A DNA stretch of 64,000 nucleotides from contig NZ_JACJOO010000052.1 of the NCBI RefSeq assembly GCF_014695575.1, positions 62,001 to 126,000 of the forward strand, given 5' to 3'. Source of the stretch: Leptolyngbya sp. FACHB-8. GTDB taxonomy: Bacteria > Cyanobacteriota > Cyanobacteriia > Elainellales > Elainellaceae. Every line of letters starts with the position of its first letter. Positions within the stretch are counted from its first letter, which is position 1. A program made the translations under genes and the position numbers. Of the stretch, positions 1-64,000 are shown piece by piece. The notes under the pieces were generated by a model that had not been told where the DNA came from, ran no database searches, and was given only the letters and a program-made list of their open reading frames with translations.

Positions 1-3000
1 TCCTGCTGCCAGACAGCGATCGCGATCGCCTGTCATCGCTAAAGCTGTTAGAGCAATGATGGGGATGTTGCCCAAACCTGGCAGATGGCGAATTTGCCGA
101 ATCGCTTCTATCCCATCCATACCCGGCATCTGAATATCCATCAGAATCAGATCGGGGTGCTCAGATTGGGTGAGGGCGATCGCCTCCTGTCCATTGTGGG
201 CTACCAGCAGGCGATTGCCTTTCACTTCCAGATAACCCGCAACGGTCACAATGTTGTCCTCGTTGTTCTCCACTAACAGAATTAAGGGGGATTTTGCCCC
301 GACCTGTGGCCTGGGATCGAGCGCAGCGACATCCCGGTCTTGTATTTCAGATAGGCATGGTTGAGTCATCACACCGGGAAGATCGATGGTAAAGCAACTT
401 CCGACCCCGACTTCACTGGTGAGCCCTACTTTTCCACCATGAAGTTCGACCAGCCGTTTTACCAGAGCCAAACCTAAGCCTGTTCCCTCATATTCCCGAT
501 TTAACGCACTGTCAATTTGGACGAATGGCTGAAATAGGGTTGGGATGTCCTCAGCGGCAATTCCAATGCCGGTATCAGAGACTGCAAACCGCAGCCAGTT
601 TTTCTCTACGTCTCCTACTTCCAGGGAGGTTAGTAACGTCACCTCTACAGAAACCTGCCCTCCCTTAGGCGTAAATTTGACAGCGTTGTTAAGCAGATTG
701 ACCAAAACCTGCCGAATTCGTCGTTCATCCACGAAGAGATCAGGGAGGGAAGACGGTAATTTTAGCTCAAGCTGGAGTTGTTTTTTGAGGGCTTGTTGCT
801 TGACGAAGTCCAAACTAACCTGGCACAGCGTTGCAACATCGCAGGTTGCATAGTCCAGATCGATCTGTCCAGCTTCAACCCTTGCCAGATCTAGAATATC
901 GTTGATGAGCGATAGCAAATGAAAGCCTGTGCGCTCGATAGTTTGTAAGGCTTTCATTTGTTGCTCATTGATGCTGCCGAAAATCTGCTCCTGTAACCCT
1001 TCCGACATGCCAAGGATGGCGTTGAGGGGGGTGCGCAGTTCATGACTCATGTTGGCAAGAAATTCATCCTTCAGGCGAGTGGCATGGGCCAACTCCTGGT
1101 TTGAAATGGCCAGTTGCTCATTGCGCTCAGTGAGTTGCTGTTGAATGTGTTTGAGGCGGGTAATGTCTTGAGCCGTGCCGATTATTTGTTGCACTCGACC
1201 CTCTGCATCCCGCTTAAAAACGGTATCGCGACCGTAGAGCCAGCACCACTCTCCGGTGGCCTGTCTCATTCGGTATTCGAATTCGATGATTTCATTGTTT
1301 TGAGAGTTGCGGATGTATGCCTGATGCTCAGGGAGACGAGCTAAATCGTCTGGGTGCATGAGCGTTTGCAGGAACGTTGAACCCATGGCCTGAATCTCAT
1401 CGGGCGTGTAGCCCATAACAGCTGCAACCTCTCGGTTTGAATAAAGATTGCGCTGTTGCTCAAGATCGAACACATAGAGGATGTTCGGTGATGCATCGGC
1501 AATTTGCTGAATAAAGTGCTGACTCTCCTGGAGTGCTAGTTCAGCCTGTTTACGAGCGCTAATATCCCGAACAATTATCAACGCCTCATTCGCGTTAATC
1601 CCAACAATCCGCACTTCTTCATACACGGGACCTGTGCCACCCTGAACCTGATGCTCATAAATCTGAAGTGTTTTGGTGGCGATCGCCTGTTCAATTCGAA
1701 TGAGTTGTTGTTGCAGGAGTTCCGGGGGAAGTAGCTCTGAGAGATGGTTGAGAGTGGAGAAATTCTCGTCGGTCTGATTGTGAGGTCGAATGCGATCCAG
1801 GCAAGTACCATCCCGTGTTACCCGCAAGAGTAAATCCGGAATCGCTTCGATAATGGCGCGAATCTGTGCCTCACTGGTGCGGAGTTCGGCCGTTCGTTCG
1901 GCAACCCTCCGTTCCAGTGATTGATTGAGTTCTTGTAGAGAACGTTCAGCTTGCTTCCGTTGGGTAATCTCTTCGGAAAAGACGATGATGCCACCGATTT
2001 CCCCAGTGTCTATGTACCAGGGCCGCACTTCCCACCGTGTCCACTGTGGGGTGCCATCGGCTCCCATAAAAAAATCTTCATCTCGTTTCTCGATCGCCCC
2101 GGCCAAACACCGTTGATGAGCCTGTCTCCAACGATCTGGAACGCTGGGAAGCACGTCATAATGCGATCGCCCAATAAACGATTCGATAGTCCCGGGATGA
2201 TAATTATCAACCCAGCGTTGGCTCATCATGACATAACGCATCTCCCGATCAAACATGGCAATGCCGACAGGAGAATTCTTAATCAGCAGTCGCAGCCTTT
2301 CTTCACTGGCCTGTAGAGCTAGCGCCGCTTGTTTGCGTTCACTCTCTGCCTGTTTGCGATTGCTAATATCCTCAAACGTGCTAACGCTTGAAACGATGTT
2401 TCCCGCTTGATCCAGAATGGGAGCTGCACTCACAGAAAAGGTGGTAATCGTGCCATCTTCTCGGCGGTAATACATCTCCTCCGCTTTGACGGCGTTGCCT
2501 AGTAGAGCCCGGGCGATCGGGTACTCTTCCGGTTGGTATGGCTGCCCGTTGGGATGAACCCCGCCGTATTGAATGGATTCCTGGTCGGTATCTGAAGGGA
2601 GCAGGGGATGGTGCAACAAACGTATCGCTTCTTCGTTGTGAAACAGGAGCTTTCCAGAAGGTGCTTCTGCGATCGATACTCCCACAGGCATCTGTTGAAG
2701 CACCTGTTCTAATCGATGGCGCTCTGACTCTAATTGTTGTAGAAGGTTTTCCACTTCCTTATGGGCAGCTCGTTCTTGTTGTAAAAGCCGCGTGCGATCT
2801 GCCTCAGCTCGTTTACTCTCTTGTAAACTGGCACTCAGCAGATTAATAATCAACCCCACACCAATAACGAGAATTAACCGGAGAAAGTCGTCAACGTTTG
2901 AGATGGAGATCTGACCAATGGGCGGAATGAAGTAATAGTTGAGTGCCAATGCAGAGAGCACAATGGTGACAATTCCGGGCCACCTGCCGCCATACCAGGT

Positions 3001-3132
3001 ACTAATGGCGATCGCAATGTAGAAAAAAGCCCCCATTGTGCGAGCGATAAGGGCTGCTTGCCAAAGGCTGAGGAGAAGGGCAATTGCTGTTAGGGCGATC
3101 GCCACACCATAAGATAAAAATCGCCGACCCAT
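1..3132 (-). CDS. Hybrid sensor histidine kinase, DUF4118-PAS(n)-HisKA-HATPase-receiver (C-terminus outside window)
   Basis: The frame is open from ATG at 3132 to the left edge, giving 1044 residues without the C-terminal end. Residues about 10-100 are four hydrophobic helices of KdpD/DUF4118 type (YYFIPPIGQISIS is the family signature). A coiled linker and about four PAS-type segments follow (roughly 140-250, 270-385, 405-520, 530-655). The HisKA box has MSHELRTPL with the phospho-acceptor His at residue 697. HATPase N, G1 and G2 motifs follow (NAVKFTP-like, DTGIGIA, GTGLGLA). A receiver starts near 945 with LILMDIQMPG as the phospho-Asp site. It is an inner-membrane kinase that probably senses through DUF4118/PAS domains; the signal is unknown. 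The first acidic pair of the receiver reads VENNEDN where VEDN is usual. The output domain or partner regulator would lie left of the window. Confidence 0.9.
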   Translation of the reverse strand, partial: MGRRFLSYGVAIALTAIALLLSLWQAALIARTMGAFFYIAIAISTWYGGRWPGIVTIVLSALALNYYFIPPIGQISISNVDDFLRLILVIGVGLIINLLSASLQESKRAEADRTRLLQQERAAHKEVENLLQQLESERHRLEQVLQQMPVGVSIAEAPSGKLLFHNEEAIRLLHHPLLPSDTDQESIQYGGVHPNGQPYQPEEYPIARALLGNAVKAEEMYYRREDGTITTFSVSAAPILDQAGNIVSSVSTFEDISNRKQAESERKQAALALQASEERLRLLIKNSPVGIAMFDREMRYVMMSQRWVDNYHPGTIESFIGRSHYDVLPSVPDRWRQAHQRCLAGAIEKRDEDFFMGADGTPQWTRWEVRPWYIDTGEIGGIIVFSEEITQRKQAERSLQELNQSLERRVAERTAELRTSEAQIRAIIEAIPDLLLRVTRDGTCLDRIRPHNQTDENFSTLNHLSELLPPELLQQQLIRIEQAIATKTLQIYEHQVQGGTGPVYEEVRIVGINANEALIIVRDISARKQAELALQESQHFIQQIADASPNILYVFDLEQQRNLYSNREVAAVMGYTPDEIQAMGSTFLQTLMHPDDLARLPEHQAYIRNSQNNEIIEFEYRMRQATGEWCWLYGRDTVFKRDAEGRVQQIIGTAQDITRLKHIQQQLTERNEQLAISNQELAHATRLKDEFLANMSHELRTPLNAILGMSEGLQEQIFGSINEQQMKALQTIERTGFHLLSLINDILDLARVEAGQIDLDYATCDVATLCQVSLDFVKQQALKKQLQLELKLPSSLPDLFVDERRIRQVLVNLLNNAVKFTPKGGQVSVEVTLLTSLEVGDVEKNWLRFAVSDTGIGIAAEDIPTLFQPFVQIDSALNREYEGTGLGLALVKRLVELHGGKVGLTSEVGVGSCFTIDLPGVMTQPCLSEIQDRDVAALDPRPQVGAKSPLILLVENNEDNIVTVAGYLEVKGNRLLVAHNGQEAIALTQSEHPDLILMDIQMPGMDGIEAIRQIRHLPGLGNIPIIALTALAMTGDRDRCLAAG

Positions 3133-3357
3133 ACTTATCGCTATTGCATAGTGAGTCTTAGTGTGCCCTTTTAGGCAAGTCACCTAACCGATTATTCGCT
3201 GAAGCAAAGCAAATTCTTAGCTCTGAAGCTCACAATTTAAGAAGGACTAACGAACCAATAATTTTGCTGACGATTACGCCTTTCAGTCTCTCGTTCTAAT
3301 CAACATGATGACTGACAGATTGATGATTTTGGCACGAGTAGACGGGGCGAACTCCGT
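3133..3357. other. Intergenic region between kinase start and CAST-like element
   Basis: These 225 bases hold no supported gene. They must carry the promoter of the hybrid kinase, but I see no convincing -10/-35 pair. A TGACAGATTGATGA string near 3312 loosely resembles the internal TGACAGATTA sites of V-K transposon ends. It lies outside the TGTACA boundary and may be coincidence. Confidence 0.4.
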
Positions 3358-3429
3358 TGTACAGTGACACATTATTTTCCATCAACGACAGTAATCTGTC
3401 ACCGATGACAAATAATGTGTCACTGTACA
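3358..3429. mobile_element. 72-bp element with Tn7-like / type V-K CAST-type terminal repeats beside tRNA-Val
   Basis: A perfect 19-bp inverted repeat, TGTACAGTGACACATTATT, lies at 3358-3376 and again inverted at 3411-3429. Read inward from the tRNA side it continues TTGTCATCGGTGACAGATTA then CTGTCG. That is the layout I remember for the left end of cyanobacterial type V-K CRISPR-associated transposons, which start TGTACAGTGACA and carry TGTC/TGACAGATTA TnsB sites. Those elements insert next to tRNA genes; this end stops 10 bp from the tRNA 3' end. There is no cargo and no room for any gene, and the flanking 5 bp (TCCGT / GTACA) are not a target duplication. I infer an internally deleted remnant or a MITE-like derivative. 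Confidence covers the inverted repeat plus the family assignment. Confidence 0.75.
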
Positions 3430-3438
3430 GTACATGAA

Positions 3439-3512
<74 letters not shown>

Positions 3513-3704
3513 GCGCAATTTGCTTTGCGATTTCATATCGTAGCATGGAGGTGTCAGGTTTGCTAGAAGATTTGAGAAATTTCTGAAGATTTTTTAGGCG
3601 AAGAGGGCGGAAGGCTTTGACTTATCATCGGTATGGCTTGTGTCTTTAGGGCGTGTGGTTGGTGAAATCCGACGCACGATATTGAGGGGAGTTCAGGACG
3701 GGGT

Positions 3705-4691
3705 ATGCCGATCGCACTTTTTTGGGGGGAGGACGAGTATTCGATGCAGCGTGCGATCGCTGACCTGCGCGATCGCACGCTCGACCCCGATTGGGCCAGC
3801 TTCAACTTCGACAAAATTGGCCCTGAGCAGAGCGATGGTGTAATGAATGCCCTGAATCAGGCCATGACGCCGCCCTTTGGGATGGGCCAACGGCTGGTGT
3901 GGCTGGTCGATACCACCGTCTGCCAACGCTGCTCTGAAGATGTGCTGTCAGAGATGGAGCGTACCCTGCCGATGATCCCCGAAAGCACCGTGCTGCTGCT
4001 TACCATGACCAACAAGCCTGATGGCCGCATCCGCTCCACCAAGCTGATGCAAAAACACGCTGATATCCGCGAGTTTGCTGCTATTCCCCCCTGGAAGACG
4101 GATTTGCTGGAGAAAAAGGTGAAGCAGGTCGCCCAGGAGTTAGACGTGAAGCTAACAGCTAAAGCCATGGAACTGCTAGCAGAATCTGTCGGCAATGACA
4201 CGCGGCAACTCTATACCGAGTTAGAAAAGCTGAGCCTGTTTGCCGACTCTAAAAGCAAGCCCATTGACGAGGATGCTGTAACAACTCTGGTGACGGCCAC
4301 CACCCAGAACAGTCTGCAACTGGCAGCCGCTATTCGCCAGGGGGAGACGGGGAGGGCGATCGCTCTCGTATCGGACCTCTTCAGCCGCAATGAACCCGCT
4401 CTTCGCATTGTCGCCACCCTTGTTGGGCAATTCCGTACCTGGCTCTGGATCAAGCTGATGATAGAGTCGGGCGAGCGGGATGAAAAGGTGATTGCCAAAG
4501 CTGCTGACATCGCTAACCCTAAACGTATTTATTTCCTTCAACAGGATGTGCGTCCTCTCTCCTTACAAAGCCTGCGGCAAACGCTCCCCATTCTGCTGGA
4601 TTTGGAGATGGGTTTGAAGCAGGGAGCTGATGAAGTGATGTGGATGCAGAGTAAGGTAATTGAATTGTGTCAGTTGTTTCAGCGTAAATAA
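3705..4691 (+). CDS. holA: DNA polymerase III subunit delta
   Basis: This is a 328-residue protein of usual HolA length. The start MPIALFWGEDEYSMQRAI matches the N-terminal strand and ..G.d.y motif of delta subunits. The rest is the expected AAA+-like wrench domain, followed by a helical collar with QLAAAIRQGETGRAIALVSDL and the C-terminal REDQVR-like segment. Delta opens the beta sliding clamp as part of the clamp loader in the cytoplasm. The ATG at 3705 was chosen because the family signature starts directly there. argB follows on the same strand after 80 bp, but a perfect palindrome lies between them, so co-transcription is uncertain. Confidence 0.93.
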   Translation: MPIALFWGEDEYSMQRAIADLRDRTLDPDWASFNFDKIGPEQSDGVMNALNQAMTPPFGMGQRLVWLVDTTVCQRCSEDVLSEMERTLPMIPESTVLLLTMTNKPDGRIRSTKLMQKHADIREFAAIPPWKTDLLEKKVKQVAQELDVKLTAKAMELLAESVGNDTRQLYTELEKLSLFADSKSKPIDEDAVTTLVTATTQNSLQLAAAIRQGETGRAIALVSDLFSRNEPALRIVATLVGQFRTWLWIKLMIESGERDEKVIAKAADIANPKRIYFLQQDVRPLSLQSLRQTLPILLDLEMGLKQGADEVMWMQSKVIELCQLFQRK

Positions 4692-4727
4692 GTGTGTATG
4701 GGAATGCGATCGCATTCCCATACACAC
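4692..4727. repeat. 36-bp loopless palindrome centred on HIP1
   Basis: GTGTGTATGGGAATGCGA is followed at once by its exact reverse complement. The centre is the HIP1 octamer GCGATCGC. It starts one base after the holA stop codon. It may act as a bidirectional transcription-stop structure, although no T-run follows. Confidence 0.85.
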
Positions 4728-4774
4728 CCGGATGCTAAACTCACTTCAAATCAGTAGTCTCTTCCCATTTGACC

Positions 4775-5674
4775 ATGTTGACCAACGATCACGTTGATAG
4801 TGCAGACGCTGCCCGTGTTCGGGTATTAAGTGAAGCTCTTCCCTACATCCAGGAGTTTGCCGGGCGCACAGTGGTGGTGAAGTACGGCGGGGCTGCCATG
4901 AAAGACAGTAGCCTGAAGGAAAAAGTCATTCGTGACATTGTGTTTTTGTCTTGTGTTGGGTTGCGGCCTGTTGTGGTGCATGGGGGCGGCCCTGAAATCA
5001 ACACCTGGCTTGAAAAGTTAGGGATTGAGCCGCAGTTTAGAAATGGATTGCGCGTGACCGATGCCGCCACGATGGATGTGGTGGAAATGGTGCTGGTCGG
5101 ACGGGTCAATAAGGAATTGGTCGCGCTGGTAAATCAGGCAGGAGGGAAAGCTGTCGGCTTGTGTGGTAAGGATGCCAACCTGATCAAAGCGCGTCCGCAG
5201 GGTGCGGTGGATATTGGCTTTGTCGGGGAAGTGCAGAATACGGACATCAAGATTCTGGAATCCCTTGTCAATAATGGTTACATCCCTATTGTTTCCAGCG
5301 TCGCAGCGGATGACTCCGGGCAAGCCTATAACATCAATGCCGACACCGTAGCTGGGGAACTGGCTGCTGCCCTGGGGGCTGAAAAGCTCATTCTGATGAC
5401 CGATACTTCTGGGGTTTTGCGGGATTACAAAGACATTTCTACCCTGATTCCTAAACTGGATATTCAAGAGGCTCGCCAGTTGATTGAGGAGGGCGTTGTG
5501 GGGGGCGGTATGATTCCCAAGGTGAATTGTTGTGTGCGATCGCTCGCCCAAGGTGTAAAAGCGGCTCACATTATCGATGGGCGCTTACCTCATTCCTTGC
5601 TACTGGAAATTTTCACCGATGCTGGGATCGGCACCATGCTGGTGGCGTCGGGATATACGGGGGGGCGGCGATAG
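4775..5674 (+). CDS. argB: Acetylglutamate kinase
   Basis: It phosphorylates N-acetylglutamate in the second step of arginine synthesis, in the cytoplasm. The amino-acid-kinase motifs are present: VVKYGGAAM near the N-terminus, [11 protein letters not shown], the [12 protein letters not shown] segment that binds substrate and nucleotide, and a C-terminal GGGMIPKV. The length, 299-301 residues, is normal for cyanobacteria, whose enzyme is usually arginine-inhibited and relieved by PII. An in-frame TTG lies six bases upstream at 4769; I prefer the ATG at 4775. No strong Shine-Dalgarno is seen. The gene stands alone; a convergent gene follows across a terminator hairpin. Confidence 0.95.
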
Positions 5675-5683
5675 AGAATCGTT

Positions 5684-5718
5684 GCCCTGTGATGGAAGCA
5701 ACGCTTCCATCACAGGGC
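5684..5718. terminator. Bidirectional terminator-like hairpin between argB and the 129-aa gene
   Basis: GCCCTGTGATGGAAGC pairs perfectly (16 bp) with its complement across an AAC loop. It lies between two convergent genes, 10 bp after the argB stop. T-runs are poor, so intrinsic termination is inferred from stem and position only. Confidence 0.6.
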
Positions 5719-5723
5719 GATAG

Positions 5724-6113
5724 TTATTCGTCGATGCGGTACCGGATGAGCTTGCGGATGTCGCCAAGCGGGAGATTGAGTTCCTGGGCGATCGCTTGTT
5801 CAATATCAGCAAACTCAGCAACCGGAAACTTAAATTCCATCTCCTCTAGAGGCGAGCCAACAGTGCGAATGCTCACCTCGGTAATTTGAGTTTTCCGATT
5901 CACTTCTGCGTCTATCGACACAATGGTAAGGGAAAGCGCCAGGTTGACCTGATGCTGTCCTTCAGCCTCCAGGAGTGTGCCTGCAGGTGACGTTTGGCTG
6001 AGGACGCGGTCAATCATCCAACCGGTTACTAACCAAAATGCCAAGCCGACAGAAGGTAGTAGAAGCCCTATCCAGGTTAAGGTGAGTACGTTGGAAAGCT
6101 TGCGAGGCGGCAT
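5724..6113 (-). CDS. Membrane-anchored cyanobacterial protein of unknown function
   Basis: The protein has 129 residues. A positive N-terminus (MPPRKLSN) is followed by one hydrophobic helix at about residues 11-32. The remaining soluble domain contains alternating beta-type segments and ends IRKLIRYRIDE. I do not recognise a named family. It lies divergently from rppA with 87 bp between the starts, so the two may share a regulatory region, but nothing else links their functions. Confidence 0.75.
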   Translation of the reverse strand: MPPRKLSNVLTLTWIGLLLPSVGLAFWLVTGWMIDRVLSQTSPAGTLLEAEGQHQVNLALSLTIVSIDAEVNRKTQITEVSIRTVGSPLEEMEFKFPVAEFADIEQAIAQELNLPLGDIRKLIRYRIDE

Positions 6114-6200
6114 AGCCCATCAGCACAATTTAAGGATTATTGGGTATTGTAGTTGCTGCTGGCTTGCCCTGGAGTATGCGGCTGTAGCAGATAAACTGCC

Positions 6201-6869
6201 ATGAAAATTTTGTTGGTTGAAGACGATCCGATTCAGCTCGAACCGCTGAAGACTGCGCTCATCAAATCGGGGCATGGGGTGGACGCTGTACAGGATGGCG
6301 AGACCGCTCAATGGCTAATTCAACAACGCCAGTACGACCTGCTGATTTTGGACTGGATGTTGCCTCAGGTGAGTGGTATTCAGCTCTGTCAGCACTATCG
6401 TCAGTTAGGCAAAAGTTCTCCTGTCCTGTTCTTGACGGCTAAAGATGCGCTGCAAGACAAAATCACTGGGCTGGATGTAGGAGCGGATGACTACCTGGTG
6501 AAGCCCATTAATGTGATGGAACTGCTAGCGCGGGTGCGGGCATTGGGACGGCGATCGCCCCTCTGGCAAGGCGACAGCCTTACCCTTGATGATCTGGAAT
6601 TGCACCTCACCACGCTGACCATCACACGTCAAGGCCAAGAGGTTCAGCTCTCTGGACGTGAATTTCAACTGATGGAATACCTGATGCGTCATCCGCGCCA
6701 GGTCGTTTCCCGTGACCAGATTGAACAAGCGCTCTGGGAATGGGACATGGAACCTGAAAGCAAAGCCGTCACCATTTTGATTCACCGCCTACGGCAACGC
6801 CTCCAGGCGGTTGGGGCGGAGCATTGGCTACAGACGGTGTATGGGATGGGATATTCTTTGGGCCAATGA
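6201..6869 (+). CDS. rppA: OmpR-family response regulator, RppA/NrsR type
   Basis: The 222-residue protein has a receiver (1-115) with acidic pair ED8-D9, phospho-acceptor D51 in LILDWMLP, and the conserved LTAKD and K in DYLVKPIN. A winged-helix DNA-binding domain (about 125-222) ends with the TVYGMGYSLGQ signature. Sequence style and the adjacent kinase match cyanobacterial RppA/NrsR, which respond to redox state or nickel in Synechocystis. That ligand role is known for the family and is not shown here. The start ATG is the family start. The kinase gene follows 63 bp downstream in the same direction. Confidence 0.9.
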   Translation: MKILLVEDDPIQLEPLKTALIKSGHGVDAVQDGETAQWLIQQRQYDLLILDWMLPQVSGIQLCQHYRQLGKSSPVLFLTAKDALQDKITGLDVGADDYLVKPINVMELLARVRALGRRSPLWQGDSLTLDDLELHLTTLTITRQGQEVQLSGREFQLMEYLMRHPRQVVSRDQIEQALWEWDMEPESKAVTILIHRLRQRLQAVGAEHWLQTVYGMGYSLGQ

Positions 6870-6932
6870 AGGGCGAAGTGGCTGGCTAGAGAATAGGTGA
6901 ATCGAGGCAGGTTTGTTAACAACTCAGCTCCA

Positions 6933-8207
6933 ATGTTCAATCGCAGTCGCAGTAATTTAGCCACCGGATTTACCCTTTCCATGGGGAGTATTTTGGTGGT
7001 TTTTGCGGCGATTTTGTATTTGCGGGAGGCGCGCGATCGCCTGCAAACGTTCGACCAACTGCTCTATAGCACCAGCCGCATTATGGTTGCAGGCGTTGAG
7101 GATTATATCTACAACGGTAAAGAGCGGACCGATCTGGAGAATGTGCCTGTCCTGGGTAGCGATACATTGCCCTTAAGCAGCAATCTGTTTTTTGCTCGTT
7201 GGTATACCCCTGAGAAGCAGTTGCTTCAGTTTATGGGAGAGATACCGCCTTCCAAGCTAAGCACGCCTTTGGGGATGCAAACATTGATCGTGAAAGACTC
7301 TTTGACGGCAACACCCCTTCGTCTGCGACAACTGACGCTGCCGGTTTACCAAGATGAACGCGTGATTGGATATTTGCAAATTGCGGCAGATCTGAAGCCT
7401 GTGGAAGAGCCATTGCGACAACTGCGGGGGTTTTTGGTAGTGGGAGTGCCTTTGGCGTTAGGGGCGATCGCTCTCACAGGTTGGGTGCTGGGTGGCAGAG
7501 CAATGCAGCCTATCCGGCAATCCTACGAGCAATTGCAGCAGTTTACAGCGGATGCTTCTCACGAACTACGGGCTCCTCTGGCGGGTATTTTGAGTCAGGC
7601 TCAAGTCGGCATGATGGAACCCGTCGATCCCCAGGAGCAACAGACTCGTCTCAAAACGATTGCTCATGTGGCTGAGTCTATGAGTTTACTGGTCAGCCAA
7701 TTGCTTTTTCTGGCGCGACATGAGGGCAAACTGCCTTCTGATGCCCTGAAGTCTGTCGATTTGGTTTTTGTATTGAGATTGTTGCTGGATGAATACACCC
7801 TTCAAACTCAGCAGAAACAGCAAACCCTAAGCTGGGATTTGCCCTCCGTTACAGTGTCTGTACAAGGAGAACCTGACTTGCTGCGTCAGGCGATCGCCAA
7901 TCTGCTCAGCAATGCCCACCGCTACACCCCTCACGGCGGTACTATCCACCTCACTCTGAGTACTTCCCCCCGCTGGGCAACCCTCCGCATTCAGGACACT
8001 GGAATTGGCATTGCTTCCGATGATCTCTCTCTCATCTTTGACCGCTTCTACCGCGCTGATCAAGCCCGTTCCCGACAGACCGGTGGGTTTGGATTGGGTT
8101 TGGCGATCGCCCGCCAGATTATCGAAGCCCATGGCGGCAGTATCACAGCCGAAAGCATTGTAGGACAAGGATCAACGTTTCAGGTGCGCTTGCCGTTTAT
8201 AGGGTAG
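6933..8207 (+). CDS. rppB: Sensor histidine kinase, RppB/NrsS type
   Basis: This membrane sensor partners RppA. It has an N-terminal transmembrane helix (about 13-32), a periplasmic sensor segment, and a second helix (FLVVGVPLALGAIALTGWVLG). The HisKA box is DASHELRAPL with H210. The HATPase motifs are NLLSNAHRYTP, DTGIGIA and GFGLGLA. A GTG start at 6897 would add 12 residues. I chose the ATG at 6933 because MFNRSRSNLATGF aligns with the usual N-terminus of the family. It is probably co-transcribed with rppA. The repeat element downstream (8253-8358) may end the transcript. Confidence 0.88.
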   Translation: MFNRSRSNLATGFTLSMGSILVVFAAILYLREARDRLQTFDQLLYSTSRIMVAGVEDYIYNGKERTDLENVPVLGSDTLPLSSNLFFARWYTPEKQLLQFMGEIPPSKLSTPLGMQTLIVKDSLTATPLRLRQLTLPVYQDERVIGYLQIAADLKPVEEPLRQLRGFLVVGVPLALGAIALTGWVLGGRAMQPIRQSYEQLQQFTADASHELRAPLAGILSQAQVGMMEPVDPQEQQTRLKTIAHVAESMSLLVSQLLFLARHEGKLPSDALKSVDLVFVLRLLLDEYTLQTQQKQQTLSWDLPSVTVSVQGEPDLLRQAIANLLSNAHRYTPHGGTIHLTLSTSPRWATLRIQDTGIGIASDDLSLIFDRFYRADQARSRQTGGFGLGLAIARQIIEAHGGSITAESIVGQGSTFQVRLPFIG

Positions 8208-8252
8208 AAGGGATAATTTTTCACGTGCAACCCGTACGCAAACATTAACTCT

Positions 8253-8358
8253 TTACAGCACTTTTCAAGTCCGTGAGGTATAGAGTTTTTGTTGAAAGCC
8301 GCGCGAAGCGCGGCTTTCAACAAAAACTCTGGTTCTATTTCAGCGCAGAGCGCTGTAA
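8253..8358. repeat. Family A hairpin element, copy 1
   Basis: The outer frame is TTACAGCACTTTTCAAG at the left and CAGCGCAGAGCGCTGTAA at the right. The inner hairpin 8282-8330 has perfect 23-bp arms with a GAA loop. The same frame occurs at 27838-27942 and 47696-47788 with different inner stems. Confidence 0.85.
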
Positions 8359-8447
8359 ATGGGCTTCTGGTCGGTTGAAACCTTCTTGTTACCTTTCTCC
8401 TTCAAGCTGGAAATAGAAATGATTTCGCACTCCATAGGAGATTCGTT

Positions 8448-8777
8448 ATGAACTTGGGTTTCGCAACAACTCTTGCATTTTTAGCAACTCTGGTTGTACC
8501 GACGATCACCACGGCTCAAAGTACCATTGGCGAGTTGCAACAGACAAACAGCGTCACATTATCGGGAGAAGTGCTACGAGTGCAGGGTGACGATTTTATT
8601 CTCAGTGATGGGACTGGGCAAATTTGGGTCGAAGCAGAGCGGCGGCCTATCCGTGAAGCCGGCCTAAAAGCGGGCGATCGCGTTACGGTCGCTGGGGTTT
8701 ATGACGATGAAAATAGCTTTGAAGCTCTGAGCATTACTCCATCGAATGGCACCGTAATTTACGTGTTTGATGATTGA
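8448..8777 (+). CDS. Exported OB-fold (BOF/YgiW-like) protein
   Basis: The protein has 109 residues with a clear signal peptide (hydrophobic 3-20, cleavage near TTAQ). A small OB-fold domain follows: VTLSGEVLRVQGDDFILSDG, then IWVEAE and AGDRVTVAGVYD, the strand pattern of the bacterial OB-fold (BOF) family. Such periplasmic proteins bind cations or small cationic ligands and are stress-related in other bacteria. AGGAG sits 8 bases before the ATG. It follows rppA-rppB on the same strand with 240 bp between, and a two-component target role is plausible but inferred. Confidence 0.75.
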   Translation: MNLGFATTLAFLATLVVPTITTAQSTIGELQQTNSVTLSGEVLRVQGDDFILSDGTGQIWVEAERRPIREAGLKAGDRVTVAGVYDDENSFEALSITPSNGTVIYVFDD

Positions 8778-9490
8778 TTTTCGCCATAGGAACGAATGAT
8801 TATTTACTCTGCATGGGGAGACATTCTTATCACCTTCTTAAACCTGTGCAACTCTTAAGAAATGCACTGTGGATAAATAGAAACTTGTCTCATCTGCAAT
8901 AGACGATTACTCGTTGACGTAGGGCGATTGGTAATACTTAATGCCTAACCAAAAGTGAGTTAAGTACGTTGAGTTAGGGAAAGTTTCCACTCGCCTCTAC
9001 GTTTCTAATGTAATGCCAGTATTCTTGCGTTCTGGACTATCAACTGCAAGCAAACTCCTATCCTAAGACAATGTTTTTGCGATCGCTCACCATCATCTCT
9101 ATTGATGCTTGTGTTGATTGCAACAATGACATCACTGAAGCGGCCCTCAAAACGGCTCATTGTTGCAACAACTAGAGTTCACATTTCTGTTGATGAAGCC
9201 AAACTTTCTGGAAACATTACTCATTCTATAGCCCTATGCACGTTGATTAAGTAAGGTGGTGCGGGGCACGAAGTGCCCCGCACCACCGCTGCTGTACTTA
9301 ACGCATTTGCACAGCGCTATAGAGCTGGATGCCACAGCAGCTTCCATTCGTTCTCTGATGTTCGATCGCTTTGATTCATGCCTACTTTAAAGGTATTTTT
9401 TGCGTAAAGCACGAAAAAATAACCCTTCAGGTAGTTTGAAAGTGCATTAGTTTTGGTCGCTAATTGAACTGTTTTTACGGTTGATGACGT
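8778..9490. other. 713-bp intergenic region with repeats, no gene seen
   Basis: An imperfect inverted repeat TTGCAACAATGA / TCATTGTTGCAA lies at 9118-9169. A perfect 15-bp hairpin lies at 9255-9287 (GGTGGTGCGGGGCAC, loop GAA). After it, 9291-9311 carries a 21-bp string that recurs with one mismatch at 50206-50226. The promoter of the GH3 gene must lie here; no convincing element was identified. Confidence 0.6.
9255..9311. repeat. Hairpin plus family J frame
   Basis: A perfect 15-bp stem with GAA loop (9255-9287) is followed by GCTGTACTTAACGCATTTGC. The latter recurs at 50206 on the same strand, next to another GTACTT-type frame. It is probably one arm of a conserved repeat frame. Confidence 0.7.
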
Positions 9491-11701
9491 ATGTCTTTTA
9501 CTCTCCCCGCACTAGCTGTTTACGCATCTTATGTGAAGAACCGCTTCGTTCAGAAGACGCGGCGCATGATGGAAACCCAGGAACATTTCCTACATGAGTT
9601 ACTAGCAGCTCATCAGCATACGGAATTAGGGCAAAAATTCGGTCTGAAGGATATCAAAACGATCGATCAATTTCGAGCACAGGTTCCTCTCTGGTCTTAC
9701 CTTCAATATGAGCCTTATACAGAGCGTATTGCCCAGGGAGAAAACAATATCCTCAATCCCGATCGCGTGACCTATATCAATCTCACCAGTGGCTCTACTG
9801 GAAAGAAAAAGCAAGTCCCCGTAACTCACCGATTCCAAAAGACTTTGCGACGGGCTGATCTGGCAGGTATGGGTTTTGCCTTGGAGGGTTTAAAGCGTCG
9901 TCATCGCAAATTTGGCAAGTTGTTTATCACCAACTCGGTGCAGGTACAGGGGAGAACCTCTGCCGGTATTGAGTATGGGCCTGTAAGTGTAGGTAGTATT
10001 CGCAAAGGCAAGCCCCTTTTTGAGCAAGCCTTTGCCCATCCCTTTCGGGCATTAGAAATTAGCGACACCTTGGCCCGACATTATGTATGTCTTCTATTCG
10101 CCTTGCGAGAGCCTCAACTGAGGGGCATGGTAGCGAACTTTCCCATGCTTATCCTACGAACCTGCGGCTATCTGGAAGAATACGCTGAGGCCCTGATTCA
10201 CGATTTGGAGCATGGCACGATCGCCCCCTGGCTTCCCATCGAACCCGATATCCGGGCTGAGCTAGAGCGGCGTTGGAATGCTCATCCCCAGCGAGCAACC
10301 CAACTCAAAGCTGCTTTTCGGACTGAGGGGCGGTTAACCCCAAAACTGGCGTGGCCCCAGCTTAGTTTTGTCACCACGGCTCGGGGAGGAACCTCTGGTT
10401 TTTACCTGGAGCGCTTTCCAGATTATTTCGCAGATACGCCAGTCTTTGGTGGCGTTTATGGAACTGCCGAAGCCACCTTTGGGGTGTATCCCGACTTTGA
10501 CACCGATGGCAGTATTTTGGCGATCGAAAGCGGCTTTTTTGAATTCATTCCTGCGGATCAGTGGGGGGCAGAACATCCCAAAACGCTATTGCCCGAGGAA
10601 GTGAAGGTGGGCGATCGCTACCGTATAGCCGTCACCACTTACAGTGGCTTTTACCGCTACGACATTGGCGACGTTGTGGAAGTCGTCGGATTTTACGAGC
10701 AAACACCGCTCATCGTCTTCCGCCATCGGCATGGAGGGCTGTTGTCTTCAACGACAGAGAAGACTACAGAATTTCACGTCACGCAGGTCATGCAACAGCT
10801 TCAGCATGAGTTTCACGTGCACCTGGATGATTTCTGTGTCACCTTGTCCGACCAGGAATTCCCAGCGCGTTATCTAGTCAACATTGAATTGGTGGAGGGC
10901 CAGCAGCTTGAGCAGCCCATGGCTTTCATCCAGCGCTTTGAATATTGGATGCGCGAATTTAACAACCCCTATGGCACGGTGCGAGAGGGGCAAGTGCCAC
11001 CGCCCCGCCTCCGCATTTTGGCCCCCGGCAGTTTTACGAAAGTACGGCAGCGGCACATTGAAAGGGGAATGTTTGATTCTCAATTAAAAATTCCCCATAT
11101 CAGCGAGGATCGGCACCTATTGGCTGGACTGCCTGTATTACAGGAGGTAGACCTTCAAGAGGAAGGCGTGGCCGAAAGCCGCTTGCCTTCATGGAATGCT
11201 CAAGTACCGGAACCCGCTCAACCGAGCAAGATTCCTGGTTTGGAGTTCTCTCAGGGGGCACATCTGCTTCATGCTGATCTGCGCCGGATGGATTTGCGAG
11301 GAGTAGACCTGCGCCGGGCTGACTTGAGTGGTGCCGACTTAAGTGGAGCTGATTTGCGAGGAGCTAATCTCAGCGGGGCTTTTCTACGGGAGGCTAATCT
11401 GAACGAAGCCAATTTAGTGGAGGCAAATCTTCAGGGAGCCGATTTAACAGATGCCACGTTAATTGGCACGTGTTTGCAAAAAGTCTGTTTCCACGAAGCC
11501 TATGTGAATCGAGCCCGGTTTGATCATGCCGATTTGACAGGCGCTCAATTTTGTGGGGCAGTGCTTTGGCAGGTGAGCTTTCAAGAGGCCAATCTCACCC
11601 ATGTAGATTTTGAAGATGCTCAGATGAAAGATGTGACTCTAATGGATGCCACCCTAGACGGTACCCGCCTGGTGGCGCACTCGCAGCAACGTTTATCGTA
11701 A
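9491..11701 (+). CDS. GH3-family acyl-acid-amido-synthetase-like protein fused to C-terminal pentapeptide repeats
   Basis: Residues 1-560 are a GH3 (plant auxin-responsive) adenylate-forming domain. The ATP-binding motif is NLTSGSTGKKK (98-107), then YGTAEATFGVYP, YRYDIGDVVEVVGFY and HRHGGLLSSTTEKTTEFH. Plant GH3 enzymes adenylate carboxylic acids and join them to amino acids; bacterial substrates are unknown. After a linker, residues about 588-720 are A(D/N)LxxA pentapeptide repeats (ADLSGADLSGADLRGANLSG), a right-handed beta-helix often used for protein contact. The paralogue at 44511 (556 aa) lacks this tail. No biosynthetic neighbour hints at the substrate. Confidence 0.88.
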   Translation: MSFTLPALAVYASYVKNRFVQKTRRMMETQEHFLHELLAAHQHTELGQKFGLKDIKTIDQFRAQVPLWSYLQYEPYTERIAQGENNILNPDRVTYINLTSGSTGKKKQVPVTHRFQKTLRRADLAGMGFALEGLKRRHRKFGKLFITNSVQVQGRTSAGIEYGPVSVGSIRKGKPLFEQAFAHPFRALEISDTLARHYVCLLFALREPQLRGMVANFPMLILRTCGYLEEYAEALIHDLEHGTIAPWLPIEPDIRAELERRWNAHPQRATQLKAAFRTEGRLTPKLAWPQLSFVTTARGGTSGFYLERFPDYFADTPVFGGVYGTAEATFGVYPDFDTDGSILAIESGFFEFIPADQWGAEHPKTLLPEEVKVGDRYRIAVTTYSGFYRYDIGDVVEVVGFYEQTPLIVFRHRHGGLLSSTTEKTTEFHVTQVMQQLQHEFHVHLDDFCVTLSDQEFPARYLVNIELVEGQQLEQPMAFIQRFEYWMREFNNPYGTVREGQVPPPRLRILAPGSFTKVRQRHIERGMFDSQLKIPHISEDRHLLAGLPVLQEVDLQEEGVAESRLPSWNAQVPEPAQPSKIPGLEFSQGAHLLHADLRRMDLRGVDLRRADLSGADLSGADLRGANLSGAFLREANLNEANLVEANLQGADLTDATLIGTCLQKVCFHEAYVNRARFDHADLTGAQFCGAVLWQVSFQEANLTHVDFEDAQMKDVTLMDATLDGTRLVAHSQQRLS

Positions 11702-11754
11702 ACAGGACCTACACGTCATGAGATCTTTACTGGTAAAACCGCTCCACGGTTCCA

Positions 11755-11854
11755 CCTAGTACGCTGAGGCGTAAATATATAACCTATTTGTCTGTGGGGG
11801 TGCTTCGTACCCCCACAGACAAATAGGTTACGGACTTAGGCCGTAGCCTACTAG
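11755..11854. repeat. Family C hairpin element, copy 1
   Basis: The frame is CCTAGTACGCTGAGGCG at the left and CTTAGGCCGTAGCCTACTAG at the right, an imperfect inverted repeat that begins and ends with CTAG. The inner perfect 21-bp stem is at 11781-11829. The second copy is at 55509-55608 in the opposite orientation with a different stem. Confidence 0.85.
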
Positions 11855-11892
11855 TGAAATATGAAGGAAATAGGCGTGTTTATTAGAAGCGA

Positions 11893-11930
11893 ATGAGCGA
11901 GTGGAGAGCGATCGCCCTCCACTCGCTCAT
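11893..11930. repeat. HIP1-loop hairpin
   Basis: ATGAGCGAGTGGAG pairs perfectly with CTCCACTCGCTCAT. The 10-base centre is AGCGATCGCC, which contains HIP1. It lies between the GH3 gene and the TPR gene. The rest of 11702-12051 holds only repeat element C and no gene. Confidence 0.75.
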
Positions 11931-12051
11931 ATCCCTGGAAGTTTCTTGAGAGGATAGCCGGCCTATTCCCGCCAACCCGAGAATTTTGAAGCATCCTTTA
12001 GAATAACGTCAGGGGGCTAAGGCTTCTGGTTCCTATTTCGATGAGCAGGGT

Positions 12052-12585
12052 ATGACTTCTTCCGAGTTGTTGGCACAGGCACGCCAAAATTATCAGTCTG
12101 GGCGCGATGCCTTTGAGCGAGGCCGTTATCGCGAAGCCGTGGAGCGACTGACACAGGCTACGGCTCAGGCTGGCCCGAACACACCTTTGGGTGGGCAGGC
12201 TCAGATCTGGTTGGTTACAGCTTACGAAGCGCTGGAGCAGCGGGCCGAGGCGGTCGCCCTCTGCGAAGCCATTACCAAACATCCCCATTACGACACCCGC
12301 AAGGAAGCCAGCCGACTCCTCTACATTCTCAAGGCTCCCCGCCTGAAAACCCGTCCTGAGTGGCTGACCCAAATTCCAGAGTTAAGTAATCTGGATGAGG
12401 GCGATCGCACTGCCCAAAGCGCCTATGTGAATCGTGCTCCCAAAGCCCCACCCAAATCTCAGCCCACCTTTCCGAAAGAACCGGTTGATCTAAGCCAGGT
12501 AGACACCGGCGACAATGGCTTTGTCTGGTTTGTTCTGGGGGCGATTCTGCTAATTCTGGGTGGGTTGTTCTGGTACGGACGTTAA
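12052..12585 (+). CDS. TPR-containing membrane-anchored protein
   Basis: The protein has 177 residues. An N-terminal tetratricopeptide-like helix pair (QARQNYQSGRDAFERGRYREAVERLTQA) and a second one (GGQAQIWLVTAYEALEQRAEAVALC) occupy about residues 8-75. A proline-rich linker follows, then a C-terminal transmembrane helix (FVWFVLGAILLILGGLFW) ending GR. It is therefore likely tail-anchored with the TPR in the cytoplasm. No partner is evident. The DUF3153 gene follows 83 bp downstream on the same strand and may be co-transcribed. Confidence 0.82.
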   Translation: MTSSELLAQARQNYQSGRDAFERGRYREAVERLTQATAQAGPNTPLGGQAQIWLVTAYEALEQRAEAVALCEAITKHPHYDTRKEASRLLYILKAPRLKTRPEWLTQIPELSNLDEGDRTAQSAYVNRAPKAPPKSQPTFPKEPVDLSQVDTGDNGFVWFVLGAILLILGGLFWYGR

Positions 12586-12668
12586 GAATCACCGATACAA
12601 TGAAACCGATTTGTGTGAGTGATGGATGAGCCATTGCTTACACAAATTAGTTTTTACACCCTCTGCCC

Positions 12669-13412
12669 ATGAAACGTTTCCTTCCGTTCCTGCTCGCTCT
12701 TGTTGCCATGTTGGGTCTCTCTGGCTGTGTTCGTTACGACCTGGGGATCAATTACTTCAGCCAGACGCGCGGGGAAATTGTGCAACGGATTCGGTTGGGA
12801 GAATCGGTCACGACCTTTAACGAGGCGATCGCCCGCGACTGGCTCCGTAGTCTGGAGCGACGGACGAAGGAACTGGGGGGTAAGGCTCGTCGCCGTTCCC
12901 TGGAAGAGTTAAGCATTCGAATTCCCTTTACAAATGGGGCTGAGTTAACCCATAAGTTCAACCGCTTTTTTGAGCCCCCCTCGATAGCCACGACCGAGGA
13001 AGACGAGGACACGGAAGCCATGGTGTGGCCCGAGATTGTCTCGCACCTTGCCCTGGAGGAGCAGAATGGGTTGTTGGTGCAGCGCAATCGATTGGTCTAT
13101 GACCTGGATGTGCGATCGCTCGGGTTGCTCGCCCCCAATGGCAATGTCCTTGTCGGTCCTGGAGCGTTGCTAGAACTCGACTTTAGCCTGAATACTCCCT
13201 GGGGCGCGCGCGTGATGCCCGGTAGTGCCCTACCCCAACGCTCCTCCTGGAACCGCAATCTAACCTGGACGCTGAAAACCTCCGAGGCCAGCCATTTAGA
13301 GGTTGTTTTCTGGGTTCCCAGTCCGTTAGGTTTGGGAACAGTGGTCATTCTTGTGGTGGTGGTGCTTGGCTCAATTCTGAAAAGTTTCCTAAAAAGCCCA
13401 GGAACAGCCTGA
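12669..13412 (+). CDS. DUF3153 family lipoprotein
   Basis: The 247-residue protein begins with a lipoprotein signal (MKRFLPFLLALVAMLGLSGC, lipobox LSGC with the acylated Cys at 20). The following RYDLGINYFSQTRGEIVQRIRLGE is characteristic of DUF3153, found in cyanobacteria and plastids. A C-terminal transmembrane helix (TVVILVVVVLGSIL) anchors the other end. Function is unknown; the domain is predicted to face the periplasm or lumen. The ATG start fits the signal peptide. Confidence 0.85.
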   Translation: MKRFLPFLLALVAMLGLSGCVRYDLGINYFSQTRGEIVQRIRLGESVTTFNEAIARDWLRSLERRTKELGGKARRRSLEELSIRIPFTNGAELTHKFNRFFEPPSIATTEEDEDTEAMVWPEIVSHLALEEQNGLLVQRNRLVYDLDVRSLGLLAPNGNVLVGPGALLELDFSLNTPWGARVMPGSALPQRSSWNRNLTWTLKTSEASHLEVVFWVPSPLGLGTVVILVVVVLGSILKSFLKSPGTA

Positions 13413-13452
13413 CGCTCCAGCTTGTTTGGAATGAATAATATAATGTCGTATT

Positions 13453-13513
13453 AAATGCACACAATAAAAGTGTTGTGGCGCATTGCGCCACAACACTTTT
13501 ATTGTGTGCATTT
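13453..13513. repeat. 61-bp perfect palindrome
   Basis: Two 30-bp arms (13453-13482 and 13484-13513) are exact reverse complements around a single T. The arm begins AAATGCACACAATAAAAGTG. It lies between the converging DUF3153 gene and the giant gene, so it may act as a transcription barrier. The rest of 13413-13629 shows nothing. Confidence 0.9.
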
Positions 13514-13629
13514 AACCTTGCTTGTTACAACCATCAAAAGGGGCTACTACGTCACCATACCCATTCTGACGAGTGGGATATGGTGAGCAAAGCCTGTCAC
13601 ATCTCACCTGTCAAAAGCCTTGCAGTGGA

Positions 13630-16600
13630 TTACTGAAGCCTCTGGGCTGTATCCAATGCGAAATTTAATGGCGTAGCAAGCTTCTGATAGCTGGTTGCCA
13701 AAATCGTGTCCAAATGACGACGGAAGACTTGCCATTGATGAGGATTAGGCCGATAGGTTTGATCCACTTCTCGCACAAACAGAGGAGCTGCCAAAAGCGC
13801 CTGATAATCAGCATTGTGTTGAGATGTGGGAGCCAACATTCCAGCCTCTCCATCGGTCGGTACGAGGCCCGAAGGGAGATGCCCTTCTAGAAGAGCCACG
13901 ATCGCCGCCTGACAGGTATGGGTATCAATCCCACGTTGCTCCAGCATGCGCAATATCCCCTCTAAAGTCGTGGGGGTATCTGGGAAAATCCGCAGCAATT
14001 CCATCAGCAAGAAATAGTCGCTATAGCGATGGTGACCCTGATCAATCACCTGAGGGTGCAGGGGGACTGCGGCCAGCCCGTAGGCAACTCGGCTACAGAT
14101 GGAGAGGTGATTGTGCTGTGGAGCTTCGGGTTGCGTGTAGGTATCTTGAACAATGGTGGCGTTGGGTAGCTTTTGACGTAGCCAGCGGGCGATCGCCGCG
14201 AATGATGCCGAGCCACCTGTACATAACACCTGGTTCACCTGCAACACAGGAATCCCCGTTTGAGTCAGCAGGCCATTCAATTCGCGGTTGAGCCGCTGGA
14301 TGTAGGGTAACAATACCCGGCTCCCTAAATCCTGGCGGTTGATAGTCAGGGATACCCCACCCAGGGTGACGTATCCTCTTTCCTGTTGTTGCAGGGTCAG
14401 CTTCAAGTAACGGGCCGCTTCCAGCAGCCCCGAGCCTACCCCTGCCCCTAACAACCGCTGTTGCAAAATTTGCCGATTGGCTGCATCGGGATCGCCCACG
14501 ACGGGCAGAGCCAGATGTTCCCAGCCCAGAGCTGCCCACGGATCTGCCCAGTCCAGATCCTCACCTGCCTGAAACGTCGAGCCGCCCTCTGGCAGAATAG
14601 CCGCCCGATCCTGGCTAGTCCGATTGGCCTGTCGTACCCAGGCCGGATAGATCAACTGACAGATAATGTCTTGATCCAGGGCATTCCCACCGTAGGGAAG
14701 AGTGCGCCGTGTAATGTCTGTAGGAGATAGCCGCTGCAAGTGTTCGGGCAGATTGACGAGCGCCAATTCGGTCACGCTAGCTCCGCCATTCATCACCAGC
14801 GTTCCTCCCTGCCAGTGGGCCTGGAAGAGATCCGGATTGGGAGTCAGGTTACTGGGTAAGGTCACCGCATCCTCAGGAGCCAGAGCCGAGAGCAATGTGG
14901 CTGTGCTTTCTTCTACCAGATAAATTTGGGCTGGGTCATCCACTAACCGCGCTGCCAAGATCGCCTCGCGCACATTAAAGCGATAGGTATCCGACCAGGC
15001 TGCTGGATAGCTGACCATGACCCCAGCTAGCTCTTTCAAGGCTTGTTGCAGAGTGTCATCGGAAAGTCCCACTGCTCCACAACTGAGTACAGAGGTATCT
15101 GAACCCGTTGTGGAGTCAGGGCTCGTATAGTTGAGACTGGTTAGTAAAGCCCTCAGCGCCTGGTGCAGGGTGCTAAGAGGGATGGTGCGCTGGTCTGACC
15201 ATTGCAGAACCGGTTCCCAATGTGCGGCGTTGGCTGTGTAGTAGGGGATGCCCACCCGCAGGGCAGACTTGAAGTCGCGTAAGGGCTGCCGGGTGGGATG
15301 GCTGAATTCCTGCCGAGTAATGGTCAAAGAGGCGATCGCGACCTCTGACCCCTCCATGTCCCCGGTGCTGGTGGGAGTAACATACACCGCCATGGGCAGG
15401 CGGTAGGTTCTTTCAGGGATGGGTAAGCCGCCGTGGATAGGGCCAGGCAACTTCAGCTCCAACCAGAATATTGGGTACACCGTAGCGGTTGGACGGTGTA
15501 GCAGTACCGCAGAAATACCTGTGGTACCCAGATCAATGCCCAAATACCAGGTTGAACGAGGCGGCACTCGCTTGGAGGCACCCGTTAGTGATGGTGGGGC
15601 GAAGAGGGTTGCGTCGTCTTCCAGGGGATCGGTCACCGAAAAGATGAGGGAATCCAGGTCATCTTCCTGGTCGCGCAGTAACTCCAGGCGATCGCCCAGG
15701 GGGTCTTCGCTATCGAAAAGGTCGAGGGGCGATCGCTGTAGTCGTTGAAACAACGCTGCCAGTTCCGGGTCGACTTCGTCTTCTTCATCCTCGAGATCTG
15801 CGGTTAGGTCCAGCAATGCCAAATCTGGCTCGACGTCATCGGGTAAGGCTACGGAATTCGTTTCCGTCTCATCCGCCTGTAAGCCTATGGCCTGCAGAAT
15901 CAGCTCAGAAGGGTAATCCAGACTGGGGTCGATCGGGGCGGCCGCATCAGGGACAACTTCAACTGGGCCCGGAGCCGTTTCGATCGGGGCGACCGAATCC
16001 TCGAGGGGGCGATCGTCTAGGTCTTTTTTTTTTGACTCTTCTGAGCCAGGCTCTAAGAGTTCTTCGTCGTACAGGTCAATGCCCGCTTGATCAAAATCCG
16101 TTCCCAAGGGGGGTGCTGGAGATGTATTCGGAGTGTCTTCAGGTTCAGAGGCAGACCCTATTGGTGCCTCTGCGATACTGTTCGGTACACTCTCAAACAG
16201 TTCTCCCAACCCATCCAGGGTAAAGGCATTATCATCCAGACTGGGTTCCGGCGGAACCTCGGCACCGAAGGTTTCCAGGAACAAGGATGCATCGTCTAAG
16301 GAGGTGTCCTGAGCTCCAGGAGGAGCTACCTCAATGGCTGGAGGAATTTCCTCAACCCCGTCAAACCAGGCAGCCAATTCCATTGGAGTTGGTGCTGTAT
16401 CCAATGCATCCGCGAAGCTATCCAGGGTATCTTCCGTGACCGCATCGGAGGACAACTCCAGAGTCGTATCGGGAGTTGCCTCAAGAGTGTCAACGGGCAC
16501 CAACGGGAGAACAGGATTTTCCAGGGGCAGGGTTTCGTTAACAGCAGGGCTTTCTTCTGGATCGATCCCTGCGTCATCGGGCCATTCCGCTAGCAAATCT

Positions 16601-19600
16601 TCAATGCTAGCAGGAGGCGTTGTCATCACATCCTGGAAATCCTCCAGGGTAAGGTCCTCCCGGTCGGGTGGCAGTAAAGGCTCGAGCGGTACAAACGCAA
16701 TCGTTCCTTCAGGTGCAGCACTTGGGGAAAGTTGCTCCACGTCTTCTAAGAAGAGAGGCGGCGGGGGCGGTGCGCTATCTGTAAGTTCTGGGAGGTCTAT
16801 GCCAAACCCAAATAAGTCCTCGTCGAGGGATGTTGCTGTGGGTTCTGGGCTTTCCCCAGAAATGTTCAGCTCCTCCTCGAAGGACAGCTCCACAGGTTGA
16901 GATGGTAGATCAAGGTCAACATCTAATAAGGCATCGGCTGAAGTAGTGGATGGATCCTCAGGAGGTTCACCCTGTTCGTCTGTCGCGGTCGATAAATCAA
17001 GCCATTCGTCGCTTGTGACGCCAGTAGGAGCTTCAGCCAAATTCTGTAAGACATCATCTTGCTCTGTAGAGTCAGATGTGGATAGATTTAACCAAGCCTG
17101 ATCCAGGTCATCATCCAAATCCCCAGAGGACGTGTCAGGCAGTTCTGCCAGAATATCGCTCTGCTCATCAGCACCAGCCGTGGAGAGCTTCAGCCACTCC
17201 TCATCCAAATCCTCATCGGTGGCCTCAGGCAGCTCTGTCAGAGTATCGTCCTGCTCATCAGTATCAGCCGTGGAGAGATCCAGCCACGCTTCGTCTAATT
17301 CTTCTAAGGTGGGCTCAACGAGTTCTGCTGGGGCATCGCTCTGCTCATTAGCATCAGGAGTAGAAAGATTAAGCCACTCCTCATCTAAATCCTCGGCAGT
17401 GGGTTCAGGTAACTCTGTCAGAGTATTGCCCTGTTCATCCGTGTCAACTGTAGAGAGAGCGAGCCATGCTTCGTCCAATTCTTCGGAGGTGGGCTCAGCG
17501 AATTCTGACAAGGCATCACTCTGCTCATCAGCATCAGCCGTGGAGAGATTGAGCCACTCCTCATCCAAATTCTCGATGGTGGGCTCCGTGAGTTCTGCTA
17601 GGGCATCACTCTGCTCATCAGCATCAAGAGTAGAGAGATTGAGCCACTCCTCATCTAAATTCTCAGAGGACGTATCCGGCAGTTCTGTCAGGATGTCACT
17701 TTGCTCATCAGCATCAGGAGTAGAGAGATTGAGCCACTCCTCATCCAAATTCTCGCCGGTGGGTTCCGTGAGTTCTGCCAGGGCATTACTCTGCTCGTCA
17801 GCATCAGCTGTGGAGAGATTGAGCCACTCCTCCTCATCTAAATTCTCAGAGGACGTGTCAGGCAGTTCTGCCAGGATGTCGCTTTGTTCATCAGCATCAG
17901 CCGTCGAGAGATTGAGCCACTCCTCATCCAAATTCTCGCCGGTGGGTTCCGTGAGTTCTGCTGGGGCATCGCTCTGCTCCTCAACATCAGCCGTGGAAAG
18001 ATTGAGCCACTCCTCATCCAAATCCTCGGCGGTGGCCTCAGATAACTCTGTCAGAGTATCGCTCTGCTCCTCAACATCAGCTGTGGAGAGATTGAGCCAC
18101 GCTTCGTCTAATTCTTCTGAGGTTGGTTCCGTGAGTTCTGCCAGGGCATCACTCTGCTCATCAGCATCAGCCGTGGAGAGATTGAGCCACGCTTCGTCTA
18201 ATTCTTCTGAGGTTGGTTCTGTGAGTTCTGCCAGGGCATCACTCTGCTCGTCAGCATCAGCCGTGGGGAGATCGAGCCACTCCTCATCTAAATCCTCGGA
18301 GGACGTGTCAGGCAGTTCTGCTAGGGCATCGCTTTGCTCATCAGAGCCGGCTGTGGAGAGATTGAGCCACTCCTCATCCAAATCCTCAGAGGTGGATTCA
18401 GGAAAACCGGCTAGGATATCGCTCTGCTCATCAGCATCAGCCGTGGAGAGATTAAGCCACTCCTCATCCAAATCCTCAGAGGTAGGTTCCGTGAGTTCTG
18501 CTAAGGTGCTGCCCTGCTCATCAGAGTCATCAACAGAGACAAGCCATTGCTCATCTAGATCCGCTGAGGGAGAGCTTGATGGTTCAGGGAACGATTCAAC
18601 GTCCTCGGTGAGGAAGGTAGATAAATTTAATTCCTCTTCCTCCGTTTCCAGCGGTGTCGGTGGAGTTTCCTCGATAAGTCGATCGATCAGGGCATCATCT
18701 ACAGGGGGAAGGTTTTCCTCCTCAAAGACCGTCAAAGGAAGATCTTCCATGAGGCTTTCGAGCAAGGCTTCAGGAGTCTCTGCTTCTGGGAAGAAGTCCG
18801 TGGTCTGCTCATTGTCCTCCTCTGAACCGAAGTCTTCCATCAGAGACTCTTGAGTGAGGAATATGTCTAGCTCCAGTGCTTCAACCTCTGGGGCAGGCTC
18901 CCCTAATAAATCCTCATCGGTAGTGACGTACGCACTCCAAGGCCCGCTGGGTAACTCAGTGGTTGATTGATCTTCCGGAGCTGCTTCCTCTGGCTCGGTT
19001 GCTGTGTCATGAAGCTCGTCTTCCAGTAGTTCCAGGGTTTCCTCTTCAATGTTGTCTGAGGCAAGATCTCCTAGCAGGAGATCTTCCAGCAGGGGCTCGT
19101 CCTCCACAGGAAATGAGTCTGAACTAGGGGTGCTGAGCTCCTCTTCTAGGAATGCATCGTCACCCTCCATCTCAGGTAGCCTTGTCTCCGGAGAAATAGG
19201 TTCCTCGTCCGGAAGCTCGCGGAATGCATCTTCTAAACTGGTAGAAATATCTTCCGGTTCGTCTGCTGATAAGTCAGACAGAAAGGAAAACTCTTCAGTC
19301 TCTTCACCGGAGGCACGGCCTTCCAATGTTGACAGTTCAGCGTCTAATTGCTGAAGTACGTCCTCATCCACCTGAAGCTCAACCCGAGGTGTCTCAACCA
19401 CGGCCTCACTGACTAATAGATCTTCATCCGGAGATGCTGGAATGTAGGCATCTTCTGGCAGGCTTCCTTCAGAACGCAAAGCATCCAGAGAAGCAGCCGT
19501 ATCTGACAACGCAATCAAATCTTCCAGGGAAGAAATGACATCCGCTGGCATGTGTTGGTTAGCAGCTGCGCGCTCTGCATTAAGTAGTTGAGTATCTTCT

Positions 19601-21321
19601 TGCTCACCACCGTCCGCTACAGGCACCTCGTCAAACAGTAACTGTTCGATGGTTTGATTGGATTCCTGTGAAAAATCCCCGGATGCTGGTAACTGGAATT
19701 CTTCTGGGGAAAACTCGGCAGGCTCTGCTGACAGGTCTGCTAGCCCCTCAAAAAACTGACTTTCAAAATCGCCAATAGCCCCAAGATCCTCGCCAGCTTC
19801 TAAACTTGTGGCTTCTATCTCGCTGTTGGTGGCTTGTTCCGCATCGGCAATATGGCGATCTACAGGCGGTTCTATGTCCTCACTCGGAGCTACATCCGCT
19901 CCAAAGAGGCTCTGGTAAAGGGCATCTAACTCATCATAAATTCCTTCGGGTGATGCTACGGGGGCAGTATCCGCGGCATCGTCTTCCGTTTCTAACTCTG
20001 TGCTGATCTGGTTCAGCAATTCCAGGGCAGAGTCAATGTCGCCAATGGAGTTGTCGAGGGAAACATCGTCGAGGGGAATTTCTTCCAGGGGAGCGATCGC
20101 CGCCTCATTGATTTGGAAGATGGTCATGTCATCATCCTGGAAGCGAGTCGCTGCTAAGCTCTCATCCACCTGGAACATGGTCATTTCGCCTGGGTCCAAA
20201 TCCCCCAAGTCAGGAGTGGATGATACCAGCTCCAGGTCGTTCACCGCTTGATTCAAGTCGCTAAGCCCGGAGGATGCCCCCATGCCCGTTGGCGGTTGCA
20301 AGATAGTAGCTTCACTCCCGGCCAACTCACTGATTAAAGAATCGAGGGAGCTGGTATCGCTTCGCGAGCTTGCTGGCAGGCGTTGTCCGCTGGAACCCGG
20401 TAATGCTTGCCAGTCAGTTCCTTCCAGGGAGGATTGCAAATATTGCGACGCTTCCCGCCCTAACTGCTGAGCCAAGCGATTGACCAGGGCTGTGAAAATA
20501 GCTTCTCCCTGATGCCCCAGCGTGTGCATCTTATCCAGCCCCTGGCTGAGGGAGTCTTCGTAGGTCTGAATGTTGCGTTGTAAGGACTCAAAAATAACCC
20601 GCAGCGTTGTATCAAGCTTCAGCAGCAGTTGATCAGACTGGGTTTGAATTCGCTGCAGTTGATCCAGCCGTTCCTGGGGCGTAAGGGGTGGGATATAGCT
20701 GGCAAAGCGGGCAGCATCGGCTGGCGGAGCGGGCTCTGGGGGGGCTGAGTTAGCCGGGGGCAGTGTTCGTGACTCCAGGGTGGTGAGCATTTCTGCGACC
20801 TGCACCGTCAGATTTTCCTGCAACCGCCCCATTAAAGATTGCAGAAATTCGGACAGGGCTTGCTGTTGCTGTTGGGTATCGACCTGGGGCGGAAGAGCAT
20901 ATTGTTGACGCTGCGCTTCCAGTTCCCGAATTTCGCTGACCAGGGAATCCCTCCGCTGGCGCAGGTCTTCGACCTCACCCCGCATGGGCTGCATGATGTT
21001 GGTGCGCAGGTAAGTCACCTCTTGCAATACGGCCTGCAAAACCTGCTGAGCTGACTCCCCAGGCGACTGTGCCGAAGCCGTCGAGTTGACAGGGCCTAGA
21101 GCTGGGTCTCCAGACAAGGTTGCCATCGGCACGGGATTGGACAACTCAGGTTTCAAATTGGCTTGCTGGAGGCTGACCAGATACTGTCGTGTGCGCTCCA
21201 GAAGTTGCCGCTGTTGTTCAGATTCCCCCGCCATCACCCAGGGCAAACGGGGGCTGGCTTTACGCAGCGCTGCATCAATGGACTGGATCAGTTCCTGGAT
21301 TTGAGCCTGTTGCGAATTCAC
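13630..21321 (-). CDS. Giant (2563 aa) protein: coiled coil, acidic 30-residue repeats and Hsp70/actin-fold ATPase domain
   Basis: Start GTG at 21321. Residues 1-330 are helical, Q-rich and coiled-coil-like. Residues about 330-1900 are extremely acidic and contain about 18 tandem ~30-residue repeats (core LDEEWLNLSTADADEQ) encoded at 16970-18560. From about residue 1920 an Hsp70-type nucleotide-binding domain begins with WYLGIDLGTTGISAVLL (phosphate 1). It continues with VMVSYPAAWSDTYRFNVREA, EESTATLLSAL, LVMNGGASVTELALV (phosphate 2-like) and VLCTGGSAS (adenosine motif). The last ~160 residues are helical. No substrate-binding domain of DnaK type is seen, and no signal peptide. Cyanobacteria are known to have large Hsp70-like proteins of unknown function. 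Repeats are near-identical at DNA level, so recent unequal recombination is likely. Confidence 0.88.
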   Translation of the reverse strand: MNSQQAQIQELIQSIDAALRKASPRLPWVMAGESEQQRQLLERTRQYLVSLQQANLKPELSNPVPMATLSGDPALGPVNSTASAQSPGESAQQVLQAVLQEVTYLRTNIMQPMRGEVEDLRQRRDSLVSEIRELEAQRQQYALPPQVDTQQQQQALSEFLQSLMGRLQENLTVQVAEMLTTLESRTLPPANSAPPEPAPPADAARFASYIPPLTPQERLDQLQRIQTQSDQLLLKLDTTLRVIFESLQRNIQTYEDSLSQGLDKMHTLGHQGEAIFTALVNRLAQQLGREASQYLQSSLEGTDWQALPGSSGQRLPASSRSDTSSLDSLISELAGSEATILQPPTGMGASSGLSDLNQAVNDLELVSSTPDLGDLDPGEMTMFQVDESLAATRFQDDDMTIFQINEAAIAPLEEIPLDDVSLDNSIGDIDSALELLNQISTELETEDDAADTAPVASPEGIYDELDALYQSLFGADVAPSEDIEPPVDRHIADAEQATNSEIEATSLEAGEDLGAIGDFESQFFEGLADLSAEPAEFSPEEFQLPASGDFSQESNQTIEQLLFDEVPVADGGEQEDTQLLNAERAAANQHMPADVISSLEDLIALSDTAASLDALRSEGSLPEDAYIPASPDEDLLVSEAVVETPRVELQVDEDVLQQLDAELSTLEGRASGEETEEFSFLSDLSADEPEDISTSLEDAFRELPDEEPISPETRLPEMEGDDAFLEEELSTPSSDSFPVEDEPLLEDLLLGDLASDNIEEETLELLEDELHDTATEPEEAAPEDQSTTELPSGPWSAYVTTDEDLLGEPAPEVEALELDIFLTQESLMEDFGSEEDNEQTTDFFPEAETPEALLESLMEDLPLTVFEEENLPPVDDALIDRLIEETPPTPLETEEEELNLSTFLTEDVESFPEPSSSPSADLDEQWLVSVDDSDEQGSTLAELTEPTSEDLDEEWLNLSTADADEQSDILAGFPESTSEDLDEEWLNLSTAGSDEQSDALAELPDTSSEDLDEEWLDLPTADADEQSDALAELTEPTSEELDEAWLNLSTADADEQSDALAELTEPTSEELDEAWLNLSTADVEEQSDTLTELSEATAEDLDEEWLNLSTADVEEQSDAPAELTEPTGENLDEEWLNLSTADADEQSDILAELPDTSSENLDEEEWLNLSTADADEQSNALAELTEPTGENLDEEWLNLSTPDADEQSDILTELPDTSSENLDEEWLNLSTLDADEQSDALAELTEPTIENLDEEWLNLSTADADEQSDALSEFAEPTSEELDEAWLALSTVDTDEQGNTLTELPEPTAEDLDEEWLNLSTPDANEQSDAPAELVEPTLEELDEAWLDLSTADTDEQDDTLTELPEATDEDLDEEWLKLSTAGADEQSDILAELPDTSSGDLDDDLDQAWLNLSTSDSTEQDDVLQNLAEAPTGVTSDEWLDLSTATDEQGEPPEDPSTTSADALLDVDLDLPSQPVELSFEEELNISGESPEPTATSLDEDLFGFGIDLPELTDSAPPPPPLFLEDVEQLSPSAAPEGTIAFVPLEPLLPPDREDLTLEDFQDVMTTPPASIEDLLAEWPDDAGIDPEESPAVNETLPLENPVLPLVPVDTLEATPDTTLELSSDAVTEDTLDSFADALDTAPTPMELAAWFDGVEEIPPAIEVAPPGAQDTSLDDASLFLETFGAEVPPEPSLDDNAFTLDGLGELFESVPNSIAEAPIGSASEPEDTPNTSPAPPLGTDFDQAGIDLYDEELLEPGSEESKKKDLDDRPLEDSVAPIETAPGPVEVVPDAAAPIDPSLDYPSELILQAIGLQADETETNSVALPDDVEPDLALLDLTADLEDEEDEVDPELAALFQRLQRSPLDLFDSEDPLGDRLELLRDQEDDLDSLIFSVTDPLEDDATLFAPPSLTGASKRVPPRSTWYLGIDLGTTGISAVLLHRPTATVYPIFWLELKLPGPIHGGLPIPERTYRLPMAVYVTPTSTGDMEGSEVAIASLTITRQEFSHPTRQPLRDFKSALRVGIPYYTANAAHWEPVLQWSDQRTIPLSTLHQALRALLTSLNYTSPDSTTGSDTSVLSCGAVGLSDDTLQQALKELAGVMVSYPAAWSDTYRFNVREAILAARLVDDPAQIYLVEESTATLLSALAPEDAVTLPSNLTPNPDLFQAHWQGGTLVMNGGASVTELALVNLPEHLQRLSPTDITRRTLPYGGNALDQDIICQLIYPAWVRQANRTSQDRAAILPEGGSTFQAGEDLDWADPWAALGWEHLALPVVGDPDAANRQILQQRLLGAGVGSGLLEAARYLKLTLQQQERGYVTLGGVSLTINRQDLGSRVLLPYIQRLNRELNGLLTQTGIPVLQVNQVLCTGGSASFAAIARWLRQKLPNATIVQDTYTQPEAPQHNHLSICSRVAYGLAAVPLHPQVIDQGHHRYSDYFLLMELLRIFPDTPTTLEGILRMLEQRGIDTHTCQAAIVALLEGHLPSGLVPTDGEAGMLAPTSQHNADYQALLAAPLFVREVDQTYRPNPHQWQVFRRHLDTILATSYQKLATPLNFALDTAQRLQ
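16970..18560 (-). repeat. About 18 tandem ~90-bp coding repeats inside the giant gene
   Basis: Each unit encodes about 30 residues. It begins LDEEW or LDEAW, continues LNLSTADADEQSD, and ends with LTEPTSEE or LPDTSSED/N. Two alternating tail types are interleaved. Neighbouring units are almost identical in DNA. One unit has an extra Glu (LDEEEW) and one has an insertion (LDDDLDQAW). Such an array is prone to copy-number change. Confidence 0.9.
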
Positions 21322-21938
21322 GGACCGATTCCCAATAAAAATAAAAAGTTGCTATCGACGTTTTCTGCTGAACCGACTGAGACTTACCTTGCTGGTGTTA
21401 AACAATACCCAAAGGATTGTTCTTAAGAGATGATGAAATAGACGCTGTAATGCTGTTTTTGTAACCGATTGGGGTAACTTGTTCCTATTGCCTCAATATT
21501 AATTGAGATTCCTAAAAGGCGGTTATTTTTCCCATTAGCGTGGTAGATCCTTCCGGACAACGGTTTGGGTTTTAGTATTTTAAGGATCTTAGGGACCATT
21601 TCCCGCTTCTGGATGGGTAGGTGTGGAAGAATCTCATGATGATCCTTCCGCCCCTACCTCCATCCAGCATAGCCCGGTGGATCTAACATTGTTGACGGCT
21701 CTACTGACCCCCTATGGCACCACGTCCAGCCCACTCAGCACAACAGCTTCCGCCATCTAGTGATAAGTTGTGCGATTTTAGGAAAAATTGGCTAGCAATA
21801 TCCTTGTCCACCCTGTAACATCGTGCGATTAAAATGATGACGGCATCGGGAGCAATCCTCAAACTCCTGACGTCATTCCCCTGGGTTTCATGACTGTGGA
21901 ATCTTATTAACGTTCGAGTCAATTGAGGCCAAAAATCC
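21322..21938. other. 617-bp divergent intergenic region
   Basis: It separates the start of the giant gene from the SpoIID gene, so it holds both promoters; none is convincing by eye. An imperfect hairpin lies at 21609-21667 (CTGGATGGGTAGGTG against CCTACCTCCATCCAG). No gene is supported. Confidence 0.6.
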
Positions 21939-23789
21939 ATGCACTCCCCTGGAAACGGCGATAGAAAACAGACTCGTGTATCCCCAACGAATACACCTTT
22001 AGAAAATAAAAAAATAGCAAATTTGCCTTCCAACGTACTCACTCAGTCCCGATTCTTGCCGCCATGGCCCTGGTCGGGTCTGGGATTGATCGCGATCGCC
22101 CTGACGGGCCTTTTCCCTTCCAGTGCCCAGGCCCAAACGGCCTATAATCCGTCTATTCAGGTGGGCATTGTGCAGCGGTTTGGGAAAGAACGAAGCGATC
22201 GCATCACCCTGGAACCCGCCGGGGGCCAGCTCACCCTTCAATTTGAGGGCAACGGTGGTAACCAGACGGTTGCGACGACAGAACCCGTGCAGATCGAGGT
22301 GGTGCCCCAACCCCTGGCCCAACCCGAGCAGGTGGAACGAGTCGTACTGAGTACCCATCGCAGCTTTGAAAGCGCTGAAGACAGTGCCAACTATTGGAAA
22401 GCTCAGGGGCTAGACGTGGAAATCGCCCAACCCCGGCAGTGGCAGGTATGGGCTAAACGGGAAACTTATTCTACGCCGCTACTGCGACGGTTGCTGCTGC
22501 AAAATGTGCAGGCTCAGGGTGGACGCACTGTATTTCTCGACAGTCAGATCCGTCGTGAAGTTCCCCTGGCCGGGTTTGTGGTGAATGGAACGAGAGTCGT
22601 AGCGGATCAGGTGGCGATCGCCCCCAGCAACAACCGCGTCTACGTCAACGAAATCAACAGCTCGGAGGGTCGGCAACTGTTTGCTGGGAGCCTGCGGTTA
22701 CAGCCCAATGCCTACGGCACCTACACTCTGGTCAACACGGTCGATATCGAAACCTACCTGCGCGGGGTTGTTCCCTTTGAGATTGGCTCTGGGGCTCCCA
22801 ATTCTGCTATTGAGGCCCAGGCCATTCTGGCGCGTACCTATGCGCTACGAAACCTGCGCCGCTTTACGATTGATAACTACCAGCTTTGTGCCGATACCCA
22901 ATGCCAGGTGTATCGTGGCTTGAGCGGGGCTGCGACCTCGACCGATCGGGCGATCGCCGCCACCCAAGGGCAAGTGCTGACCTATCAGAATGAACTGGTG
23001 GATGCCCTCTATTCTTCAACATCGGGTGGGGTTACGGCCGCTTTCTCCAACGTGTGGAACGGCCCCGATCGCCCTTATCTGCGTCCCCGCATTGATGCGG
23101 TGCAGAATGTTTGGGATTTGCAAACCCGACCTCTTTCTGATGAAGCTAACCTGCGCGCCTTCCTCAATCTTCAAGAGGGGTTCAACGAGACCGGGCGTGA
23201 CCTGTTCCGTTGGCGAGAAGCCAGTGATGTCGCCCAGATCACAGCGGATATCAAAGAATACCTGTCCACCAAACAACACCCTCTGGCTAATCTGAGCCGC
23301 GTAGAGCAACTCCGGGTAGCGGAGCGCTCCTCGGGGGGACGGGTACAGCAAATAGAGGTGGTAACCGATCGAGGTTCTGTGATCCTGGAAAAAGATGAGG
23401 TTTTGCGAGCACTTTCGGCCCCTCGTAGCACTCTGTTTTACCTGGATCCCGTTTATGAAGTGCTGCCATCCTCCCCTAGCCCTGCTCCCAGCCCTGTTTC
23501 GGTGGCTCCCAGCCCCCCGGTAGCCAATGCGAGTTCCGAAGTTGCTCAGGGAGAAGTACCTGCGTTGCCAGCGCCGGCCGCATCGCCCAGTCCTACTCCG
23601 ACCCGTATCCTTAAGGGGTACACCTTTGTTGGCGGCGGTTGGGGCCATGCAGTTGGGCTCAGCCAGTATGGTGCGATGAACTTGGGCCGACTCAACTGGC
23701 CGGCATCCCGCATTTTGGAGTTTTACTTCCCAGGTGCGACGGTGCAACCCTTAAGCGAGCGCACAGTTTTGTGGCGAGAGCCAGAATAG
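21939..23789 (+). CDS. SpoIID/LytB domain-containing protein
   Basis: The protein has 616 residues. A 44-residue charged lead precedes one hydrophobic segment (about 45-66, ending SSAQAQ), a signal peptide or anchor. Residues about 145-200 resemble a SPOR-like segment (RSFESAEDSANYWKAQGL). The SpoIID domain spans about 230-520 with VDIETYLRGVVPFEI, EAQAILARTYALRN and YSSTSGGVT. The final GGGWGHAVGLSQYGAMNL is the family signature. SpoIID proteins act on or bind peptidoglycan as lytic transglycosylases in sporulating bacteria; in cyanobacteria the role is in the cell wall and is not defined. A Pro/Ser-rich insertion (PSPAPSPVSVAPSPP) interrupts the domain near 510-550. Confidence 0.88.
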   Translation: MHSPGNGDRKQTRVSPTNTPLENKKIANLPSNVLTQSRFLPPWPWSGLGLIAIALTGLFPSSAQAQTAYNPSIQVGIVQRFGKERSDRITLEPAGGQLTLQFEGNGGNQTVATTEPVQIEVVPQPLAQPEQVERVVLSTHRSFESAEDSANYWKAQGLDVEIAQPRQWQVWAKRETYSTPLLRRLLLQNVQAQGGRTVFLDSQIRREVPLAGFVVNGTRVVADQVAIAPSNNRVYVNEINSSEGRQLFAGSLRLQPNAYGTYTLVNTVDIETYLRGVVPFEIGSGAPNSAIEAQAILARTYALRNLRRFTIDNYQLCADTQCQVYRGLSGAATSTDRAIAATQGQVLTYQNELVDALYSSTSGGVTAAFSNVWNGPDRPYLRPRIDAVQNVWDLQTRPLSDEANLRAFLNLQEGFNETGRDLFRWREASDVAQITADIKEYLSTKQHPLANLSRVEQLRVAERSSGGRVQQIEVVTDRGSVILEKDEVLRALSAPRSTLFYLDPVYEVLPSSPSPAPSPVSVAPSPPVANASSEVAQGEVPALPAPAASPSPTPTRILKGYTFVGGGWGHAVGLSQYGAMNLGRLNWPASRILEFYFPGATVQPLSERTVLWREPE

Positions 23790-23796
23790 CTCTTAT

Positions 23797-23841
23797 AAAA
23801 AAGATGGGGTACGACGTTCAACGTCGTACCCCATCTTTTTT
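23797..23841. terminator. Bidirectional intrinsic terminator
   Basis: AAAAAAGATGGGGTACGACGTT is mirrored by its exact complement ending in TTTTTT. The GC stem has A and T tracts on both sides and lies between two convergent genes. It should stop transcription from both. Confidence 0.9.
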
Positions 23842-23852
23842 GAACCAGGAGT

Positions 23853-25559
23853 TCACAACCGATCCTGAATTAACAACGCCTCAAACTCCTCTGCGTTCAG
23901 GGGCGGGCTGTGAAATTCGCCCTGGGCAGCATGGCAACCATTTTGTCGAAGGAAATCGGCCTGGGCTTTGGTTTCGACCCCTTCAGCGATCGCCTTTAAG
24001 GATAGGTTTTGGGCGATCGCAATGACCGCGTTGGTCAAGGTTTCGCTGCCGTCATCGCGAGTAATCATGGCTACCAGACTGCTATCAATCTTGAGAGCGG
24101 TCAGAGGCAATCTTTTCAGGAAGCCGAAGGAGGAAAATCCCGTCCCTACGTCATCCATATAAATATGAATACCAACATATCGAAGGCGTCGCAGCGTTTC
24201 CTGCATCATCTCGTTGGGCATCATGAGATGATTTTCGCTGACCTCCAGTACCAGCAGGTCGGGGTTGAGGTCGACTTCCCGAAGAATCTGGGCGGTTTGC
24301 TCGAAAAAGTTTTCTTGTTGGAGTTCTGCGAGGGAAAGATTGATCCCCACCCGTAAGGAAAGACGATATTTGTCCTGCCATTGCTTCGCCTGTCGACAGG
24401 CATGACGCATCGCCCATGCCCCCATAAAGGGAAGCAGATTGCTTTCCTCCGCAATGGACAGGAAACTGGTGGGGCGTAATAGGCCCAGAGTTGGGTGCTT
24501 CCACCGCAATAAAGCTTCGGCACCAACAATTTTTTGTGTGATGAGGTTGATTTGGGGCTGATAGTAGAGGGCAAATTCCTGGCTGGCGCAGGCGCGGGTG
24601 AGTTGGCTGGCGATCGCCGCCGGGTCAGTCCACACAATATCCTGGGCTGGGTCATAAGGGGCTACATGATGGCCAGACTTGCGCTGAATTCGCTTCAGGG
24701 CCATTTCTGCCTGAAGGAGCAAGTGCTCAGGCCCAGTCGTGTCTGCCTGGCCATAGGCCAAACCCACATGCACTTTTGGTTCAACAGACGGCCCTGATGT
24801 CTGATAGGAGGCACTCAGGATTCGTAGCAGTGCCCGAGCAGTCTGATCGGCCTCCTGTTCGTGAGAGAGCGATCGCAACAATACCCCAAAGCACTGGTGT
24901 CCCAAATAAGCTATGGGGTATTCATCTCCCAAACTCTGTTGCAGGCGGCTGGTAACCTGCTGCAACAGCCCGCCCAGAGGAACGGGGTCTTGATCAGGGG
25001 TGTTTCCCCAAAGAAGTTGGATGACCAGCACCGCCAGGGGAAGGGCTGACAGCTCTGACTGGAGGGTGTCACCAACCTGACGCACAAACCACGGACGATT
25101 CGGCAGTTGCGTTACCGTATCGTGGTACATCATGTGCTCCAGGGTGGTGACAGCCCGTTGCATTTCGGCCTGGTAAGGCTCTACGACTGCCTGCCGCTTT
25201 GTTAAACGTGCTGTAATGGCCCGCAGTAATTCCTCTCGACGAAAAGGCTTGCTGAGGTAATCATCCGCTCCCAGGTTCATCCCCTGGCGTCGTTCGGCCT
25301 GCTCAGCTTTGGCTGTCAGAAAAATGAATGGAATGCAAGCTGTTATGGGATTTTCATTCAGCCGCCGCAACACTTCGTAGCCATCGCAGATAGGCATCAT
25401 GACGTCACACAAAATTAGATCCGGAAGAACCTGGTATGCGACCTCAAGCCCTTCTTCACCATTGATGGCGGCGATCGCCTCAAAACCTTCTGACTGAAGT
25501 AACTTGATGATCAGCGCCTGCACAACGGGATCATCTTCGATCAATAGAATTTTTGTCAT
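23853..25559 (-). CDS. Response regulator with degenerate GGDEF and EAL domains (c-di-GMP phosphodiesterase type)
   Basis: The protein has 568 residues. The receiver (1-125) has IEDD and D52 in LILCDVMMP, plus LTAKA and KPF. The GGDEF-like domain (about 150-300) has YLGHQCFGVLL in place of the GGDEF loop, so cyclase activity is unlikely. The EAL domain (about 320-560) keeps EALLRW, NLSLAELQ, DDVGTGFSSF, LKIDSSL and AIAEGVET, which carry most metal and catalytic residues. The usual QGYxxSRP is QGEFHSPP. It likely hydrolyses c-di-GMP under control of a kinase encoded elsewhere. ATG at 25559. The gene stands alone, convergent with the SpoIID gene. Confidence 0.9.
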   Translation of the reverse strand: MTKILLIEDDPVVQALIIKLLQSEGFEAIAAINGEEGLEVAYQVLPDLILCDVMMPICDGYEVLRRLNENPITACIPFIFLTAKAEQAERRQGMNLGADDYLSKPFRREELLRAITARLTKRQAVVEPYQAEMQRAVTTLEHMMYHDTVTQLPNRPWFVRQVGDTLQSELSALPLAVLVIQLLWGNTPDQDPVPLGGLLQQVTSRLQQSLGDEYPIAYLGHQCFGVLLRSLSHEQEADQTARALLRILSASYQTSGPSVEPKVHVGLAYGQADTTGPEHLLLQAEMALKRIQRKSGHHVAPYDPAQDIVWTDPAAIASQLTRACASQEFALYYQPQINLITQKIVGAEALLRWKHPTLGLLRPTSFLSIAEESNLLPFMGAWAMRHACRQAKQWQDKYRLSLRVGINLSLAELQQENFFEQTAQILREVDLNPDLLVLEVSENHLMMPNEMMQETLRRLRYVGIHIYMDDVGTGFSSFGFLKRLPLTALKIDSSLVAMITRDDGSETLTNAVIAIAQNLSLKAIAEGVETKAQADFLRQNGCHAAQGEFHSPPLNAEEFEALLIQDRL

Positions 25560-25721
25560 GGACTGCCGGGTTGTTCTGCTTACCCTAGAACGGAAAAGCT
25601 CTGATCAGCATTACTATTTCAATATTCCCTAACCCTGACCAAATGCCGGGTAATTGGCATGAATTTTTAGGGTTATATTCCGACTCTGTAACTGCAGCTA
25701 TTTCCGGTAAGACAAAATTTG

Positions 25722-25815
25722 GTCATGTTTCAAAGATGCGAATGCGATGTGGTGAAAGGGGGCACAAAGTGCCCCTTTCACTACATCGCATTCACACGCC
25801 TAGAACACTACCGGT
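25722..25815. repeat. Family D hairpin element, copy 1
   Basis: The near-perfect stem 25740-25793 (GAATGCGATGTGGTGAAAGG, one G-T and one bulge) is preceded by TCATGTTTCAAA and followed by CACACGCCTAGAACA. The copy at 57199-57290 shares both the flanks and the GATGTGGTGAAAGG stem core. Confidence 0.75.
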
Positions 25816-26024
25816 TTTAGCAAACTGAATACAAAATTAGTCTGAATATCTTTTTCGAGGCCTTGATTTTGCATATATTTCGCGCACGCAAAGTTAAGGG
25901 ATGTTATGGGATAAGAACACAGGCCCTTACGTAGGCGAATTTAGCTATACCGCGCTATCATGCAAAAAAGTTCTGCCGCAAGCATGTGCTAAATAATACC
26001 GAATAGTCCATGGCAGAGTAGGTA

Positions 26025-26255
26025 CAAATAAAAAAACTGGCTAAAAATAGCCAGTTGCCAAACTCTAGAACCAACGTTGCTAAACTCTGCTTTCTCAAGA
26101 GTGCAGCATTCAAACGTGAGCTACACCTCCGAGGGCAGACGTTTCTTTGAAGGAGAAAACCCAAACTGCAGGTTCCCAATCCGGCAGTGAGTGTCAAACA
26201 ACCTCCGACCATGACCCCAATGCCATGGGGAAATCGCGTTATCTCTCTCAACCAT
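26025..26255 (-). ncRNA. Candidate small RNA ending at an intrinsic terminator
   Basis: A minus-strand stem AACTGGCTA/TAGCCAGTT followed by seven T residues (26056-26028) is a textbook terminator. About 205 bases upstream is TACAAT (26263-26258), a plausible -10; no clear -35. The transcript would be about 225 nt with several local hairpins (for example CCCC ATGGCATT GGGG). An open frame of 97 codons covers it but runs through the terminator and starts at TTG, so I do not call a protein. Size would fit 6S RNA, but I cannot recognise the 6S fold. The existence of a transcript is inferred. Confidence 0.4.
26028..26056 (-). terminator. Intrinsic terminator (minus strand)
   Basis: A nine-base-pair stem, four-base loop and seven T residues on the minus strand. 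No minus-strand gene is close upstream, which is why an RNA gene is proposed. Confidence 0.8.
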
Positions 26256-26729
26256 CCATTGTATCAAGCGTCACAGAAAAATCGTTATAAAACTTTACCT
26301 CAATTTCCCGTGCGCCCTATAACTCTACCTGATGGGTGAGGTGTTTTCCTGATGGCTATGCCAAACATGGACAAACCTCACAAACCAGGCCCATAAGTTC
26401 TACAAAGGGTCAAAACCTGTCGCCAGAACTATATGGCCAATCAAGGTTTGCTTCAAAGCTTGATTCTGCCTCGGCAGAACGTGAGCTTTAAAACTTGCCT
26501 TAGTTCTAAAGTACCCATCGGCGTATGCCAGGCGACACCCCCACGTTTAGCCGTTAGATTGTGCCGTCAACTTTGCAGTGAGAAGAATTGCGTCGTGTAA
26601 ACCCTCTGGGTACGGGTTTTATCCTATATTTGGGAACTTTAAGGCTCTGATAGCGTCAAATCAATACAAAAGCACTCCCGATCTGGGCAGCGCTTAGATT
26701 CCGGCAATTTTGATGGGAGAAGGGCAGTC

Positions 26730-27419
26730 ATGGGTTGGAAAGCATGGGTGGTTACAGCGGGAACGGTCGCAGCCTGGGTTGGTATGGGAGTTGCCGTTCT
26801 GGCGGCTTCTGTGGATGGGACTGCAACAAAACAGAGCAGTCAGCCAAGCCTTAACGACGTGCGGTTTAGCTGTCAGGTGGTAAATGGGCAATATGTCGTG
26901 GTCTACACTCCAGAGAACGAGTCAGACGCTCAATATCCCTGGGCGGAGCCGACCCAATTGGGCGGTGGCTGGACCCCTGAACTGCGCTGTGCTGAAATTA
27001 GTCGCCGTCTGGAATCCTACCGTCCTGATGGATTGCTGGAATTGCAAACGGGTACGGAAAACGGGTACAACACTATTTGTGTGACCACTGAGCGGGCTTC
27101 TGGTTGCCGCATTGTGTTGACGGTGCCGCCAGGGCAAGATCCGTTGGCGACGCGCGATCGCGTCTTTGAAAACCTGGTTGTTGCTGATAGTGGTCAACGG
27201 ACGGATGCTGTCACCACCTTCAATGACGATGCCGATGACATTCTAGGCCAAATCGGCGAAGTGCTTGGCTTCCCGGGTACGCCTCGCCGGGGCTCTAGCA
27301 GCTCTGATGGAATTAACCTGCGTCCTTTTCTTTCACCAGCGGACGGTGGCACAGGTGAATATTTGAATGGGCCTGCCGGTTCAGGGGGCCAGCGCTTGAA
27401 TCCCGATCGCTTCCGCTAG
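26730..27419 (+). CDS. COP23-domain secreted protein
   Basis: The protein has 229 residues. A hydrophobic N-terminal signal (WVVTAGTVAAWVGMGVAVLAAS) precedes a COP23 domain (about 45-150). That domain has RFSCQVVNGQYVVVYTP, WTPELRCAEISRRLESY, LLELQTGTENGYNTICVT and SGCRIVLTVPPGQDP, with conserved cysteines. COP23 was described as a circadian-oscillating membrane-associated protein in Cyanothece; its role is unknown. The tail is Gly/Ser/Asp-rich and low complexity. GGAGAAGG lies 7 bases before the ATG. The gene is monocistronic between repeat-rich regions. Confidence 0.87.
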   Translation: MGWKAWVVTAGTVAAWVGMGVAVLAASVDGTATKQSSQPSLNDVRFSCQVVNGQYVVVYTPENESDAQYPWAEPTQLGGGWTPELRCAEISRRLESYRPDGLLELQTGTENGYNTICVTTERASGCRIVLTVPPGQDPLATRDRVFENLVVADSGQRTDAVTTFNDDADDILGQIGEVLGFPGTPRRGSSSSDGINLRPFLSPADGGTGEYLNGPAGSGGQRLNPDRFR

Positions 27420-27527
27420 GTTTTAGAGAGAGGGGTGCGTTTGCCATACCTCTCTCTCTAGTACAAGCTGTTTGGCAACAACTAGAGAGGGTAGCTCTCA
27501 TCGTGCTCATTCCTTGCTTTAAAACAC

Positions 27528-27579
27528 AGAATTCTGATTTGACTGCCGTGAAGCGATAGCAAAATCAGAATTCTTTTTT
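27528..27579 (+). terminator. Terminator-like hairpin after COP23
   Basis: AGAATTCTGATTT pairs with AAATCAGAATTCT and is followed by a T-rich run. It lies about 110 bases after the COP23 stop codon on the same strand. Confidence 0.65.
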
Positions 27580-27647
27580 ATTGAATAACCTGAGTTGGGG
27601 CTAAAGGTGGTTTCGAGCCCTGCACGGTAAGATTTGTGTGTATCTAT

Positions 27648-27774
27648 TTAACCTGAGTTCGGGTTAAGGGCGTTTTCGAGTGCCGCGCGTTGCGCGGCAC
27701 TCGAAAACGCTCATTTTGGCGTGCGCTTTGCGCACGCCAAAATGAGCACTGCAGCTTATCCCGAACTGAGGTTA
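27648..27774. repeat. Family B element, copy 1 (double hairpin)
   Basis: The frame TTAACCTGAGTTCGGG at the left is matched by CTTATCCCGAACTGAGGTTA at the right. Inside are two abutting perfect hairpins: 27670-27710 (19-bp arms, loop GTT) and 27710-27746 (17-bp arms, loop TTT). Copy 2 is at 37599-37740. Confidence 0.88.
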
Positions 27775-27837
27775 TTTAACTGTTTTTGGTAGGAATTACG
27801 AATACGAGAAACCCTATTAAAAGTTCTATTGTTAAAT

Positions 27838-27942
27838 TACAGTGCTTTTCAAGCGCTTAAAATCTGGTTATTTTTGTGAGAGCCGCACTCCGCGCGGCTC
27901 TCACAAAAATAACCGTGGCTGATTCAAGCGCAAAGCGCTGTA
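27838..27942. repeat. Family A hairpin element, copy 2
   Basis: The left frame is TACAGTGCTTTTCAAGCGCT and the right frame is GATTCAAGCGCAAAGCGCTG followed by TA. The inner perfect 21-bp stem is at 27866-27886 and 27894-27914. Confidence 0.88.
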
Positions 27943-28323
27943 CCAACGGGCTTGCTATTTTTCTCCAAGTTCTTGATTTTGCGTGTGTCGCGTACACAAA
28001 ATCAAGAACTTGAGAAAATATAATTATTTTTTCTCCGCCAGAAAAAGCTGAGACTTGGGACTCAGAGACTGAGTTTACCTGTTAAGTGATATGAGGTGGG
28101 ATGCACCTTATAACACTTAACAGGTTGACTCTCTCCGTGCAGCTTGTGCTGCACATTCTTCTTCCAATGCAAACGAAGATACCTGCGCCTATTGAGTTAT
28201 GGAGCCAGAGTTCCATCTTTTTATACATCTACTATTCAGCCTGTTAAACCATAATAGGAGCTTGAGGCCCGAGGCATAAACCTCAGTTTTTTCCCTTGTT
28301 CTAAGGGTTATTGAAAACTCTTT

Positions 28324-30753
28324 ATGAGAAAGAATTGGCTACTCCAAATTGTTCAGCCATATCGTCGGTGGATTCCCTATTTTGTTCTTTCTGGAACACT
28401 GGCACTAACAGCTTTGGCAACAATCTACGTGGAAGAGTCTGCAAAAGATAAAGACCAAATTCGATTTCAATATTTAATGCAGCGGGCAGAGAATAGTATT
28501 GAAAGTCGTTTGGAAACTTATGTCGTAATGCTTCGGGGAGGAGCAGGTTTATTCTCTGCAAATGACAGCGTTAATCGTCAGCAATTTCAAAACTATGTTG
28601 ATCGGCTTCTATTAACTAAGCATTACTCAGGGGTTCAGGGAATTGGTTATACCCAACGCTATTCTTCAGCAGAGCGTGGCCAGATTACTGCATCCCTGCA
28701 AATTGAGGGGATGCAACCCTTTGCCCTTCGTCCCAATTTTGAACGCTCGGAGTACTTTCCGATTATCTACATTGAACCTCTTGATCGCCGTAATCAGGCA
28801 GCCCTTGGCTACGATATGTTTACCGAGCCAACACGGCGCATGGCTATGGAACAGGCACGCGATAGGGGGCTTGCAACAGCCTCCGGTAGGGTAACCCTGG
28901 TTCAGGAAATTGATGAACAGAAGCAGGCCGGTTTCCTAATTTATGTGCCGGTTTATCAGGGAGGAGCCATCCCTGACACTGTTGCTGAGCGGCGCTATGA
29001 GTTGAAAGGGTTCGTTTATAGCGCGTTTCGGGCCGATGACCTGATGAAAGGAATTTTTGGGTCAGAGCCTGATTCCTTAATTGATCTTCAGATTTACGAT
29101 GGCACTGAGCCCAACCCCGAGGCGTTGTTGCATCAATCTCAATCCCATCATCCCCCTGATAAATCCAACTATCGGCCTCGATTTGTTGCCACTAGTACGA
29201 TTGATATTGCCGGTCGCCCATGGACAATTACCTATAGCTCTCGTCCCACCTTTGATGCAACATCCAGCATTAGCTTGCTTCCCTACGTTGCTATCGGCGG
29301 TACCATCATTAGTCTAATTTTGTTTGGTGTGACGCAGGCTCAAATGGAAGCTCAAATGGAAGCTGAGCAGTCTGCTGCGGAGCTGCGAAAATCAGAGCAA
29401 AAGCTCAAAAATGCTCATGATGAGCTTGAAAATCGTGTTAACGAACGCACTGCTGAACTAGCTGAGTCCAATCGTGTTTTACAGGATGAAATCGTTGCTC
29501 GTCAGAAAGCTCAGGAAGCCTTACAGCAATCCCTTGCATTTGAAGCCCTACTAAAACGTATTACCGATCGCGTCCGTGACAGCCTGGATGAGCAGCATAT
29601 CTTGGCAGGAGTCGTCAAAGAGCTGGCCGATGGACTAAAGGTCGCTACCTGTAATACAGGTTTATACGACCTGAATGAAAATACCTCTACTATTTGTGCT
29701 GAGCACACAACCTCATTACCCTCCATCTTGCATCAGACGGTGCGAATGGCAGATTTTCCGGAAGGATACCAGCAGTTGCTATCAGGTCAGCCCCTACAGG
29801 TTTGTTTGATTAACTCGGGTGCCCAACGGGGTTCTGCTACAGTGCTGGCCTATCCTATTTTTGATGATCGGGGTGTTTTGGGGGATCTGTGGCTATTTCG
29901 TTCCTCAGATGACGGTTTCAATACGTTGGAGATTCGTTTGGTGGAGCAGGTGGCGACGCAGTGTGCGATCGCTCTCCGCCAGGCTCGGCTTTACGATGCA
30001 GCCCAGGCCCAGGTCAAAGCTTTAGAAAAGGTGAACTGGCTCAAGGATGACTTCTTGAGCACTGTTTCCCATGAGCTCCGCACCCCCGTTTCGAACATGA
30101 AGTTGTCGATTCGTATGTTAGACATTGCGTTAACCCAGGGGGAGCCGCTGAATGGGAATCGGCAGAAGGTGGAGCGGTATCTCCAAATTTTGCAAGGGGA
30201 GTGTCAGCGAGAAATTGACTTAATCAACGACTTGCTCGACTTACAACGCCTGGTCTCAGGGGAAAGGGTACTCAATTTGCAGACTGTACACCCCGAAGTT
30301 TGGCTAAACCAACTGATTAAACCGTTTCAAGCTCGCGCTCAGGTTCGGCAGCAAACCCTGAACCTGCATTTGCCTACACAAGACTTACCCCCATTGGTGG
30401 CTGATATTGCCAGTTTGGAGCGGGTCATCAGCGAGCTGCTCAATAATGCCTGTAAATACACGCCTCCTGGCGAGACAATGACGCTTCAGGTGCAATCCTA
30501 TACAGGGCAAATGCAGTTTTCTCTGAGCAATTCGGGGGTTGAAATTCCGGCCCATGAGTTGCCACGTATCTTTGATAAGTTCTACCGAATTCCGAACGCG
30601 GATCCCTGGAAGCAGGGGGGGACAGGTTTAGGCTTAGCACTGGTTCAACGGCTTGTCGAGCATATGGGTGGTCGTATTGATGCGAAGTCTGATTGGGGCG
30701 AAACAACATTCACGGTCATTATTCCCAACCAGGTCGTTTTGGATAGGGTGTAA
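28324..30753 (+). CDS. CHASE-domain sensor histidine kinase
   Basis: The protein has 809 residues. TM1 (about 20-38) precedes a periplasmic CHASE domain (about 45-270: GGAGLFSANDSVNRQQFQ, GIGYTQR, FVYSAFRADDLM). TM2 (about 320-338) follows, then a long coiled coil and a GAF-like domain (about 400-560). The HisKA box is STVSHELRTPVSN with H583. The HATPase has ELLNNACKYTP and GTGLGLAL. CHASE domains sense extracellular small molecules; the ligand is unknown. It lacks a receiver, so it needs a separate regulator, none of which lies nearby. The ATG at 28324 has a weak upstream site (GGGTTATTG). Confidence 0.9.
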   Translation: MRKNWLLQIVQPYRRWIPYFVLSGTLALTALATIYVEESAKDKDQIRFQYLMQRAENSIESRLETYVVMLRGGAGLFSANDSVNRQQFQNYVDRLLLTKHYSGVQGIGYTQRYSSAERGQITASLQIEGMQPFALRPNFERSEYFPIIYIEPLDRRNQAALGYDMFTEPTRRMAMEQARDRGLATASGRVTLVQEIDEQKQAGFLIYVPVYQGGAIPDTVAERRYELKGFVYSAFRADDLMKGIFGSEPDSLIDLQIYDGTEPNPEALLHQSQSHHPPDKSNYRPRFVATSTIDIAGRPWTITYSSRPTFDATSSISLLPYVAIGGTIISLILFGVTQAQMEAQMEAEQSAAELRKSEQKLKNAHDELENRVNERTAELAESNRVLQDEIVARQKAQEALQQSLAFEALLKRITDRVRDSLDEQHILAGVVKELADGLKVATCNTGLYDLNENTSTICAEHTTSLPSILHQTVRMADFPEGYQQLLSGQPLQVCLINSGAQRGSATVLAYPIFDDRGVLGDLWLFRSSDDGFNTLEIRLVEQVATQCAIALRQARLYDAAQAQVKALEKVNWLKDDFLSTVSHELRTPVSNMKLSIRMLDIALTQGEPLNGNRQKVERYLQILQGECQREIDLINDLLDLQRLVSGERVLNLQTVHPEVWLNQLIKPFQARAQVRQQTLNLHLPTQDLPPLVADIASLERVISELLNNACKYTPPGETMTLQVQSYTGQMQFSLSNSGVEIPAHELPRIFDKFYRIPNADPWKQGGTGLGLALVQRLVEHMGGRIDAKSDWGETTFTVIIPNQVVLDRV

Positions 30754-30905
30754 AAGTAGGGCCTTTTCCATAAGTTGTTTTTCCGTGCACGACGCGCAAA
30801 AAACAACCTTTCAGCGAGCTTTAAAGCGCACCCCAGACGTTTAAATGGAGTGTGGAGTAAGGTATGCCCTTTACTCCACACCCCATTCATCCATAGCACG
30901 CATGA
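30754..30905. repeat. Decayed hairpin between convergent genes
   Basis: AAGTTGTTTTTCCGTGCACG is followed by an imperfect complement (GCGCAAAAAACAACCT) at about 30772-30812. It resembles a degraded member of the hairpin families. A GGTGTGGAGTAAGG / CCTTTACTCCACACC stem (about 30848-30886) adds a second structure before glnP ends. Confidence 0.55.
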
Positions 30906-31628
30906 TTACTCGGCTTGCGCTCTGAGGGGAGGACTCACGGCTTTGCGGCGTGCCCGTTCTACGGGATCCATTCGCTTTTCTAAAAATGTGAAGAATTGGG
31001 AGGACAGAGATGTTAGCAATAGATAGATCAAGGCGACGGCTGTGTAAACTTCGAACGCCTGATAGGTTTGGGCCACAATCAACTGTCCCCGACGAAACGT
31101 TTCTTCTAGACCGATAACCGCAACCAGGCTGGTGTCTTTAAGTAGCGTAATGAACTCATTACCGATGGGTGGGATCATGCGCCGAAATGCCTGGGGAAAA
31201 ATGACATAGCGCATCGTTTGGTTTGCTCCCAAACCCAGGGATTCTGAAGCTTCCCGTTGACCGATCTCAATGGATTGAATTCCGGCACGAATGATTTCTG
31301 CCAGGTAAGCGGCACTGTTCAGGGTTAATGCCAGAATTGCCGCAGTCCACTGATTCATCGTGAACTTAATCCCCAGGGAATTTGACAGGGCTGGGAAGCC
31401 AAAGTAAATCCAGAAAATCTGGACGAGGAGTGGGGTTCCTCGAAAGAAATCGACGTAGGCACGAGTAATCCAGCGTATGGCTGGAATGGGAGAGAGGCGG
31501 GCAATGCCGATGAACGTTCCCAGGGTCATGCCCAGAACGATCGCTACTGCGGTTAAAACCAGGGTGACTCCAGCCCCCAATAACAGGTTTGGCAGTGCCC
31601 TAACAATGGTCTGAAAAAAGTCTTGCAC
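30906..31628 (-). CDS. glnP: Polar amino-acid ABC transporter, permease
   Basis: The 240-residue membrane protein has five or so hydrophobic helices. The HisM/GlnP-type EAA loop is AAYLAEIIRAGIQSIEIGQREASESLGLGANQTMRYVI, in which EAxxLG contacts the ATPase. It imports glutamine or other polar amino acids with the binding protein and ATPase encoded beside it. A TTG at 31655 would add nine residues. I prefer the GTG at 31628 because GAGGT lies five bases before it and the hydrophobic region begins soon after. It is transcribed in the same direction as glnH, 486 bp downstream of it. Confidence 0.9.
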   Translation of the reverse strand: MQDFFQTIVRALPNLLLGAGVTLVLTAVAIVLGMTLGTFIGIARLSPIPAIRWITRAYVDFFRGTPLLVQIFWIYFGFPALSNSLGIKFTMNQWTAAILALTLNSAAYLAEIIRAGIQSIEIGQREASESLGLGANQTMRYVIFPQAFRRMIPPIGNEFITLLKDTSLVAVIGLEETFRRGQLIVAQTYQAFEVYTAVALIYLLLTSLSSQFFTFLEKRMDPVERARRKAVSPPLRAQAE

Positions 31629-31655
31629 AGTTACCTCACAGGTTGGCTCAGCCAA

Positions 31656-32113
31656 TGCAAAGGTGATAATGAGCAGAGGTGCGATCGCCAGGACACAAAC
31701 TGTGGGCCTAGGACAGCATTTGGCTCAATGGACGAGGGCTGATTGCATTTTGATAAACATGAAGTGGTGGATGATACCTGACACGCCTATCAAAATTGCT
31801 CTCAATATAGCGCTGTGTGAATGCTGTTTCAAAGCTGTTGTTAGTTTGTTTCAAACAAGTTTCTAATACCAATTCAATAAGCAATACCTTCGCCATTTTT
31901 CTCAAGCCTCTGATTGTACAGGCGCGACACGCTCGCAAAATCAAGGTCTTCAGCAAAATGATGAGCATGTTGAACAAGATATAACAGGCAATGAAGCAAG
32001 ACGGTGTGAGGCACTTTAGTCCCTCACACCGCTCTGTGCTCACTGTGGCTATAAACTAGGCAAAACTGGGTTAATGGCCGCTAACGTTGCACTTGAATGA
32101 ACCAGCACACGTA
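31656..32113. other. 458-bp gap between glnH and glnP
   Basis: It contains a CGGTGTGAGG/CCTCACACCG hairpin (32002-32031) just after glnH and repeat fragments such as AATACCAATTCAATAAGCAA near 31866. No gene is supported. The gap is unusually long for two genes of one transporter and looks like repeat invasion. Confidence 0.55.
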
Positions 32114-32962
32114 TTACCCTTGCAACGCCGGGGCGGTTTCTGGTAGTTCAGGCGGTTCAGTCCCAAACCATTTCTTGTAGATTTCGGCGTACTTGCCATT
32201 GGTCAGAACGGTATTCAAGCCCTGATTGATCCGTTCCAGGTTAGGGGAGTTTTTAGGCATAGGAATGCCGTAATACTCCTCTGTCAGCAGTTGGCCTACG
32301 ACCTTCAATGAGTTCAGATTACCGCTCTTAATGGCATAGAGCGTTACAGGAGCATCGTTAATGACTGCATCCACATTCCCGTTAGCGAGTTCTTGCAACG
32401 CGAGAGGAGCCGAATCAAAGGTGCGCACCTGAGAACCCGGAATTTGGTTAGCTGTGTTAGCTCCCGTCGTGCCAATCTGAACGGCAATGCGCTTTCCTTC
32501 CAGGCTTTCAAGAGAGGTAACATCGTTATTGTTGGCTTGAACGGCGATCGCCAATCCAGCTTTAAAGTAAGGCCGTGAAAAATCGACCGTTTTTGCCCGT
32601 TCGGGTGTAATGGTCATGCTGCTAATGGCGGCATCCACTGTTCCCCCCTGCAGAGCAGGAATAATGCCATCAAAAGGCAGGCTTGAAAACTCGACGGTAA
32701 ATCCGGCTGCTTCTCCAATGGCTCTCATCAAATCGATGTCAAAGCCTTCTAGAGTGCCATCTGATGCTTGCGCTTCAAACGGTGCGAAGGCAGGCTCGGT
32801 CGCCACTTTCAAGACAGCAGCGTCGCCACCGGAGGAGGATGCGCCGCCCTCGGCTGCCTCCTGGTTGTTATTGCATGCAGCCATCGTAACAACCAGGGCA
32901 AAGCTCAATAGCCCAGGAATGAGGCGGCGTAACAACGTCGATCGTTTTAAGAGATTTAGCAT
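32114..32962 (-). CDS. glnH: Polar amino-acid ABC transporter, substrate-binding lipoprotein
   Basis: The 282-residue protein begins MLNLLKRSTLLRRLIPGL and has a lipobox ending TMAAC. A Gly/Ala/Ser linker follows, then an SBP_bac_3 domain: LKVATEPAFAPFEAQASDGTLEGFDIDLMRAIGEA, DAAISSMTITPERAKTVDFS (the amino-acid-binding signature), and VDAVINDAPVTLYAI. It captures polar amino acids in the periplasm. An upstream ATG at 33073 would add 37 residues lacking signal-peptide character; I chose 32962. It is divergent from glnQ, so promoters for both lie in 32963-33249. Confidence 0.9.
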   Translation of the reverse strand: MLNLLKRSTLLRRLIPGLLSFALVVTMAACNNNQEAAEGGASSSGGDAAVLKVATEPAFAPFEAQASDGTLEGFDIDLMRAIGEAAGFTVEFSSLPFDGIIPALQGGTVDAAISSMTITPERAKTVDFSRPYFKAGLAIAVQANNNDVTSLESLEGKRIAVQIGTTGANTANQIPGSQVRTFDSAPLALQELANGNVDAVINDAPVTLYAIKSGNLNSLKVVGQLLTEEYYGIPMPKNSPNLERINQGLNTVLTNGKYAEIYKKWFGTEPPELPETAPALQG

Positions 32963-33249
32963 AAATACTGGGTTGCGAATTTCCTCTGAACGGATTATAA
33001 AAGGGGAAGATTTGGTACGGTGACGTGCTATCAAAACCATAGCTAAAAAGAGCTTGAGGCTACGTCTGACCAAAGGCCCATCATTTTAGCGAGTTTTCTA
33101 TTCAAGATTCGTAACAACCCAGCCATTCTAAGGATCTTTTTAGAATCGATTGCCCCTGACTATAGGCCAGCGCAAAATAGCATTACAGGCTCATTGATTT
33201 ATAGGGCAGAGGGTGTATATTGCGATCAACCTGTCTGTCCATAACCGTT

Positions 33250-34011
33250 ATGATGGATGCCTCGCCTGCGATTAACTTTGACAACCTAGAAAAAAGCTTT
33301 GGTCATCTGCGGGTTCTGAAAGGGGTCAGTGGGCAGATTCAACAAGGCGAAGTAGTCGCTATTATTGGCTCCTCAGGCTGCGGCAAAAGTACGCTGCTAC
33401 GCTGCTTTAACCGGCTGGAGCGCATTAATGGCGGTAGCCTGATAGTGAATGGCATTGACCTGTCTAATTCGCGGATGGGGCCCAGTGAGTTGCGGGAGCT
33501 ACGGGCAAAGGTTGGGATGGTATTTCAACAGTTCAACTTGTTTCCTCATCTGTCTGTTTTAGAAAACCTCACCCTGGCCCCCCAAAAGGTTTTAGGCGAA
33601 AGCAAAGTAGAAAGTGTTCGCTTAGCGCGGTTCTATCTCGATAAGGTGGGCTTGGCGGAAAAAGCAGATTCATATCCCGATCAGCTTTCTGGTGGGCAAA
33701 AGCAACGGGTGGCGATCGCCCGTTCCCTCTGTATGAAACCCCGCATCATGCTATTCGATGAGCCGACCAGTGCCCTTGATCCTGAGTTGGTGGGTGAGGT
33801 GCTGATGGTGATGAAGCAGCTAGCCGATGAAGGCATGACGATGGTGGTCGTCACCCACGAAATGCAATTTGCCCAGGAGGTTGCTCGTCGGGTGTTCTTC
33901 CTTAATGAAGGCCAGGTCGAAGAAGAAGGCCCTCCCCGTGAAGTGTTGAAGAACCCGAAGAGCGATCGCCTTCGGGCCTTTCTCAGTCGCATGAGCTTTG
34001 CCCAGGTTTAA
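33250..34011 (+). CDS. glnQ: Polar amino-acid ABC transporter, ATP-binding protein
   Basis: The 254-residue ATPase has Walker [11 protein letters not shown]-loop [17 protein letters not shown] (typical of the GlnQ/HisP group), signature [15 protein letters not shown], Walker [14 protein letters not shown] and H-loop VVTHEM. It powers import with GlnP/GlnH encoded on the other strand. The TTG at 33220 is a possible but unlikely start; ATG 33250 (or 33253) is preferred. Confidence 0.92.
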
Positions 34012-34047
34012 AGCTTTGGGGCGGCAGAAACGACTGCTCTAAAACGG

Positions 34048-34854
34048 TCATTGGCCGGACTCTAGTTGTTGAAAAATATCAGCACTGCGAGGAATGGCAT
34101 CGGGATCAAAGCCGATGGATTCGACGTTGAGTTCTGCCATCTTCTGATCTGTGCTGACCATAATGGTTCGTAGATCGATGAGTTGTCCCTGGTCGTTCTT
34201 TTGAGTGGCGAGAGCGGTGAGGATTTGATTTTCTAAATCCAGGTAGCTCATATAAAGACGCGCATTATTTGTGACGTTATTTTCCTGTTGGAAAATGATG
34301 GGAAACGCGCCCACAAAAATTGTGATTGACGAGCTAATGACAAAAATATTAATGACGTAATTATTCGCTTTATCCCAACCAACCTTGCTGATGTAGAAGA
34401 GACTGACAGCCGTAACAATTCCGGTGGCAGAAGCGAGGGCGATCGCTGCAAACAATCGGGTATAGAAAAAGATGCTAATACGAGCATAAGCCCTGGCCCG
34501 ACGTTCAATTTGTGCCAGTTGCACTTGAATGCGATCGCGCTCAGCCGGGGTGCTGTTCTTAAAAGAATTTAAGTAAAGGTTTAAGTTCGCTTTGTCGTTG
34601 GTCGTGGATGAGGGCTTGTCATTGTCTGTGCTTGATGCAGAATTGGGGGTGAAAGACGATGCATCTGCATACTTCAAGCCCTGAGTCCAACGCTGGGCCA
34701 CCCGTTCCGCCTGTACGTTGAGCACATTACCTGCAATAAGTGCCGCGAGTAACATCCCAGCGGAGAGTAGTCCGTGTTTTACAGGGGCTTGTTGTAAAAG
34801 GGATGGAATATTCCACGTCCACTTCTTGGCTGAGGAGTTATCGGAATCAATCAT
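34048..34854 (-). CDS. Membrane protein of unknown function (three hydrophobic helices)
   Basis: The 268-residue protein has a hydrophobic helix at about 28-48 (HGLLSAGMLLAALIAGNVL). A Ser/Asn/Lys-rich low-complexity stretch (about 65-95) follows, then a helical segment and two close helices (about 128-155 and 170-190). The C-terminal ~70 residues are soluble. The paired helices recall SLATT-type 2TM proteins, but I cannot confirm this. Its start lies 28 bp after the DnaJ-TPR-WD40 gene on the same strand, so the two probably form an operon. Confidence 0.72.
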   Translation of the reverse strand: MIDSDNSSAKKWTWNIPSLLQQAPVKHGLLSAGMLLAALIAGNVLNVQAERVAQRWTQGLKYADASSFTPNSASSTDNDKPSSTTNDKANLNLYLNSFKNSTPAERDRIQVQLAQIERRARAYARISIFFYTRLFAAIALASATGIVTAVSLFYISKVGWDKANNYVINIFVISSSITIFVGAFPIIFQQENNVTNNARLYMSYLDLENQILTALATQKNDQGQLIDLRTIMVSTDQKMAELNVESIGFDPDAIPRSADIFQQLESGQ

Positions 34855-34882
34855 TGCGATAAGGGGTTGAGTAACAGAGACG

Positions 34883-36427
34883 TCAGGAATTAATGGGTTG
34901 CCAGAATTTTAATGTGCTATCGAGGCTGCCACTGATTAGCGTGTAGCCATCAGATGCCCAGGCGATCGCCGTTACCACTTTCTCATGCTCTTTCAAGCGA
35001 GTACGCAGCCGCTTTCCAGGCACATCCCACAACAGAATTTCAGGATTGGGGCCGATGCTGGCAATAGTGCGACCACTAGGGCTGAACTGGAGATGATGGA
35101 CGGGGCCATTGCTCTCAAAGGTTTGAGTCAGATGACCATCGGCAACCTTCCATAGGTGAACCAGCCCATCGGTATTGCCTGTAGCCAGGGTGCGCCCATC
35201 AGGGCTGAGGGCGATCGCCCGAATGGTCGCCTCCTGTTGGCCAAAGCTCCGTAGCAGTTCTCCCGTTTTGCCATGATGGACCATGACGGTGGCGTCTTCC
35301 CCAGCGGAATAAAGCAGGGCGCTATCCGAACTGAGTTGCATGGCCCAGATACAAGCCCGATGATCGCGTAGGGTCTGGCGACGTTCGCCCTGGCTCAAGT
35401 TCCAAAGCTGTAGAGTGCCGTCCTGGCTGGCGCTGATGAGGGTGTGGCGATCGCGGGTGAAGGCGACGGCTGTAACCCAGCCCCCGTGGCCGACCAGCGT
35501 ACGAATGAGATTTCCCGTTTTCGGGTGCCAGAGCTTTACCATGCAGTCTTCGCCACCGCTGGCTAGCAGTTGCCCATCGGAGCTGTATGCCAGGGCCAAA
35601 GGAGTGCCGGAGTGTCCCGCAAAGGTACCAAATACATTCTTCTGCTTAAGATTCCAGAGCCAAATCAGTTGGTCTTGTCCACCGACCGCCAGCACTCGAC
35701 CATCGGGGCTGGGGACGATACAGGTTAGACCTGCTGCAGTTTCCGTCAGGGTTTGAATGCAGTCCCACCGTTCGAGATTCTGAGGCGGTGCTGTGTTTGT
35801 CGCCGCAGGCTGTGGCGTTGTCGGTGTGACAAAGGGATCGGAAGACGGAGCAGGGCGTTTAGGCTGGGATGCCTGCATCATATCCAGTTCTTTGGCCCGT
35901 CGCAGATCCGACTCGGCTCCTAACTCCAGGCCCATCACGGAATAGACAAATCCCCGGTGGCGATAGGCTTCGGCATAATCTGGGTTGAGCCGAATTGCCA
36001 TACTGAAGTACTCGATCGCCTCTGGATAATTGCCCACGTTGGCACACTCGGCCCCTCGCTGGTAGGCTGCTTCAGCCCCGCCGCCTCGACTGGCCACATG
36101 AGGTTTTGCCGGTGGCCGACTGGCAGCATACGACGACGAGGAAGAACGCGTGGAGGCGGCCTGAGAGGTATGTTCAGCGTTGCCATCTCCATGAGAATTA
36201 CCCTTGCCATTGCCACTCGTATCGCCAGGATGGTGTTCTCTTAAATAGTCGTAGGCAACGTTGATAGCCTTAATCTTTTCCTCAGCCTGTTGCTTGCGTT
36301 GGGCATCACCCGCAAAGCGATCGGGGTGCCAGATTTTCGCCAGCTCTCGATAGGCGGTCTTAATCTCGGTCAGGGAGGCCCCAGGCTGCAAGCCCAGAGT
36401 TTCGTAATAACGGCGGAGGTCACTCAT
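34883..36427 (-). CDS. J-domain / TPR / WD40-repeat fusion protein
   Basis: The protein has 514 residues. The J domain (1-65) keeps the HPD motif in WHPDRF, so it should stimulate an Hsp70. A Ser/Gly-rich linker is followed by TPR-like helices (about 120-180: AAYQRGAECANVGNYPEAIEYF). Seven WD40 units (about 220-514, each ending LWN, LWH, LWK, LWD or a variant) can form a complete propeller. The fourth unit is degenerate (VMVHH). The architecture suggests an Hsp70 co-chaperone or scaffold with a binding platform. A TTG start at 36445 would add six residues. It probably shares a transcript with the downstream membrane protein. Confidence 0.9.
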   Translation of the reverse strand: MSDLRRYYETLGLQPGASLTEIKTAYRELAKIWHPDRFAGDAQRKQQAEEKIKAINVAYDYLREHHPGDTSGNGKGNSHGDGNAEHTSQAASTRSSSSSYAASRPPAKPHVASRGGGAEAAYQRGAECANVGNYPEAIEYFSMAIRLNPDYAEAYRHRGFVYSVMGLELGAESDLRRAKELDMMQASQPKRPAPSSDPFVTPTTPQPAATNTAPPQNLERWDCIQTLTETAAGLTCIVPSPDGRVLAVGGQDQLIWLWNLKQKNVFGTFAGHSGTPLALAYSSDGQLLASGGEDCMVKLWHPKTGNLIRTLVGHGGWVTAVAFTRDRHTLISASQDGTLQLWNLSQGERRQTLRDHRACIWAMQLSSDSALLYSAGEDATVMVHHGKTGELLRSFGQQEATIRAIALSPDGRTLATGNTDGLVHLWKVADGHLTQTFESNGPVHHLQFSPSGRTIASIGPNPEILLWDVPGKRLRTRLKEHEKVVTAIAWASDGYTLISGSLDSTLKFWQPINS

Positions 36428-36760
36428 GGCCGCTGGGTCGTTCAACTCCTAGTGTGAGCGGTGCGATCGCAGGTACAAATAAGCTAGCGACCCGATAGGG
36501 GTCATGATCTCAGATTCACCCTCTGAGGGTAGTATTCCCCATGCTAACCAATAGATATGCAGGTGATATGTCAATTTGATGAATTGGGTTGAGCTACTTA
36601 AAAATTGCAAAAGAGGTTGCGTTTTGCGCGTACCCAACTTCTTTCGGAATCTTTGAGCATGCAATTGTATGAAGTATTAGATTGCCTATTCCTCCTGGGC
36701 ATACTTATAGCCGCGTTCATCGGAACTTAGAAATTAACTACTCGCTACTCTTAATTAAGT
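36428..36760. other. 333-bp divergent intergenic region
   Basis: It is AT-rich and holds the promoters of the J-WD40 gene and the NYN gene. An imperfect stem near 36600-36645 (AAAAATTGCAAAAGAGGTTG...) resembles a decayed hairpin element. No gene is supported. Confidence 0.5.
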
Positions 36761-37552
36761 ATGTCGCAGTCAGAGCTAAAAACTGCACTGCTCATTGATG
36801 CAGATAATGCTCCTGCATCCAAAATTGGGACGATCCTATCTGAACTTGCTAAATATGGAGTTACTAATATTCGTAGAGCCTATGGCAACTGGACGAACCC
36901 TACCTTAAAACCTTGGGAAGAGTGTTTACAGAAATATGCTATTCGTCCGATTCAGCAATTTGACTACACAAAGGGCAAAAATGCGACTGATGCCGCAATG
37001 ATCATCGATGCGATGGATCTTCTCTATACACAACAGTTAGATGCTTTTGCAATTGTATCGAGTGATTGTGATTTCACTCCTTTAGTCATGCGGATTTTGG
37101 ATAACGGTTTAAAGGTCTATGGGTTTGGTGAAGAGAAAACTCCTATATCCTTTATCAAGGCATGTTCAACATTTCTACGTTTAAATGCTGTCAATCAAAC
37201 AGTGAATTTCGAAGATTCCTCAAAGGTTTCTGAAAAGCATCAAACGAACCAGGAACCGAAACAGGATGTTAAGAAGGTTTCTGAGAGTAAGAAGAAAACA
37301 GGTCAGGAACTGAAGCAAGATACTAAATTAATGAATTCACTGAGAGATGCATTGTCTAATACGATAGATAATGATGGTTGGTCGCACCTAGGAGAAGTTG
37401 GTAGCTATATAGCAAAGAAAGGCATGTTGAAATGGAAGAACTACGGTTATGCAAAGCTAGTTAGCTTATTTAAAGCAATTGATTCATTTGAGATTCAGCA
37501 AAGAAATCAAGTTGTTTATGTGAGGAATAAACAAAAGAAAACGCCGCTATAA
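36761..37552 (+). CDS. NYN domain (PIN-like) protein with C-terminal LOTUS/OST-HTH domain
   Basis: The protein has 263 residues. The NYN/LabA-like domain (1-150) has LLIDADNAPAS, KGKNATDAAMIIDAMDLL and IVSSDCDFTPLVMRI, which supply the acidic metal site of a putative ribonuclease. A charged linker rich in Lys, Glu and Gln (about 150-185) precedes an OST-HTH/LOTUS RNA-binding domain (about 190-258: LRDALSNTIDNDGWSHLGEVGSYIAKKG). Such proteins act on RNA. I see no HIP1 site in the gene and its codons are AT-richer than its neighbours, which suggests transfer. No good ribosome-binding site is visible. Confidence 0.88.
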   Translation: MSQSELKTALLIDADNAPASKIGTILSELAKYGVTNIRRAYGNWTNPTLKPWEECLQKYAIRPIQQFDYTKGKNATDAAMIIDAMDLLYTQQLDAFAIVSSDCDFTPLVMRILDNGLKVYGFGEEKTPISFIKACSTFLRLNAVNQTVNFEDSSKVSEKHQTNQEPKQDVKKVSESKKKTGQELKQDTKLMNSLRDALSNTIDNDGWSHLGEVGSYIAKKGMLKWKNYGYAKLVSLFKAIDSFEIQQRNQVVYVRNKQKKTPL

Positions 37553-37598
37553 AAGAGTGGTCAGCATCTCAAAACGTTTCAACATAGAGCCTACCCGC

Positions 37599-37740
37599 TT
37601 AACCTGAGTTCGGCATGGCTTTTGCATTTGCGTTGTGTGGTGTGCAACGCACACCACACAACGCAAATGCACTGGGTATAGCAAACTTGTGTGAGTCCGT
37701 TTGGGTTAAGAGTGTTTCCGCTTATCCCGCACTCAGGTTA
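37599..37740. repeat. Family B element, copy 2, overlapping the 3' end of a gene
   Basis: TTAACCTGAGTTCGG at the left and CTTATCCCGCACTCAGGTTA at the right match the frame of copy 1. The inner perfect 22-bp stem is 37624-37645 with 37649-37670 (loop AAC). The right frame supplies the last codons and the stop codon of the minus-strand gene ending at 37722. Confidence 0.88.
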
Positions 37741-39116
37741 TTAAGAAGAAATGGAAGCCAGGCTATACAGGAGCCAGAAACCGTAATCATGGCACGTCCA
37801 CAATTCGAAAGGTTATCACTGCTTTGCTGACGCAGCCAGGGTTGGCAAAAGTAGAAGGCGATCGCCGTCAAGAAAATAGCTGGGAGCGCCACCAGAAAAC
37901 CCATGACCGATACTTGAGAAAACCCAAAAAACAGCATCATCGGTAGGGTAATCAGCAACCAGGCCTTGATGCTATAGCCGATAATGGCCAGCCGATTTTG
38001 CACGCTCCAATAGTTCTGTGGAAAGATCCCGGCGACACCGACGACGGCCAGATTGGCGGCAAAGGAAAGGGTATAGGGATAAAGCAGGCTGGAGCGATCG
38101 CTCAGCCCAAATAGCAGCAACCATAGTAAACCTCCGGCACACACACTCAATACCATGCTCATCGTATGGGTCGTGCCAGGTTGCGGCCCCCACTCCGTCA
38201 AGAACCAGCGTCGAGCTTGATGGCTCTCAGGAGAAGCAATCCACGGGACAAAGAGGGGGTAGGTGAGAAATAGCATCAGGGGGGGCAGTAACCAGGGAAA
38301 TCCACCCAGAGACCAGGCCAGGTAGCCGATGAAGGCAGCCCCCAGGATGGCACTGTCATTCAGGGTGGTTCGTCGCCGCCACAGGATCACCAGGATGACC
38401 AGCAACACGGTTGCAGCGAGCCGAGCCAACAACCCCGGCAAATCGAGGGTGAGATGCGATCGCAGCAAAACAAAGCTTCCCAGAGGGATAAATAGGTTAT
38501 CGATGCCCCGCCAGGAAATCGCCTCCAATACCATCACCAGCAATCCCATAATGATGGCGATCACTAAGGTCTCCGCTCGCCCGGTAGGGGTGACTAGCAA
38601 CAGGGGAATATGCACGCTAAAGAAGGTCGCCATAAAAAAGGCCAGCGAACCCTCTGCGCTCTTGAATCCCTCCGCTGTGGTGTAGCGCGTTTTGCCATAG
38701 CGAACCCCGATCAGGGCTGCGATCGCATCAGCCAGCGTCAGAATCAACATGGGAATGGTGAACAGCAACCGGCTGCCATCGGCCAACCAGAACAGCGTCA
38801 CAATCGAAAAGGTGAAATAAACTTCTCCCCAAGAACGCCGCTTGACTCCTCCCAAAACGCTTCCCAGGTTTTTTGACAGCAGGGGGACAAAGCGCAGACT
38901 GAGGAGGAAGGCGATCGCCAACCCTCCCAGAACGGTGACAGGCCAGGGTGAATTAAAGAGCCAGGGGAAGGCTAGCGTCATCAACCCCATGGGAATGTGA
39001 ACGAGCTTTCGCACCAATTCTGGGTTCGGGGACTGCGATCGCTGCCATGCTCGTAGGCTCAGCATTAAACCTAGAAGGATGCTGAGGACGAGAATGATGT
39101 TGAGCCAAGGAGACAT
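37722..39116 (-). CDS. Phytol/dolichol-kinase-like CTP transferase, membrane protein with extended C-terminus
   Basis: The 464-residue polytopic protein has an N-terminal half (about 1-225) resembling VTE5-type phytol kinase/CDP-diglyceride synthase relatives: NPELVRKLVHIPMG, ILTLADAIAALIGVRYGKTRY, FKSAEGSLAFF and VLEAISWRGIDNLFIPL. Those enzymes phosphorylate phytol with CTP for tocopherol salvage. The C-terminal half has about seven more helices (GAAFIGYLAWSLGGFPWLLPPL) and could be a DUF92-like second domain, but I am unsure. The last residues NLSAG and the stop codon come from repeat element B, so the native C-terminus may have been altered. Confidence 0.78.
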   Translation of the reverse strand: MSPWLNIILVLSILLGLMLSLRAWQRSQSPNPELVRKLVHIPMGLMTLAFPWLFNSPWPVTVLGGLAIAFLLSLRFVPLLSKNLGSVLGGVKRRSWGEVYFTFSIVTLFWLADGSRLLFTIPMLILTLADAIAALIGVRYGKTRYTTAEGFKSAEGSLAFFMATFFSVHIPLLLVTPTGRAETLVIAIIMGLLVMVLEAISWRGIDNLFIPLGSFVLLRSHLTLDLPGLLARLAATVLLVILVILWRRRTTLNDSAILGAAFIGYLAWSLGGFPWLLPPLMLFLTYPLFVPWIASPESHQARRWFLTEWGPQPGTTHTMSMVLSVCAGGLLWLLLFGLSDRSSLLYPYTLSFAANLAVVGVAGIFPQNYWSVQNRLAIIGYSIKAWLLITLPMMLFFGFSQVSVMGFLVALPAIFLTAIAFYFCQPWLRQQSSDNLSNCGRAMITVSGSCIAWLPFLLNNLSAG

Positions 39117-39185
39117 GGAGGTGAATGGATAGCTAGGTGGATGGGCAGGAAAAAGGTGGATGAGTGAACTGGCGAGTTACTCGTT

Positions 39186-39238
39186 GTTGAGAAGTTAATT
39201 TTGCGTGCGCGTAGCGCACGCAAAATTAACTTCTCAAC
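39186..39238. repeat. Perfect 25-bp-arm palindrome
   Basis: GTTGAGAAGTTAATTTTGCG continues to GTGCGC, then a GTA loop and the exact complement. The core TTTTGCGTGCGC is shared with the palindrome at 57634-57702. It lies between divergent genes. Nothing else is seen in 39117-39429. Confidence 0.9.
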
Positions 39239-39429
39239 CGGTCTTTTAGGGAGGATCTAGATTTTGGCGGCTTCCTCGCTCCCCTGTCTTTTGCCTCTTG
39301 CGTGGGGTAGATGCTGGTGAAGCAATTGTTTGAAGGGAGTTTCCCCAACTTTAACCTTTCCCGATCTAGGATGAAGAGGTTCTAGGACAGTGTGTGAGGT
39401 TGAGCTCTTGCCTGGGCAAGACGGGGTTT

Positions 39430-40266
39430 ATGGCAGTGACAGATTGGACTGAGATTGCAGGGAATTGGGTTTTGGTGCCGTCGCGGCCCCGGGCAGTGAT
39501 TCATTTTCTAGGCGGGGCGTTTGTCGCAACAGCGCCCCAACTGTCGTATCGCTCATTGTTGGAGTACCTGGCGGGGCAGGGCTTCGTGATCATCGCGACC
39601 CCGTTTGTGAATACGCTAGATCATACGGCGATCGCCCGCCAAGTGCTCGCTTCCTTCCATCGGGGGCTGAATGAGGTGCGATCGCGCTACCTCCGTCAGC
39701 GTTATCTACCGGTGTATGGCCTGGGGCACAGCATGGGGAGCAAGCTGCATCTCCTGATTGGCAGCCAATTTGCCCAAGAGCGAGCCGGAAATATCTTGAT
39801 CTCATTCAACAACTACTCATTTCGTAAAGCCGTGCCCATGGGGGAGCAGGTCTATCAGTTCACCTCCCAGCTCTCCCAATTTGCCTCGCAGTTCATGCAG
39901 TTAGCCCCCGACCTGATGCCGAACCTCGAAGTGGAGTTCACTCCCTCCCCCGACGAGACCAATCAAATGATTGCGGATTCCTATCAGGTGCAGCGTAATT
40001 TTTTGCTGAAGTTTACCAACGACACCATTGATCAGACTCGCCCCCTACACGATATTCTGCGGGTGCGCTACCCCGAAATGACTGCTGTAGAAATTTTGCC
40101 GGGAAACCACCTGACGCCTCTGGGGCAAGATGTGAAATGGCAACCAGGCACGGCATTTACCCCCTTTGATGCCCTTGGCCAGTTTGTGAACCAGTCTGTA
40201 AACCGCGATTTTTATGGGTTGCAAACATCCATTTTGCGTTGGCTTAATCCAACCGCTGGGTTCTAG
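39430..40266 (+). CDS. DUF1350 family alpha/beta-hydrolase-like protein
   Basis: The 278-residue protein starts MAVTDWTEIAGNWVLVPSRP. DUF1350 features are RAVIHFLGGAFVATAPQLSYR, the nucleophile-elbow-like GLGHSMGSKLH, and SFNNYSFRKAVP. DUF1350 proteins occur in cyanobacteria and chloroplasts; the reaction is unknown. The hydrolase fold is inferred from the GHSMG motif. A GTG start at 39394 would add 12 residues; the ATG at 39430 fits the family start better. Confidence 0.88.
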   Translation: MAVTDWTEIAGNWVLVPSRPRAVIHFLGGAFVATAPQLSYRSLLEYLAGQGFVIIATPFVNTLDHTAIARQVLASFHRGLNEVRSRYLRQRYLPVYGLGHSMGSKLHLLIGSQFAQERAGNILISFNNYSFRKAVPMGEQVYQFTSQLSQFASQFMQLAPDLMPNLEVEFTPSPDETNQMIADSYQVQRNFLLKFTNDTIDQTRPLHDILRVRYPEMTAVEILPGNHLTPLGQDVKWQPGTAFTPFDALGQFVNQSVNRDFYGLQTSILRWLNPTAGF

Positions 40267-40399
40267 CAAGCTGGCACATTTGTGTGGATTTCTCGTCTGA
40301 GTTCGGGAGACAGAATTACACTTGGAATTCGTGAGGGCTGATCTTGGCTCTACCTGTCTCCATTGGCACCGTACCAGACCACCTCTATCTGTGTTTCAA

Positions 40400-41089
40400 A
40401 TGCTTCATCCTGTTTTTTCGCGTGGCTTGATCCTGGGTAGCTTACTGCTACTGGGAGGGTGCCCTACCTCGACGCCTCCTGTTGCTGAAGCACCTCCTGC
40501 TTCAACGACCACCCCTTCACCCACCGTGACCCCCTCATCCTCTCCTTCCACAACACCCAGCCCTACTTCCCGAGAAATTAGCGCTACAGCCATTGGTGCG
40601 GCCCGACTGGGGATGACCCTGGGGGATTTGAAGCGGGCATTACCGGGAGCTACGTTTGAGGTGAAGTCGCCCTTTATGGTTGACTTTGATGCGATCGCCG
40701 TTTCCCAAGACAATGCTACTCAGTTCTATATTCTCTACCTAGCTGGGGATACCTTTGAGGATACCGATACCGTTCAGGGGCTTCTGACGGATAACTCTAG
40801 CTTCCGCACCGATCAAGGAGTTGGCCCTGGCTCCTCCATTGCGGATGCGGAGGGAGCCTACGGCAACGCCACTCTCTCCTACAACACCGAAAACGAATCT
40901 CGTGAGTACGTGCGCTTTGAGAACCATCCCTCTCCGAACCTGGCCTTTTACACCGGCACGGGTAGCGAGGCAGGAGTTTACCCTGAGCAGGAGAGTAGCT
41001 TCCACGAAACCCAGGATTATCGCCCAGAGGCCACGATTAAGTCTGTGATGGTGATTTGTCTGCGAGAAGGCTGTGCAGCCCCACAGTAA
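40400..41089 (+). CDS. Lipoprotein of unknown function
   Basis: The 229-residue protein begins MLHPVFSRGLILGSLLLLGGC, a signal ending at a lipobox Cys. A Pro/Thr/Ser-rich spacer (TTTPSPTVTPSSSPSTT) follows. The folded part (about 70-229) begins IGAARLGMTLGDLKRALPGA, a motif seen in small periplasmic repeat proteins, and contains two late cysteines (ICLREGCAAP). A TTG at 40322 is rejected as a start because it would bury the signal. Function is not known. Confidence 0.8.
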   Translation: MLHPVFSRGLILGSLLLLGGCPTSTPPVAEAPPASTTTPSPTVTPSSSPSTTPSPTSREISATAIGAARLGMTLGDLKRALPGATFEVKSPFMVDFDAIAVSQDNATQFYILYLAGDTFEDTDTVQGLLTDNSSFRTDQGVGPGSSIADAEGAYGNATLSYNTENESREYVRFENHPSPNLAFYTGTGSEAGVYPEQESSFHETQDYRPEATIKSVMVICLREGCAAPQ

Positions 41090-41166
41090 GTCGTTATTTG
41101 TGATAGGACAAAAGAGGTTGTCTGCTGAGCAGCCGATCTTGTCCTCCTCATGACCCCAGGTCTACC

Positions 41167-41529
41167 ATGCAGATCGCACGCTACCTCCATGCCGCAATTC
41201 TGATCTCAGATTTAGAAAAAGCCGAGCATTTTTATGGGACGGTGCTGGGTCTGCCCAAGGTCGATCGCGTTCTGAAGTTTCCTGGTGCCTGGTACGAGAT
41301 TGGTGGTTGCCAGGTGCACCTGATTCAGCACGATGGATTGAGCCACGATCTTCAGAACCCTGAAAAATTGGGGCGGAATGCCCATCTTGCCTTTGCAGTT
41401 GCCGATCTGGATGCCGCTAAGAACCAGCTAATAGACTATGGCTACGAGTTTCAAATGAGTGCTTCTGGTCGTGCGGCTCTCTTTACCTGCGATCCTGACG
41501 GCAATGTGATCGAGTTGCAGCAGGCGTAA
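41167..41529 (+). CDS. VOC superfamily (glyoxalase/bleomycin-resistance type) protein
   Basis: The 120-residue protein has one complete vicinal-oxygen-chelate unit: two beta-alpha-beta-beta-beta modules, RYLHAAILISDLEKAEHFYGTVLGL and NAHLAFAVADLDAAKNQL. The ending is DPDGNVIELQQ, where Glu is a likely metal ligand; His near the start of each module may complete the site. The substrate is unknown. It may act in detoxification or dioxygenase chemistry. It is probably monocistronic; a palindrome follows. Confidence 0.88.
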   Translation: MQIARYLHAAILISDLEKAEHFYGTVLGLPKVDRVLKFPGAWYEIGGCQVHLIQHDGLSHDLQNPEKLGRNAHLAFAVADLDAAKNQLIDYGYEFQMSASGRAALFTCDPDGNVIELQQA

Positions 41530-41564
41530 TACACGCATCTTGGTTCGTCTTCTAAAACCCAGGG

Positions 41565-41605
41565 TTTGGGAGAAGCGAGCGGCTTTGCCGCTCGCTTCTC
41601 CCAAA
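41565..41605. terminator. Perfect 19-bp hairpin between convergent genes
   Basis: TTTGGGAGAAGCGAGCGGC, loop TTT, then the exact complement. It lies between the VOC gene and the RTX gene, both of which end here, so it likely blocks read-through. Confidence 0.65.
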
Positions 41606-41616
41606 ATATTGAGCGC

Positions 41617-43800
41617 TTACCCAAGCACGATTAGGATGTCTTGATTGGTCATGGCTAACCCTGTTGCGAGCTGAGCAATCTGAAACTGCTGTGTTGCTCC
41701 TGTGCCATCTACATCGAAGAACAGTGCCCCTGTGCGGTTGTTGTAGATGAAACGATCGCTGCGATCGCCTGCCCTCGCTCCAATTCGAAACTGGTCTGGA
41801 TTAATTGCAGCGTTATATAGTAGGCCTCCTTGTAAGGATGTTCCTACGACCTGAATCGCATCATCCGCTACCGAAAAATCTATCAGGCGATCAACCCCAG
41901 CCCGAGGGGCATCCAGGGTAAACCAATCCTGCCCAGAGCCACCTGTCAGGGTATCGGCTCCCTGTCCTCCATAGATCAGGTCTTTCCCTGCACCACCTAC
42001 AAGCACATCGCCGCCTGCTCCTCCCAGGAAGGTGTCATTGCCTAGGCCACCATTCAGGCGATCTGAGCTAGTTCCACCCTCCAGGCGGTCACTGTCATTC
42101 CCACCCTCCAGGCTATCCGCACCATCGCCCCCCAGAAGAAAATCATTCCCATCCCGGCCGAAGAGGGTATCGTTGCCGGTATCTCCCTGGAGGCCATCGT
42201 TGCCCAGGCCACCATCTAAGCGATCAGAGCCGTCTCCCCCGAGGATTGCGTCATCCCCGACATCTCCGCTCGCCACATCGTTACCACCATCGCCGAAAAT
42301 GGTGTCGAATCCGGCATCTCCATAGATTAGGTCATTGCCCAACCCCCCGTGCATTTGGTCGATTCCAATGCCGCCCCGAAGGGTATCGGCTCCGGCATCT
42401 CCATAGATCAGGTCATTACCATCGCCACCCAGTAACAGGTCGCTGCCCGTAACGCTTGTGCTGCCCCCTGGGCCCATTTCCCCAAATAGAAAATCATTAC
42501 CAACACCGCCATTCAAAGCATCATTGCCGGTTCCGCCATAAAGGTAGTCGCTGCCATCGCCGCCATCTAATGCGTCGCTGCCCTGGCTAGCCAGCAATGT
42601 ATCGTTGCCAATGCCACCCTGCAGGGTGTCGGCTCCAGCATCCCCCAAAAGCTGATCATTGCCATCCTCCCCTTGCAGCAGGTCATTGCCCGCTGCCTCC
42701 AGGATGTTTTGGGTATCAGAGCCGGCCTCTAGCACATCGTTGCCTACACCCCCCCGCAGTACGTCATTTCCGGCCTGCCCAAAGAGAAAGTCGATGCCTG
42801 CACCGCCTTCTAGGCGATCGCTGCCATCGCCACCTGCCAGGGTATCGTTGTCCAGGCCTCCCAGTAGCGTATCGTTTCCAACTCCACTCGACAGGCTGTC
42901 ATTCCCCGCATCTCCATAGAGTTGGTCATTAGCACCGGCTGATGCCAACGTGTCGTTGCCGTCGCCGCCATGCAGGGTATCAAGCCCGGCATTGCCTAAG
43001 AGAACATCATTGCCGGCATCTCCCCAGAGCAAATCGTCCCCGCTAGCTTCTAGCGCGTCGTTGCCGTTAGAACCGCCTTCTAGAGTGTCATCGCCTGCAC
43101 CACCGAACAGTGTGTCGTTCCCGTTCTGCCCAAAGAGACTGTCGTTACCCAATGCCCCTTCCAGGCGATCGTTGTCGTTACCGGCCTGGAGCGTGTCATT
43201 ACCGGTACTTCCAAATAACTGATCGTCGCCATCCCCGCCTACAACGAAATTGGCGCTGTCAGTTCCTGTGGATTCCACCGTATCCGTAGGGTCAAAACCG
43301 CCAAACAAAGTATCATTGCCAGTTCCACCATTGAGGGTGTCAGTACCCCCACCACCCACCAGTAGATCGGCGTCTGCATCACCGCTCAACTGATCGCTGC
43401 CTAAACGACCTTTCAGGATGTCATTGCCATTGCCGCCATTGAGGGTATCATTCCCAATGTTGCCGAGTAGCAGATCATTCCCATCGTCTCCAGACATGAG
43501 GTCGTTACCTGCATCTTCGGAAGGGTTACTGACGTCAGAACCCCCTTCTAGCGTGTCGTCGCCTGCGCCGCCCCGGAGGGTATCATTACCGGCATCTCCA
43601 AATAGCATGTCGTTGTTGAGGCCACCGTCGAGGCTATCAGTCCCCGCACCACCTCGCAGGGTATCGTTGCCCTCTTCACCAAACAACTGGTCAACGCCCT
43701 CGTTGCCTAGCAACTCATCATCCCCTAAGCGTCCAAACAGGGTATCGTTTTCAAGACCACCCGTTAGAACGTTGTTTTGTTCATCACCAATTAACTGCAT
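41617..43800 (-). CDS. RTX-type calcium-binding repeat protein
   Basis: The 727-residue protein is almost entirely GGxGNDxLxGGxGxDxL nonapeptide repeats (from residue 10 to about 640). These form parallel beta-rolls that bind calcium. No enzymatic passenger domain and no N-terminal signal are present. The C-terminal ~90 residues (LTGGSGQDWFTLD, FDVDGTG, FQIAQLATGLAMTNQDILIV) look like the uncleaved type I secretion region usual in cyanobacterial RTX proteins. It is probably exported and surface-associated. GAAGGGAAG precedes the ATG by a few bases. Expression as a surface or matrix protein is inferred. Confidence 0.9.
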   Translation of the reverse strand: MQLIGDEQNNVLTGGLENDTLFGRLGDDELLGNEGVDQLFGEEGNDTLRGGAGTDSLDGGLNNDMLFGDAGNDTLRGGAGDDTLEGGSDVSNPSEDAGNDLMSGDDGNDLLLGNIGNDTLNGGNGNDILKGRLGSDQLSGDADADLLVGGGGTDTLNGGTGNDTLFGGFDPTDTVESTGTDSANFVVGGDGDDQLFGSTGNDTLQAGNDNDRLEGALGNDSLFGQNGNDTLFGGAGDDTLEGGSNGNDALEASGDDLLWGDAGNDVLLGNAGLDTLHGGDGNDTLASAGANDQLYGDAGNDSLSSGVGNDTLLGGLDNDTLAGGDGSDRLEGGAGIDFLFGQAGNDVLRGGVGNDVLEAGSDTQNILEAAGNDLLQGEDGNDQLLGDAGADTLQGGIGNDTLLASQGSDALDGGDGSDYLYGGTGNDALNGGVGNDFLFGEMGPGGSTSVTGSDLLLGGDGNDLIYGDAGADTLRGGIGIDQMHGGLGNDLIYGDAGFDTIFGDGGNDVASGDVGDDAILGGDGSDRLDGGLGNDGLQGDTGNDTLFGRDGNDFLLGGDGADSLEGGNDSDRLEGGTSSDRLNGGLGNDTFLGGAGGDVLVGGAGKDLIYGGQGADTLTGGSGQDWFTLDAPRAGVDRLIDFSVADDAIQVVGTSLQGGLLYNAAINPDQFRIGARAGDRSDRFIYNNRTGALFFDVDGTGATQQFQIAQLATGLAMTNQDILIVLG

Positions 43801-44510
43801 CTTGCTTCCCTTCTAAAAAATTCTGAAAGACACCCAAGGAAAAAGCATCAATAGCTACACGGGCTCCGCTGTTTTCTGGAGATAGACCTTGCTGGTCTAA
43901 AGGGAGTGGAGTTGTTGCTGCTTACAGAGTTTGAATAAAAGACGGAAAAATGGGAGAGTTCTGAATCAGCTAAACTTTAAAGAACAGCCAAAGATTCAGG
44001 AATAGCCGAAGACATAAAACCCATTCGAGTTAAATGTCCAGATCAAAGCGGCCCTGCCATCAATCGACCATATGCCGGTACTGTTCTGAATAGGTGGTTG
44101 GTTGTTGTGGAAGGGACATAAAACAACTCTTCCACAACAACCAACCACCTATTTGAAACACGACTTAGTGCGCCTAAGCCGAGTAAGCTTTATTAGTAAG
44201 CCCTTATGGCAGAGTTTTATTTCAAAAATTCTGCTTCTTAACAGTAGCTTTACTCACCACCCGACCTGACGTTAGAAAAATAATCTTGCCTGGTACCGGA
44301 TCGTCTATGAAGTAGGCACCCTCTCGCTTCCACTATGGGAGGTGTCACAACCGGCACTGGCAAATGTTGAGATTTATAGGATAAGGAGAAGAGCATCCTC
44401 AGAATGTATACGGTTGAGGCTACTCAAGTGCACGGTAGCGCTGCACACCGTACTCGTCTCCGTAGAGTAGGGAGTTGCGTATTGTTTAAGAAAGCTTGTA
44501 GGAGGCATTC
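43801..44510. other. 710-bp divergent intergenic region
   Basis: It separates the RTX gene from the second GH3 gene. A perfect hairpin with 25-bp arms lies at 44089-44153. AGGAGG sits just before the GH3 start. No gene is supported. Confidence 0.6.
44089..44153. repeat. Perfect 25-bp-arm hairpin
   Basis: AATAGGTGGTTGGTTGTTGT continues to GGAAG, a 15-base loop, then the exact complement. The right flank ACTTAGTGCGCCTAAGCCGA resembles the CTTAGGCCG frame of family C. Confidence 0.85.
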
Positions 44511-46181
44511 ATGGCAAATCTTCTGCTGAGTCTGATTGCGGAGGCCGCTCTTCAGGCACGGCGAGATTTTATCGCCAAAACCTATCAAACTGAGGCCGTG
44601 CAGGTGAAATTCTTGCGATCGCTCCTCCACGCCAACCAAGAGACTGTACTGGGGCAACACCATAGCTTTGCGAAACTCCAGTCTGTGCAGGATTTTCGCG
44701 ATGCGGTGCCCGTTTCCCGTTACAGCGACTATGAATCCTACATTCAGCGAGCCTTTCAGGGTGAAGCGAATGTCATGACCCCAGACCCGGCGATCTACTT
44801 CAACATGACGAGTGGGTCAACGGGTAAGCAGAAACTGATTCCGGTTACCCGACGATCGCGACGGGCTGTATCCTATGCCAATCAGGTGGCTGTTGGGTTT
44901 GGTACCCATGCGGCTCGTCGCGATCGCCGTCCCCTGGGCAAGATGCTGTTTACAAACTCGGCACGGTCGTTTGGGCGATCGCCCCAGGGTATTCCCTATG
45001 GCCCGATCAGCGTTAGCGACCTCAATCTGATGGGGCCAATCTATCAGCAGGTGTTCGCTCATCCTTTTGAGGTGATGAAGGCGGGCGACAGCGTGACGCG
45101 CAACTACCTCTGTCTTCTGTTTGCACTCACCGATCCAAATTTACGGATTGTTAGTGCAACCTTTCCGGTGTATGCCCTCACGTTCTGCGAACACCTGGAA
45201 ATCCATGCAGAAAGCCTAATCGAAGATTTGGAAACCGGGACCTTTGCACCCTGGTTGAAACTGGAACCCGAACTGCGGGAAGTGCTGGAGCGACAGTGGA
45301 GGCCCCACCCTCGACGAGCAGCAGAATTGCGCCACATTCTTAACGCGGAAGGGCGGTTAGTGCCTCATCGAGCCTGGCCCAACCTGGCCTTTATCGTCAC
45401 GGCTCGCGGGGGAACTTCCAACTTCTATATCAATCGCTTTAAGGATTACTTTGCGGATACCCCTGTATTTGGTGGCACCTATTCTTCGGCGGAAGCAACC
45501 TATGGGGTACACCGTGATTTTGGTACGGATGGCGTCATCCTGGCGGTTAACAGCGGCTTTTACGAATTTGTACCAGAGTCGGAGTGGGAAGCTGAACAAC
45601 CGAAGACACTGTTACCCCATGAAGTGACGGTGGGCGATCGCTACCGTATTTTGATCAGCAATCTTAACGGGTTCTACCGTTACGACATTGGCGATGTGGT
45701 GGAGGTTGAGGGCTTCTACAACACGGCCCCCATCTTTGTGTTCCGCCACCGCCGGGGTGGGCTCTTGTCTTCCACCACAGAGAAGACGACTGAGTTTCAC
45801 GCCATCCAAACCATGCAAACCCTCCAGCGAGAATTCGGCATTGCTCTGGAGAACTTTTGCATCACCCTCTCTGACCCTGAAATTCCTCCCCGATATCAGG
45901 TCAACATTGAACTGGCTCCAGGGTCAACCTTAGAAGACCCGACTAAATTCATCCACCGCTTTGATGAAGTCCTGGCGGAGCTTCATGCGTCCTATGCCCT
46001 GCGCCGCCCAGAGCCCATTCCCGATCCTCGGCTACGGATCTTAGCTCCCGGTAGCTTTAACCAGATTCGCCAACGGATGATTGATCGCGGTGTGCTGGAG
46101 TCCCAGATTAAATTTCCTCACCTGAGTGATGATCGTCATTACTTAGAAGGGCTGACGGTGATGGAAGAGGTGACGTTTTAG
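44511..46181 (+). CDS. GH3-family acyl-acid-amido-synthetase-like protein
   Basis: The 556-residue protein is a full GH3 domain without extra modules. ATP motif NMTSGSTGKQK (98-108), GGTYSSAEATYGVH, YRYDIGDVVEVEGFY and FRHRRGGLLSSTTEKTTEFH are all kept. It is clearly paralogous to the protein at 9491 (shared motifs and length of the core) but lacks the pentapeptide tail. It presumably adenylates a carboxylic acid and transfers it to an amino acid or other amine; the substrate is unknown. AGGAGG precedes the ATG by about six bases, predicting good translation. A hairpin follows the stop codon. Confidence 0.9.
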   Translation: MANLLLSLIAEAALQARRDFIAKTYQTEAVQVKFLRSLLHANQETVLGQHHSFAKLQSVQDFRDAVPVSRYSDYESYIQRAFQGEANVMTPDPAIYFNMTSGSTGKQKLIPVTRRSRRAVSYANQVAVGFGTHAARRDRRPLGKMLFTNSARSFGRSPQGIPYGPISVSDLNLMGPIYQQVFAHPFEVMKAGDSVTRNYLCLLFALTDPNLRIVSATFPVYALTFCEHLEIHAESLIEDLETGTFAPWLKLEPELREVLERQWRPHPRRAAELRHILNAEGRLVPHRAWPNLAFIVTARGGTSNFYINRFKDYFADTPVFGGTYSSAEATYGVHRDFGTDGVILAVNSGFYEFVPESEWEAEQPKTLLPHEVTVGDRYRILISNLNGFYRYDIGDVVEVEGFYNTAPIFVFRHRRGGLLSSTTEKTTEFHAIQTMQTLQREFGIALENFCITLSDPEIPPRYQVNIELAPGSTLEDPTKFIHRFDEVLAELHASYALRRPEPIPDPRLRILAPGSFNQIRQRMIDRGVLESQIKFPHLSDDRHYLEGLTVMEEVTF

Positions 46182-46200
46182 GGCGATCGCCAAGCGTTAA

Positions 46201-46233
46201 GAAGCGACGTGACATCTTGCATCACGTCGCTTC
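46201..46233. terminator. Hairpin after the second GH3 gene
   Basis: GAAGCGACGTGA pairs with TCACGTCGCTTC across a nine-base loop, 19 bases past the stop codon. The converging RHH gene ends 45 bases beyond. Confidence 0.6.
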
Positions 46234-46278
46234 TTCGCGGCAAAATCGGCAACCTGTCAAAACCCCTGTCGTGAATGA

Positions 46279-46587
46279 CTAAGCTCCCAGCAGTTCATCC
46301 AGGACATCCAGGGCCTCACAGTTGTTGGCGATCGCCGTTGGTTGTGGCTTAGGTGGCGCAACCCACTGGTTGGCTGAGGGTTGAGACGGTGAGAGCATAT
46401 TCGCTCGTTGCGCTCCATGAGGCGTTCCTGCTGTGCCCCCCATGTACTCGTCTGCATAGCGCCGGAAGACGGCCTCGACCGCAGCGCGAGCATTTTTCAG
46501 CCCCCATTCATCAGCGATCATTTGCGCTTTATCCAGCACATCACGGCTCAGCCGCACTTTGTTGTCTTTTACTTGGTCGTTATACAT
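46279..46587 (-). CDS. Ribbon-helix-helix protein, probable ParR-like partner of the ParM-like ATPase
   Basis: The 102-residue protein has an N-terminal ribbon-helix-helix pattern: strand KVRLSRDV, helix LDKAQMIADEWG, helix ARAAVEAVFRRYADEYM. A flexible Pro/Gln/Ser tail ends LDVLDELLGA, which could contact the filament as ParR tails do. It overlaps the end of the ATPase gene by 19 bases, which suggests translational coupling. It likely binds DNA as a dimer and may control the operon. Assignment as ParR is by analogy with plasmid ParM-ParR; no sequence family is certain. Confidence 0.75.
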   Translation of the reverse strand: MYNDQVKDNKVRLSRDVLDKAQMIADEWGLKNARAAVEAVFRRYADEYMGGTAGTPHGAQRANMLSPSQPSANQWVAPPKPQPTAIANNCEALDVLDELLGA

Positions 46588-47594
46588 AACTGCGTATTAC
46601 TCGACATCGTGTACAAGCCACGGACATTGGCGAATTGAGGATCGCCCATCACCGTGAAGAGTTTGCGTCCAGTCAATCGTTCGGAAATGAGGTGAGTACT
46701 GCCGCCCGTCACCAGGAATCGTGTCACACGGGGCATGTAAGGCGTGTACTGGGCACGTACTGTTTGGAAAATACCTTTGAACCAGGGTTCCAGATGCTCA
46801 TCCAGCCAGGGTGCCCAGGTGAGACCCGTATCCGCGTAGTTATGGCCGTTGCGGAAGCCATCCATCACAAGGCTTGGATCGGCGGTGGTGCCCAGAATGC
46901 TGGTCAAACGCTTATCGAAGCTGATGGAGACAGCCAGCTCGTAGGCACCACCACGATCCATTACATTTTCATCAATCACCTCACCTTCATCGTCTACCAG
47001 ACGGGTTAGCCACGTGCCTCCACCGATGTCTACCACAATGGTGTAACCACTATCAGGGACCAAACCCAGTTGACGAGCATAGTAGTACGTACCCATCCCT
47101 TCCCGTTCGATCTCAACCTGAGTAACCGTCACCCGATAATCCAGGTCATTGCGGCGGAATTCGTGCATCCCCAGCAGTTGCTCGCGGATAGCAGCACTGT
47201 TGCGATCGGGATCGGGAGTAGAGGCAAAAACTTGTACGGCAAACTCGGTAGAGCCGTTCCAGGGTTCCAGGCAGGCGTAGAGATGGAGCCGAGATAGTTC
47301 GACTTTGTTTTCGACGACGGTTTGCTGCTGACGGCGATATTTATAAGCCTGGGCTCCGAAGTGATAGCGGCTGCCGTCGGGTAGCTCAATGAGGGGAGAG
47401 GCATTGGAAAAACTAACCGAATCGCGCCCCTGTGGCAACTGGAAGCGAACAGACCGAATCGCTCTGGGGTGGCCAATCCCATCGTAAAATTTCAGGTCGT
47501 AATTGCCAGCATCAAGGGCTAGAATGCGATCGCCCGTCCCATTGCCAACTGAGGGCTCTTTCCGAGGTCTGCGGGTTCTGGTACCAATTGTCAT
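46569..47594 (-). CDS. ParM/StbA-type actin-like ATPase
   Basis: The 341-residue protein has actin-fold motifs: ILALDAGNYDLKFYDG (phosphate 1), YTIVVDIGGGTWLTRLVD (phosphate 2) and RFLVTGGSTHLI (adenosine). Such ATPases form filaments that push plasmid copies apart. I chose the ATG at 47594 because AAGGAAGAAC directly precedes it; the longer TTG-type frame to 47723 adds a non-conserved lead. The order ATPase then RHH protein is that of a plasmid type II partition cassette, here in what appears to be chromosome. Inverted TAGTAC/GTACTA sites lie 40 bases upstream. Confidence 0.87.
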   Translation of the reverse strand: MTIGTRTRRPRKEPSVGNGTGDRILALDAGNYDLKFYDGIGHPRAIRSVRFQLPQGRDSVSFSNASPLIELPDGSRYHFGAQAYKYRRQQQTVVENKVELSRLHLYACLEPWNGSTEFAVQVFASTPDPDRNSAAIREQLLGMHEFRRNDLDYRVTVTQVEIEREGMGTYYYARQLGLVPDSGYTIVVDIGGGTWLTRLVDDEGEVIDENVMDRGGAYELAVSISFDKRLTSILGTTADPSLVMDGFRNGHNYADTGLTWAPWLDEHLEPWFKGIFQTVRAQYTPYMPRVTRFLVTGGSTHLISERLTGRKLFTVMGDPQFANVRGLYTMSSNTQLCITTK

Positions 47595-47633
47595 AGTTCT
47601 TCCTTCGTGACTATCTGGGGCGTTCGTCCCCAT

Positions 47634-47678
47634 TAGTACACAGGTACTATACCACTTGTCTGCTTTCAGGGATAGTAC
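47634..47678. promoter_or_regulatory. Candidate operator/centromere-like repeats upstream of the ParM-like gene
   Basis: TAGTAC (47634-47639) and GTACTA (47644-47649) form an inverted pair with a 4-base spacer. A third TAGTAC is at 47673-47678. They lie 40-85 bases upstream of the ATPase start, where an RHH protein would bind. Binding is inferred. Confidence 0.5.
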
Positions 47679-47695
47679 GTATTTATTATTTCTTT

Positions 47696-47788
47696 TACAG
47701 CGCTTTGCGCTTGAATTAGCCATGGTTGTTTTTGGGAGCGCGGCCCTCCCAAAAACAACCAGATTTTAAGCGCTTGAAAAGTGCTGTA
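47696..47788. repeat. Family A hairpin element, copy 3 (inverted)
   Basis: TACAGCGCTTTGCGCTTGAA at one end and AAGCGCTTGAAAAGTGCTGT plus A at the other match the frame of copy 2 in reverse. The inner 15-bp stem is 47724-47738 with 47746-47760. Its stem sequence differs from copies 1 and 2. Confidence 0.87.
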
Positions 47789-47791
47789 CTC

Positions 47792-47926
47792 CAGCAATTC
47801 TCATTTTGAAATCAGGCCCGAAAACCGCGCGCCAAAGGCGCGCGGTTTTCGGGCCTCAAAGCCAAGAGTTCACGCCCGTAGGGCGTGAACTCTTGGCTTT
47901 GAGGCCTATAATACTGAGAATTGCTG
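47792..47926. mobile_element. MITE-like double-hairpin element with 9-bp target-site duplication
   Basis: The 135-bp element starts CAGCAATTCTCA and ends with the exact complement TGAGAATTGCTG. It is flanked on both sides by GCTGTACTC (47783-47791 and 47927-47935), a 9-bp direct repeat. The interior is two perfect hairpins: 47815-47855 (19-bp arms, loop AAA) and 47856-47902 (22-bp arms, loop GTA). It carries no gene. It has inserted into or beside the end of family A copy 3. Confidence 0.85.
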
Positions 47927-48123
47927 GCTGTACTCTGTTTCGATGGGGCGTAAGCCCCAGGATGCTCGTACTGCACCGCATCCATTTCGGCTGGTGAGAT
48001 GGGGCAGGTTTCGCGACGCAGCAAAAAAATCACCTTCTGGCTTTTGGGTTTAGAAAGGTGCGAGATGTGAGTAATGTTACTTTAAGTAAAGGAGTTGTCG
48101 TTTTCTGTTGTCCGGAGTGCTCT

Positions 48124-49008
48124 ATGGCCGATGCTGCCGTTGCCATTCAAAACGTTTCTAAGTTTTATAGTGATGCGCCTGTTGTGAATGGTTTGTCGTT
48201 AAGCATCCAACCTGGCGAAATTTTTGGGCTATTGGGGCCAAACGGTGCCGGAAAATCTACCACCATTCGTATGATCACGACCCTGACCCGTCCCAGTGAG
48301 GGCAGCATTCAGGTCGCCGGTTATGATGTAGTGCGCCAACCCTTTCTGGTAAAGCGGCAGATTGGCGTGGTGCTCCAGCAGATGAGTGTAGATGTAGACC
48401 TGACCGTGTGGGAAAACATGGAATTCCACGGTCGAATGCATCATATCCCCAAATCTCGGCGGCAGCAGGATATTGATCGTTGGTTGGAGTATGTAGAACT
48501 GGCCGATCGGCGGGATGATTTGGTTAAAACCCTGTCAGGCGGGATGAAGCGTCGCTTGCAGATTGCCCGGGCCCTGTTGCATGAACCCCGCATTCTCTTT
48601 CTGGATGAACCTACGGTGGGGCTCGACCCTCAGACCCGTCGTCGCCTTTGGGAAATTATCAAGGGTCTGAATCAGCAGGGGATGACGATTCTGCTGACCA
48701 CTCATTATATGGAAGAGATTGAGTACCTGTGTGGCTCTCCCCTCGATGGCGATCGCCCTGCCAATCGCATTGGTGTGATGGACAGCGGCAAGCTAATTGA
48801 GCTGGGGACGCTGGAGGAATTGCGGGAGAAATACGGCAAGGGCCTGCTGATGAAACAGATGGGCGATCGCTGGGAATACCAGTTTTTCCCGACCTTACAG
48901 GATGCTGATGCCTATCTTACCCATCAGCCCAACAAGGCGGGCATGATGGTACGTCCTTCCAACCTGGAAGACATCTTTGTAGAACTAACCGGGCGCAATC
49001 TGGATTAA
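48124..49008 (+). CDS. ABC transporter ATP-binding protein (DrrA/NodI type)
   Basis: The 294-residue ATPase has Walker A GPNGAGKST, signature LSGGMKRRLQIARAL, Walker B ILFLDEPTVGLDP and H-loop LTTHYMEE. The extended C-terminus (SNLEDIFVELTGRNL) is typical of the daunorubicin/ABC-2 export group. Its ABC-2 permease is not adjacent; a long palindrome follows instead. The substrate is unknown. ATG at 48124 was chosen over a GTG at 48058 because the family N-terminus begins there and repeat sequence covers the longer lead. A 9-residue insertion (CGSPLDGDRPANR) follows the H-loop and is usual in cyanobacterial members. Confidence 0.88.
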   Translation: MADAAVAIQNVSKFYSDAPVVNGLSLSIQPGEIFGLLGPNGAGKSTTIRMITTLTRPSEGSIQVAGYDVVRQPFLVKRQIGVVLQQMSVDVDLTVWENMEFHGRMHHIPKSRRQQDIDRWLEYVELADRRDDLVKTLSGGMKRRLQIARALLHEPRILFLDEPTVGLDPQTRRRLWEIIKGLNQQGMTILLTTHYMEEIEYLCGSPLDGDRPANRIGVMDSGKLIELGTLEELREKYGKGLLMKQMGDRWEYQFFPTLQDADAYLTHQPNKAGMMVRPSNLEDIFVELTGRNLD

Positions 49009-49013
49009 ACCCG

Positions 49014-49083
49014 TTGCTGAAGGCGTTGTGAAATGGGGTGGGAAACTGTGGTTCTCCACCCCATTTCACAACGCCTTCAGCAA
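49014..49083. repeat. Perfect 28-bp-arm hairpin
   Basis: TTGCTGAAGGCGTTGTGAAA continues to TGGGGTGG, a 14-base loop, then the exact complement. It starts 5 bases after the ABC ATPase stop and may terminate that transcript. Confidence 0.88.
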
Positions 49084-49140
49084 TACCGGATGAAGCATTG
49101 GTTGCCAAAGCCTTAAGGGGCATAGCACCAATTGGATGGT

Positions 49141-49866
49141 TTACCAGCTATGACGTGGGAGATTCTTGTAAGTTCCGTCAATCAGGGTGGGAACGCAATC
49201 ACTTACATTCAATTGTGTCGCTAATACAACGTCTGGTTTAAAGCCACGCTCGATTAATTCTCGGCCAGAGCCACAGTGCTCAATCGACCAGGCTAGATTC
49301 TGGCGGGCACCCTGATAAGCCAGAGCCGCTGCTTGGGCTTCTGGCGAGAGACGACCTTGTAGATAACTAATAATGGCCCCCGCTGCGATGAAATCTTCAA
49401 AGGCAGGGCGAATGGTGCCATCAGGCCATTGTTCTCCGGCTGGGATGACAGCAATGCGGGGGCCGTAAGTCATCGCGGCCTGGGCGATCGCTCGGCTATT
49501 CCGCAAGCACCCTGTCAGGGTTGGAGTATTGCCTGTCGCTAAACTTAACGCCGAGCCATTGGGAGAGGGCAGCACGATTTGCGTACCCCGGCTCACGGAC
49601 AGCATTGAACTGGGCGAGAGGGAGTAATCACTGCTACCTCGAGCACCTGCGAGCTCGGCCGGGATGGACTCGGCAAATTCATAAACTGCTTTATCTTGCC
49701 ATCCATAGGGATAAATCACGGCCCCTTGGCTAGTCGCCACCTCAACACAGGTCGAAAATGACAGAACATCCACCAGGATGACAACATTACTAATGGGTGC
49801 TAATTGAGCAATACCGTTTTTGCCCCATTCACATCGCACGTCAAATTCTGCCTGATCCCAGTGCAT
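49141..49866 (-). CDS. 2-phosphosulfolactate phosphatase (ComB) family protein
   Basis: The 241-residue protein begins MHWDQAEFDVRCEWGKNGI. ComB features are VVILVDVLSFSTCVEVA, a metal-site Asp, IVLPSPNGSAL, IAVIPAGEQWPDGTIRPAFEDFIAAGAI and CGSGRELIERGF. In archaea ComB removes phosphate from 2-phosphosulfolactate in coenzyme M synthesis. In cyanobacteria, which lack coenzyme M, the substrate is unknown. The frame extends to 50100, but that lead has no family similarity; ATG 49866 gives the usual length. Confidence 0.85.
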   Translation of the reverse strand: MHWDQAEFDVRCEWGKNGIAQLAPISNVVILVDVLSFSTCVEVATSQGAVIYPYGWQDKAVYEFAESIPAELAGARGSSDYSLSPSSMLSVSRGTQIVLPSPNGSALSLATGNTPTLTGCLRNSRAIAQAAMTYGPRIAVIPAGEQWPDGTIRPAFEDFIAAGAIISYLQGRLSPEAQAAALAYQGARQNLAWSIEHCGSGRELIERGFKPDVVLATQLNVSDCVPTLIDGTYKNLPRHSW

Positions 49867-50298
49867 AGTGAAAACTCTAGGTCGTTTTATAAATGTATTG
49901 ACTTTAACGATGCACGCCTGCGTATATGCCCCATCAATATTTCCCAAAAATGTATCGATACTCACCCTCTTGCCCCAACCAAAATAAATAACCTCAATTT
50001 GGGATAAGCCTAAGTGCCTTTTTAGCATGCGCAGCGTGCCCCTCGAAAAGGCCTTAACCCGAACGCAGGTTGAATAGGGTAATTCAAGGCAGGAGCCCAA
50101 ATATTCCGTCGTTCTCCAATAGCAATATCAGCGCTTCTGTCCTGGATAGTAGCCTTAGGCACTCTGGTTGGAACAGGTCCATCTCTCAAGAGCCTATGCA
50201 TAAGCGCTGTACTTAACGCACTTGCATATTGCTATATAAAAAAGTGTCCACCCCGCCGGGGTGGACACGCTGTGCATCCAAGGAGTAGAGATCAGAAG
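49867..50298. other. 432-bp intergenic region with repeat remnants and a terminator
   Basis: TTAACCCGAACGCAGGTTGA near 50052 is a half-frame of family B. A 21-bp string at 50206-50226 matches 9291-9311 with one mismatch. The SH3b gene's terminator lies at 50238-50268. No gene is supported. Confidence 0.6.
50238..50268 (-). terminator. Strong intrinsic terminator of the SH3b gene
   Basis: On the minus strand a GC-rich 12-bp stem (GTGTCCACCCCG) is followed by six T residues. It lies 30 bases after the stop codon of the 166-aa gene. Confidence 0.88.
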
Positions 50299-50799
50299 TT
50301 AGACTGCAACGAAATTGCTGGAAGTTTCGCCCAGTACGCTACCAACAGTGCCCTGGGACACATAGCCGGCCCGTTCGCTGCCGAATTTACCAACAAAGAA
50401 GACCCGAATTAGCTTCCGACCGTTTTCGACGTAGCTGTCTTCCGGATTGGTCAGATAGACAATGCTGTTGGCGCCAGGGCCATCGTTCATTTTGGCACCG
50501 GGTTCGTAGTAAGCGGCCAAACCCTGGCTCAGTTCGGAGGTGTTCCGCAGGCGGTAAGCTTTGCCCTTGGTCATGCCGCCATCACTAATCTGCTTCAAAT
50601 ACAGAGATTGAACCCAACCTACGGTAGGCTCTTTAATTTGAGCCAGTCCATCGCCAACAATTCCGGTCAATTTCAGCCGTTGGTCGGCGGCCAAGCTCAT
50701 AACTGTAACGCTCAGATCGGTGTCACGATAGACAGCGATAGTGCGGTTTGGTGCACGCAGGGCATCAATTAAATCTTTACGCTCGTTAATAGCAACCAT
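50299..50799 (-). CDS. Small protein with two SH3b-like domains
   Basis: The 166-residue protein has no signal peptide. The first SH3b-like unit (about 18-72) runs RTIAVYRDTDLSVTVMSLAADQRLKLTGIVGDGLAQI and ends VGWVQSLYLKQI, the typical ..GWV...L closing strand. The second (about 80-160) has YRLRNTSELSQGLAAYY and LIRVFFVGKFGSERAGYVSQG. SH3b domains usually bind peptides or cell-wall polymers. GGAG lies eight bases before the ATG and a strong terminator follows, so it is probably well expressed. Its function is unknown; the family assignment is by motif. Confidence 0.75.
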   Translation of the reverse strand: MVAINERKDLIDALRAPNRTIAVYRDTDLSVTVMSLAADQRLKLTGIVGDGLAQIKEPTVGWVQSLYLKQISDGGMTKGKAYRLRNTSELSQGLAAYYEPGAKMNDGPGANSIVYLTNPEDSYVENGRKLIRVFFVGKFGSERAGYVSQGTVGSVLGETSSNFVAV

Positions 50800-51574
50800 T
50801 GGTGTAATTCTCCAGAACGCTTGAATATTTTTCAGGAACGGTCAGAATTGTGACTCTTCACAGCGTTGATAAAGGCACAAAACGTCTCCCGCGGTTGACA
50901 TGTCCATTCTGTAGAGAACAGAATTGCCAGTTGCGGTGGGGAATGAGACATCAGAGGTTTGGGAAATCTGAGTCGATTAACTCAAACGCTCCATTGGAGT
51001 GATCAAAACCTGTAGAGGGAGAGATTTGCTGTAGGGGAGGGGGCAATCGCTAGAGCACAAGGGCTTAACGCCTCTCCTACAGACTTGTTTTTTACCGGGG
51101 CCAGCGGGGTAAGTTTCGGTCTAAAAGAGTAGGGTTAGACAGAACCGCCGGGTTTGAGCATGGCTTTGCAGGATGCAGGGGGTGCTTGTTGCGGACCATG
51201 GTCGGCTTTTGGTTTTACCGTGGGCGTCTTGGGTGACGTCCGTGTTTCTTACAGGTGACAAAGAAAACTTCACCGGTTTGTCCTGCCATTTCGGAAAAAT
51301 TTGACCTCTTTGGCAGATACGTTTAGCCAAGGCTTCTGAATGTGTTGATTTTACGGGCACTTTAGCCTCGTAAACTTGTTGAATTGCTTAGGAACACACA
51401 GGACTTACGCATTTGTGTTGTGGGTGGGGTGCGAAGCACCCCACCCACAACACAAATACAATATGGATAGCCGCCTTGCGTAAGCCCTGACACAAATAAG
51501 ACAACCTGTAATTCTTGAATTACAGGCTATTGAGCCCATGATCCTTAGTACCGCGAAAACTAAGAATCCTGGAG
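50800..51574. other. 775-bp intergenic region
   Basis: It holds the promoter and leader of the SH3b gene (minus strand) and repeat E at 51400-51488. A TAATTCTTGAATTA palindrome lies near 51510. An 79-codon frame at 51121-51360 has no gene character. No gene is supported. Confidence 0.6.
51400..51488. repeat. Hairpin element E
   Basis: The frame AGGACTTACGCA / TGCGTAAGCCCT is a near-perfect inverted repeat. Inside is a perfect 22-bp stem (51411-51432 and 51436-51457) with a GAA loop. The stem core GGGGTGC-GAA-GCACCCC also occurs in family C copy 2. Confidence 0.87.
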
Positions 51575-52396
51575 TTAGGGTTTGGCGACCGCCGCTGAAC
51601 GATCGCCCACTTCCCCTTCCATAAAATTTTTACGGCTTTTCAGTAAATACTCGGCCAGTTCAGCAAAGCCCTCAACCTCTGCATGGGGAGTGATGAAGCG
51701 GGGGTAATGGGTGAGGCGATCGCCATAATGCCCCACATTTGCCACCCCCACTGAATAGGGGAAGAACTCACCATTAAACAAGCTCTCATCGTTAGGGCTG
51801 TCTCCAACCGTAACGACGTGTTCCGGCATGAGATGAGGGAAATGAGTGTCCAGAACACAGCGGAGGGCCGCCGCTTTTTCCTGTTGCGGTAGTTTGATGT
51901 GGCATTGCACTGTGCTGTAAGTGAAGCCCCAACCTTCAGATTGGCAGCGATCGCTCATCCAGCTCAAATCTTCGTCGCTCAATCCATGCACATCAAATGT
52001 CCAATCTGTCAGACGGAAGCGATTGTCGCTAGCCTCCTGCAAGTGGGGGAAGCGCTCCTGAAGCAGGCCAAACATTTCCGCTAGACGCAGCCGATGGTCG
52101 TTGAGGTGAGTGATGGGTACCAGAAGATCGGGGGGAGTATCGGGTTGGTGGAAGAACAAGCCCCCATTTTCAGCGATCGCCCCCACTACTGGCATGTAAT
52201 GGGCTACGGCCTCCACCCAGCCACCGGAGCGGCCTGTCACAATCAGGACGGGGAGATTCGCTTTTGCGAGTTCTTCCAGGGTGTGCAGAAGCGTTGAGGT
52301 GTACTTGCTTCGATGGGTGAGGGTGCCATCCATATCAGTGGCAATCAGGGCGATCGCCCCCGCTTGTGTTTGATCCCAGGTCTGCAATGGTTTCAA
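51575..52396 (-). CDS. HAD-IIB (Cof-type / sugar-phosphatase-like) hydrolase
   Basis: The protein has about 273 residues. HAD motif I is LIATDMDGTLT, motif II IVTGRS, motif III Lys in HIKLPQQEKAAAL, and motif IV VTVGDSPNDESLF. The cap between is of C2 type, as in sucrose-, trehalose- and mannosyl-phosphoglycerate phosphatases. It dephosphorylates a small phospho-sugar; which one is not clear. The frame continues to a TTG at 52483. I use the TTG at 52396 because the domain starts soon after, with GAGGAG upstream; the start is uncertain. Confidence 0.85.
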   Translation of the reverse strand: MKPLQTWDQTQAGAIALIATDMDGTLTHRSKYTSTLLHTLEELAKANLPVLIVTGRSGGWVEAVAHYMPVVGAIAENGGLFFHQPDTPPDLLVPITHLNDHRLRLAEMFGLLQERFPHLQEASDNRFRLTDWTFDVHGLSDEDLSWMSDRCQSEGWGFTYSTVQCHIKLPQQEKAAALRCVLDTHFPHLMPEHVVTVGDSPNDESLFNGEFFPYSVGVANVGHYGDRLTHYPRFITPHAEVEGFAELAEYLLKSRKNFMEGEVGDRSAAVAKP

Positions 52397-52638
52397 TGAA
52401 ACACCCCTACTCCTCAAAATTTTTGGATGTTGCCTAATCCCAGTGCCTCTGGTTTTTGCTGCTGAAGCAGCGCCATGAACCAACAGTGATCAGCTGAAAC
52501 TTCGAAGCCAAGAGAAATGATCTCTATGGCTTCGAAGTGTGGGATCGGCTGTCAACCACCCTCAATTAAACCGCCAGTTGGGCTGGAAGTTGCTGCAGGT
52601 CAGTGGAAAATATGAAACATTATTGAGTGACCTTATAC

Positions 52639-52752
52639 GGCTTAGGAGATTTCCAGTAATGAAATTACCCCCAGAATGTTGGTGCTTTGCCCGCGAAGCG
52701 GGCAAAGCACCAACATTCTGGGTAAATTCTTATGCAGAAACCTCCTTAAGCC
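52639..52752. repeat. Hairpin element F
   Basis: The frame GGCTTAGGAGATTTC is matched by GAAACCTCCTTAAGCC at the right. The inner stem 52670-52694 / 52698-52722 is a perfect 25 bp with a GAA loop. Confidence 0.87.
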
Positions 52753-52797
52753 TATAGAACCGTATTACGGGAGTATGCCAGCATGGTCTTGTCCCAA

Positions 52798-52883
52798 AAC
52801 TCAGAACCATTGTTTTTTCGTCGCTTTGTGACCAAAAAACAATAGTTCTGAGTTGTGCTTTTAGAAAGGTGCAGGACGTGAGT
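52798..52883. repeat. Hairpin element G with shared right flank
   Basis: The near-perfect stem 52798-52820 / 52833-52854 (AACTCAGAACCATTG..., one mismatch) is followed by TTTAGAAAGGTGCAGGACGT plus GAGT. That flank recurs at 48049-48072 with three differences in 24 bases. Confidence 0.75.
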
Positions 52884-53027
52884 CTATCCAATTTCATGGT
52901 GGAACTTTGTGCAGGACTGGTAACGTTGAAGGCGAAACTGTAGATAAGGCTAGCCCGTTTTTAGAGGGCGATTCTACAATTCCACTGATTGACGTGGCTT
53001 GCGTTCAGGTTTGTTTTTGGGGCTGCT

Positions 53028-54674
53028 ATGGGATTTTTGACAGCTGCACATCGGCATCACTACTACATCCAGGAGGCGACACGGGCTGGCATTCACCTCC
53101 CGCTTCTGGTGGCGCTCTACGCCGTTCATCAGTCTCCTTTGCTGGAGGATGGTGAGGTCGGCTTGGGCATCTCCCCAGCTCACCAACTGGGACGCGATCA
53201 GCTGAAAACATTTCCACAACAGGTCAAGGTCGCTGCTACCACCCTGCGTAGCATCACCAGTCGCCTGACGGCTCAGGGCTGGAGTGCGACGGATATGTGG
53301 GATGAGGACAACGGCTCCTATACCGATCGCTTTTTGCAGGCGATCGCCGATGGCTACTCTCCTCCGGTCACAGATACAGGGGCAGGCCTGTTGGAAACAA
53401 CGGATTTAGAAGCGTTGAGGACGGTATACCGGGCCGAGGTCAATCTGTCCTATCAGATGGCTGAATTGCCCTACAACCTATCCTTCCTTGACGGAGCCCT
53501 ATTGCGGTTTGCTCAAAACCTCGTCGATCACTACCAGAGTTTGGATTACCAGCGCCAAGCCTTGCTGGAGGCCGTGCGGCTTTGGCGAAAGTTAGATGAC
53601 GTGCCCCTTGCGATCGCTGCCCTCCAGGCCGATAGTGATGAATCTCTCAGCCTGGAGAGCACATTGGATCGGGTGCTGCTGGATGTTATCTCCAAATTAC
53701 CGGATAACTACGCTGGGTACCCGCATCAGCGGGAAGCCCTGTTGCGGTTGGTGCAGCTCTGGCGGCAGGTAGCGACACGGGAAGGGGCGATCGCTTCTCT
53801 GGAAACCAACGATAGCGCCGAGATCGCGCCCGGTAGCCTGGATGCTGCTCTGATCGCCTTCGTGCTAACCCTGCCACACCACTATCAGGGTAAAGGTGAG
53901 CAGCGCAATACTTTGACTGAAGCCTATCGACTCTGGCACGACCTGGATTCGCGAACCGTCGCGATCCGCCATTTGGGCATTGATCCCAAAGCTCTGATTG
54001 ACGCCACCCCCGACGCCCTGGAAAGTGCTGCTCGCCAGCTCGATCGGGCACTATTGCAATTTATCCGAACAGTGCCGACGCAATTTAATGAATCGGATGC
54101 GCAACGGGTAGCCTTGTTAAAGCTGGTGCAGTTGTGGCGGCACTGCGATAACTCCTTCCAGGCGCGACAAACCCTGCTGGAGGATTGGCAACGGATGGAA
54201 CGGGCAACCCACCTATCCGAGGATGCTCCCCCGGCTCCAGTGCCCTTACCTGCTCCATCGCGCCCAGTAACCTGGTCGCTCAATAACCTGCAGCTGGATG
54301 CCCCAATTTTGCCCCATAGCCGTTTTACCTGGGCCATGGCAACCCAGGGCGGCATTTGGGTGCCCGATACTCAGGAAACCGTGGATACTATTGTCGCCTT
54401 AACAGAATGTTTGCAGGAGGTGAGCGATCGCCTTGGGCGTTCTCTTCAGGTGGCTCTCTGGTATGTCCCACCGGGTATGCCTGTGGGAGTGCCCGATCCA
54501 GTCAGCGATCGCCACACCACCGGAAACGCCATCAAGCTCTACAGTCCTGGCCTCAGCGCCAACCAACTTTACTGGATGTTAGATCCGTGGTGGGCGGGTG
54601 GGTTGGGCCGCTGTAGCCAGTTTCCGCATTTGATTCACCTGGATAGGGGCGATCGCACCCGTTGGCTACAGTAG
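53028..54674 (+). CDS. Peptidase M15-like C-terminal domain protein with long helical N-terminus
   Basis: The protein has 548 residues. The N-terminal region (about 1-90) resembles a lysozyme-like fold (HHYYIQEATRAGIHLPLLVALYAVHQSPLL, GLGISPAHQLG). A middle region (about 150-390) carries three repeats of LDxxLLxFIxxLPxxYxxxxxQRxALLxLVQLWR. The C-terminal ~120 residues match M15A/DUF882-like peptidases with SDRHTTGNAIKLY and HLIHLDRG. The Asp expected after the first zinc His (HxxGxAxD) is Lys here, so activity is doubtful. There is no signal peptide. A TTG at 52989 was rejected in favour of ATG 53028. A cell-wall role is inferred. Confidence 0.75.
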   Translation: MGFLTAAHRHHYYIQEATRAGIHLPLLVALYAVHQSPLLEDGEVGLGISPAHQLGRDQLKTFPQQVKVAATTLRSITSRLTAQGWSATDMWDEDNGSYTDRFLQAIADGYSPPVTDTGAGLLETTDLEALRTVYRAEVNLSYQMAELPYNLSFLDGALLRFAQNLVDHYQSLDYQRQALLEAVRLWRKLDDVPLAIAALQADSDESLSLESTLDRVLLDVISKLPDNYAGYPHQREALLRLVQLWRQVATREGAIASLETNDSAEIAPGSLDAALIAFVLTLPHHYQGKGEQRNTLTEAYRLWHDLDSRTVAIRHLGIDPKALIDATPDALESAARQLDRALLQFIRTVPTQFNESDAQRVALLKLVQLWRHCDNSFQARQTLLEDWQRMERATHLSEDAPPAPVPLPAPSRPVTWSLNNLQLDAPILPHSRFTWAMATQGGIWVPDTQETVDTIVALTECLQEVSDRLGRSLQVALWYVPPGMPVGVPDPVSDRHTTGNAIKLYSPGLSANQLYWMLDPWWAGGLGRCSQFPHLIHLDRGDRTRWLQ

Positions 54675-54758
54675 CGTCTTACTGTATGATGCATTACCCA
54701 TCAATTCAGGGAATTCTATAACTAATAGGAATGTCAAATCCATTCAATCTACCCTGCT

Positions 54759-55505
54759 ATGGCTGACCACCTCATTCTCGTTGAACCAACGCTGGCACAG
54801 GCCCCGCCTTCCCAACCTAAGGGAGGACAAGTCTGGATGTATTCCACGTTAATGATGGTGCTTCTACTGGTGGGTCTGGGAGCGTACAACTACTACATGG
54901 TCAAGAAGCTTAAAAAAGAAAAGCGATTTGAGGAGTATAAGAATCGCGAATTACAAAAGAAGCTCAAACTGGCCCTAAATACCATCAGCAAGATGGAAAA
55001 GAACCCAGACCTGGTTCACTCCCGCGAATTTAACCTTGACTATCTGCGGATGCGGATGGAAGAGGAGCAGTTTCACTTTGCGATCGTTAACCAAATCAAG
55101 ATCAAGGTCAAAGAAAAAATCACGGTTGCCCTACGGCCTCATCAGGCTGAAGAGGGCAATTTGGGGATGGCCAGTGCCAGCCGCCAAGTGGATGAGATTT
55201 TTGACGTTGAATACAACCTGTCCGAGTCGCCCACTGGTAAGAAAGGCGTCCTGTTCCGAATTCAAATCAAGTTGGCAAAGATCCCAGCTCAGCCTACCTC
55301 CGTTACGGTTAAGCAGATCATTGAATGCATGACGACCTTTATGAGCCAGGAGGCTGATGAAAATTGGCAACCTACAATTCAAGGGCGAATTGCTTATATG
55401 CATTGGGATCAGAAAGCGAAGCCTACGCCATTACTTGTGCTGGAGCAATCGAATGAGGGCGTTAATGTAACGTTCCGCTCAACTCGCATTGCTGCTAAGT
55501 CGTAA
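54759..55505 (+). CDS. Membrane-anchored conserved protein of unknown function
   Basis: The 248-residue protein has a short N-terminus, one transmembrane helix (about 28-48: YSTLMMVLLLVGLGAYNYYMV), then a Lys/Glu-rich coiled coil (about 49-85). A soluble alpha/beta domain of about 150 residues follows (NLDYLRMRMEEEQFHFAIVNQIKIKVKEKI, VLFRIQIKLAKIP). It has no motif I recognise. It lies 84 bp after the M15-like gene on the same strand and could be co-transcribed. Two hairpins and a terminator follow. Confidence 0.78.
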   Translation: MADHLILVEPTLAQAPPSQPKGGQVWMYSTLMMVLLLVGLGAYNYYMVKKLKKEKRFEEYKNRELQKKLKLALNTISKMEKNPDLVHSREFNLDYLRMRMEEEQFHFAIVNQIKIKVKEKITVALRPHQAEEGNLGMASASRQVDEIFDVEYNLSESPTGKKGVLFRIQIKLAKIPAQPTSVTVKQIIECMTTFMSQEADENWQPTIQGRIAYMHWDQKAKPTPLLVLEQSNEGVNVTFRSTRIAAKS

Positions 55506-55508
55506 AAG

Positions 55509-55608
55509 CTAGTAGGCTGCGGCCTAAGTTCACAACCTATGTTTTGTGTGGGGTGCGAAGCACCCCACACAAAACATAGGTGATGGATTTCCGCCTCAGC
55601 GTACTAGG
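55509..55608. repeat. Family C hairpin element, copy 2 (inverted)
   Basis: CTAGTAGGCTGCGGCCTAAG at the left and CCGCCTCAGCGTACTAGG at the right are the frame of copy 1 in reverse. The inner perfect 22-bp stem is 55535-55556 / 55560-55581 with a GAA loop. It begins four bases after the stop codon of the preceding gene. Confidence 0.87.
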
Positions 55609-55621
55609 CTTGTCCTTCTGT

Positions 55622-55659
55622 AAAAGAGGGTGTTGAGGTTTACCTCAACACCCTCTTTT
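55622..55659. terminator. Bidirectional intrinsic terminator
   Basis: AAAAGAGGGTGTTGAGGT pairs perfectly with ACCTCAACACCCTCTTTT. It has A and T tracts on either side and lies between convergent genes. Confidence 0.85.
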
Positions 55660-55680
55660 GCGGGGCTTTCTGCTGATGTA

Positions 55681-55733
55681 GTTCACGTTTAGGTGAGATG
55701 TTTTCTGCGGGGACATCTCACTTAAACGTGAAC
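55681..55733. repeat. Near-perfect 21-bp-arm hairpin
   Basis: GTTCACGTTTAGGTGAGATG pairs with CATCTCACTTAAACGTGAAC (one G-T pair) across an 11-base loop. It lies just after the terminator and 33 bases from the methyltransferase stop codon. Confidence 0.8.
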
Positions 55734-55765
55734 CGTTTCTATACAGGCGGAGCTCATATCCGTTC

Positions 55766-56746
55766 CTATCCATCAGCCATGTCGCTGGGTTTTGAAAAAA
55801 TCAACACATGCTGCTCGGGTAAAAAATCTAGCGTTTCATCCCAGTGCAATCCTACAGCAGCCATTTCTCGTTTGACTTGCTTTTGAGTCATCTTGTGCAG
55901 CGGCTTAATTGGCAATAGCCAGTTCTCCCCCCGGTACTCCACCATGACGACGCGGCCTCCGGGTTTGAGGGCTTTAGCGATCGCCTCCATCATTTCGTAG
56001 GGATATTCAAACTCGTGGTACGCATCCACCAGCAACGCCAGGTCTACTTCCCCAACGGGCAGGTTCGGGTTATCCGGTTGCCCAAGGATAGTCTCGACAT
56101 TCTCAGCTCCACTAGCTGCCTTGAAAAAATTCAGCATATCCAGCATCTCAGGCTGAATATCGACGGCAATGACGCGGCCCTGTGGCACAAAAGGGCTAAT
56201 TCGCAGGCTGAAGTACCCTGTTCCGGCCCCGATGTCGGCTACCACATCGGTTGGCCTGAGCCCCAGGGCGTTGATCAAAGCACTGGGTTGTTCTTCTAAC
56301 TCACGGTTGGCTCGCTCTAACCAGGCCGCTCCGCTATGGTCCATATAACGGGCGATGTCGCGACCCATATAGCGTTTGCCGGTGCTATCGCGGGTATGCA
56401 GTGTCCGGTATTCGTAGCGATCGGGAACTGGAGTGGGTAGGGGGTCTGGAGGCAGAAGGTCGGGGGATATCAGGGAGGAAGGCTCGTCAACCAGGAAGGG
56501 TTGGGCAAACATAGGGGCAGCAATGGCTATGCTCGCTGAGTGGGGAGCGATCGCCCACCCACCTAACCCATTACTGCTCCACACCAACATTCCCAGAGCA
56601 AAGGCTGTAATCCCAGTTAGAATCCTGCGGCTGATAGCGATAACCATGTTCCTTAAGACAGAAGGAGTGGATAAGTGCTTCGCCTTCACCAACTCCTTGT
56701 GCTTTGAGGAGCATAGCTGGGCGTGTAGCTGCCGGACACCGTTCAT
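55766..56746 (-). CDS. Class I SAM-dependent methyltransferase with membrane anchor or signal peptide
   Basis: The 326-residue protein has a hydrophobic segment at about 36-60. The methyltransferase domain (about 150-310) has motif I VVADIGAGTGYFSLRIS, VIAVDIQPEML and VDLALLVDAYHEFEYP. The substrate is unknown; export of the domain to the periplasm is suggested by the leader. Two starts are possible. ATG 56746 overlaps the upstream stop as ATGA and has GGAG eight bases before it. ATG 56647 would put the signal at the very N-terminus. Translational coupling with the alkyltransferase-like gene favours the first; signal-peptide logic favours the second. Confidence 0.85.
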   Translation of the reverse strand: MNGVRQLHAQLCSSKHKELVKAKHLSTPSVLRNMVIAISRRILTGITAFALGMLVWSSNGLGGWAIAPHSASIAIAAPMFAQPFLVDEPSSLISPDLLPPDPLPTPVPDRYEYRTLHTRDSTGKRYMGRDIARYMDHSGAAWLERANRELEEQPSALINALGLRPTDVVADIGAGTGYFSLRISPFVPQGRVIAVDIQPEMLDMLNFFKAASGAENVETILGQPDNPNLPVGEVDLALLVDAYHEFEYPYEMMEAIAKALKPGGRVVMVEYRGENWLLPIKPLHKMTQKQVKREMAAVGLHWDETLDFLPEQHVLIFSKPSDMADG

Positions 56747-57072
56747 GGATTGTTCTCCAGTACGTCAGGTCGCCAAAGATATTCTCGCAGGCTGAGGGTA
56801 CCATCGGCACGGAATTGAATTCCTTCAGCCTCTAACAATACCCGTTGCAATGCATCACTTCCGTTACGGAACGGTGACTCTGACACTCGCCCTTGAGCAT
56901 TCACCACCCGGTGCCAGGGAACATCTGAGTCAACGACCACTCGATACAGAGCGTACCCCACCAGCCGAGCTTTACCATACATCCCGGCCAGATCGGCTAT
57001 CTGTCCGTAGGTTGCTACCTGCCCGTAGGGGATCCGACGCACCACGTTATAAATCACGTCATAGGTTCTCAT
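56743..57072 (-). CDS. Alkyltransferase-like (MGMT-fold) protein
   Basis: The 109-residue protein is a DNA-binding domain of the O6-alkylguanine-DNA alkyltransferase fold: YDVIYNVVRRIPYGQVATYGQIA, ARLVGYALYR and VPWHRVVNAQGRVS. The catalytic Cys of PCHRVV is Trp, as in alkyltransferase-like (ATL) proteins. ATL proteins bind alkylated bases without repairing them and recruit nucleotide excision repair. ATG 57072 is chosen over 57123. It overlaps the methyltransferase start by four bases (ATGA). Confidence 0.88.
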   Translation of the reverse strand: MRTYDVIYNVVRRIPYGQVATYGQIADLAGMYGKARLVGYALYRVVVDSDVPWHRVVNAQGRVSESPFRNGSDALQRVLLEAEGIQFRADGTLSLREYLWRPDVLENNP

Positions 57073-57198
57073 CGTCCCATCTACACCAATGAACCACATG
57101 CATGAAACAGGATAGTAGCCCAATAAACTTCTTAAGTTTTACAAGTTAAAAAGCTTATGCAACGGGCTTGCTACCTCATAAAACCTTCATACATTTTT

Positions 57199-57290
57199 GT
57201 GTCATATTTCAAATCTGTGGATGGGATGTGGTGAAAGGGGTATTTCGTTTCCCTTTCACCACATCCCATCCACACGTGTGGAACATTCCT
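57199..57290. repeat. Family D hairpin element, copy 2
   Basis: GTGTCATATTTCAAA at the left and CACACGTGTGGAACA at the right resemble copy 1. The stem 57216-57239 / 57251-57274 is a perfect 24 bp and shares GATGTGGTGAAAGG with copy 1. Confidence 0.78.
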
Positions 57291-57332
57291 CATTTTTGTG
57301 AGGCGTGCTGTATGAGACACCTTATAAGAATG

Positions 57333-57405
57333 CTATACAGCTGTCTGTTTTTGGTTGAGATGCTTGCTACACAGACATCTCAACCAAAAACAGACAGCTG
57401 TATAG
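57333..57405. repeat. Perfect 30-bp-arm hairpin
   Basis: CTATACAGCTGTCTGTTTTT continues to GGTTGAGATG, a 13-base loop, then the exact complement. No flanking duplication is seen. Confidence 0.88.
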
Positions 57406-57518
57406 CCGGATTTTGTATAAGGTTTTGGGCGATTGAATTGTCTTAGGTATATATGCCAGTTTTAAAAAGTGTCACGTAGTTCTCGACAAAACCTTACAAA
57501 ATCTGTATTTTTTATAAT

Positions 57519-57590
57519 GAAAGTGTGAGGAGTGCGAAAGGCTTCTGGGGTCGAAACACGGAAAGACTCCCAGAAGCCTTTTTGTTTCTA
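57519..57590 (+). ncRNA. Candidate small RNA with promoter and terminator
   Basis: TATAAT lies at 57513-57518. The following leader AAAGTGTGAGGAGTGCG is single-stranded in outline, and then AAAGGCTTCTGGG pairs with CCCAGAAGCCTTT before a T-run. This gives an RNA of about 65 nt. Eleven of twelve bases of GTGTGAGGAGT plus its neighbour are complementary to the ACUCCUCACACC core I remember for the cyanobacterial sRNA Yfr1. No good -35 is seen. Expression is inferred. Confidence 0.35.
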
Positions 57591-57633
57591 TCAACTTCCA
57601 TCTACATCATTTTTCAATTGACATTAGTTCGGA

Positions 57634-57702
57634 CAGTTTTTCTGAAACCCTTGATTTTGCGTGCGCTTCGCGCACGCAAAATCAAGGGTTTCAGAAAAAC
57701 TG
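57634..57702. repeat. Perfect 33-bp-arm palindrome
   Basis: CAGTTTTTCTGAAACCCTTG continues to ATTTTGCGTGCGC, loop TTC, then the exact complement. It lies 35 bases after the stop of the kinase gene at 57737. The TTGATTTTGCGTG core recurs at 27970-28010 and, partly, near 25863 and 39200. Confidence 0.92.
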
Positions 57703-57736
57703 TACAGAGTATTGAATTGAGTGATGTACGAGGGTA

Positions 57737-59248
57737 TTACATCAAGGGTAGCCATACCTTAAACTCAGTGCCTTCTTGGAGTGGAGCGCTCTCCAAGGGG
57801 GTAGAGGAGGGCGATCGCAACTCCAGACGTCCTCCATGCCGGGCTGTAACAATTTGGTAGCTCATTGCTAAATTCGTTTCCCGAGTCGCGCGCTGTTCCA
57901 CTGAGAAGGAATCCTGAATCTGCTGGTGCTGCCAGGGGGAGAGCGGTGGGCCATTGTCGGCAATGCAGATGACTACCCAGCGGGAGGCTGTTGAACCTTG
58001 AAGATCAGAGTAAACTTCAGTCGTAATCGTAATTTCAGGTTTTGCAGGAAGCTGACAGGAAGAAGGAGTGCCCTCATTCCATTGGGCTTGTAGAGCTGGA
58101 TTGAGCAGCACCTCAACGGCACGGCTGAGCAGACTGATGAACACCTGGCTGAGTTGGCCCAGATAACAGGGAACCGGTGGCAAATGACCGTACTGGCGAG
58201 TAAATCGAATTTCGCCGGTCAAGCGGCTTTCCAGCAGTAGAACAAGACTGTCCAGGCAATCGTGCAGGTCGGCGGGTTTAGGGTAAACCTCGTCAATGTG
58301 GCAAAACGTTTGCAGGCTGCTCGCTAATTTTTTGAGGCGACTGGCTCCCGTTTGAATGCTTGTCAGGGTGCGGGGCAAGTCAGCTTTCAGGTAATCCAGC
58401 TCAATAGACTCTTGCAGGGCGGCGATGTCAGCAGGCACCTCACCCCAAGCGGCATCATAGGCAGACAACAGCTCCATGAGCTGGTTCACATAGTCTGACA
58501 AATGAACTAAGTTACCCCAAATAAATCCGACAGGGTCGAGAATTTCATGGGCCACACCATCTACCAGGCGTCCCAGAGCCGCCATCTTTTCGTGCTGCAC
58601 CATCTGCAAGTGGAAGCGCTCAAACCGAACCTGAGTTTCAATGCCGCGAATTTGCCAGTCAGCCCGATAGAGTTCGTGAATGTCTAGCAGACACAACAGA
58701 CCGTCCTCACGCTGCACAACGATAGGGTCAGGGCGTTGTTCGGGCGATCGCCGCAGAGCCTGTTGCACCGCCTGTAGGATGGGAGTTTGTGCTGGCAATA
58801 GCAGATAGGGGCAACGGGCATAGCTATAAAGCACCCGCATCGGTTGCGCCAAAAACCACTCACTACCATAAGGTCGTAACAGGTATTCCAGAAATCGCTG
58901 CCGTGCCATCAGCCCCAGCAATTGTCCATCCTGTTGCAGGATGACGCCGGGTACCTCCGGATACTGCTCAAATTGATTGGCGACTTCGGTAGCTCGTGTG
59001 GCACCATCGACGGCCCACCAGTGCAATGGCAAATCCCCAACCGTGGAGTTGAGGCTCAAGGGGTTCGTGCTGGCTTCAAATTGAAAAGGGCGAGGCAACC
59101 CGGCATTGGGAAGGGGGATAGAAACCATGGGACGGTAGCGCAAGAACTTAAGTGACGGAATACCAGACAGACACATCCCGTGGAGAACGTGTGGTGAAAG
59201 GGATGCAATACTTTGTTTCAGCGACAAAGTTCCTGGTAGCTTCCACAT
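57737..59248 (-). CDS. Soluble sensor histidine kinase with CBS-like input domain
   Basis: The protein has 503 residues and no transmembrane helix. The N-terminal ~220 residues contain a CBS-like pair (GVILQQDGQLLGLMARQRFLEYLL and PDPIVVQREDGLLCLLDIHELYRADWQI), known to bind adenine nucleotides. The HisKA box is LGRLVDGVAHEILDPVGFI with a conserved His. The HATPase region has FISLLSRAVEVLLN where NLLxNA is usual, so the N box lacks the normal Asn, then CIADNGPPLSP and a weak G box. ATP binding may be impaired. ATG at 59248; an alternative is ATG 59128. No regulator lies nearby. Confidence 0.82.
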   Translation of the reverse strand: MWKLPGTLSLKQSIASLSPHVLHGMCLSGIPSLKFLRYRPMVSIPLPNAGLPRPFQFEASTNPLSLNSTVGDLPLHWWAVDGATRATEVANQFEQYPEVPGVILQQDGQLLGLMARQRFLEYLLRPYGSEWFLAQPMRVLYSYARCPYLLLPAQTPILQAVQQALRRSPEQRPDPIVVQREDGLLCLLDIHELYRADWQIRGIETQVRFERFHLQMVQHEKMAALGRLVDGVAHEILDPVGFIWGNLVHLSDYVNQLMELLSAYDAAWGEVPADIAALQESIELDYLKADLPRTLTSIQTGASRLKKLASSLQTFCHIDEVYPKPADLHDCLDSLVLLLESRLTGEIRFTRQYGHLPPVPCYLGQLSQVFISLLSRAVEVLLNPALQAQWNEGTPSSCQLPAKPEITITTEVYSDLQGSTASRWVVICIADNGPPLSPWQHQQIQDSFSVEQRATRETNLAMSYQIVTARHGGRLELRSPSSTPLESAPLQEGTEFKVWLPLM

Positions 59249-59348
59249 GAAGTTATCCAGTGAACTGTGTGTTTAGAATGCCCAAGGCGTAATCATTATA
59301 CTCATGCCCCTTTTGTGGGGAGGGACTCACGACATGTGCCGCTCTTAA

Positions 59349-59382
59349 AAAAATCAGCCCCTGGCATTAAATGCCAGGGGCT
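59349..59382 (-). terminator. Intrinsic terminator of the DUF4870 gene
   Basis: On the minus strand AGCCCCTGGCATT pairs with its complement and is followed by TGATTTTTTTA. It starts 15 bases after the stop codon. Confidence 0.85.
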
Positions 59383-59396
59383 CACTCGTTATTGTT

Positions 59397-59741
59397 TTAC
59401 ACCACTCGGAAAATGAAGGGGTAGCGGTGGACGTAGTCTTGATTACCTAAGCACTGAACAATAGCCCAGATCGGTAAGGCCCAGTGATATACGAAGAAGA
59501 AGGGCACAATTAGATACCCCACCAACAGAAAGACCAAAATGCCGACGATGATACCCCACAGCCACACATTCAAGTGAAAGTTAATCGCTTCTTTTGCGTT
59601 TTCTTTCACAACTGGGTCATCTGAGACAAACAAAATGGCAATGGGAATTCCGATGGAAAAGATGAGCGTACTAATAAAGATTGACCCATGCGATAACGCG
59701 GTTAAGAGTCTGCGCTTATCTGGATCGTACGTGCTTTGCAT
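59397..59741 (-). CDS. DUF4870 small membrane protein
   Basis: The 114-residue protein matches DUF4870: LLTALSHGSIFISTLIFSIGIPIAILFV, then VVKENAKEAINFHLNVWLWGIIVGIL, then a third hydrophobic helix and YPFIFRVV. It has three to four transmembrane helices. Function is unknown. It is monocistronic with its own terminator. The family is widespread in bacteria. Confidence 0.88.
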   Translation of the reverse strand: MQSTYDPDKRRLLTALSHGSIFISTLIFSIGIPIAILFVSDDPVVKENAKEAINFHLNVWLWGIIVGILVFLLVGYLIVPFFFVYHWALPIWAIVQCLGNQDYVHRYPFIFRVV

Positions 59742-59912
59742 CCCAGGTGCTCCTTATTGGCGGGTCATCCTCACTCATTTATCCTATCGTCTAGGGTATA
59801 GGACCCACAGGGATGTTAACCGTATCAAAAGTAGGGTTTCTTCCCGTAATTGCGTTACATTCAAGACCAAGGTGCCACCCGCTAACGGCACACATCAACA
59901 AGCACGTAAGCT

Positions 59913-60779
59913 ATGGGTATCTGGCGATCGCACCAAAACTCCACAAGCCACAGTCGATGGGCCTGGCTCATTGCCTTACCTCTGCTGTTATCGGGCTGCA
60001 CACTATTTGCTCCCTCAGCTCAGCGGGTAGAGAACGTAAATCTGTTGTTGGGTAATCCCAGTGGTGCGATCGCCGACCCCGACAGTGCCAACAACTATCT
60101 CATTGTGCGGCCCCAGTATGTCCTGTCCTATGGCCGCGATCGGGCGATCGCCAACTGGGCCAGCTGGCAGCTCACCCGTTCCTGGCTGGGGAATGGGGAA
60201 CGGCCTCCTTTCCAGGCGGATCGCTCCCTGCCGGAGGGCTGGTATGTCGTCACCCCTAACGATTACTCCGGTAGCGGTTTCGACCGGGGCCACCTGGTGC
60301 CCGCCGCCGATCGCAACCGTAGCCCTGAAGACAGCGCTGCTGTTTTCCTGATGACCAACATCGTGCCCCAGGCGCGAGACAATAATCAGGGGCCATGGAA
60401 CGCCCTGGAAACATACTGCCGACAACTGGTTAATCAGGGCAAAGAGCTTTACATTATCGCTGGAGCCTCAGGTATCGGAGGCGTGGGAGAGCGGGGGCCA
60501 CGGACAACGATTGGGCGTGGCCGAGTGACGGTGCCGGAGGTTGTGTGGAAGATTATTGTGGTGCTGGATCAGCCCATCACCTCAGCAGAAGAGATTGGAG
60601 CGGGCGATCGCGTCATTGCTGTAATTTTGCCCAACGTGGAAGATATTCGCGAAAATGATTGGCGACAATATCGCCAATCTGTAGATCAGATTGAACGGTT
60701 GACAGGATACGATTTCCTATCAACGTTGCGAGATGACGTGGAGGAATCCCTGGAGGCTCAGACGGATGTACAGCGCTAG
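59913..60779 (+). CDS. nucA: DNA/RNA non-specific endonuclease, NucA type, lipoprotein
   Basis: The 288-residue protein has a lipoprotein signal ending LLLSGC (Cys 29). The nuclease domain (about 60-270) has FDRGHLVPAADR, the DRGH active-site motif with the catalytic His, and MTNIVPQARDNNQGPWNALE with the metal-binding Asn. It cleaves DNA and RNA outside the cytoplasm; Anabaena NucA is the model. The C-terminus overlaps the converging anti-sigma gene by four bases. ATG at 59913 fits the signal peptide. Confidence 0.93.
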   Translation: MGIWRSHQNSTSHSRWAWLIALPLLLSGCTLFAPSAQRVENVNLLLGNPSGAIADPDSANNYLIVRPQYVLSYGRDRAIANWASWQLTRSWLGNGERPPFQADRSLPEGWYVVTPNDYSGSGFDRGHLVPAADRNRSPEDSAAVFLMTNIVPQARDNNQGPWNALETYCRQLVNQGKELYIIAGASGIGGVGERGPRTTIGRGRVTVPEVVWKIIVVLDQPITSAEEIGAGDRVIAVILPNVEDIRENDWRQYRQSVDQIERLTGYDFLSTLRDDVEESLEAQTDVQR

Positions 60780-61645
60780 AGTTCGCTGGTCAGAACCCTC
60801 TCCGGCTTCATGGTGGCTGTGGATTGTAGAGGTTCAATGTTGATGACAACCGTGGTTGCCTCGGCCCAGTAGGGATTCATGGTCAGCTTTAGCAACACCT
60901 GACCCGAGGCATCGGGAGTAAAGGTGGCACAGTCAAATTTTTCGCCAGTAGTCGCAAACGCCCACATGCGGTAAACCATGCCGCTTGGAAGGGGCTTGAG
61001 ATTTTGTAAGGTCAGCATTGCCACATTTCCATGCGGAGCCAGTACCAGGCTTCCTGTAGGAGATTGGGTCTGGCTAACGGGTTGCAGATTGAGCAGACGG
61101 TTTTGGGGCTGCTGGAGGATGGCGATCGCCCCTTCATATTCCTGTACCTTCTGGCGAGAGGCCATGAGTTCCTGCTGCAGCCGATAGTTACCCAGGCCCA
61201 ATCCCAACAAAACGAAAGCCGCAATGCCGCCAATGCTCCAGAGCTGGCGATCGCCTAACCGCCGGGGCCGGGCACGTTGCGGCTCGGGAGTCGCCGCTTG
61301 AAGAATGCGATCGCGCAGAGCCGCAGGGGGGCGATCCGCCTCAGGCGTGGAGAGGGAAGCGGCGGATTCTAGGGGAAGGTGGGGTAGAGAACCGGGTTGA
61401 GCGTCCTGAAACATGCGATCGTCAGGAGCAATAGGAGCACTATCCGCCTCAGCCGTGGGGAGAGAAGCGGCTGAAGCTGCCATAGAAAGGAGGGCCAGCG
61501 TGGAGCGGAGCTGTTCTACCTGGGCGATCGCCTGAGAGTCTTGGGCTAGATACTGTTCGACAGTCGCCTGCTCATCGGGGGTGAGGTCACCCAGGACATA
61601 CCCAGCCAGCAGCTCGTCGGTGGGGTCAAAAGCGGGTTGAATCAT
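60776..61645 (-). CDS. Anti-sigma-K factor (RskA) family protein
   Basis: The 289-residue protein begins MIQPAFDPTDELLAGYVLGDLTPDEQATVEQYL, an anti-sigma zinc-finger-like N-terminus without obvious metal ligands. A transmembrane helix (about 150-172: LWSIGGIAAFVLLGLGLG) follows, then a coiled segment and an RskA domain (about 195-285: VYRMWAFATTGEKFDCATFTPDASGQVLLKL). Such proteins hold an ECF sigma factor at the membrane. No sigma factor gene is adjacent; the usual partner upstream is replaced by a short hypothetical gene. Two near-duplicate acidic stretches (SAASLPTAEADSAPIAPDDRM / SAASLSTPEADRPPAALRDRI) lie before the helix. Confidence 0.85.
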   Translation of the reverse strand: MIQPAFDPTDELLAGYVLGDLTPDEQATVEQYLAQDSQAIAQVEQLRSTLALLSMAASAASLPTAEADSAPIAPDDRMFQDAQPGSLPHLPLESAASLSTPEADRPPAALRDRILQAATPEPQRARPRRLGDRQLWSIGGIAAFVLLGLGLGNYRLQQELMASRQKVQEYEGAIAILQQPQNRLLNLQPVSQTQSPTGSLVLAPHGNVAMLTLQNLKPLPSGMVYRMWAFATTGEKFDCATFTPDASGQVLLKLTMNPYWAEATTVVINIEPLQSTATMKPERVLTSEL

Positions 61646-61682
61646 GGTCAGTTGCGCGGGTCTTGAAGCGATTGATGGAGCA

Positions 61683-62021
61683 TCACTGCACAACGATCTG
61701 ATCCGCGATGTCTGGATCTGGAGACTGGCAACCCATGGGAGCTACAGGGGTGAGAAATCCTCCGGCCTCAATCTTCCACCCGAGAATTTTATTCGCTGGG
61801 TTGCAGGGTTCCGTCAAGATCATTTTGATGTCCTGTCCACCATCATGTTCTAACGTGTCCAGGAGCTGTTGCTCGTCTGCAGAACCGGCCTGTACAGAAA
61901 CCGGCACGATTTCTACCTCCTGACGGAGACGCCAGGGCCGACCTGTTGTGACTGCGTAGAGACCATCTAAGGCGATCGCCCCCACCAGCCCTAAAATTAT
62001 CAACCCAACCCGTTGCTCCAT
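61683..62021 (-). CDS. Small exported or anchored protein of unknown function
   Basis: The 112-residue protein begins MEQRVGLIILGLVGAIALDGLYAV, a signal peptide or anchor. The mature part has two cysteines (TEPCNPANKIL, PMGCQSPDPD), possibly a disulfide. It ends 37 bases before the anti-sigma gene on the same strand, so the two likely form an operon. It could sense conditions for the anti-sigma protein, but this is only inferred from position. Confidence 0.7.
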   Translation of the reverse strand: MEQRVGLIILGLVGAIALDGLYAVTTGRPWRLRQEVEIVPVSVQAGSADEQQLLDTLEHDGGQDIKMILTEPCNPANKILGWKIEAGGFLTPVAPMGCQSPDPDIADQIVVQ

Positions 62022-62476
62022 GGCTTTATTTTTTGAAACCCACTCCTAGCATGGCATCTGTATCCACAGGATTCAAGCGAGTATCCGGCTTTTCTCCAGA
62101 AATCTACACCAGGGTTTACGTTGTGTGAACTTACGTCCATACAACGTAAACGAGTGAGATGACCCAATGGATTTAAATCTGAAAAATCGGATGGCGTTCT
62201 AAATGCAAAGCGCTGTCAGCAACGTAATTCTCTATGACCAATGGATATGGATGCCCTACTGCGGCTTTGCGGAATAAGAGTATCTCTCCATGATTCTAAT
62301 AGTGAGACAATCCTCACTCATGTTGGTCGGCTGGAATGTGCCGTCATATTGATGCCAACGCCCAGGACTCGTTGCTCAGCTCAGCCCAGCGATCGCTTTT
62401 TATCAATTGCATCTGCTGTAAATCCAATCTCATTCAATAGCCCATCGTCACTTCCTGGCCCCCGGAGGTAACAGCT
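62022..62476. other. 455-bp intergenic region
   Basis: A GTTTACGTTGT/ACAACGTAAAC hairpin lies at 62115-62152 and a GCAAAGCGCTGT remnant of family A near 62204. A 76-codon frame at 62241 lacks coding character. GGAGGT lies before the zinc-ribbon gene. Confidence 0.55.
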
Positions 62477-62740
62477 ATGCCAGATCTTGCTGAGTGTCCC
62501 AGTTGTGGACGCAAAACGCTTGTTGTTCGTAATCCTGATTTGTATCAATGTATTTTGTGCGATTTCAAGCGTGATTTATCGAAAGTTGAAAAACGCTCTC
62601 CCAATACTGAACTTCCGTGGCCTCTGTTCATCATCTTCCTCGTCCTGGTGGTGTTTCTGATGGACTCTGGCTTGCAGCCCTCCCGTTCTGAGCGTCCCCA
62701 ACGGGATTCGGTTGTGCCTCAAACTCTAAGGTCTCTGTAA
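62477..62740 (+). CDS. Small zinc-ribbon membrane protein
   Basis: The 87-residue protein has an N-terminal zinc ribbon (CPSCG at 8-12 and CILC at about 26-29), which should bind one zinc ion. A basic stretch and one transmembrane helix (about 48-66: WPLFIIFLVLVVFLM) follow. GGAGGT sits about seven bases before the ATG. Function is unknown. A GATTGGGGCA/TGCCCCAATC hairpin follows at 62750-62780 and may end the transcript. Confidence 0.78.
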   Translation: MPDLAECPSCGRKTLVVRNPDLYQCILCDFKRDLSKVEKRSPNTELPWPLFIIFLVLVVFLMDSGLQPSRSERPQRDSVVPQTLRSL

Positions 62741-62749
62741 TCAGTAACA

Positions 62750-62780
62750 GATTGGGGCAGTGTTATAGGCTGCCCCAATC
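62750..62780 (+). terminator. Hairpin after the zinc-ribbon gene
   Basis: A perfect 10-bp stem with an 11-base loop lies nine bases past the stop codon. No T-run follows, so termination is only likely. Confidence 0.5.
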
Positions 62781-62815
62781 TATCCAGAACGACGGACGTT
62801 TTATTAGCTTTTCAG

Positions 62816-62924
62816 GTTCAGAGTGTTTCCAAGTGCCGCGCGTTGCACAGCACTTGGAAACACTCTGAACCCAAGTTGCCGTTTTATAGGTGAATTTTAC
62901 TCACCTATAAAACGGCAACTTGGG
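62816..62924. repeat. Double hairpin element H
   Basis: Two abutting hairpins: 62816-62870 (21-bp perfect arms, GTTCAGAGTGTTTCCAAGTG...) and 62870-62924 (24-bp perfect arms, CCCAAGTTGCCGTTTTATAG...). The layout resembles family B copy 1, and the loop of the first keeps GCCGCGCGTTGC found there. Confidence 0.87.
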
Positions 62925-62979
62925 GCCTGCTGACGTTACTAAAAATGTGTCAATTCTGACTTAGGATCGTGCATTTAAT

Positions 62980-63044
62980 AACCTGTAATTCTTTTTGTGG
63001 GAGTGGCGGCTCTGCCGCCACTCCCACAAAAAGAATTACAGGTT
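62980..63044. repeat. Perfect 31-bp-arm palindrome
   Basis: AACCTGTAATTCTTTTTGTG continues to GGAGTGGCGGC, loop TCT, then the exact complement. AACCTGTAATTCTT also occurs near 51501, where TGTAATTCTTGAATTACAGG forms a small palindrome. Confidence 0.9.
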
Positions 63045-63122
63045 GTTTTGTTTCTGATCCTTAGGTGATTTCTGGAAAAGAACTTCCCCCAAAAATGGGG
63101 ATATTATTTCTCGGAAATCTCC

Positions 63123-64000
63123 TTAATTGACCGGGCCATCGATGGCAGGAACCCCGGGAGATGGAGACGGGTTGCGTTGCGTTGTGGGAGTTGAGGTTGT
63201 GGATTGTGCAGGGATTGGAGTAGCAGCTGGAATGGCGGATGGACGTATTATCCGTTCCATTTCGGCATTGCGTCGCTGGGCTTCCTGCTGATAAGCCTGG
63301 TCGCGCCAGGTATCAATGTACCCGCGAGCTTCTCCATATAAAGCTCGTCCCCAGCTCACGTTGCTGGCCTCGCTAATAGCGCCCTGGAGATCCCCCTGGT
63401 TCGCTAACTGCTGAGCTCGCTCAATGTAGGGGCGGTCTTCTAAAGTCTCCATTTGCTGACGCCATTGGGCGATCGCCTGCTGCGCCGTGTCGTAGCTGTC
63501 TGTGCCATAGAGGATGCCTTGGGCTTCGGCGATCGCTGCTTTTAATGCTTCCACATCACCACTTTGGGCCTGTTGTTGAGCCCGCTGTAGCCGAGAGCGG
63601 TCTTCCTCTTCCTGTTCTCGTTCCCACTGAGACAAAAAATCTTCAACGTTTGCAGGGGGAGCGCTGGGGGGGCTTTGGGCGATTTTGGGTTTATTCTTGT
63701 TGTTTTTCTGGTTATCGCGGGCTACTTGAAGCTGACGCATCAGTTCCCGGTAGCGCTCTGTTGTCCAGTAACGATTGTCTAATTGCAGCAGACGACGACC
63801 CACTGAAAGTGCTTCGTACCACTCCTCTTGTTCAATGGCGGTTTGGCCTTGCTGATACAGCTCCTCAGCTGTTTGCCAGAGGTCTTCCCAGGCTTGCACG
63901 GTTTGCTGTACCTGTTGGTAAGGACGGATGCGGGAGGGGACCTGTTGGGCGATGTCGATAGCCCCTTGCAAGTTGCCATTCTGAAACTCGGCTTCCGCAC
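63123..64000 (-). CDS. Helical-repeat protein of unknown function (N-terminus outside window)
   Basis: The frame is open from the right edge to a stop at 63123 and shows 292 residues. The visible part is almost all alpha-helical, with repeated units ending in W (AQQAIAQWRQQMETLE, GEARGYIDTWRDQAYQQEA) and internal QANQGDLQGAISEASNVSW-type turns. A Pro/Ser/Thr-rich tail ends PAIDGPVN. Such repeats occur in large cyanobacterial membrane-linked proteins. I do not recognise the family. The start lies beyond 64000; the TTG at 63971 is only an in-frame codon. Confidence 0.75.
   Translation of the reverse strand, partial: AEAEFQNGNLQGAIDIAQQVPSRIRPYQQVQQTVQAWEDLWQTAEELYQQGQTAIEQEEWYEALSVGRRLLQLDNRYWTTERYRELMRQLQVARDNQKNNKNKPKIAQSPPSAPPANVEDFLSQWEREQEEEDRSRLQRAQQQAQSGDVEALKAAIAEAQGILYGTDSYDTAQQAIAQWRQQMETLEDRPYIERAQQLANQGDLQGAISEASNVSWGRALYGEARGYIDTWRDQAYQQEAQRRNAEMERIIRPSAIPAATPIPAQSTTSTPTTQRNPSPSPGVPAIDGPVN

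Follow-up and report, generated by a model that had tools for sequence, protein, structure and literature searches.

A 72-bp end-only unit beside tRNA-Val(GAC) as the probable scar of a type V-K CRISPR-associated transposon in a cyanobacterial genome

Downstream of a tRNA-Val(GAC) gene in a 6.9-Mb cyanobacterial genome (G000) lies a 72-bp unit that matches the terminal sequences of type V-K CRISPR-associated transposons (CASTs) and itself carries no cas12k, tnsB, tnsC, tniQ, tracrRNA, CRISPR array or cargo. We propose, with a probability of roughly three in four, that a full V-K CAST inserted at this tRNA and then collapsed to a scar in which its left end (LE) is joined directly to its right end (RE). 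The window in which the unit was studied, i.e., the whole 64-kb stretch of DNA that was analysed, corresponds to positions 62001-126000 of contig C48.

V-K CASTs serve in genome engineering, and the elements themselves, their tRNA sites and their anchor spacers are already known; to our knowledge, their natural fate has been little studied, and we found no description of end-only V-K remnants (51-78 bp, in several genera) in the open-licence literature. Read as scars, such units in several cyanobacteria would mean that a V-K transposon can shrink, where it once landed, until hardly anything of it is left. The present one would then be a physical record of an RNA-guided transposon in a genome now without detectable Cas12k or V-K TnsB, and CAST history might be readable from footprints of 50-80 bp. 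Two testable questions arise from them: the minimum size of a V-K donor, and a possible protection of the tRNA by TnsB sites left next to it.

Sequence and identity of the two ends

The minus strand of the unit reads TGTACAGTGACACATTATTTGTCATCGGTGACAGATTACTGTCGTTGATGGAAAATAATGTGTCACTGTACA and its distal flank is ACGGAGTTCG. Both termini carry TGTACAGTGACACATTATTT, perfect over 20 bp, which on the tRNA side continues with TGTCATCGGTGACAGATTA, just as a first-pass annotation of this DNA had it. That annotation also gave the correct span and perfect nature of the inverted repeat but set its length at 19 bp instead of 20; likewise, it correctly had the left-end side facing the 3' end of the tRNA but placed it at 10 bp, the actual gap being 9 nt. 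The unit as a whole is an imperfect palindrome, with arms complementary at 29 of 34 positions and a DNA fold (z = -8.3) that none of 200 shuffles equalled. Within the window, the 12-bp tip TGTACAGTGACA, searched with at most one mismatch, occurs only at the two termini (shuffle mean 0.15), the chance expectation of the paired-tip pattern is 0, and the tip pair is present in 3 of the 390 genomes sampled from the class as against none for the reversed control. Hence, chance cannot explain the unit. The coordinates of its parts are collected in Table 1.

Table 1. Parts of the 72-bp unit and of the neighbouring tRNA gene, in window coordinates
Feature	Position	Strand	Basis or remark
72-bp end-only unit, probable V-K CAST scar	3358..3429	(-)	LE to RE on the minus strand, pointing away from the tRNA
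Distal terminal inverted repeat, 20 bp, perfect	3358..3377	(+)	Sequence comparison
tRNA-side terminal inverted repeat, 20 bp, perfect	3410..3429	(-)	Sequence comparison
LE part, approximately positions 1-48 of the unit	3382..3429	(-)	Identity and LE profile HMM
Putative RE tip	3358..3374	(-)	Identity to RE-type ends
Putative LE-RE junction zone	3375..3381	(.)	Profiles, identities and inference
Gap from tRNA 3' end to LE, 9 nt, TTCATGTAC	3430..3438	(.)	
tRNA-Val(GAC), attachment-site gene	3439..3512	(-)	
GTT, predicted Cas12k PAM within the tRNA	3492..3494	(-)	62 nt from the LE
Protospacer position AGAGCACTACCTTGACAT	3474..3491	(-)	Position to which the anchor spacers of the tRNA-Val CASTs in L040, L092, L123 and L141 are directed

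A profile HMM built from 12 V-K CAST LEs of other genomes, none of them from G000, matched the unit over all 45 of the profile's positions (54.4 bits, E 4e-15), which is the second best score of all the sequences scanned and equals that of the training members. The V-K LE box array starting TGTACAGTGAC is thus present, and the alignments agree: the unit is identical at 45/48 positions to the LE of the mini-CAST at locus L092, at 43/45 to that of L102 and at 44/47 to that of the Cas12k-bearing L030. Past approximately 48 bp the identity to CAST LEs falls to the level of chance, and the last 17 bp of the unit are those of an RE-type end in L104 (17/17); of its last 22 bp, 17-18 are identical to each of five CAST-type REs. 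Since the LE identity stops and the RE-type match then takes over, the unit most plausibly comprises an LE of about 48 bp followed by an RE of about 17-22 bp, the assignment within the junction zone being uncertain. The ends are reduced to roughly two boxes on the left, one of them long, and part of a box on the right. The right arm, too short for a firm assignment, scores 20 bits against the LE profile as against 15 bits with the RE profile, which somewhat weakens the case for a collapsed CAST.

The identification of a V-K CAST-like left end in the first-pass annotation is borne out by this profile score and by the match to a real CAST LE, a similarity that runs far beyond the TGTACA tip; nor is the repeat a common hairpin found at many sites, there being one copy per genome. 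As both arms share ACACATTATTT and an LE-like spacing, we also considered an LE/LE palindrome generated by fold-back copying; this was dropped, for the natural RE-type end of L104 has the same variant and the LE profile crosses the centre of the palindrome to position 45. As the LE extends beyond that centre, the palindrome would derive from the normal LE boxes and the terminal repeat, a by-product of terminal inverted repeats combined with quasi-palindromic TnsB boxes.

An LE pattern search of 386 genomes from the phylum returned three matches, in G000, G106 and G369. The last of these (locus L030) has a complete V-K CAST, whose LE, at 19026, faces a tRNA-Phe and whose RE is at 1208, with TnsB, TnsC, TniQ and Cas12k encoded in between. 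The four proteins were recognised from ORF sequences, and a search with the Cas12k then recovered homologues across the family of the host. In 20 further loci fetched with a 23-bp tip pattern, the LE-type ends with V-K boxes lie mostly at ~5-45 nt from the 3' end of a tRNA.

The tRNA-Val(GAC) site and the transposition machinery

In V-K systems the LE comes to lie downstream of a tRNA that points at the element, 46-82 nt from a GTN PAM, and the elements carry a truncated anchor repeat-spacer (PMC9938897). The LE of our unit is downstream of the tRNA at a distance from the GTT within this range, and close counterparts exist at the same gene. At two Nostoc loci (L040 and L092) and two loci of the host's family (L123 and L141), an LE 5-8 nt past tRNA-Val(GAC) is followed by a 17-18-nt exact copy of the anticodon region of the tRNA, joined to CTTTCAACCC. 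The distance from PAM to LE is 58-62 nt in these four, as compared with 62 nt in our unit, and the protospacer AGAGCACTACCTTGACAT of our tRNA differs by one base from theirs. Within the host's family the LE-bearing genomes, among them those of L123 and L141, are G413, G418 and G391, with a distance of 7-8 nt from this tRNA; the gap for CAST LEs at tRNA-Val is overall 5-9 nt, with our 9 nt included. As four other CASTs at this gene carry guides exactly matching their tRNA, its role as a CAST landing site, which the first-pass annotation had suggested, is supported.

Occupancy of the site is not the rule: most of the 31 tRNA-Val(GAC) loci examined in the host's family are without CAST sequence downstream. 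In the same-genus genome G001, a decayed CAST-like end lies past the orthologous tRNA-Val (L023 ~5830-5969), with an anchor region that is recognisable yet mutated; an empty-site comparison with this genome found no alignable sequence beyond the tRNA, the two being too diverged. Downstream of our own LE there is no anchor spacer, whereas it is exact in L040, L092, L123 and L141.

A Cas12k search gave no match in G000 or in G001, while 13 of the 36 genomes of the host's family and G369 were positive. V-K TnsB was likewise without a match in G000 in a search that had no positive control, TniQ was without one in a search whose control was equally silent, and a search for the CRISPR repeat RF01329 recovered nothing from G000 and nothing from G369 either, despite the complete CAST of the latter. 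The host lacks detectable Cas12k and V-K TnsB, and the unit exists as a single exact copy in the 6.9-Mb genome, a search for additional copies having found none; therefore, it is probably a dead scar.

End-only units in other cyanobacteria

An exhaustive exact-pattern scan of contigs for paired tips 43-103 bp apart recovered five further cyanobacterial units of 51-78 bp, to which a sixth, found separately in G126, can be added. None was found in viral contigs. Strikingly alike and of the same architecture is a 70-bp unit in Petrachloros mirabilis (L037), which similarly turns its LE towards a tRNA, 7 nt from its 3' end, in a genome without Cas12k (G496), but differs from ours in that the tRNA is tRNA-His, in belonging to another family and in having an RE tip two bases shorter. 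Nostoc sp. T09, also devoid of Cas12k, has a 51-bp unit 36 nt past an intron-bearing tRNA-Leu (L034; recognised via its group I intron), in which an LE match of 24/24 and an RE match of 37/39 have 12 nt in common, the outcome to be expected of a deletion across a shared box. Units of 52 and 51 bp are respectively found in Nostoc indistinguendum (L038 1399-1450), where Cas12k is in pieces, and Nostoc sp. LEGE 06077 (L040), where there is one copy, with a stop. The G126 unit belongs to locus L092, in a genome with only a broken Cas12k fragment. These Nostoc units resemble ours in being empty fusions of V-K LE and RE tips at or near attachment sites, but at 51-52 bp they are one box shorter; the 51-bp ones are palindromic, and hence their LE side cannot be distinguished. 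Those of L040 and L092 differ further in that a longer remnant, which retains an LE, an anchor spacer and a CRISPR array, has them as its right border. In Mojavia pulchra, which has intact Cas12k copies, a 78-bp unit (L036 6849-7054) lies directly against a tnsC fragment of 46 aa (65% identity) and has an unrelated gene on its other side. Matches to the pair pattern in Streptococcus (L035) and Sphingobacterium (L039 and L041) were set aside as unrelated, with no V-K boxes after TGTACAGTGAC.

The longer remnant of L092 (2580-3259; G126:C1:6260579-6261258) is a 680-bp protein-less V-K unit at tRNA-Val comprising an LE, an exact anchor spacer, a CRISPR array in which five RF01329 repeats are full, and, as its RE, a 51-bp palindrome. 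The inner TGTACA tip of this palindrome meets a CRISPR repeat that is broken off half-way, which looks as though the array had been fused with the end of a transposon, and in the distal flank another transposon end-like sequence starts, TGTGCATTCACAAATTG. The 680-bp unit is bounded by a perfect 5-bp duplication, CTTGT, from which it follows that tRNA-Val has received insertions of protein-less V-K units or of recent parents of such units; no target duplication surrounds any of the free-standing units. In L040 (4794-5352) the tRNA-Val is followed by an LE, an anchor spacer, CRISPR-DR15 repeats and the 51-bp unit, whose TGTACA tip abuts another point of the CRISPR repeat than in L092; here, the target duplication is absent.

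The 52-bp unit of L038 and an LE at L106 2037 both lie just beyond the terminator of a similar non-tRNA small gene with CTCCTCACACC, which is possibly an attachment site other than a tRNA. This gene resembles the cyanobacterial sRNA Yfr1, and Rfam gave no Yfr1 match for it. Finally, units of 168-286 bp, the size of miniature inverted-repeat elements (MITEs), with related tips (LE type TGTACAGTGACTTTTTATTTGTC, RE type ...AATTAAATGAC) occur in L093 (2396-2681), L094 (2192-2392), L095 (2242-2456) and L096 (1760-1927 and 2658-2892), none of them at a tRNA gene or bordered by a 5-bp duplication; the two units of L096 are inverted and bracket ~730 bp.

Collapse in place and the competing origins

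To account for the unit, we envisage that a V-K CAST inserted beside tRNA-Val(GAC) via a tRNA-recognising anchor crRNA, such a guide and such a position being displayed by its relatives. The LE and the RE both hold short TnsB-binding boxes, which recur in direct orientation on the two sides of the element, and loss of the DNA from a box of the LE to the outer box of the RE would then have removed nearly everything, fusing ~48 bp of the LE to ~17-22 bp of the RE and leaving a non-mobile attachment-site scar. We infer both insertion and collapse; what the data show directly is the identity of the ends, the site, its distance and orientation, and the lack of Cas12k. Our unit shares with extant V-K CASTs the end sequence, the layout of the TnsB boxes of the LE, the LE turned towards the tRNA, a GTN PAM within the tRNA at a distance of 58-62 nt and an attachment site used by guide-bearing elements. 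It differs from them in lacking genes, tracrRNA, array, anchor spacer, cargo and target-site duplication, and in keeping only ~48 and 22 bp of the ends. Collapse is favoured by the full Cas12k/TnsB/TnsC/TniQ element of L030, which has the same geometry, and by the independent parallels at tRNA-His (L037), tRNA-Leu (L034) and elsewhere. It is weakened by the lack of a 5-bp target-site duplication (TGTAC vs ACGGA), although most LE-RE pairs lack one too: it was found in one of the six CAST-scale pairs checked.

The first-pass annotation had left the choice between a collapsed CAST and a mini-element mobilised by one; the former is favoured and the latter, which we regard as quite improbable, would be a V-K MITE, with the 72 bp inserted in trans under tRNA guidance by the Cas12k, TnsB, TnsC and TniQ of another CAST. 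Like a MITE, the unit is short and non-coding with perfect 20-bp terminal inverted repeats; similarly built 51-78-bp units recur at attachment sites in several genera, MITE-sized elements with related ends exist (L093-L096), and a protein-less CAST with a perfect duplication is at hand in L092, which counsels against too firm a rejection. However, unlike a MITE, it is single-copy, has no target-site duplication, as is true of every free-standing unit, and has no partner transposase among the proteins detected in its genome, where Cas12k is missing and the TnsB search had no positive control. Moreover, the natural ends of ShCAST hold three TnsB sites in the LE and five in the RE (PMC9527255), far more than 72 bp can accommodate, and a unit of this length would probably be too short for pairing both ends. 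The single copy, the missing duplication, the lack of Cas12k and detectable V-K TnsB and the cut-down ends together lead us to prefer collapse.

Likewise quite improbable, in our estimate, is an origin from tandem CASTs at one tRNA, with a deletion joining the LE of one insertion to the RE of another. The lack of a target duplication would then be expected, and tandem CASTs that shared a tRNA have left LE-like sequence directly adjoining the outside of the RE in L097 (2157) and in L099 (2459); however, no other CAST remains are seen beside our unit.

The scar might also be functional. As a hypothesis, its boxes could draw in TnsB when a new CAST arrives and set off target immunity, thereby shielding the tRNA from V-K CAST re-invasion and being kept by selection. 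TnsB binds every repeat independently of cargo (PMC9527255) and takes apart TnsC filaments (PMC9371665), V-K systems seem to show target immunity (PMC11406308), and our LE is nearly intact as compared with its decayed counterpart in G001. Against this, the tandem remains at L097 and L099 show that transposon ends are no dependable barrier to a further insertion at a tRNA, a recent collapse would account equally for the intactness, and, since our search demanded the outermost bases, their survival is in part an ascertainment effect. Hence, we give such a function little probability. The more general proposition that end-only V-K units arise repeatedly and under selection, whether as minimal trans-guided mobile elements or as TnsB-binding scars that vaccinate the tRNA site, is likewise unlikely. 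An unrelated intergenic hairpin or tRNA terminator resembling CAST ends by chance has next to no probability: the hairpin is strong, but the E-value of the LE profile, a distance and orientation right for a CAST LE, the lack of a T run after the stem and of any terminator call (on which an intrinsic terminator was rejected), the lack of a meaningful RNA family match and the lack of repetition across the genome all speak against it.

Solo LE stubs of ~27-38 bp were also encountered, beside tRNA-Pro (L028 18934-18972) and tRNA-Arg (L110 1940-1966), both in G106, a genome without Cas12k, and beside tRNA-Thr (L105 2047-2079). Each stops abruptly at unrelated sequence, indicating that transposon ends do get trimmed to this size.

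Follow-up and report, generated by a model that had tools for sequence, protein, structure and literature searches.

How does a domain of the Hsp70 type come to stand near the C-terminal end of a very large acidic protein, and what could it be doing there? The question is raised by a single open reading frame of Leptolyngbya sp. FACHB-8, located on the minus strand of the 64,000-nucleotide stretch of DNA that was analysed (hereafter, the window). This frame (13630-21321) has a GTG start and encodes 2563 amino acids with zero internal stops, and the plus-strand reading of the same interval contains many stops. The whole genome holds an identical stretch within a 2573-aa open frame, and the single 2563-residue protein proposed in the initial annotation is thereby borne out. 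All parts of this protein described below are encoded on the minus strand.

The domain in question corresponds to residues 1922-2423 (14053-15558). Its AlphaFold2 model (pLDDT 87.2, pTM 0.90) retrieved DnaK nucleotide-binding domains (NBDs) with Foldseek at E values of ∼1e-13, and DnaK structures head both structure comparisons (VIA Z 22.0 to DnaK, with 371 residues aligned at 3.8 A). The predicted fold is that of an Hsp70-type NBD, and the Hsp70/actin-fold domain previously placed on the C-terminal side is confirmed, an actin-type fold being present in the prediction. Among the structure matches listed, no family other than those of Hsp70 type was recognised. At the level of sequence profiles, the window protein has no match to Pfam HSP70 (PF00012), and no Pfam family was found for its domain at E 0.01; one of the 21 rows of a wider set matched HSP70 (E 0.0016). 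The genome itself gives four separate strong HSP70 matches. It also encodes a 539-aa Pfam HSP70 protein (L173 781-2397, C43) that is not among these four DnaK-type proteins and has a different C-terminal part. Synechocystis slr0086, presumably the protein described as 'similar to DnaK', was considered as a member of the window family and dropped, the FACHB-8 genome having this separate 539-aa protein that matches Pfam HSP70.

We then examined the nucleotide site, using Hsc70 numbering, in which we take D199 to be the phosphate-2 Asp and K71 the lysine discussed here. The phosphate-1 motif YLGIDLGTTGISAVLL (residues 1926-1941, 15499-15546) and the adenosine motif QVLCTGGSASFAAIARWLRQKLPNA (residues 2364-2388, 14158-14232), both characteristic of an Hsp70 NBD, are present and conserved. 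In a 63-row alignment (A2), the phosphate-1 Asp (Asp1930 in the window protein) and the adenosine Gly-Gly (2369-2370) occur in all 63 rows; the position equivalent to K71 is Lys in 58 rows and Arg in 5, and the connect-1 Glu is kept in 58. The phosphate-2 motif TLVMNGGASVTELALV (residues 2174-2189, 14755-14802) lacks the catalytic Asp, which is replaced in every A2 row, by Asn (37) or Ser (23) in 60 of them and by Thr, His and Gly in one each. The window protein has Asn2178 at this position; in a profile alignment with the four DnaK-type proteins that FACHB-8 encodes, N259 of the domain falls on their phosphate-2 Asp. This loss is not universal, as the position is Asp in 3 of the 21 rows of the wider alignment (A1). 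Judged from its residues, the domain seems to be without one catalytic residue. Because the binding residues are kept and the phosphate-2 Asp is lost, we infer that it binds ATP with weak hydrolysis or none. The site, with its phosphate-2 Asp lost in most members, points away from the normal ATPase that the initial label would imply.

A canonical substrate-binding domain (SBD) is a beta-sandwich. Where the SBD would be, the model has a domain of ∼140 residues (residues 2424-2563, 13633-14052) that is confidently predicted as mostly helical with two short strands, is conserved in the family and gave no match of weight against PDB or Pfam. No SBD-beta sandwich with a lid follows the NBD, in agreement with the earlier remark that such a domain is absent. 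The protein could still be an active ATPase or chaperone, with the helical domain at its C-terminus or the acidic chain standing in for the SBD and with hydrolysis by altered chemistry. Most nucleotide-contact residues are indeed kept, the Hsp70 NBD is the nearest fold, and acidic chains can show chaperone-like activity. However, the replacement of the phosphate-2 Asp throughout A2 and a C-terminal domain unlike a beta-sandwich make this reading unlikely, and the earlier view that this is not a usual chaperone is supported. In summary, the protein resembles DnaK and other canonical Hsp70s in its NBD fold and its phosphate-1 and adenosine motifs, but it differs in the C-terminal place of the NBD, behind a coiled coil and a long acidic chain, in the Asp mostly lost from the family and in the SBD that is not seen. 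Having looked for defining features of the canonical Hsp70s and not found them, we do not class it among these.

Another comparison is offered by Ssz1 of the yeast ribosome-associated complex, a non-canonical Hsp70. The NBD of Ssz1 binds ATP without hydrolysis, and the protein has an SBD-beta and partners with Zuo1 (PMC7083937). Ssz1 is among the structure matches of the window domain (Z 19.9). It differs in its SBD-beta and its Zuo1 partner, whereas no SBD is seen in the window protein, for which non-hydrolysis is a prediction. No paper describing the window protein's family was recognised among those retrieved from the open-licence literature, subscription journals being outside the scope of the search.

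The actin superfamily fold would also suit a filament-forming protein of the ParM, MreB, FtsA or PilM kind, with the coiled coil and the acidic chain as side arms. Weak PilM_2 profile matches, pointing to the actin-like protein of the type IV pilus, occur in four of the 21 rows (E 0.0009 at best); the match of the window protein is short and below the Pfam cut-off (E 0.053). However, the structure matches listed are Hsp70-type chains and the shared stretch of sequence is Hsp70-like, and we regard a filament of this kind as improbable. No pilus genes are found among the conserved neighbours read, and the passages on cyanobacterial filament-forming coiled-coil proteins in PMC7002697 make no mention of Hsp70 or DnaK. 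A second actin-fold-like protein, possibly ParM-like, was noted by eye elsewhere in the window (46569-47723, minus strand; ALDAGNYDLKF, VVDIGGGTWLT). The large size, acidity and repetitiveness of the Hsp70-like protein might in turn suggest a cell-surface or secreted protein. This is very improbable given that residues 1-60 are a charged segment in which no signal peptide is seen by eye, and given the predicted Hsp70-type nucleotide fold. As no membrane segment is seen by eye in the translation either, and the structure matches listed are those of Hsp70s, the surface- or filament-like role suggested initially is left unsupported.

To what extent is this architecture peculiar to one strain? At E 1e-5, a search with the ATP-binding part retrieved hits from 71 of the 292 genomes of the phylum. 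With the 21-row profile and a cut-off of 1e-20, 67 of the 292 were matched; all of these belong to the class of the window, and each has a single matching place, apart from G172, whose match fell into two pieces of one frame. Scanning named genomes yielded 386 encoding stretches, the best 80 of which were used; from their record titles, we take these 80 to be cyanobacterial. This architecture is found again in other cyanobacteria. The window protein is, by sequence, a member of a family and not a single oddity.

Among 101 loci, the ATP-binding domain shares one frame with the N-terminal module in 71; in 18 the two are in separate frames, and in 12 only the ATP-binding part was found. After 12 additions (113 loci), 73 are fused and 27 are split, while only the ATP-binding part was found in 12 and only the N-terminal part in 1; both counts include the identical pairs L055=L157, L032=L067, L035=L094 and L070=L167. 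A frameshift or gene-fusion artefact is rejected, since a form that is fused in 71 of the 101 loci is not a frameshift confined to one assembly. In clean splits, the coiled-coil/acidic gene and the ATP-binding gene are adjacent and on one strand. A tree of the fused (73) and cleanly split (17) rows, built with a quick method without a mixture model and carrying a long-branch warning, implies nine fusion or fission changes, seven of which are forced by starred branches. The tree leaves out ten ambiguous splits, the 12 ATP-binding-only loci and the N-terminal-only locus; several of the loci left out may reflect frameshifts in draft genomes or the ends of contigs. In the tree, the window protein falls among fused relatives, and the adjacent group contains six split rows and a single fused one. 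That the two parts have been repeatedly joined and parted argues for their working together.

The neighbourhood of the gene is partly conserved. Of the 20 loci fetched, 18 have a gene for a Crp-type regulator upstream in divergent orientation; a gene for a DUF2232 membrane protein occurs in 17 of the 20, and one of CobT type in 11. Upstream of the gene, as observed in L042 and other loci, the divergent regulator of Crp type comes first and is followed by the DUF2232 and CobT-type genes; this conserved order is not seen at that place in the window. There, and likewise in G011 by position, a SpoIID-type gene occupies the upstream place instead.

The N-terminal module, residues 1-330 (20332-21321), gave ZapB-like and other coiled-coil profile matches in the window protein. 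A relative's structure model has long helices in this part (pLDDT ∼50-68), and the N-terminal coiled coil proposed initially is thus borne out. Residues ∼80-298 are also homologous to the N-terminal part of an EamA-type transporter encoded in the same genome and in relatives. This cyanobacterial paralogue shares the homologous coiled-coil module, but has a membrane transporter domain where the window protein has the acidic chain and the NBD. The module is present in all 12 transporter paralogues examined. In FACHB-8, the module-bearing transporter gene (L152 886-2682, C50) is located elsewhere in the genome and does not adjoin the Hsp70-like gene.

The two genes tend to be found in the same genomes. 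Across 139 genomes of the class, taken in listing order, both are present in 58, the Hsp70-like gene alone in 9, the transporter alone in 4 and neither in 68 (phi 0.81, uncorrected for phylogeny). The Hsp70-like gene is thus present in 58 of the 62 genomes with a module-bearing transporter. Four genomes, whose best match was a ∼340-aa transporter without the N-terminal part, had first been taken out of the transporter set. Excluding the small-genome family f19 gives counts of 58, 9, 4 and 33 (phi 0.74, likewise uncorrected for phylogeny). Two control genes of the window, compared with the Hsp70-like gene in the same class, gave phi values of 0.14 and 0.15. A pairing of the N-terminal modules of the Hsp70-like protein and the transporter is a hypothesis that these sequence data put forward.

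Between the two ends lies the acidic region, residues 331-1911 (15589-20331), whose ∼1580 residues correspond well to the huge acidic middle described at first. Per 100-residue stretch, Asp and Glu together make up 0.24-0.36 of residues 401-1900, and Lys and Arg at most 0.04. Its probable disorder, also part of the initial description, is supported by this composition and by a relative's model. This model, which covers nearly the full length of L072 (46 residues were omitted; pLDDT 40, pTM 0.26), has no visible docking of motifs, at a confidence too low to bear on docking.

The acidic region varies in length from 317 to 1683 residues across fused loci and diverges rapidly, with two short motifs standing out. 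Motif 1, GIYDELDALYQSLFG in the window protein (residues 460-474, 19900-19944), has the consensus DEVDxLYxSLFG, with the form DEVDQLYASLFG in many Nostocales and DELDALYQSLFG in the window protein. Motif 2, EDAYIPASPDEDLL, with the helix-prone stretch after it, covers residues 623-668 (19318-19455), and its region is helical in a relative's model. With patterns that were composed after viewing the sequences, and in loci that are related and not independent, motif 1 was counted in 66 of 87 loci, compared with 0.04 on average over 50 shuffles, motif 2 (PASPxENLL) in 54 of 87 against a shuffled mean of 3.7, and a weaker third pattern (TxFQ) in 28 of 87 against 8.9. These 87 loci come from a set of 89, two with stretches of <200 residues being omitted. 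No protein of the FACHB-8 genome other than the window protein contains motif 1, and no match to this motif was found in PDB. Once both motifs were removed and the window array reduced, acidic-hydrophobic patterns were still in excess in 38 hand-chosen loci, [DE]LF being observed 92 times against 25.3 in shuffled sequences; two non-acidic control patterns were not in excess.

Part of the region is repetitive. TRF detected 15.7 copies of a 90-bp unit at 17111-18524 (score 1297), which correspond to residues 933-1404 and to a 30-residue unit with the core LDEEWLNLST; by pattern, we counted 17 units. The estimate of ∼18 repeats was therefore fair, the ends of the array being degenerate. This array has the highest score among the 100 loci examined, 52 of which contain in-frame tandem arrays. 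The units differ between loci. Many have an acidic-hydrophobic core, such as FTLEDAFG (L104), LEDFLLES (L042) and VIDELFAQ (L082), and some, for example those of L090 and L100, are without one. Neither L157, a close relative from the same genus, nor L158, one from the same family, carries the 90-bp array; it is therefore not a defining feature of the family, and looks recent.

The acidic chain might be a mere spacer or charge brush, with the repeats as neutral expansions and only the two ends of the protein of importance. This is what the wide range of acidic lengths in fused loci and the variation of arrays by lineage, including the absence of the window array from L157 and L158, would lead one to expect. 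However, the retention of motifs 1 and 2 in most loci and the enrichment of acidic-hydrophobic patterns beyond them speak against a passive chain, which we find rather doubtful. Other proteins of the window were noted as well. A 727-aa protein (41617-43800, minus strand) consists nearly entirely of GGxGxDxLxGGxGxD-type repeats. Two proteins on the plus strand (9491-11701 and 44511-46181), which we take to be GH3-like, have a third copy elsewhere in the genome, and the former carries C-terminal pentapeptide-type repeats, as seen by eye.

The reading that we tentatively prefer, at somewhat short of an even chance, is that of a multivalent acidic scaffold under the control of an Hsp70-like switch that binds ATP and hydrolyses it poorly. 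It would be a two-part cyanobacterial scaffold whose parts are here fused. The N-terminal helical module would self-associate or pair with related modules, including that of the EamA-type membrane transporter, as its homology and co-occurrence suggest. The long acidic chain would form a flexible array of short acidic-hydrophobic motifs, a few of them conserved family-wide, through which one or more partners could be bound multivalently; in some lineages, including that of the window, a stretch with an acidic-hydrophobic core has been multiplied in tandem, perhaps to this end. In the C-terminal Hsp70-like domain, ATP would be bound with little or no hydrolysis, so that, by analogy with yeast Ssz1, nucleotide binding may hold a conformation and drive no chaperone cycle. 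The helical C-terminal domain would be a likely output or docking surface. A more specific form of this switch-and-scaffold reading is possible, but not probable: the Hsp70-derived, non-hydrolysing domain would act as an ATP sensor, the scaffold would be tethered to the membrane via the coiled coil shared with the EamA transporter, and partners would be gathered according to the ATP level of the cell, perhaps as a condensate, with several lineages having independently multiplied an acidic-hydrophobic binding motif of their own.

If the preferred reading is true, cyanobacteria have an Hsp70-fold family, unnamed by Pfam, in which the engine of a chaperone has apparently become a module for regulation. 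The natural fused and split forms, the two conserved peptide motifs and the single catalytic substitution would make it directly testable, both for binders of the motifs and for ATP binding alone setting the state of the protein. The family would then also bear, as Ssz1 does, on the way in which Hsp70s give up hydrolysis and take on roles as scaffolds.
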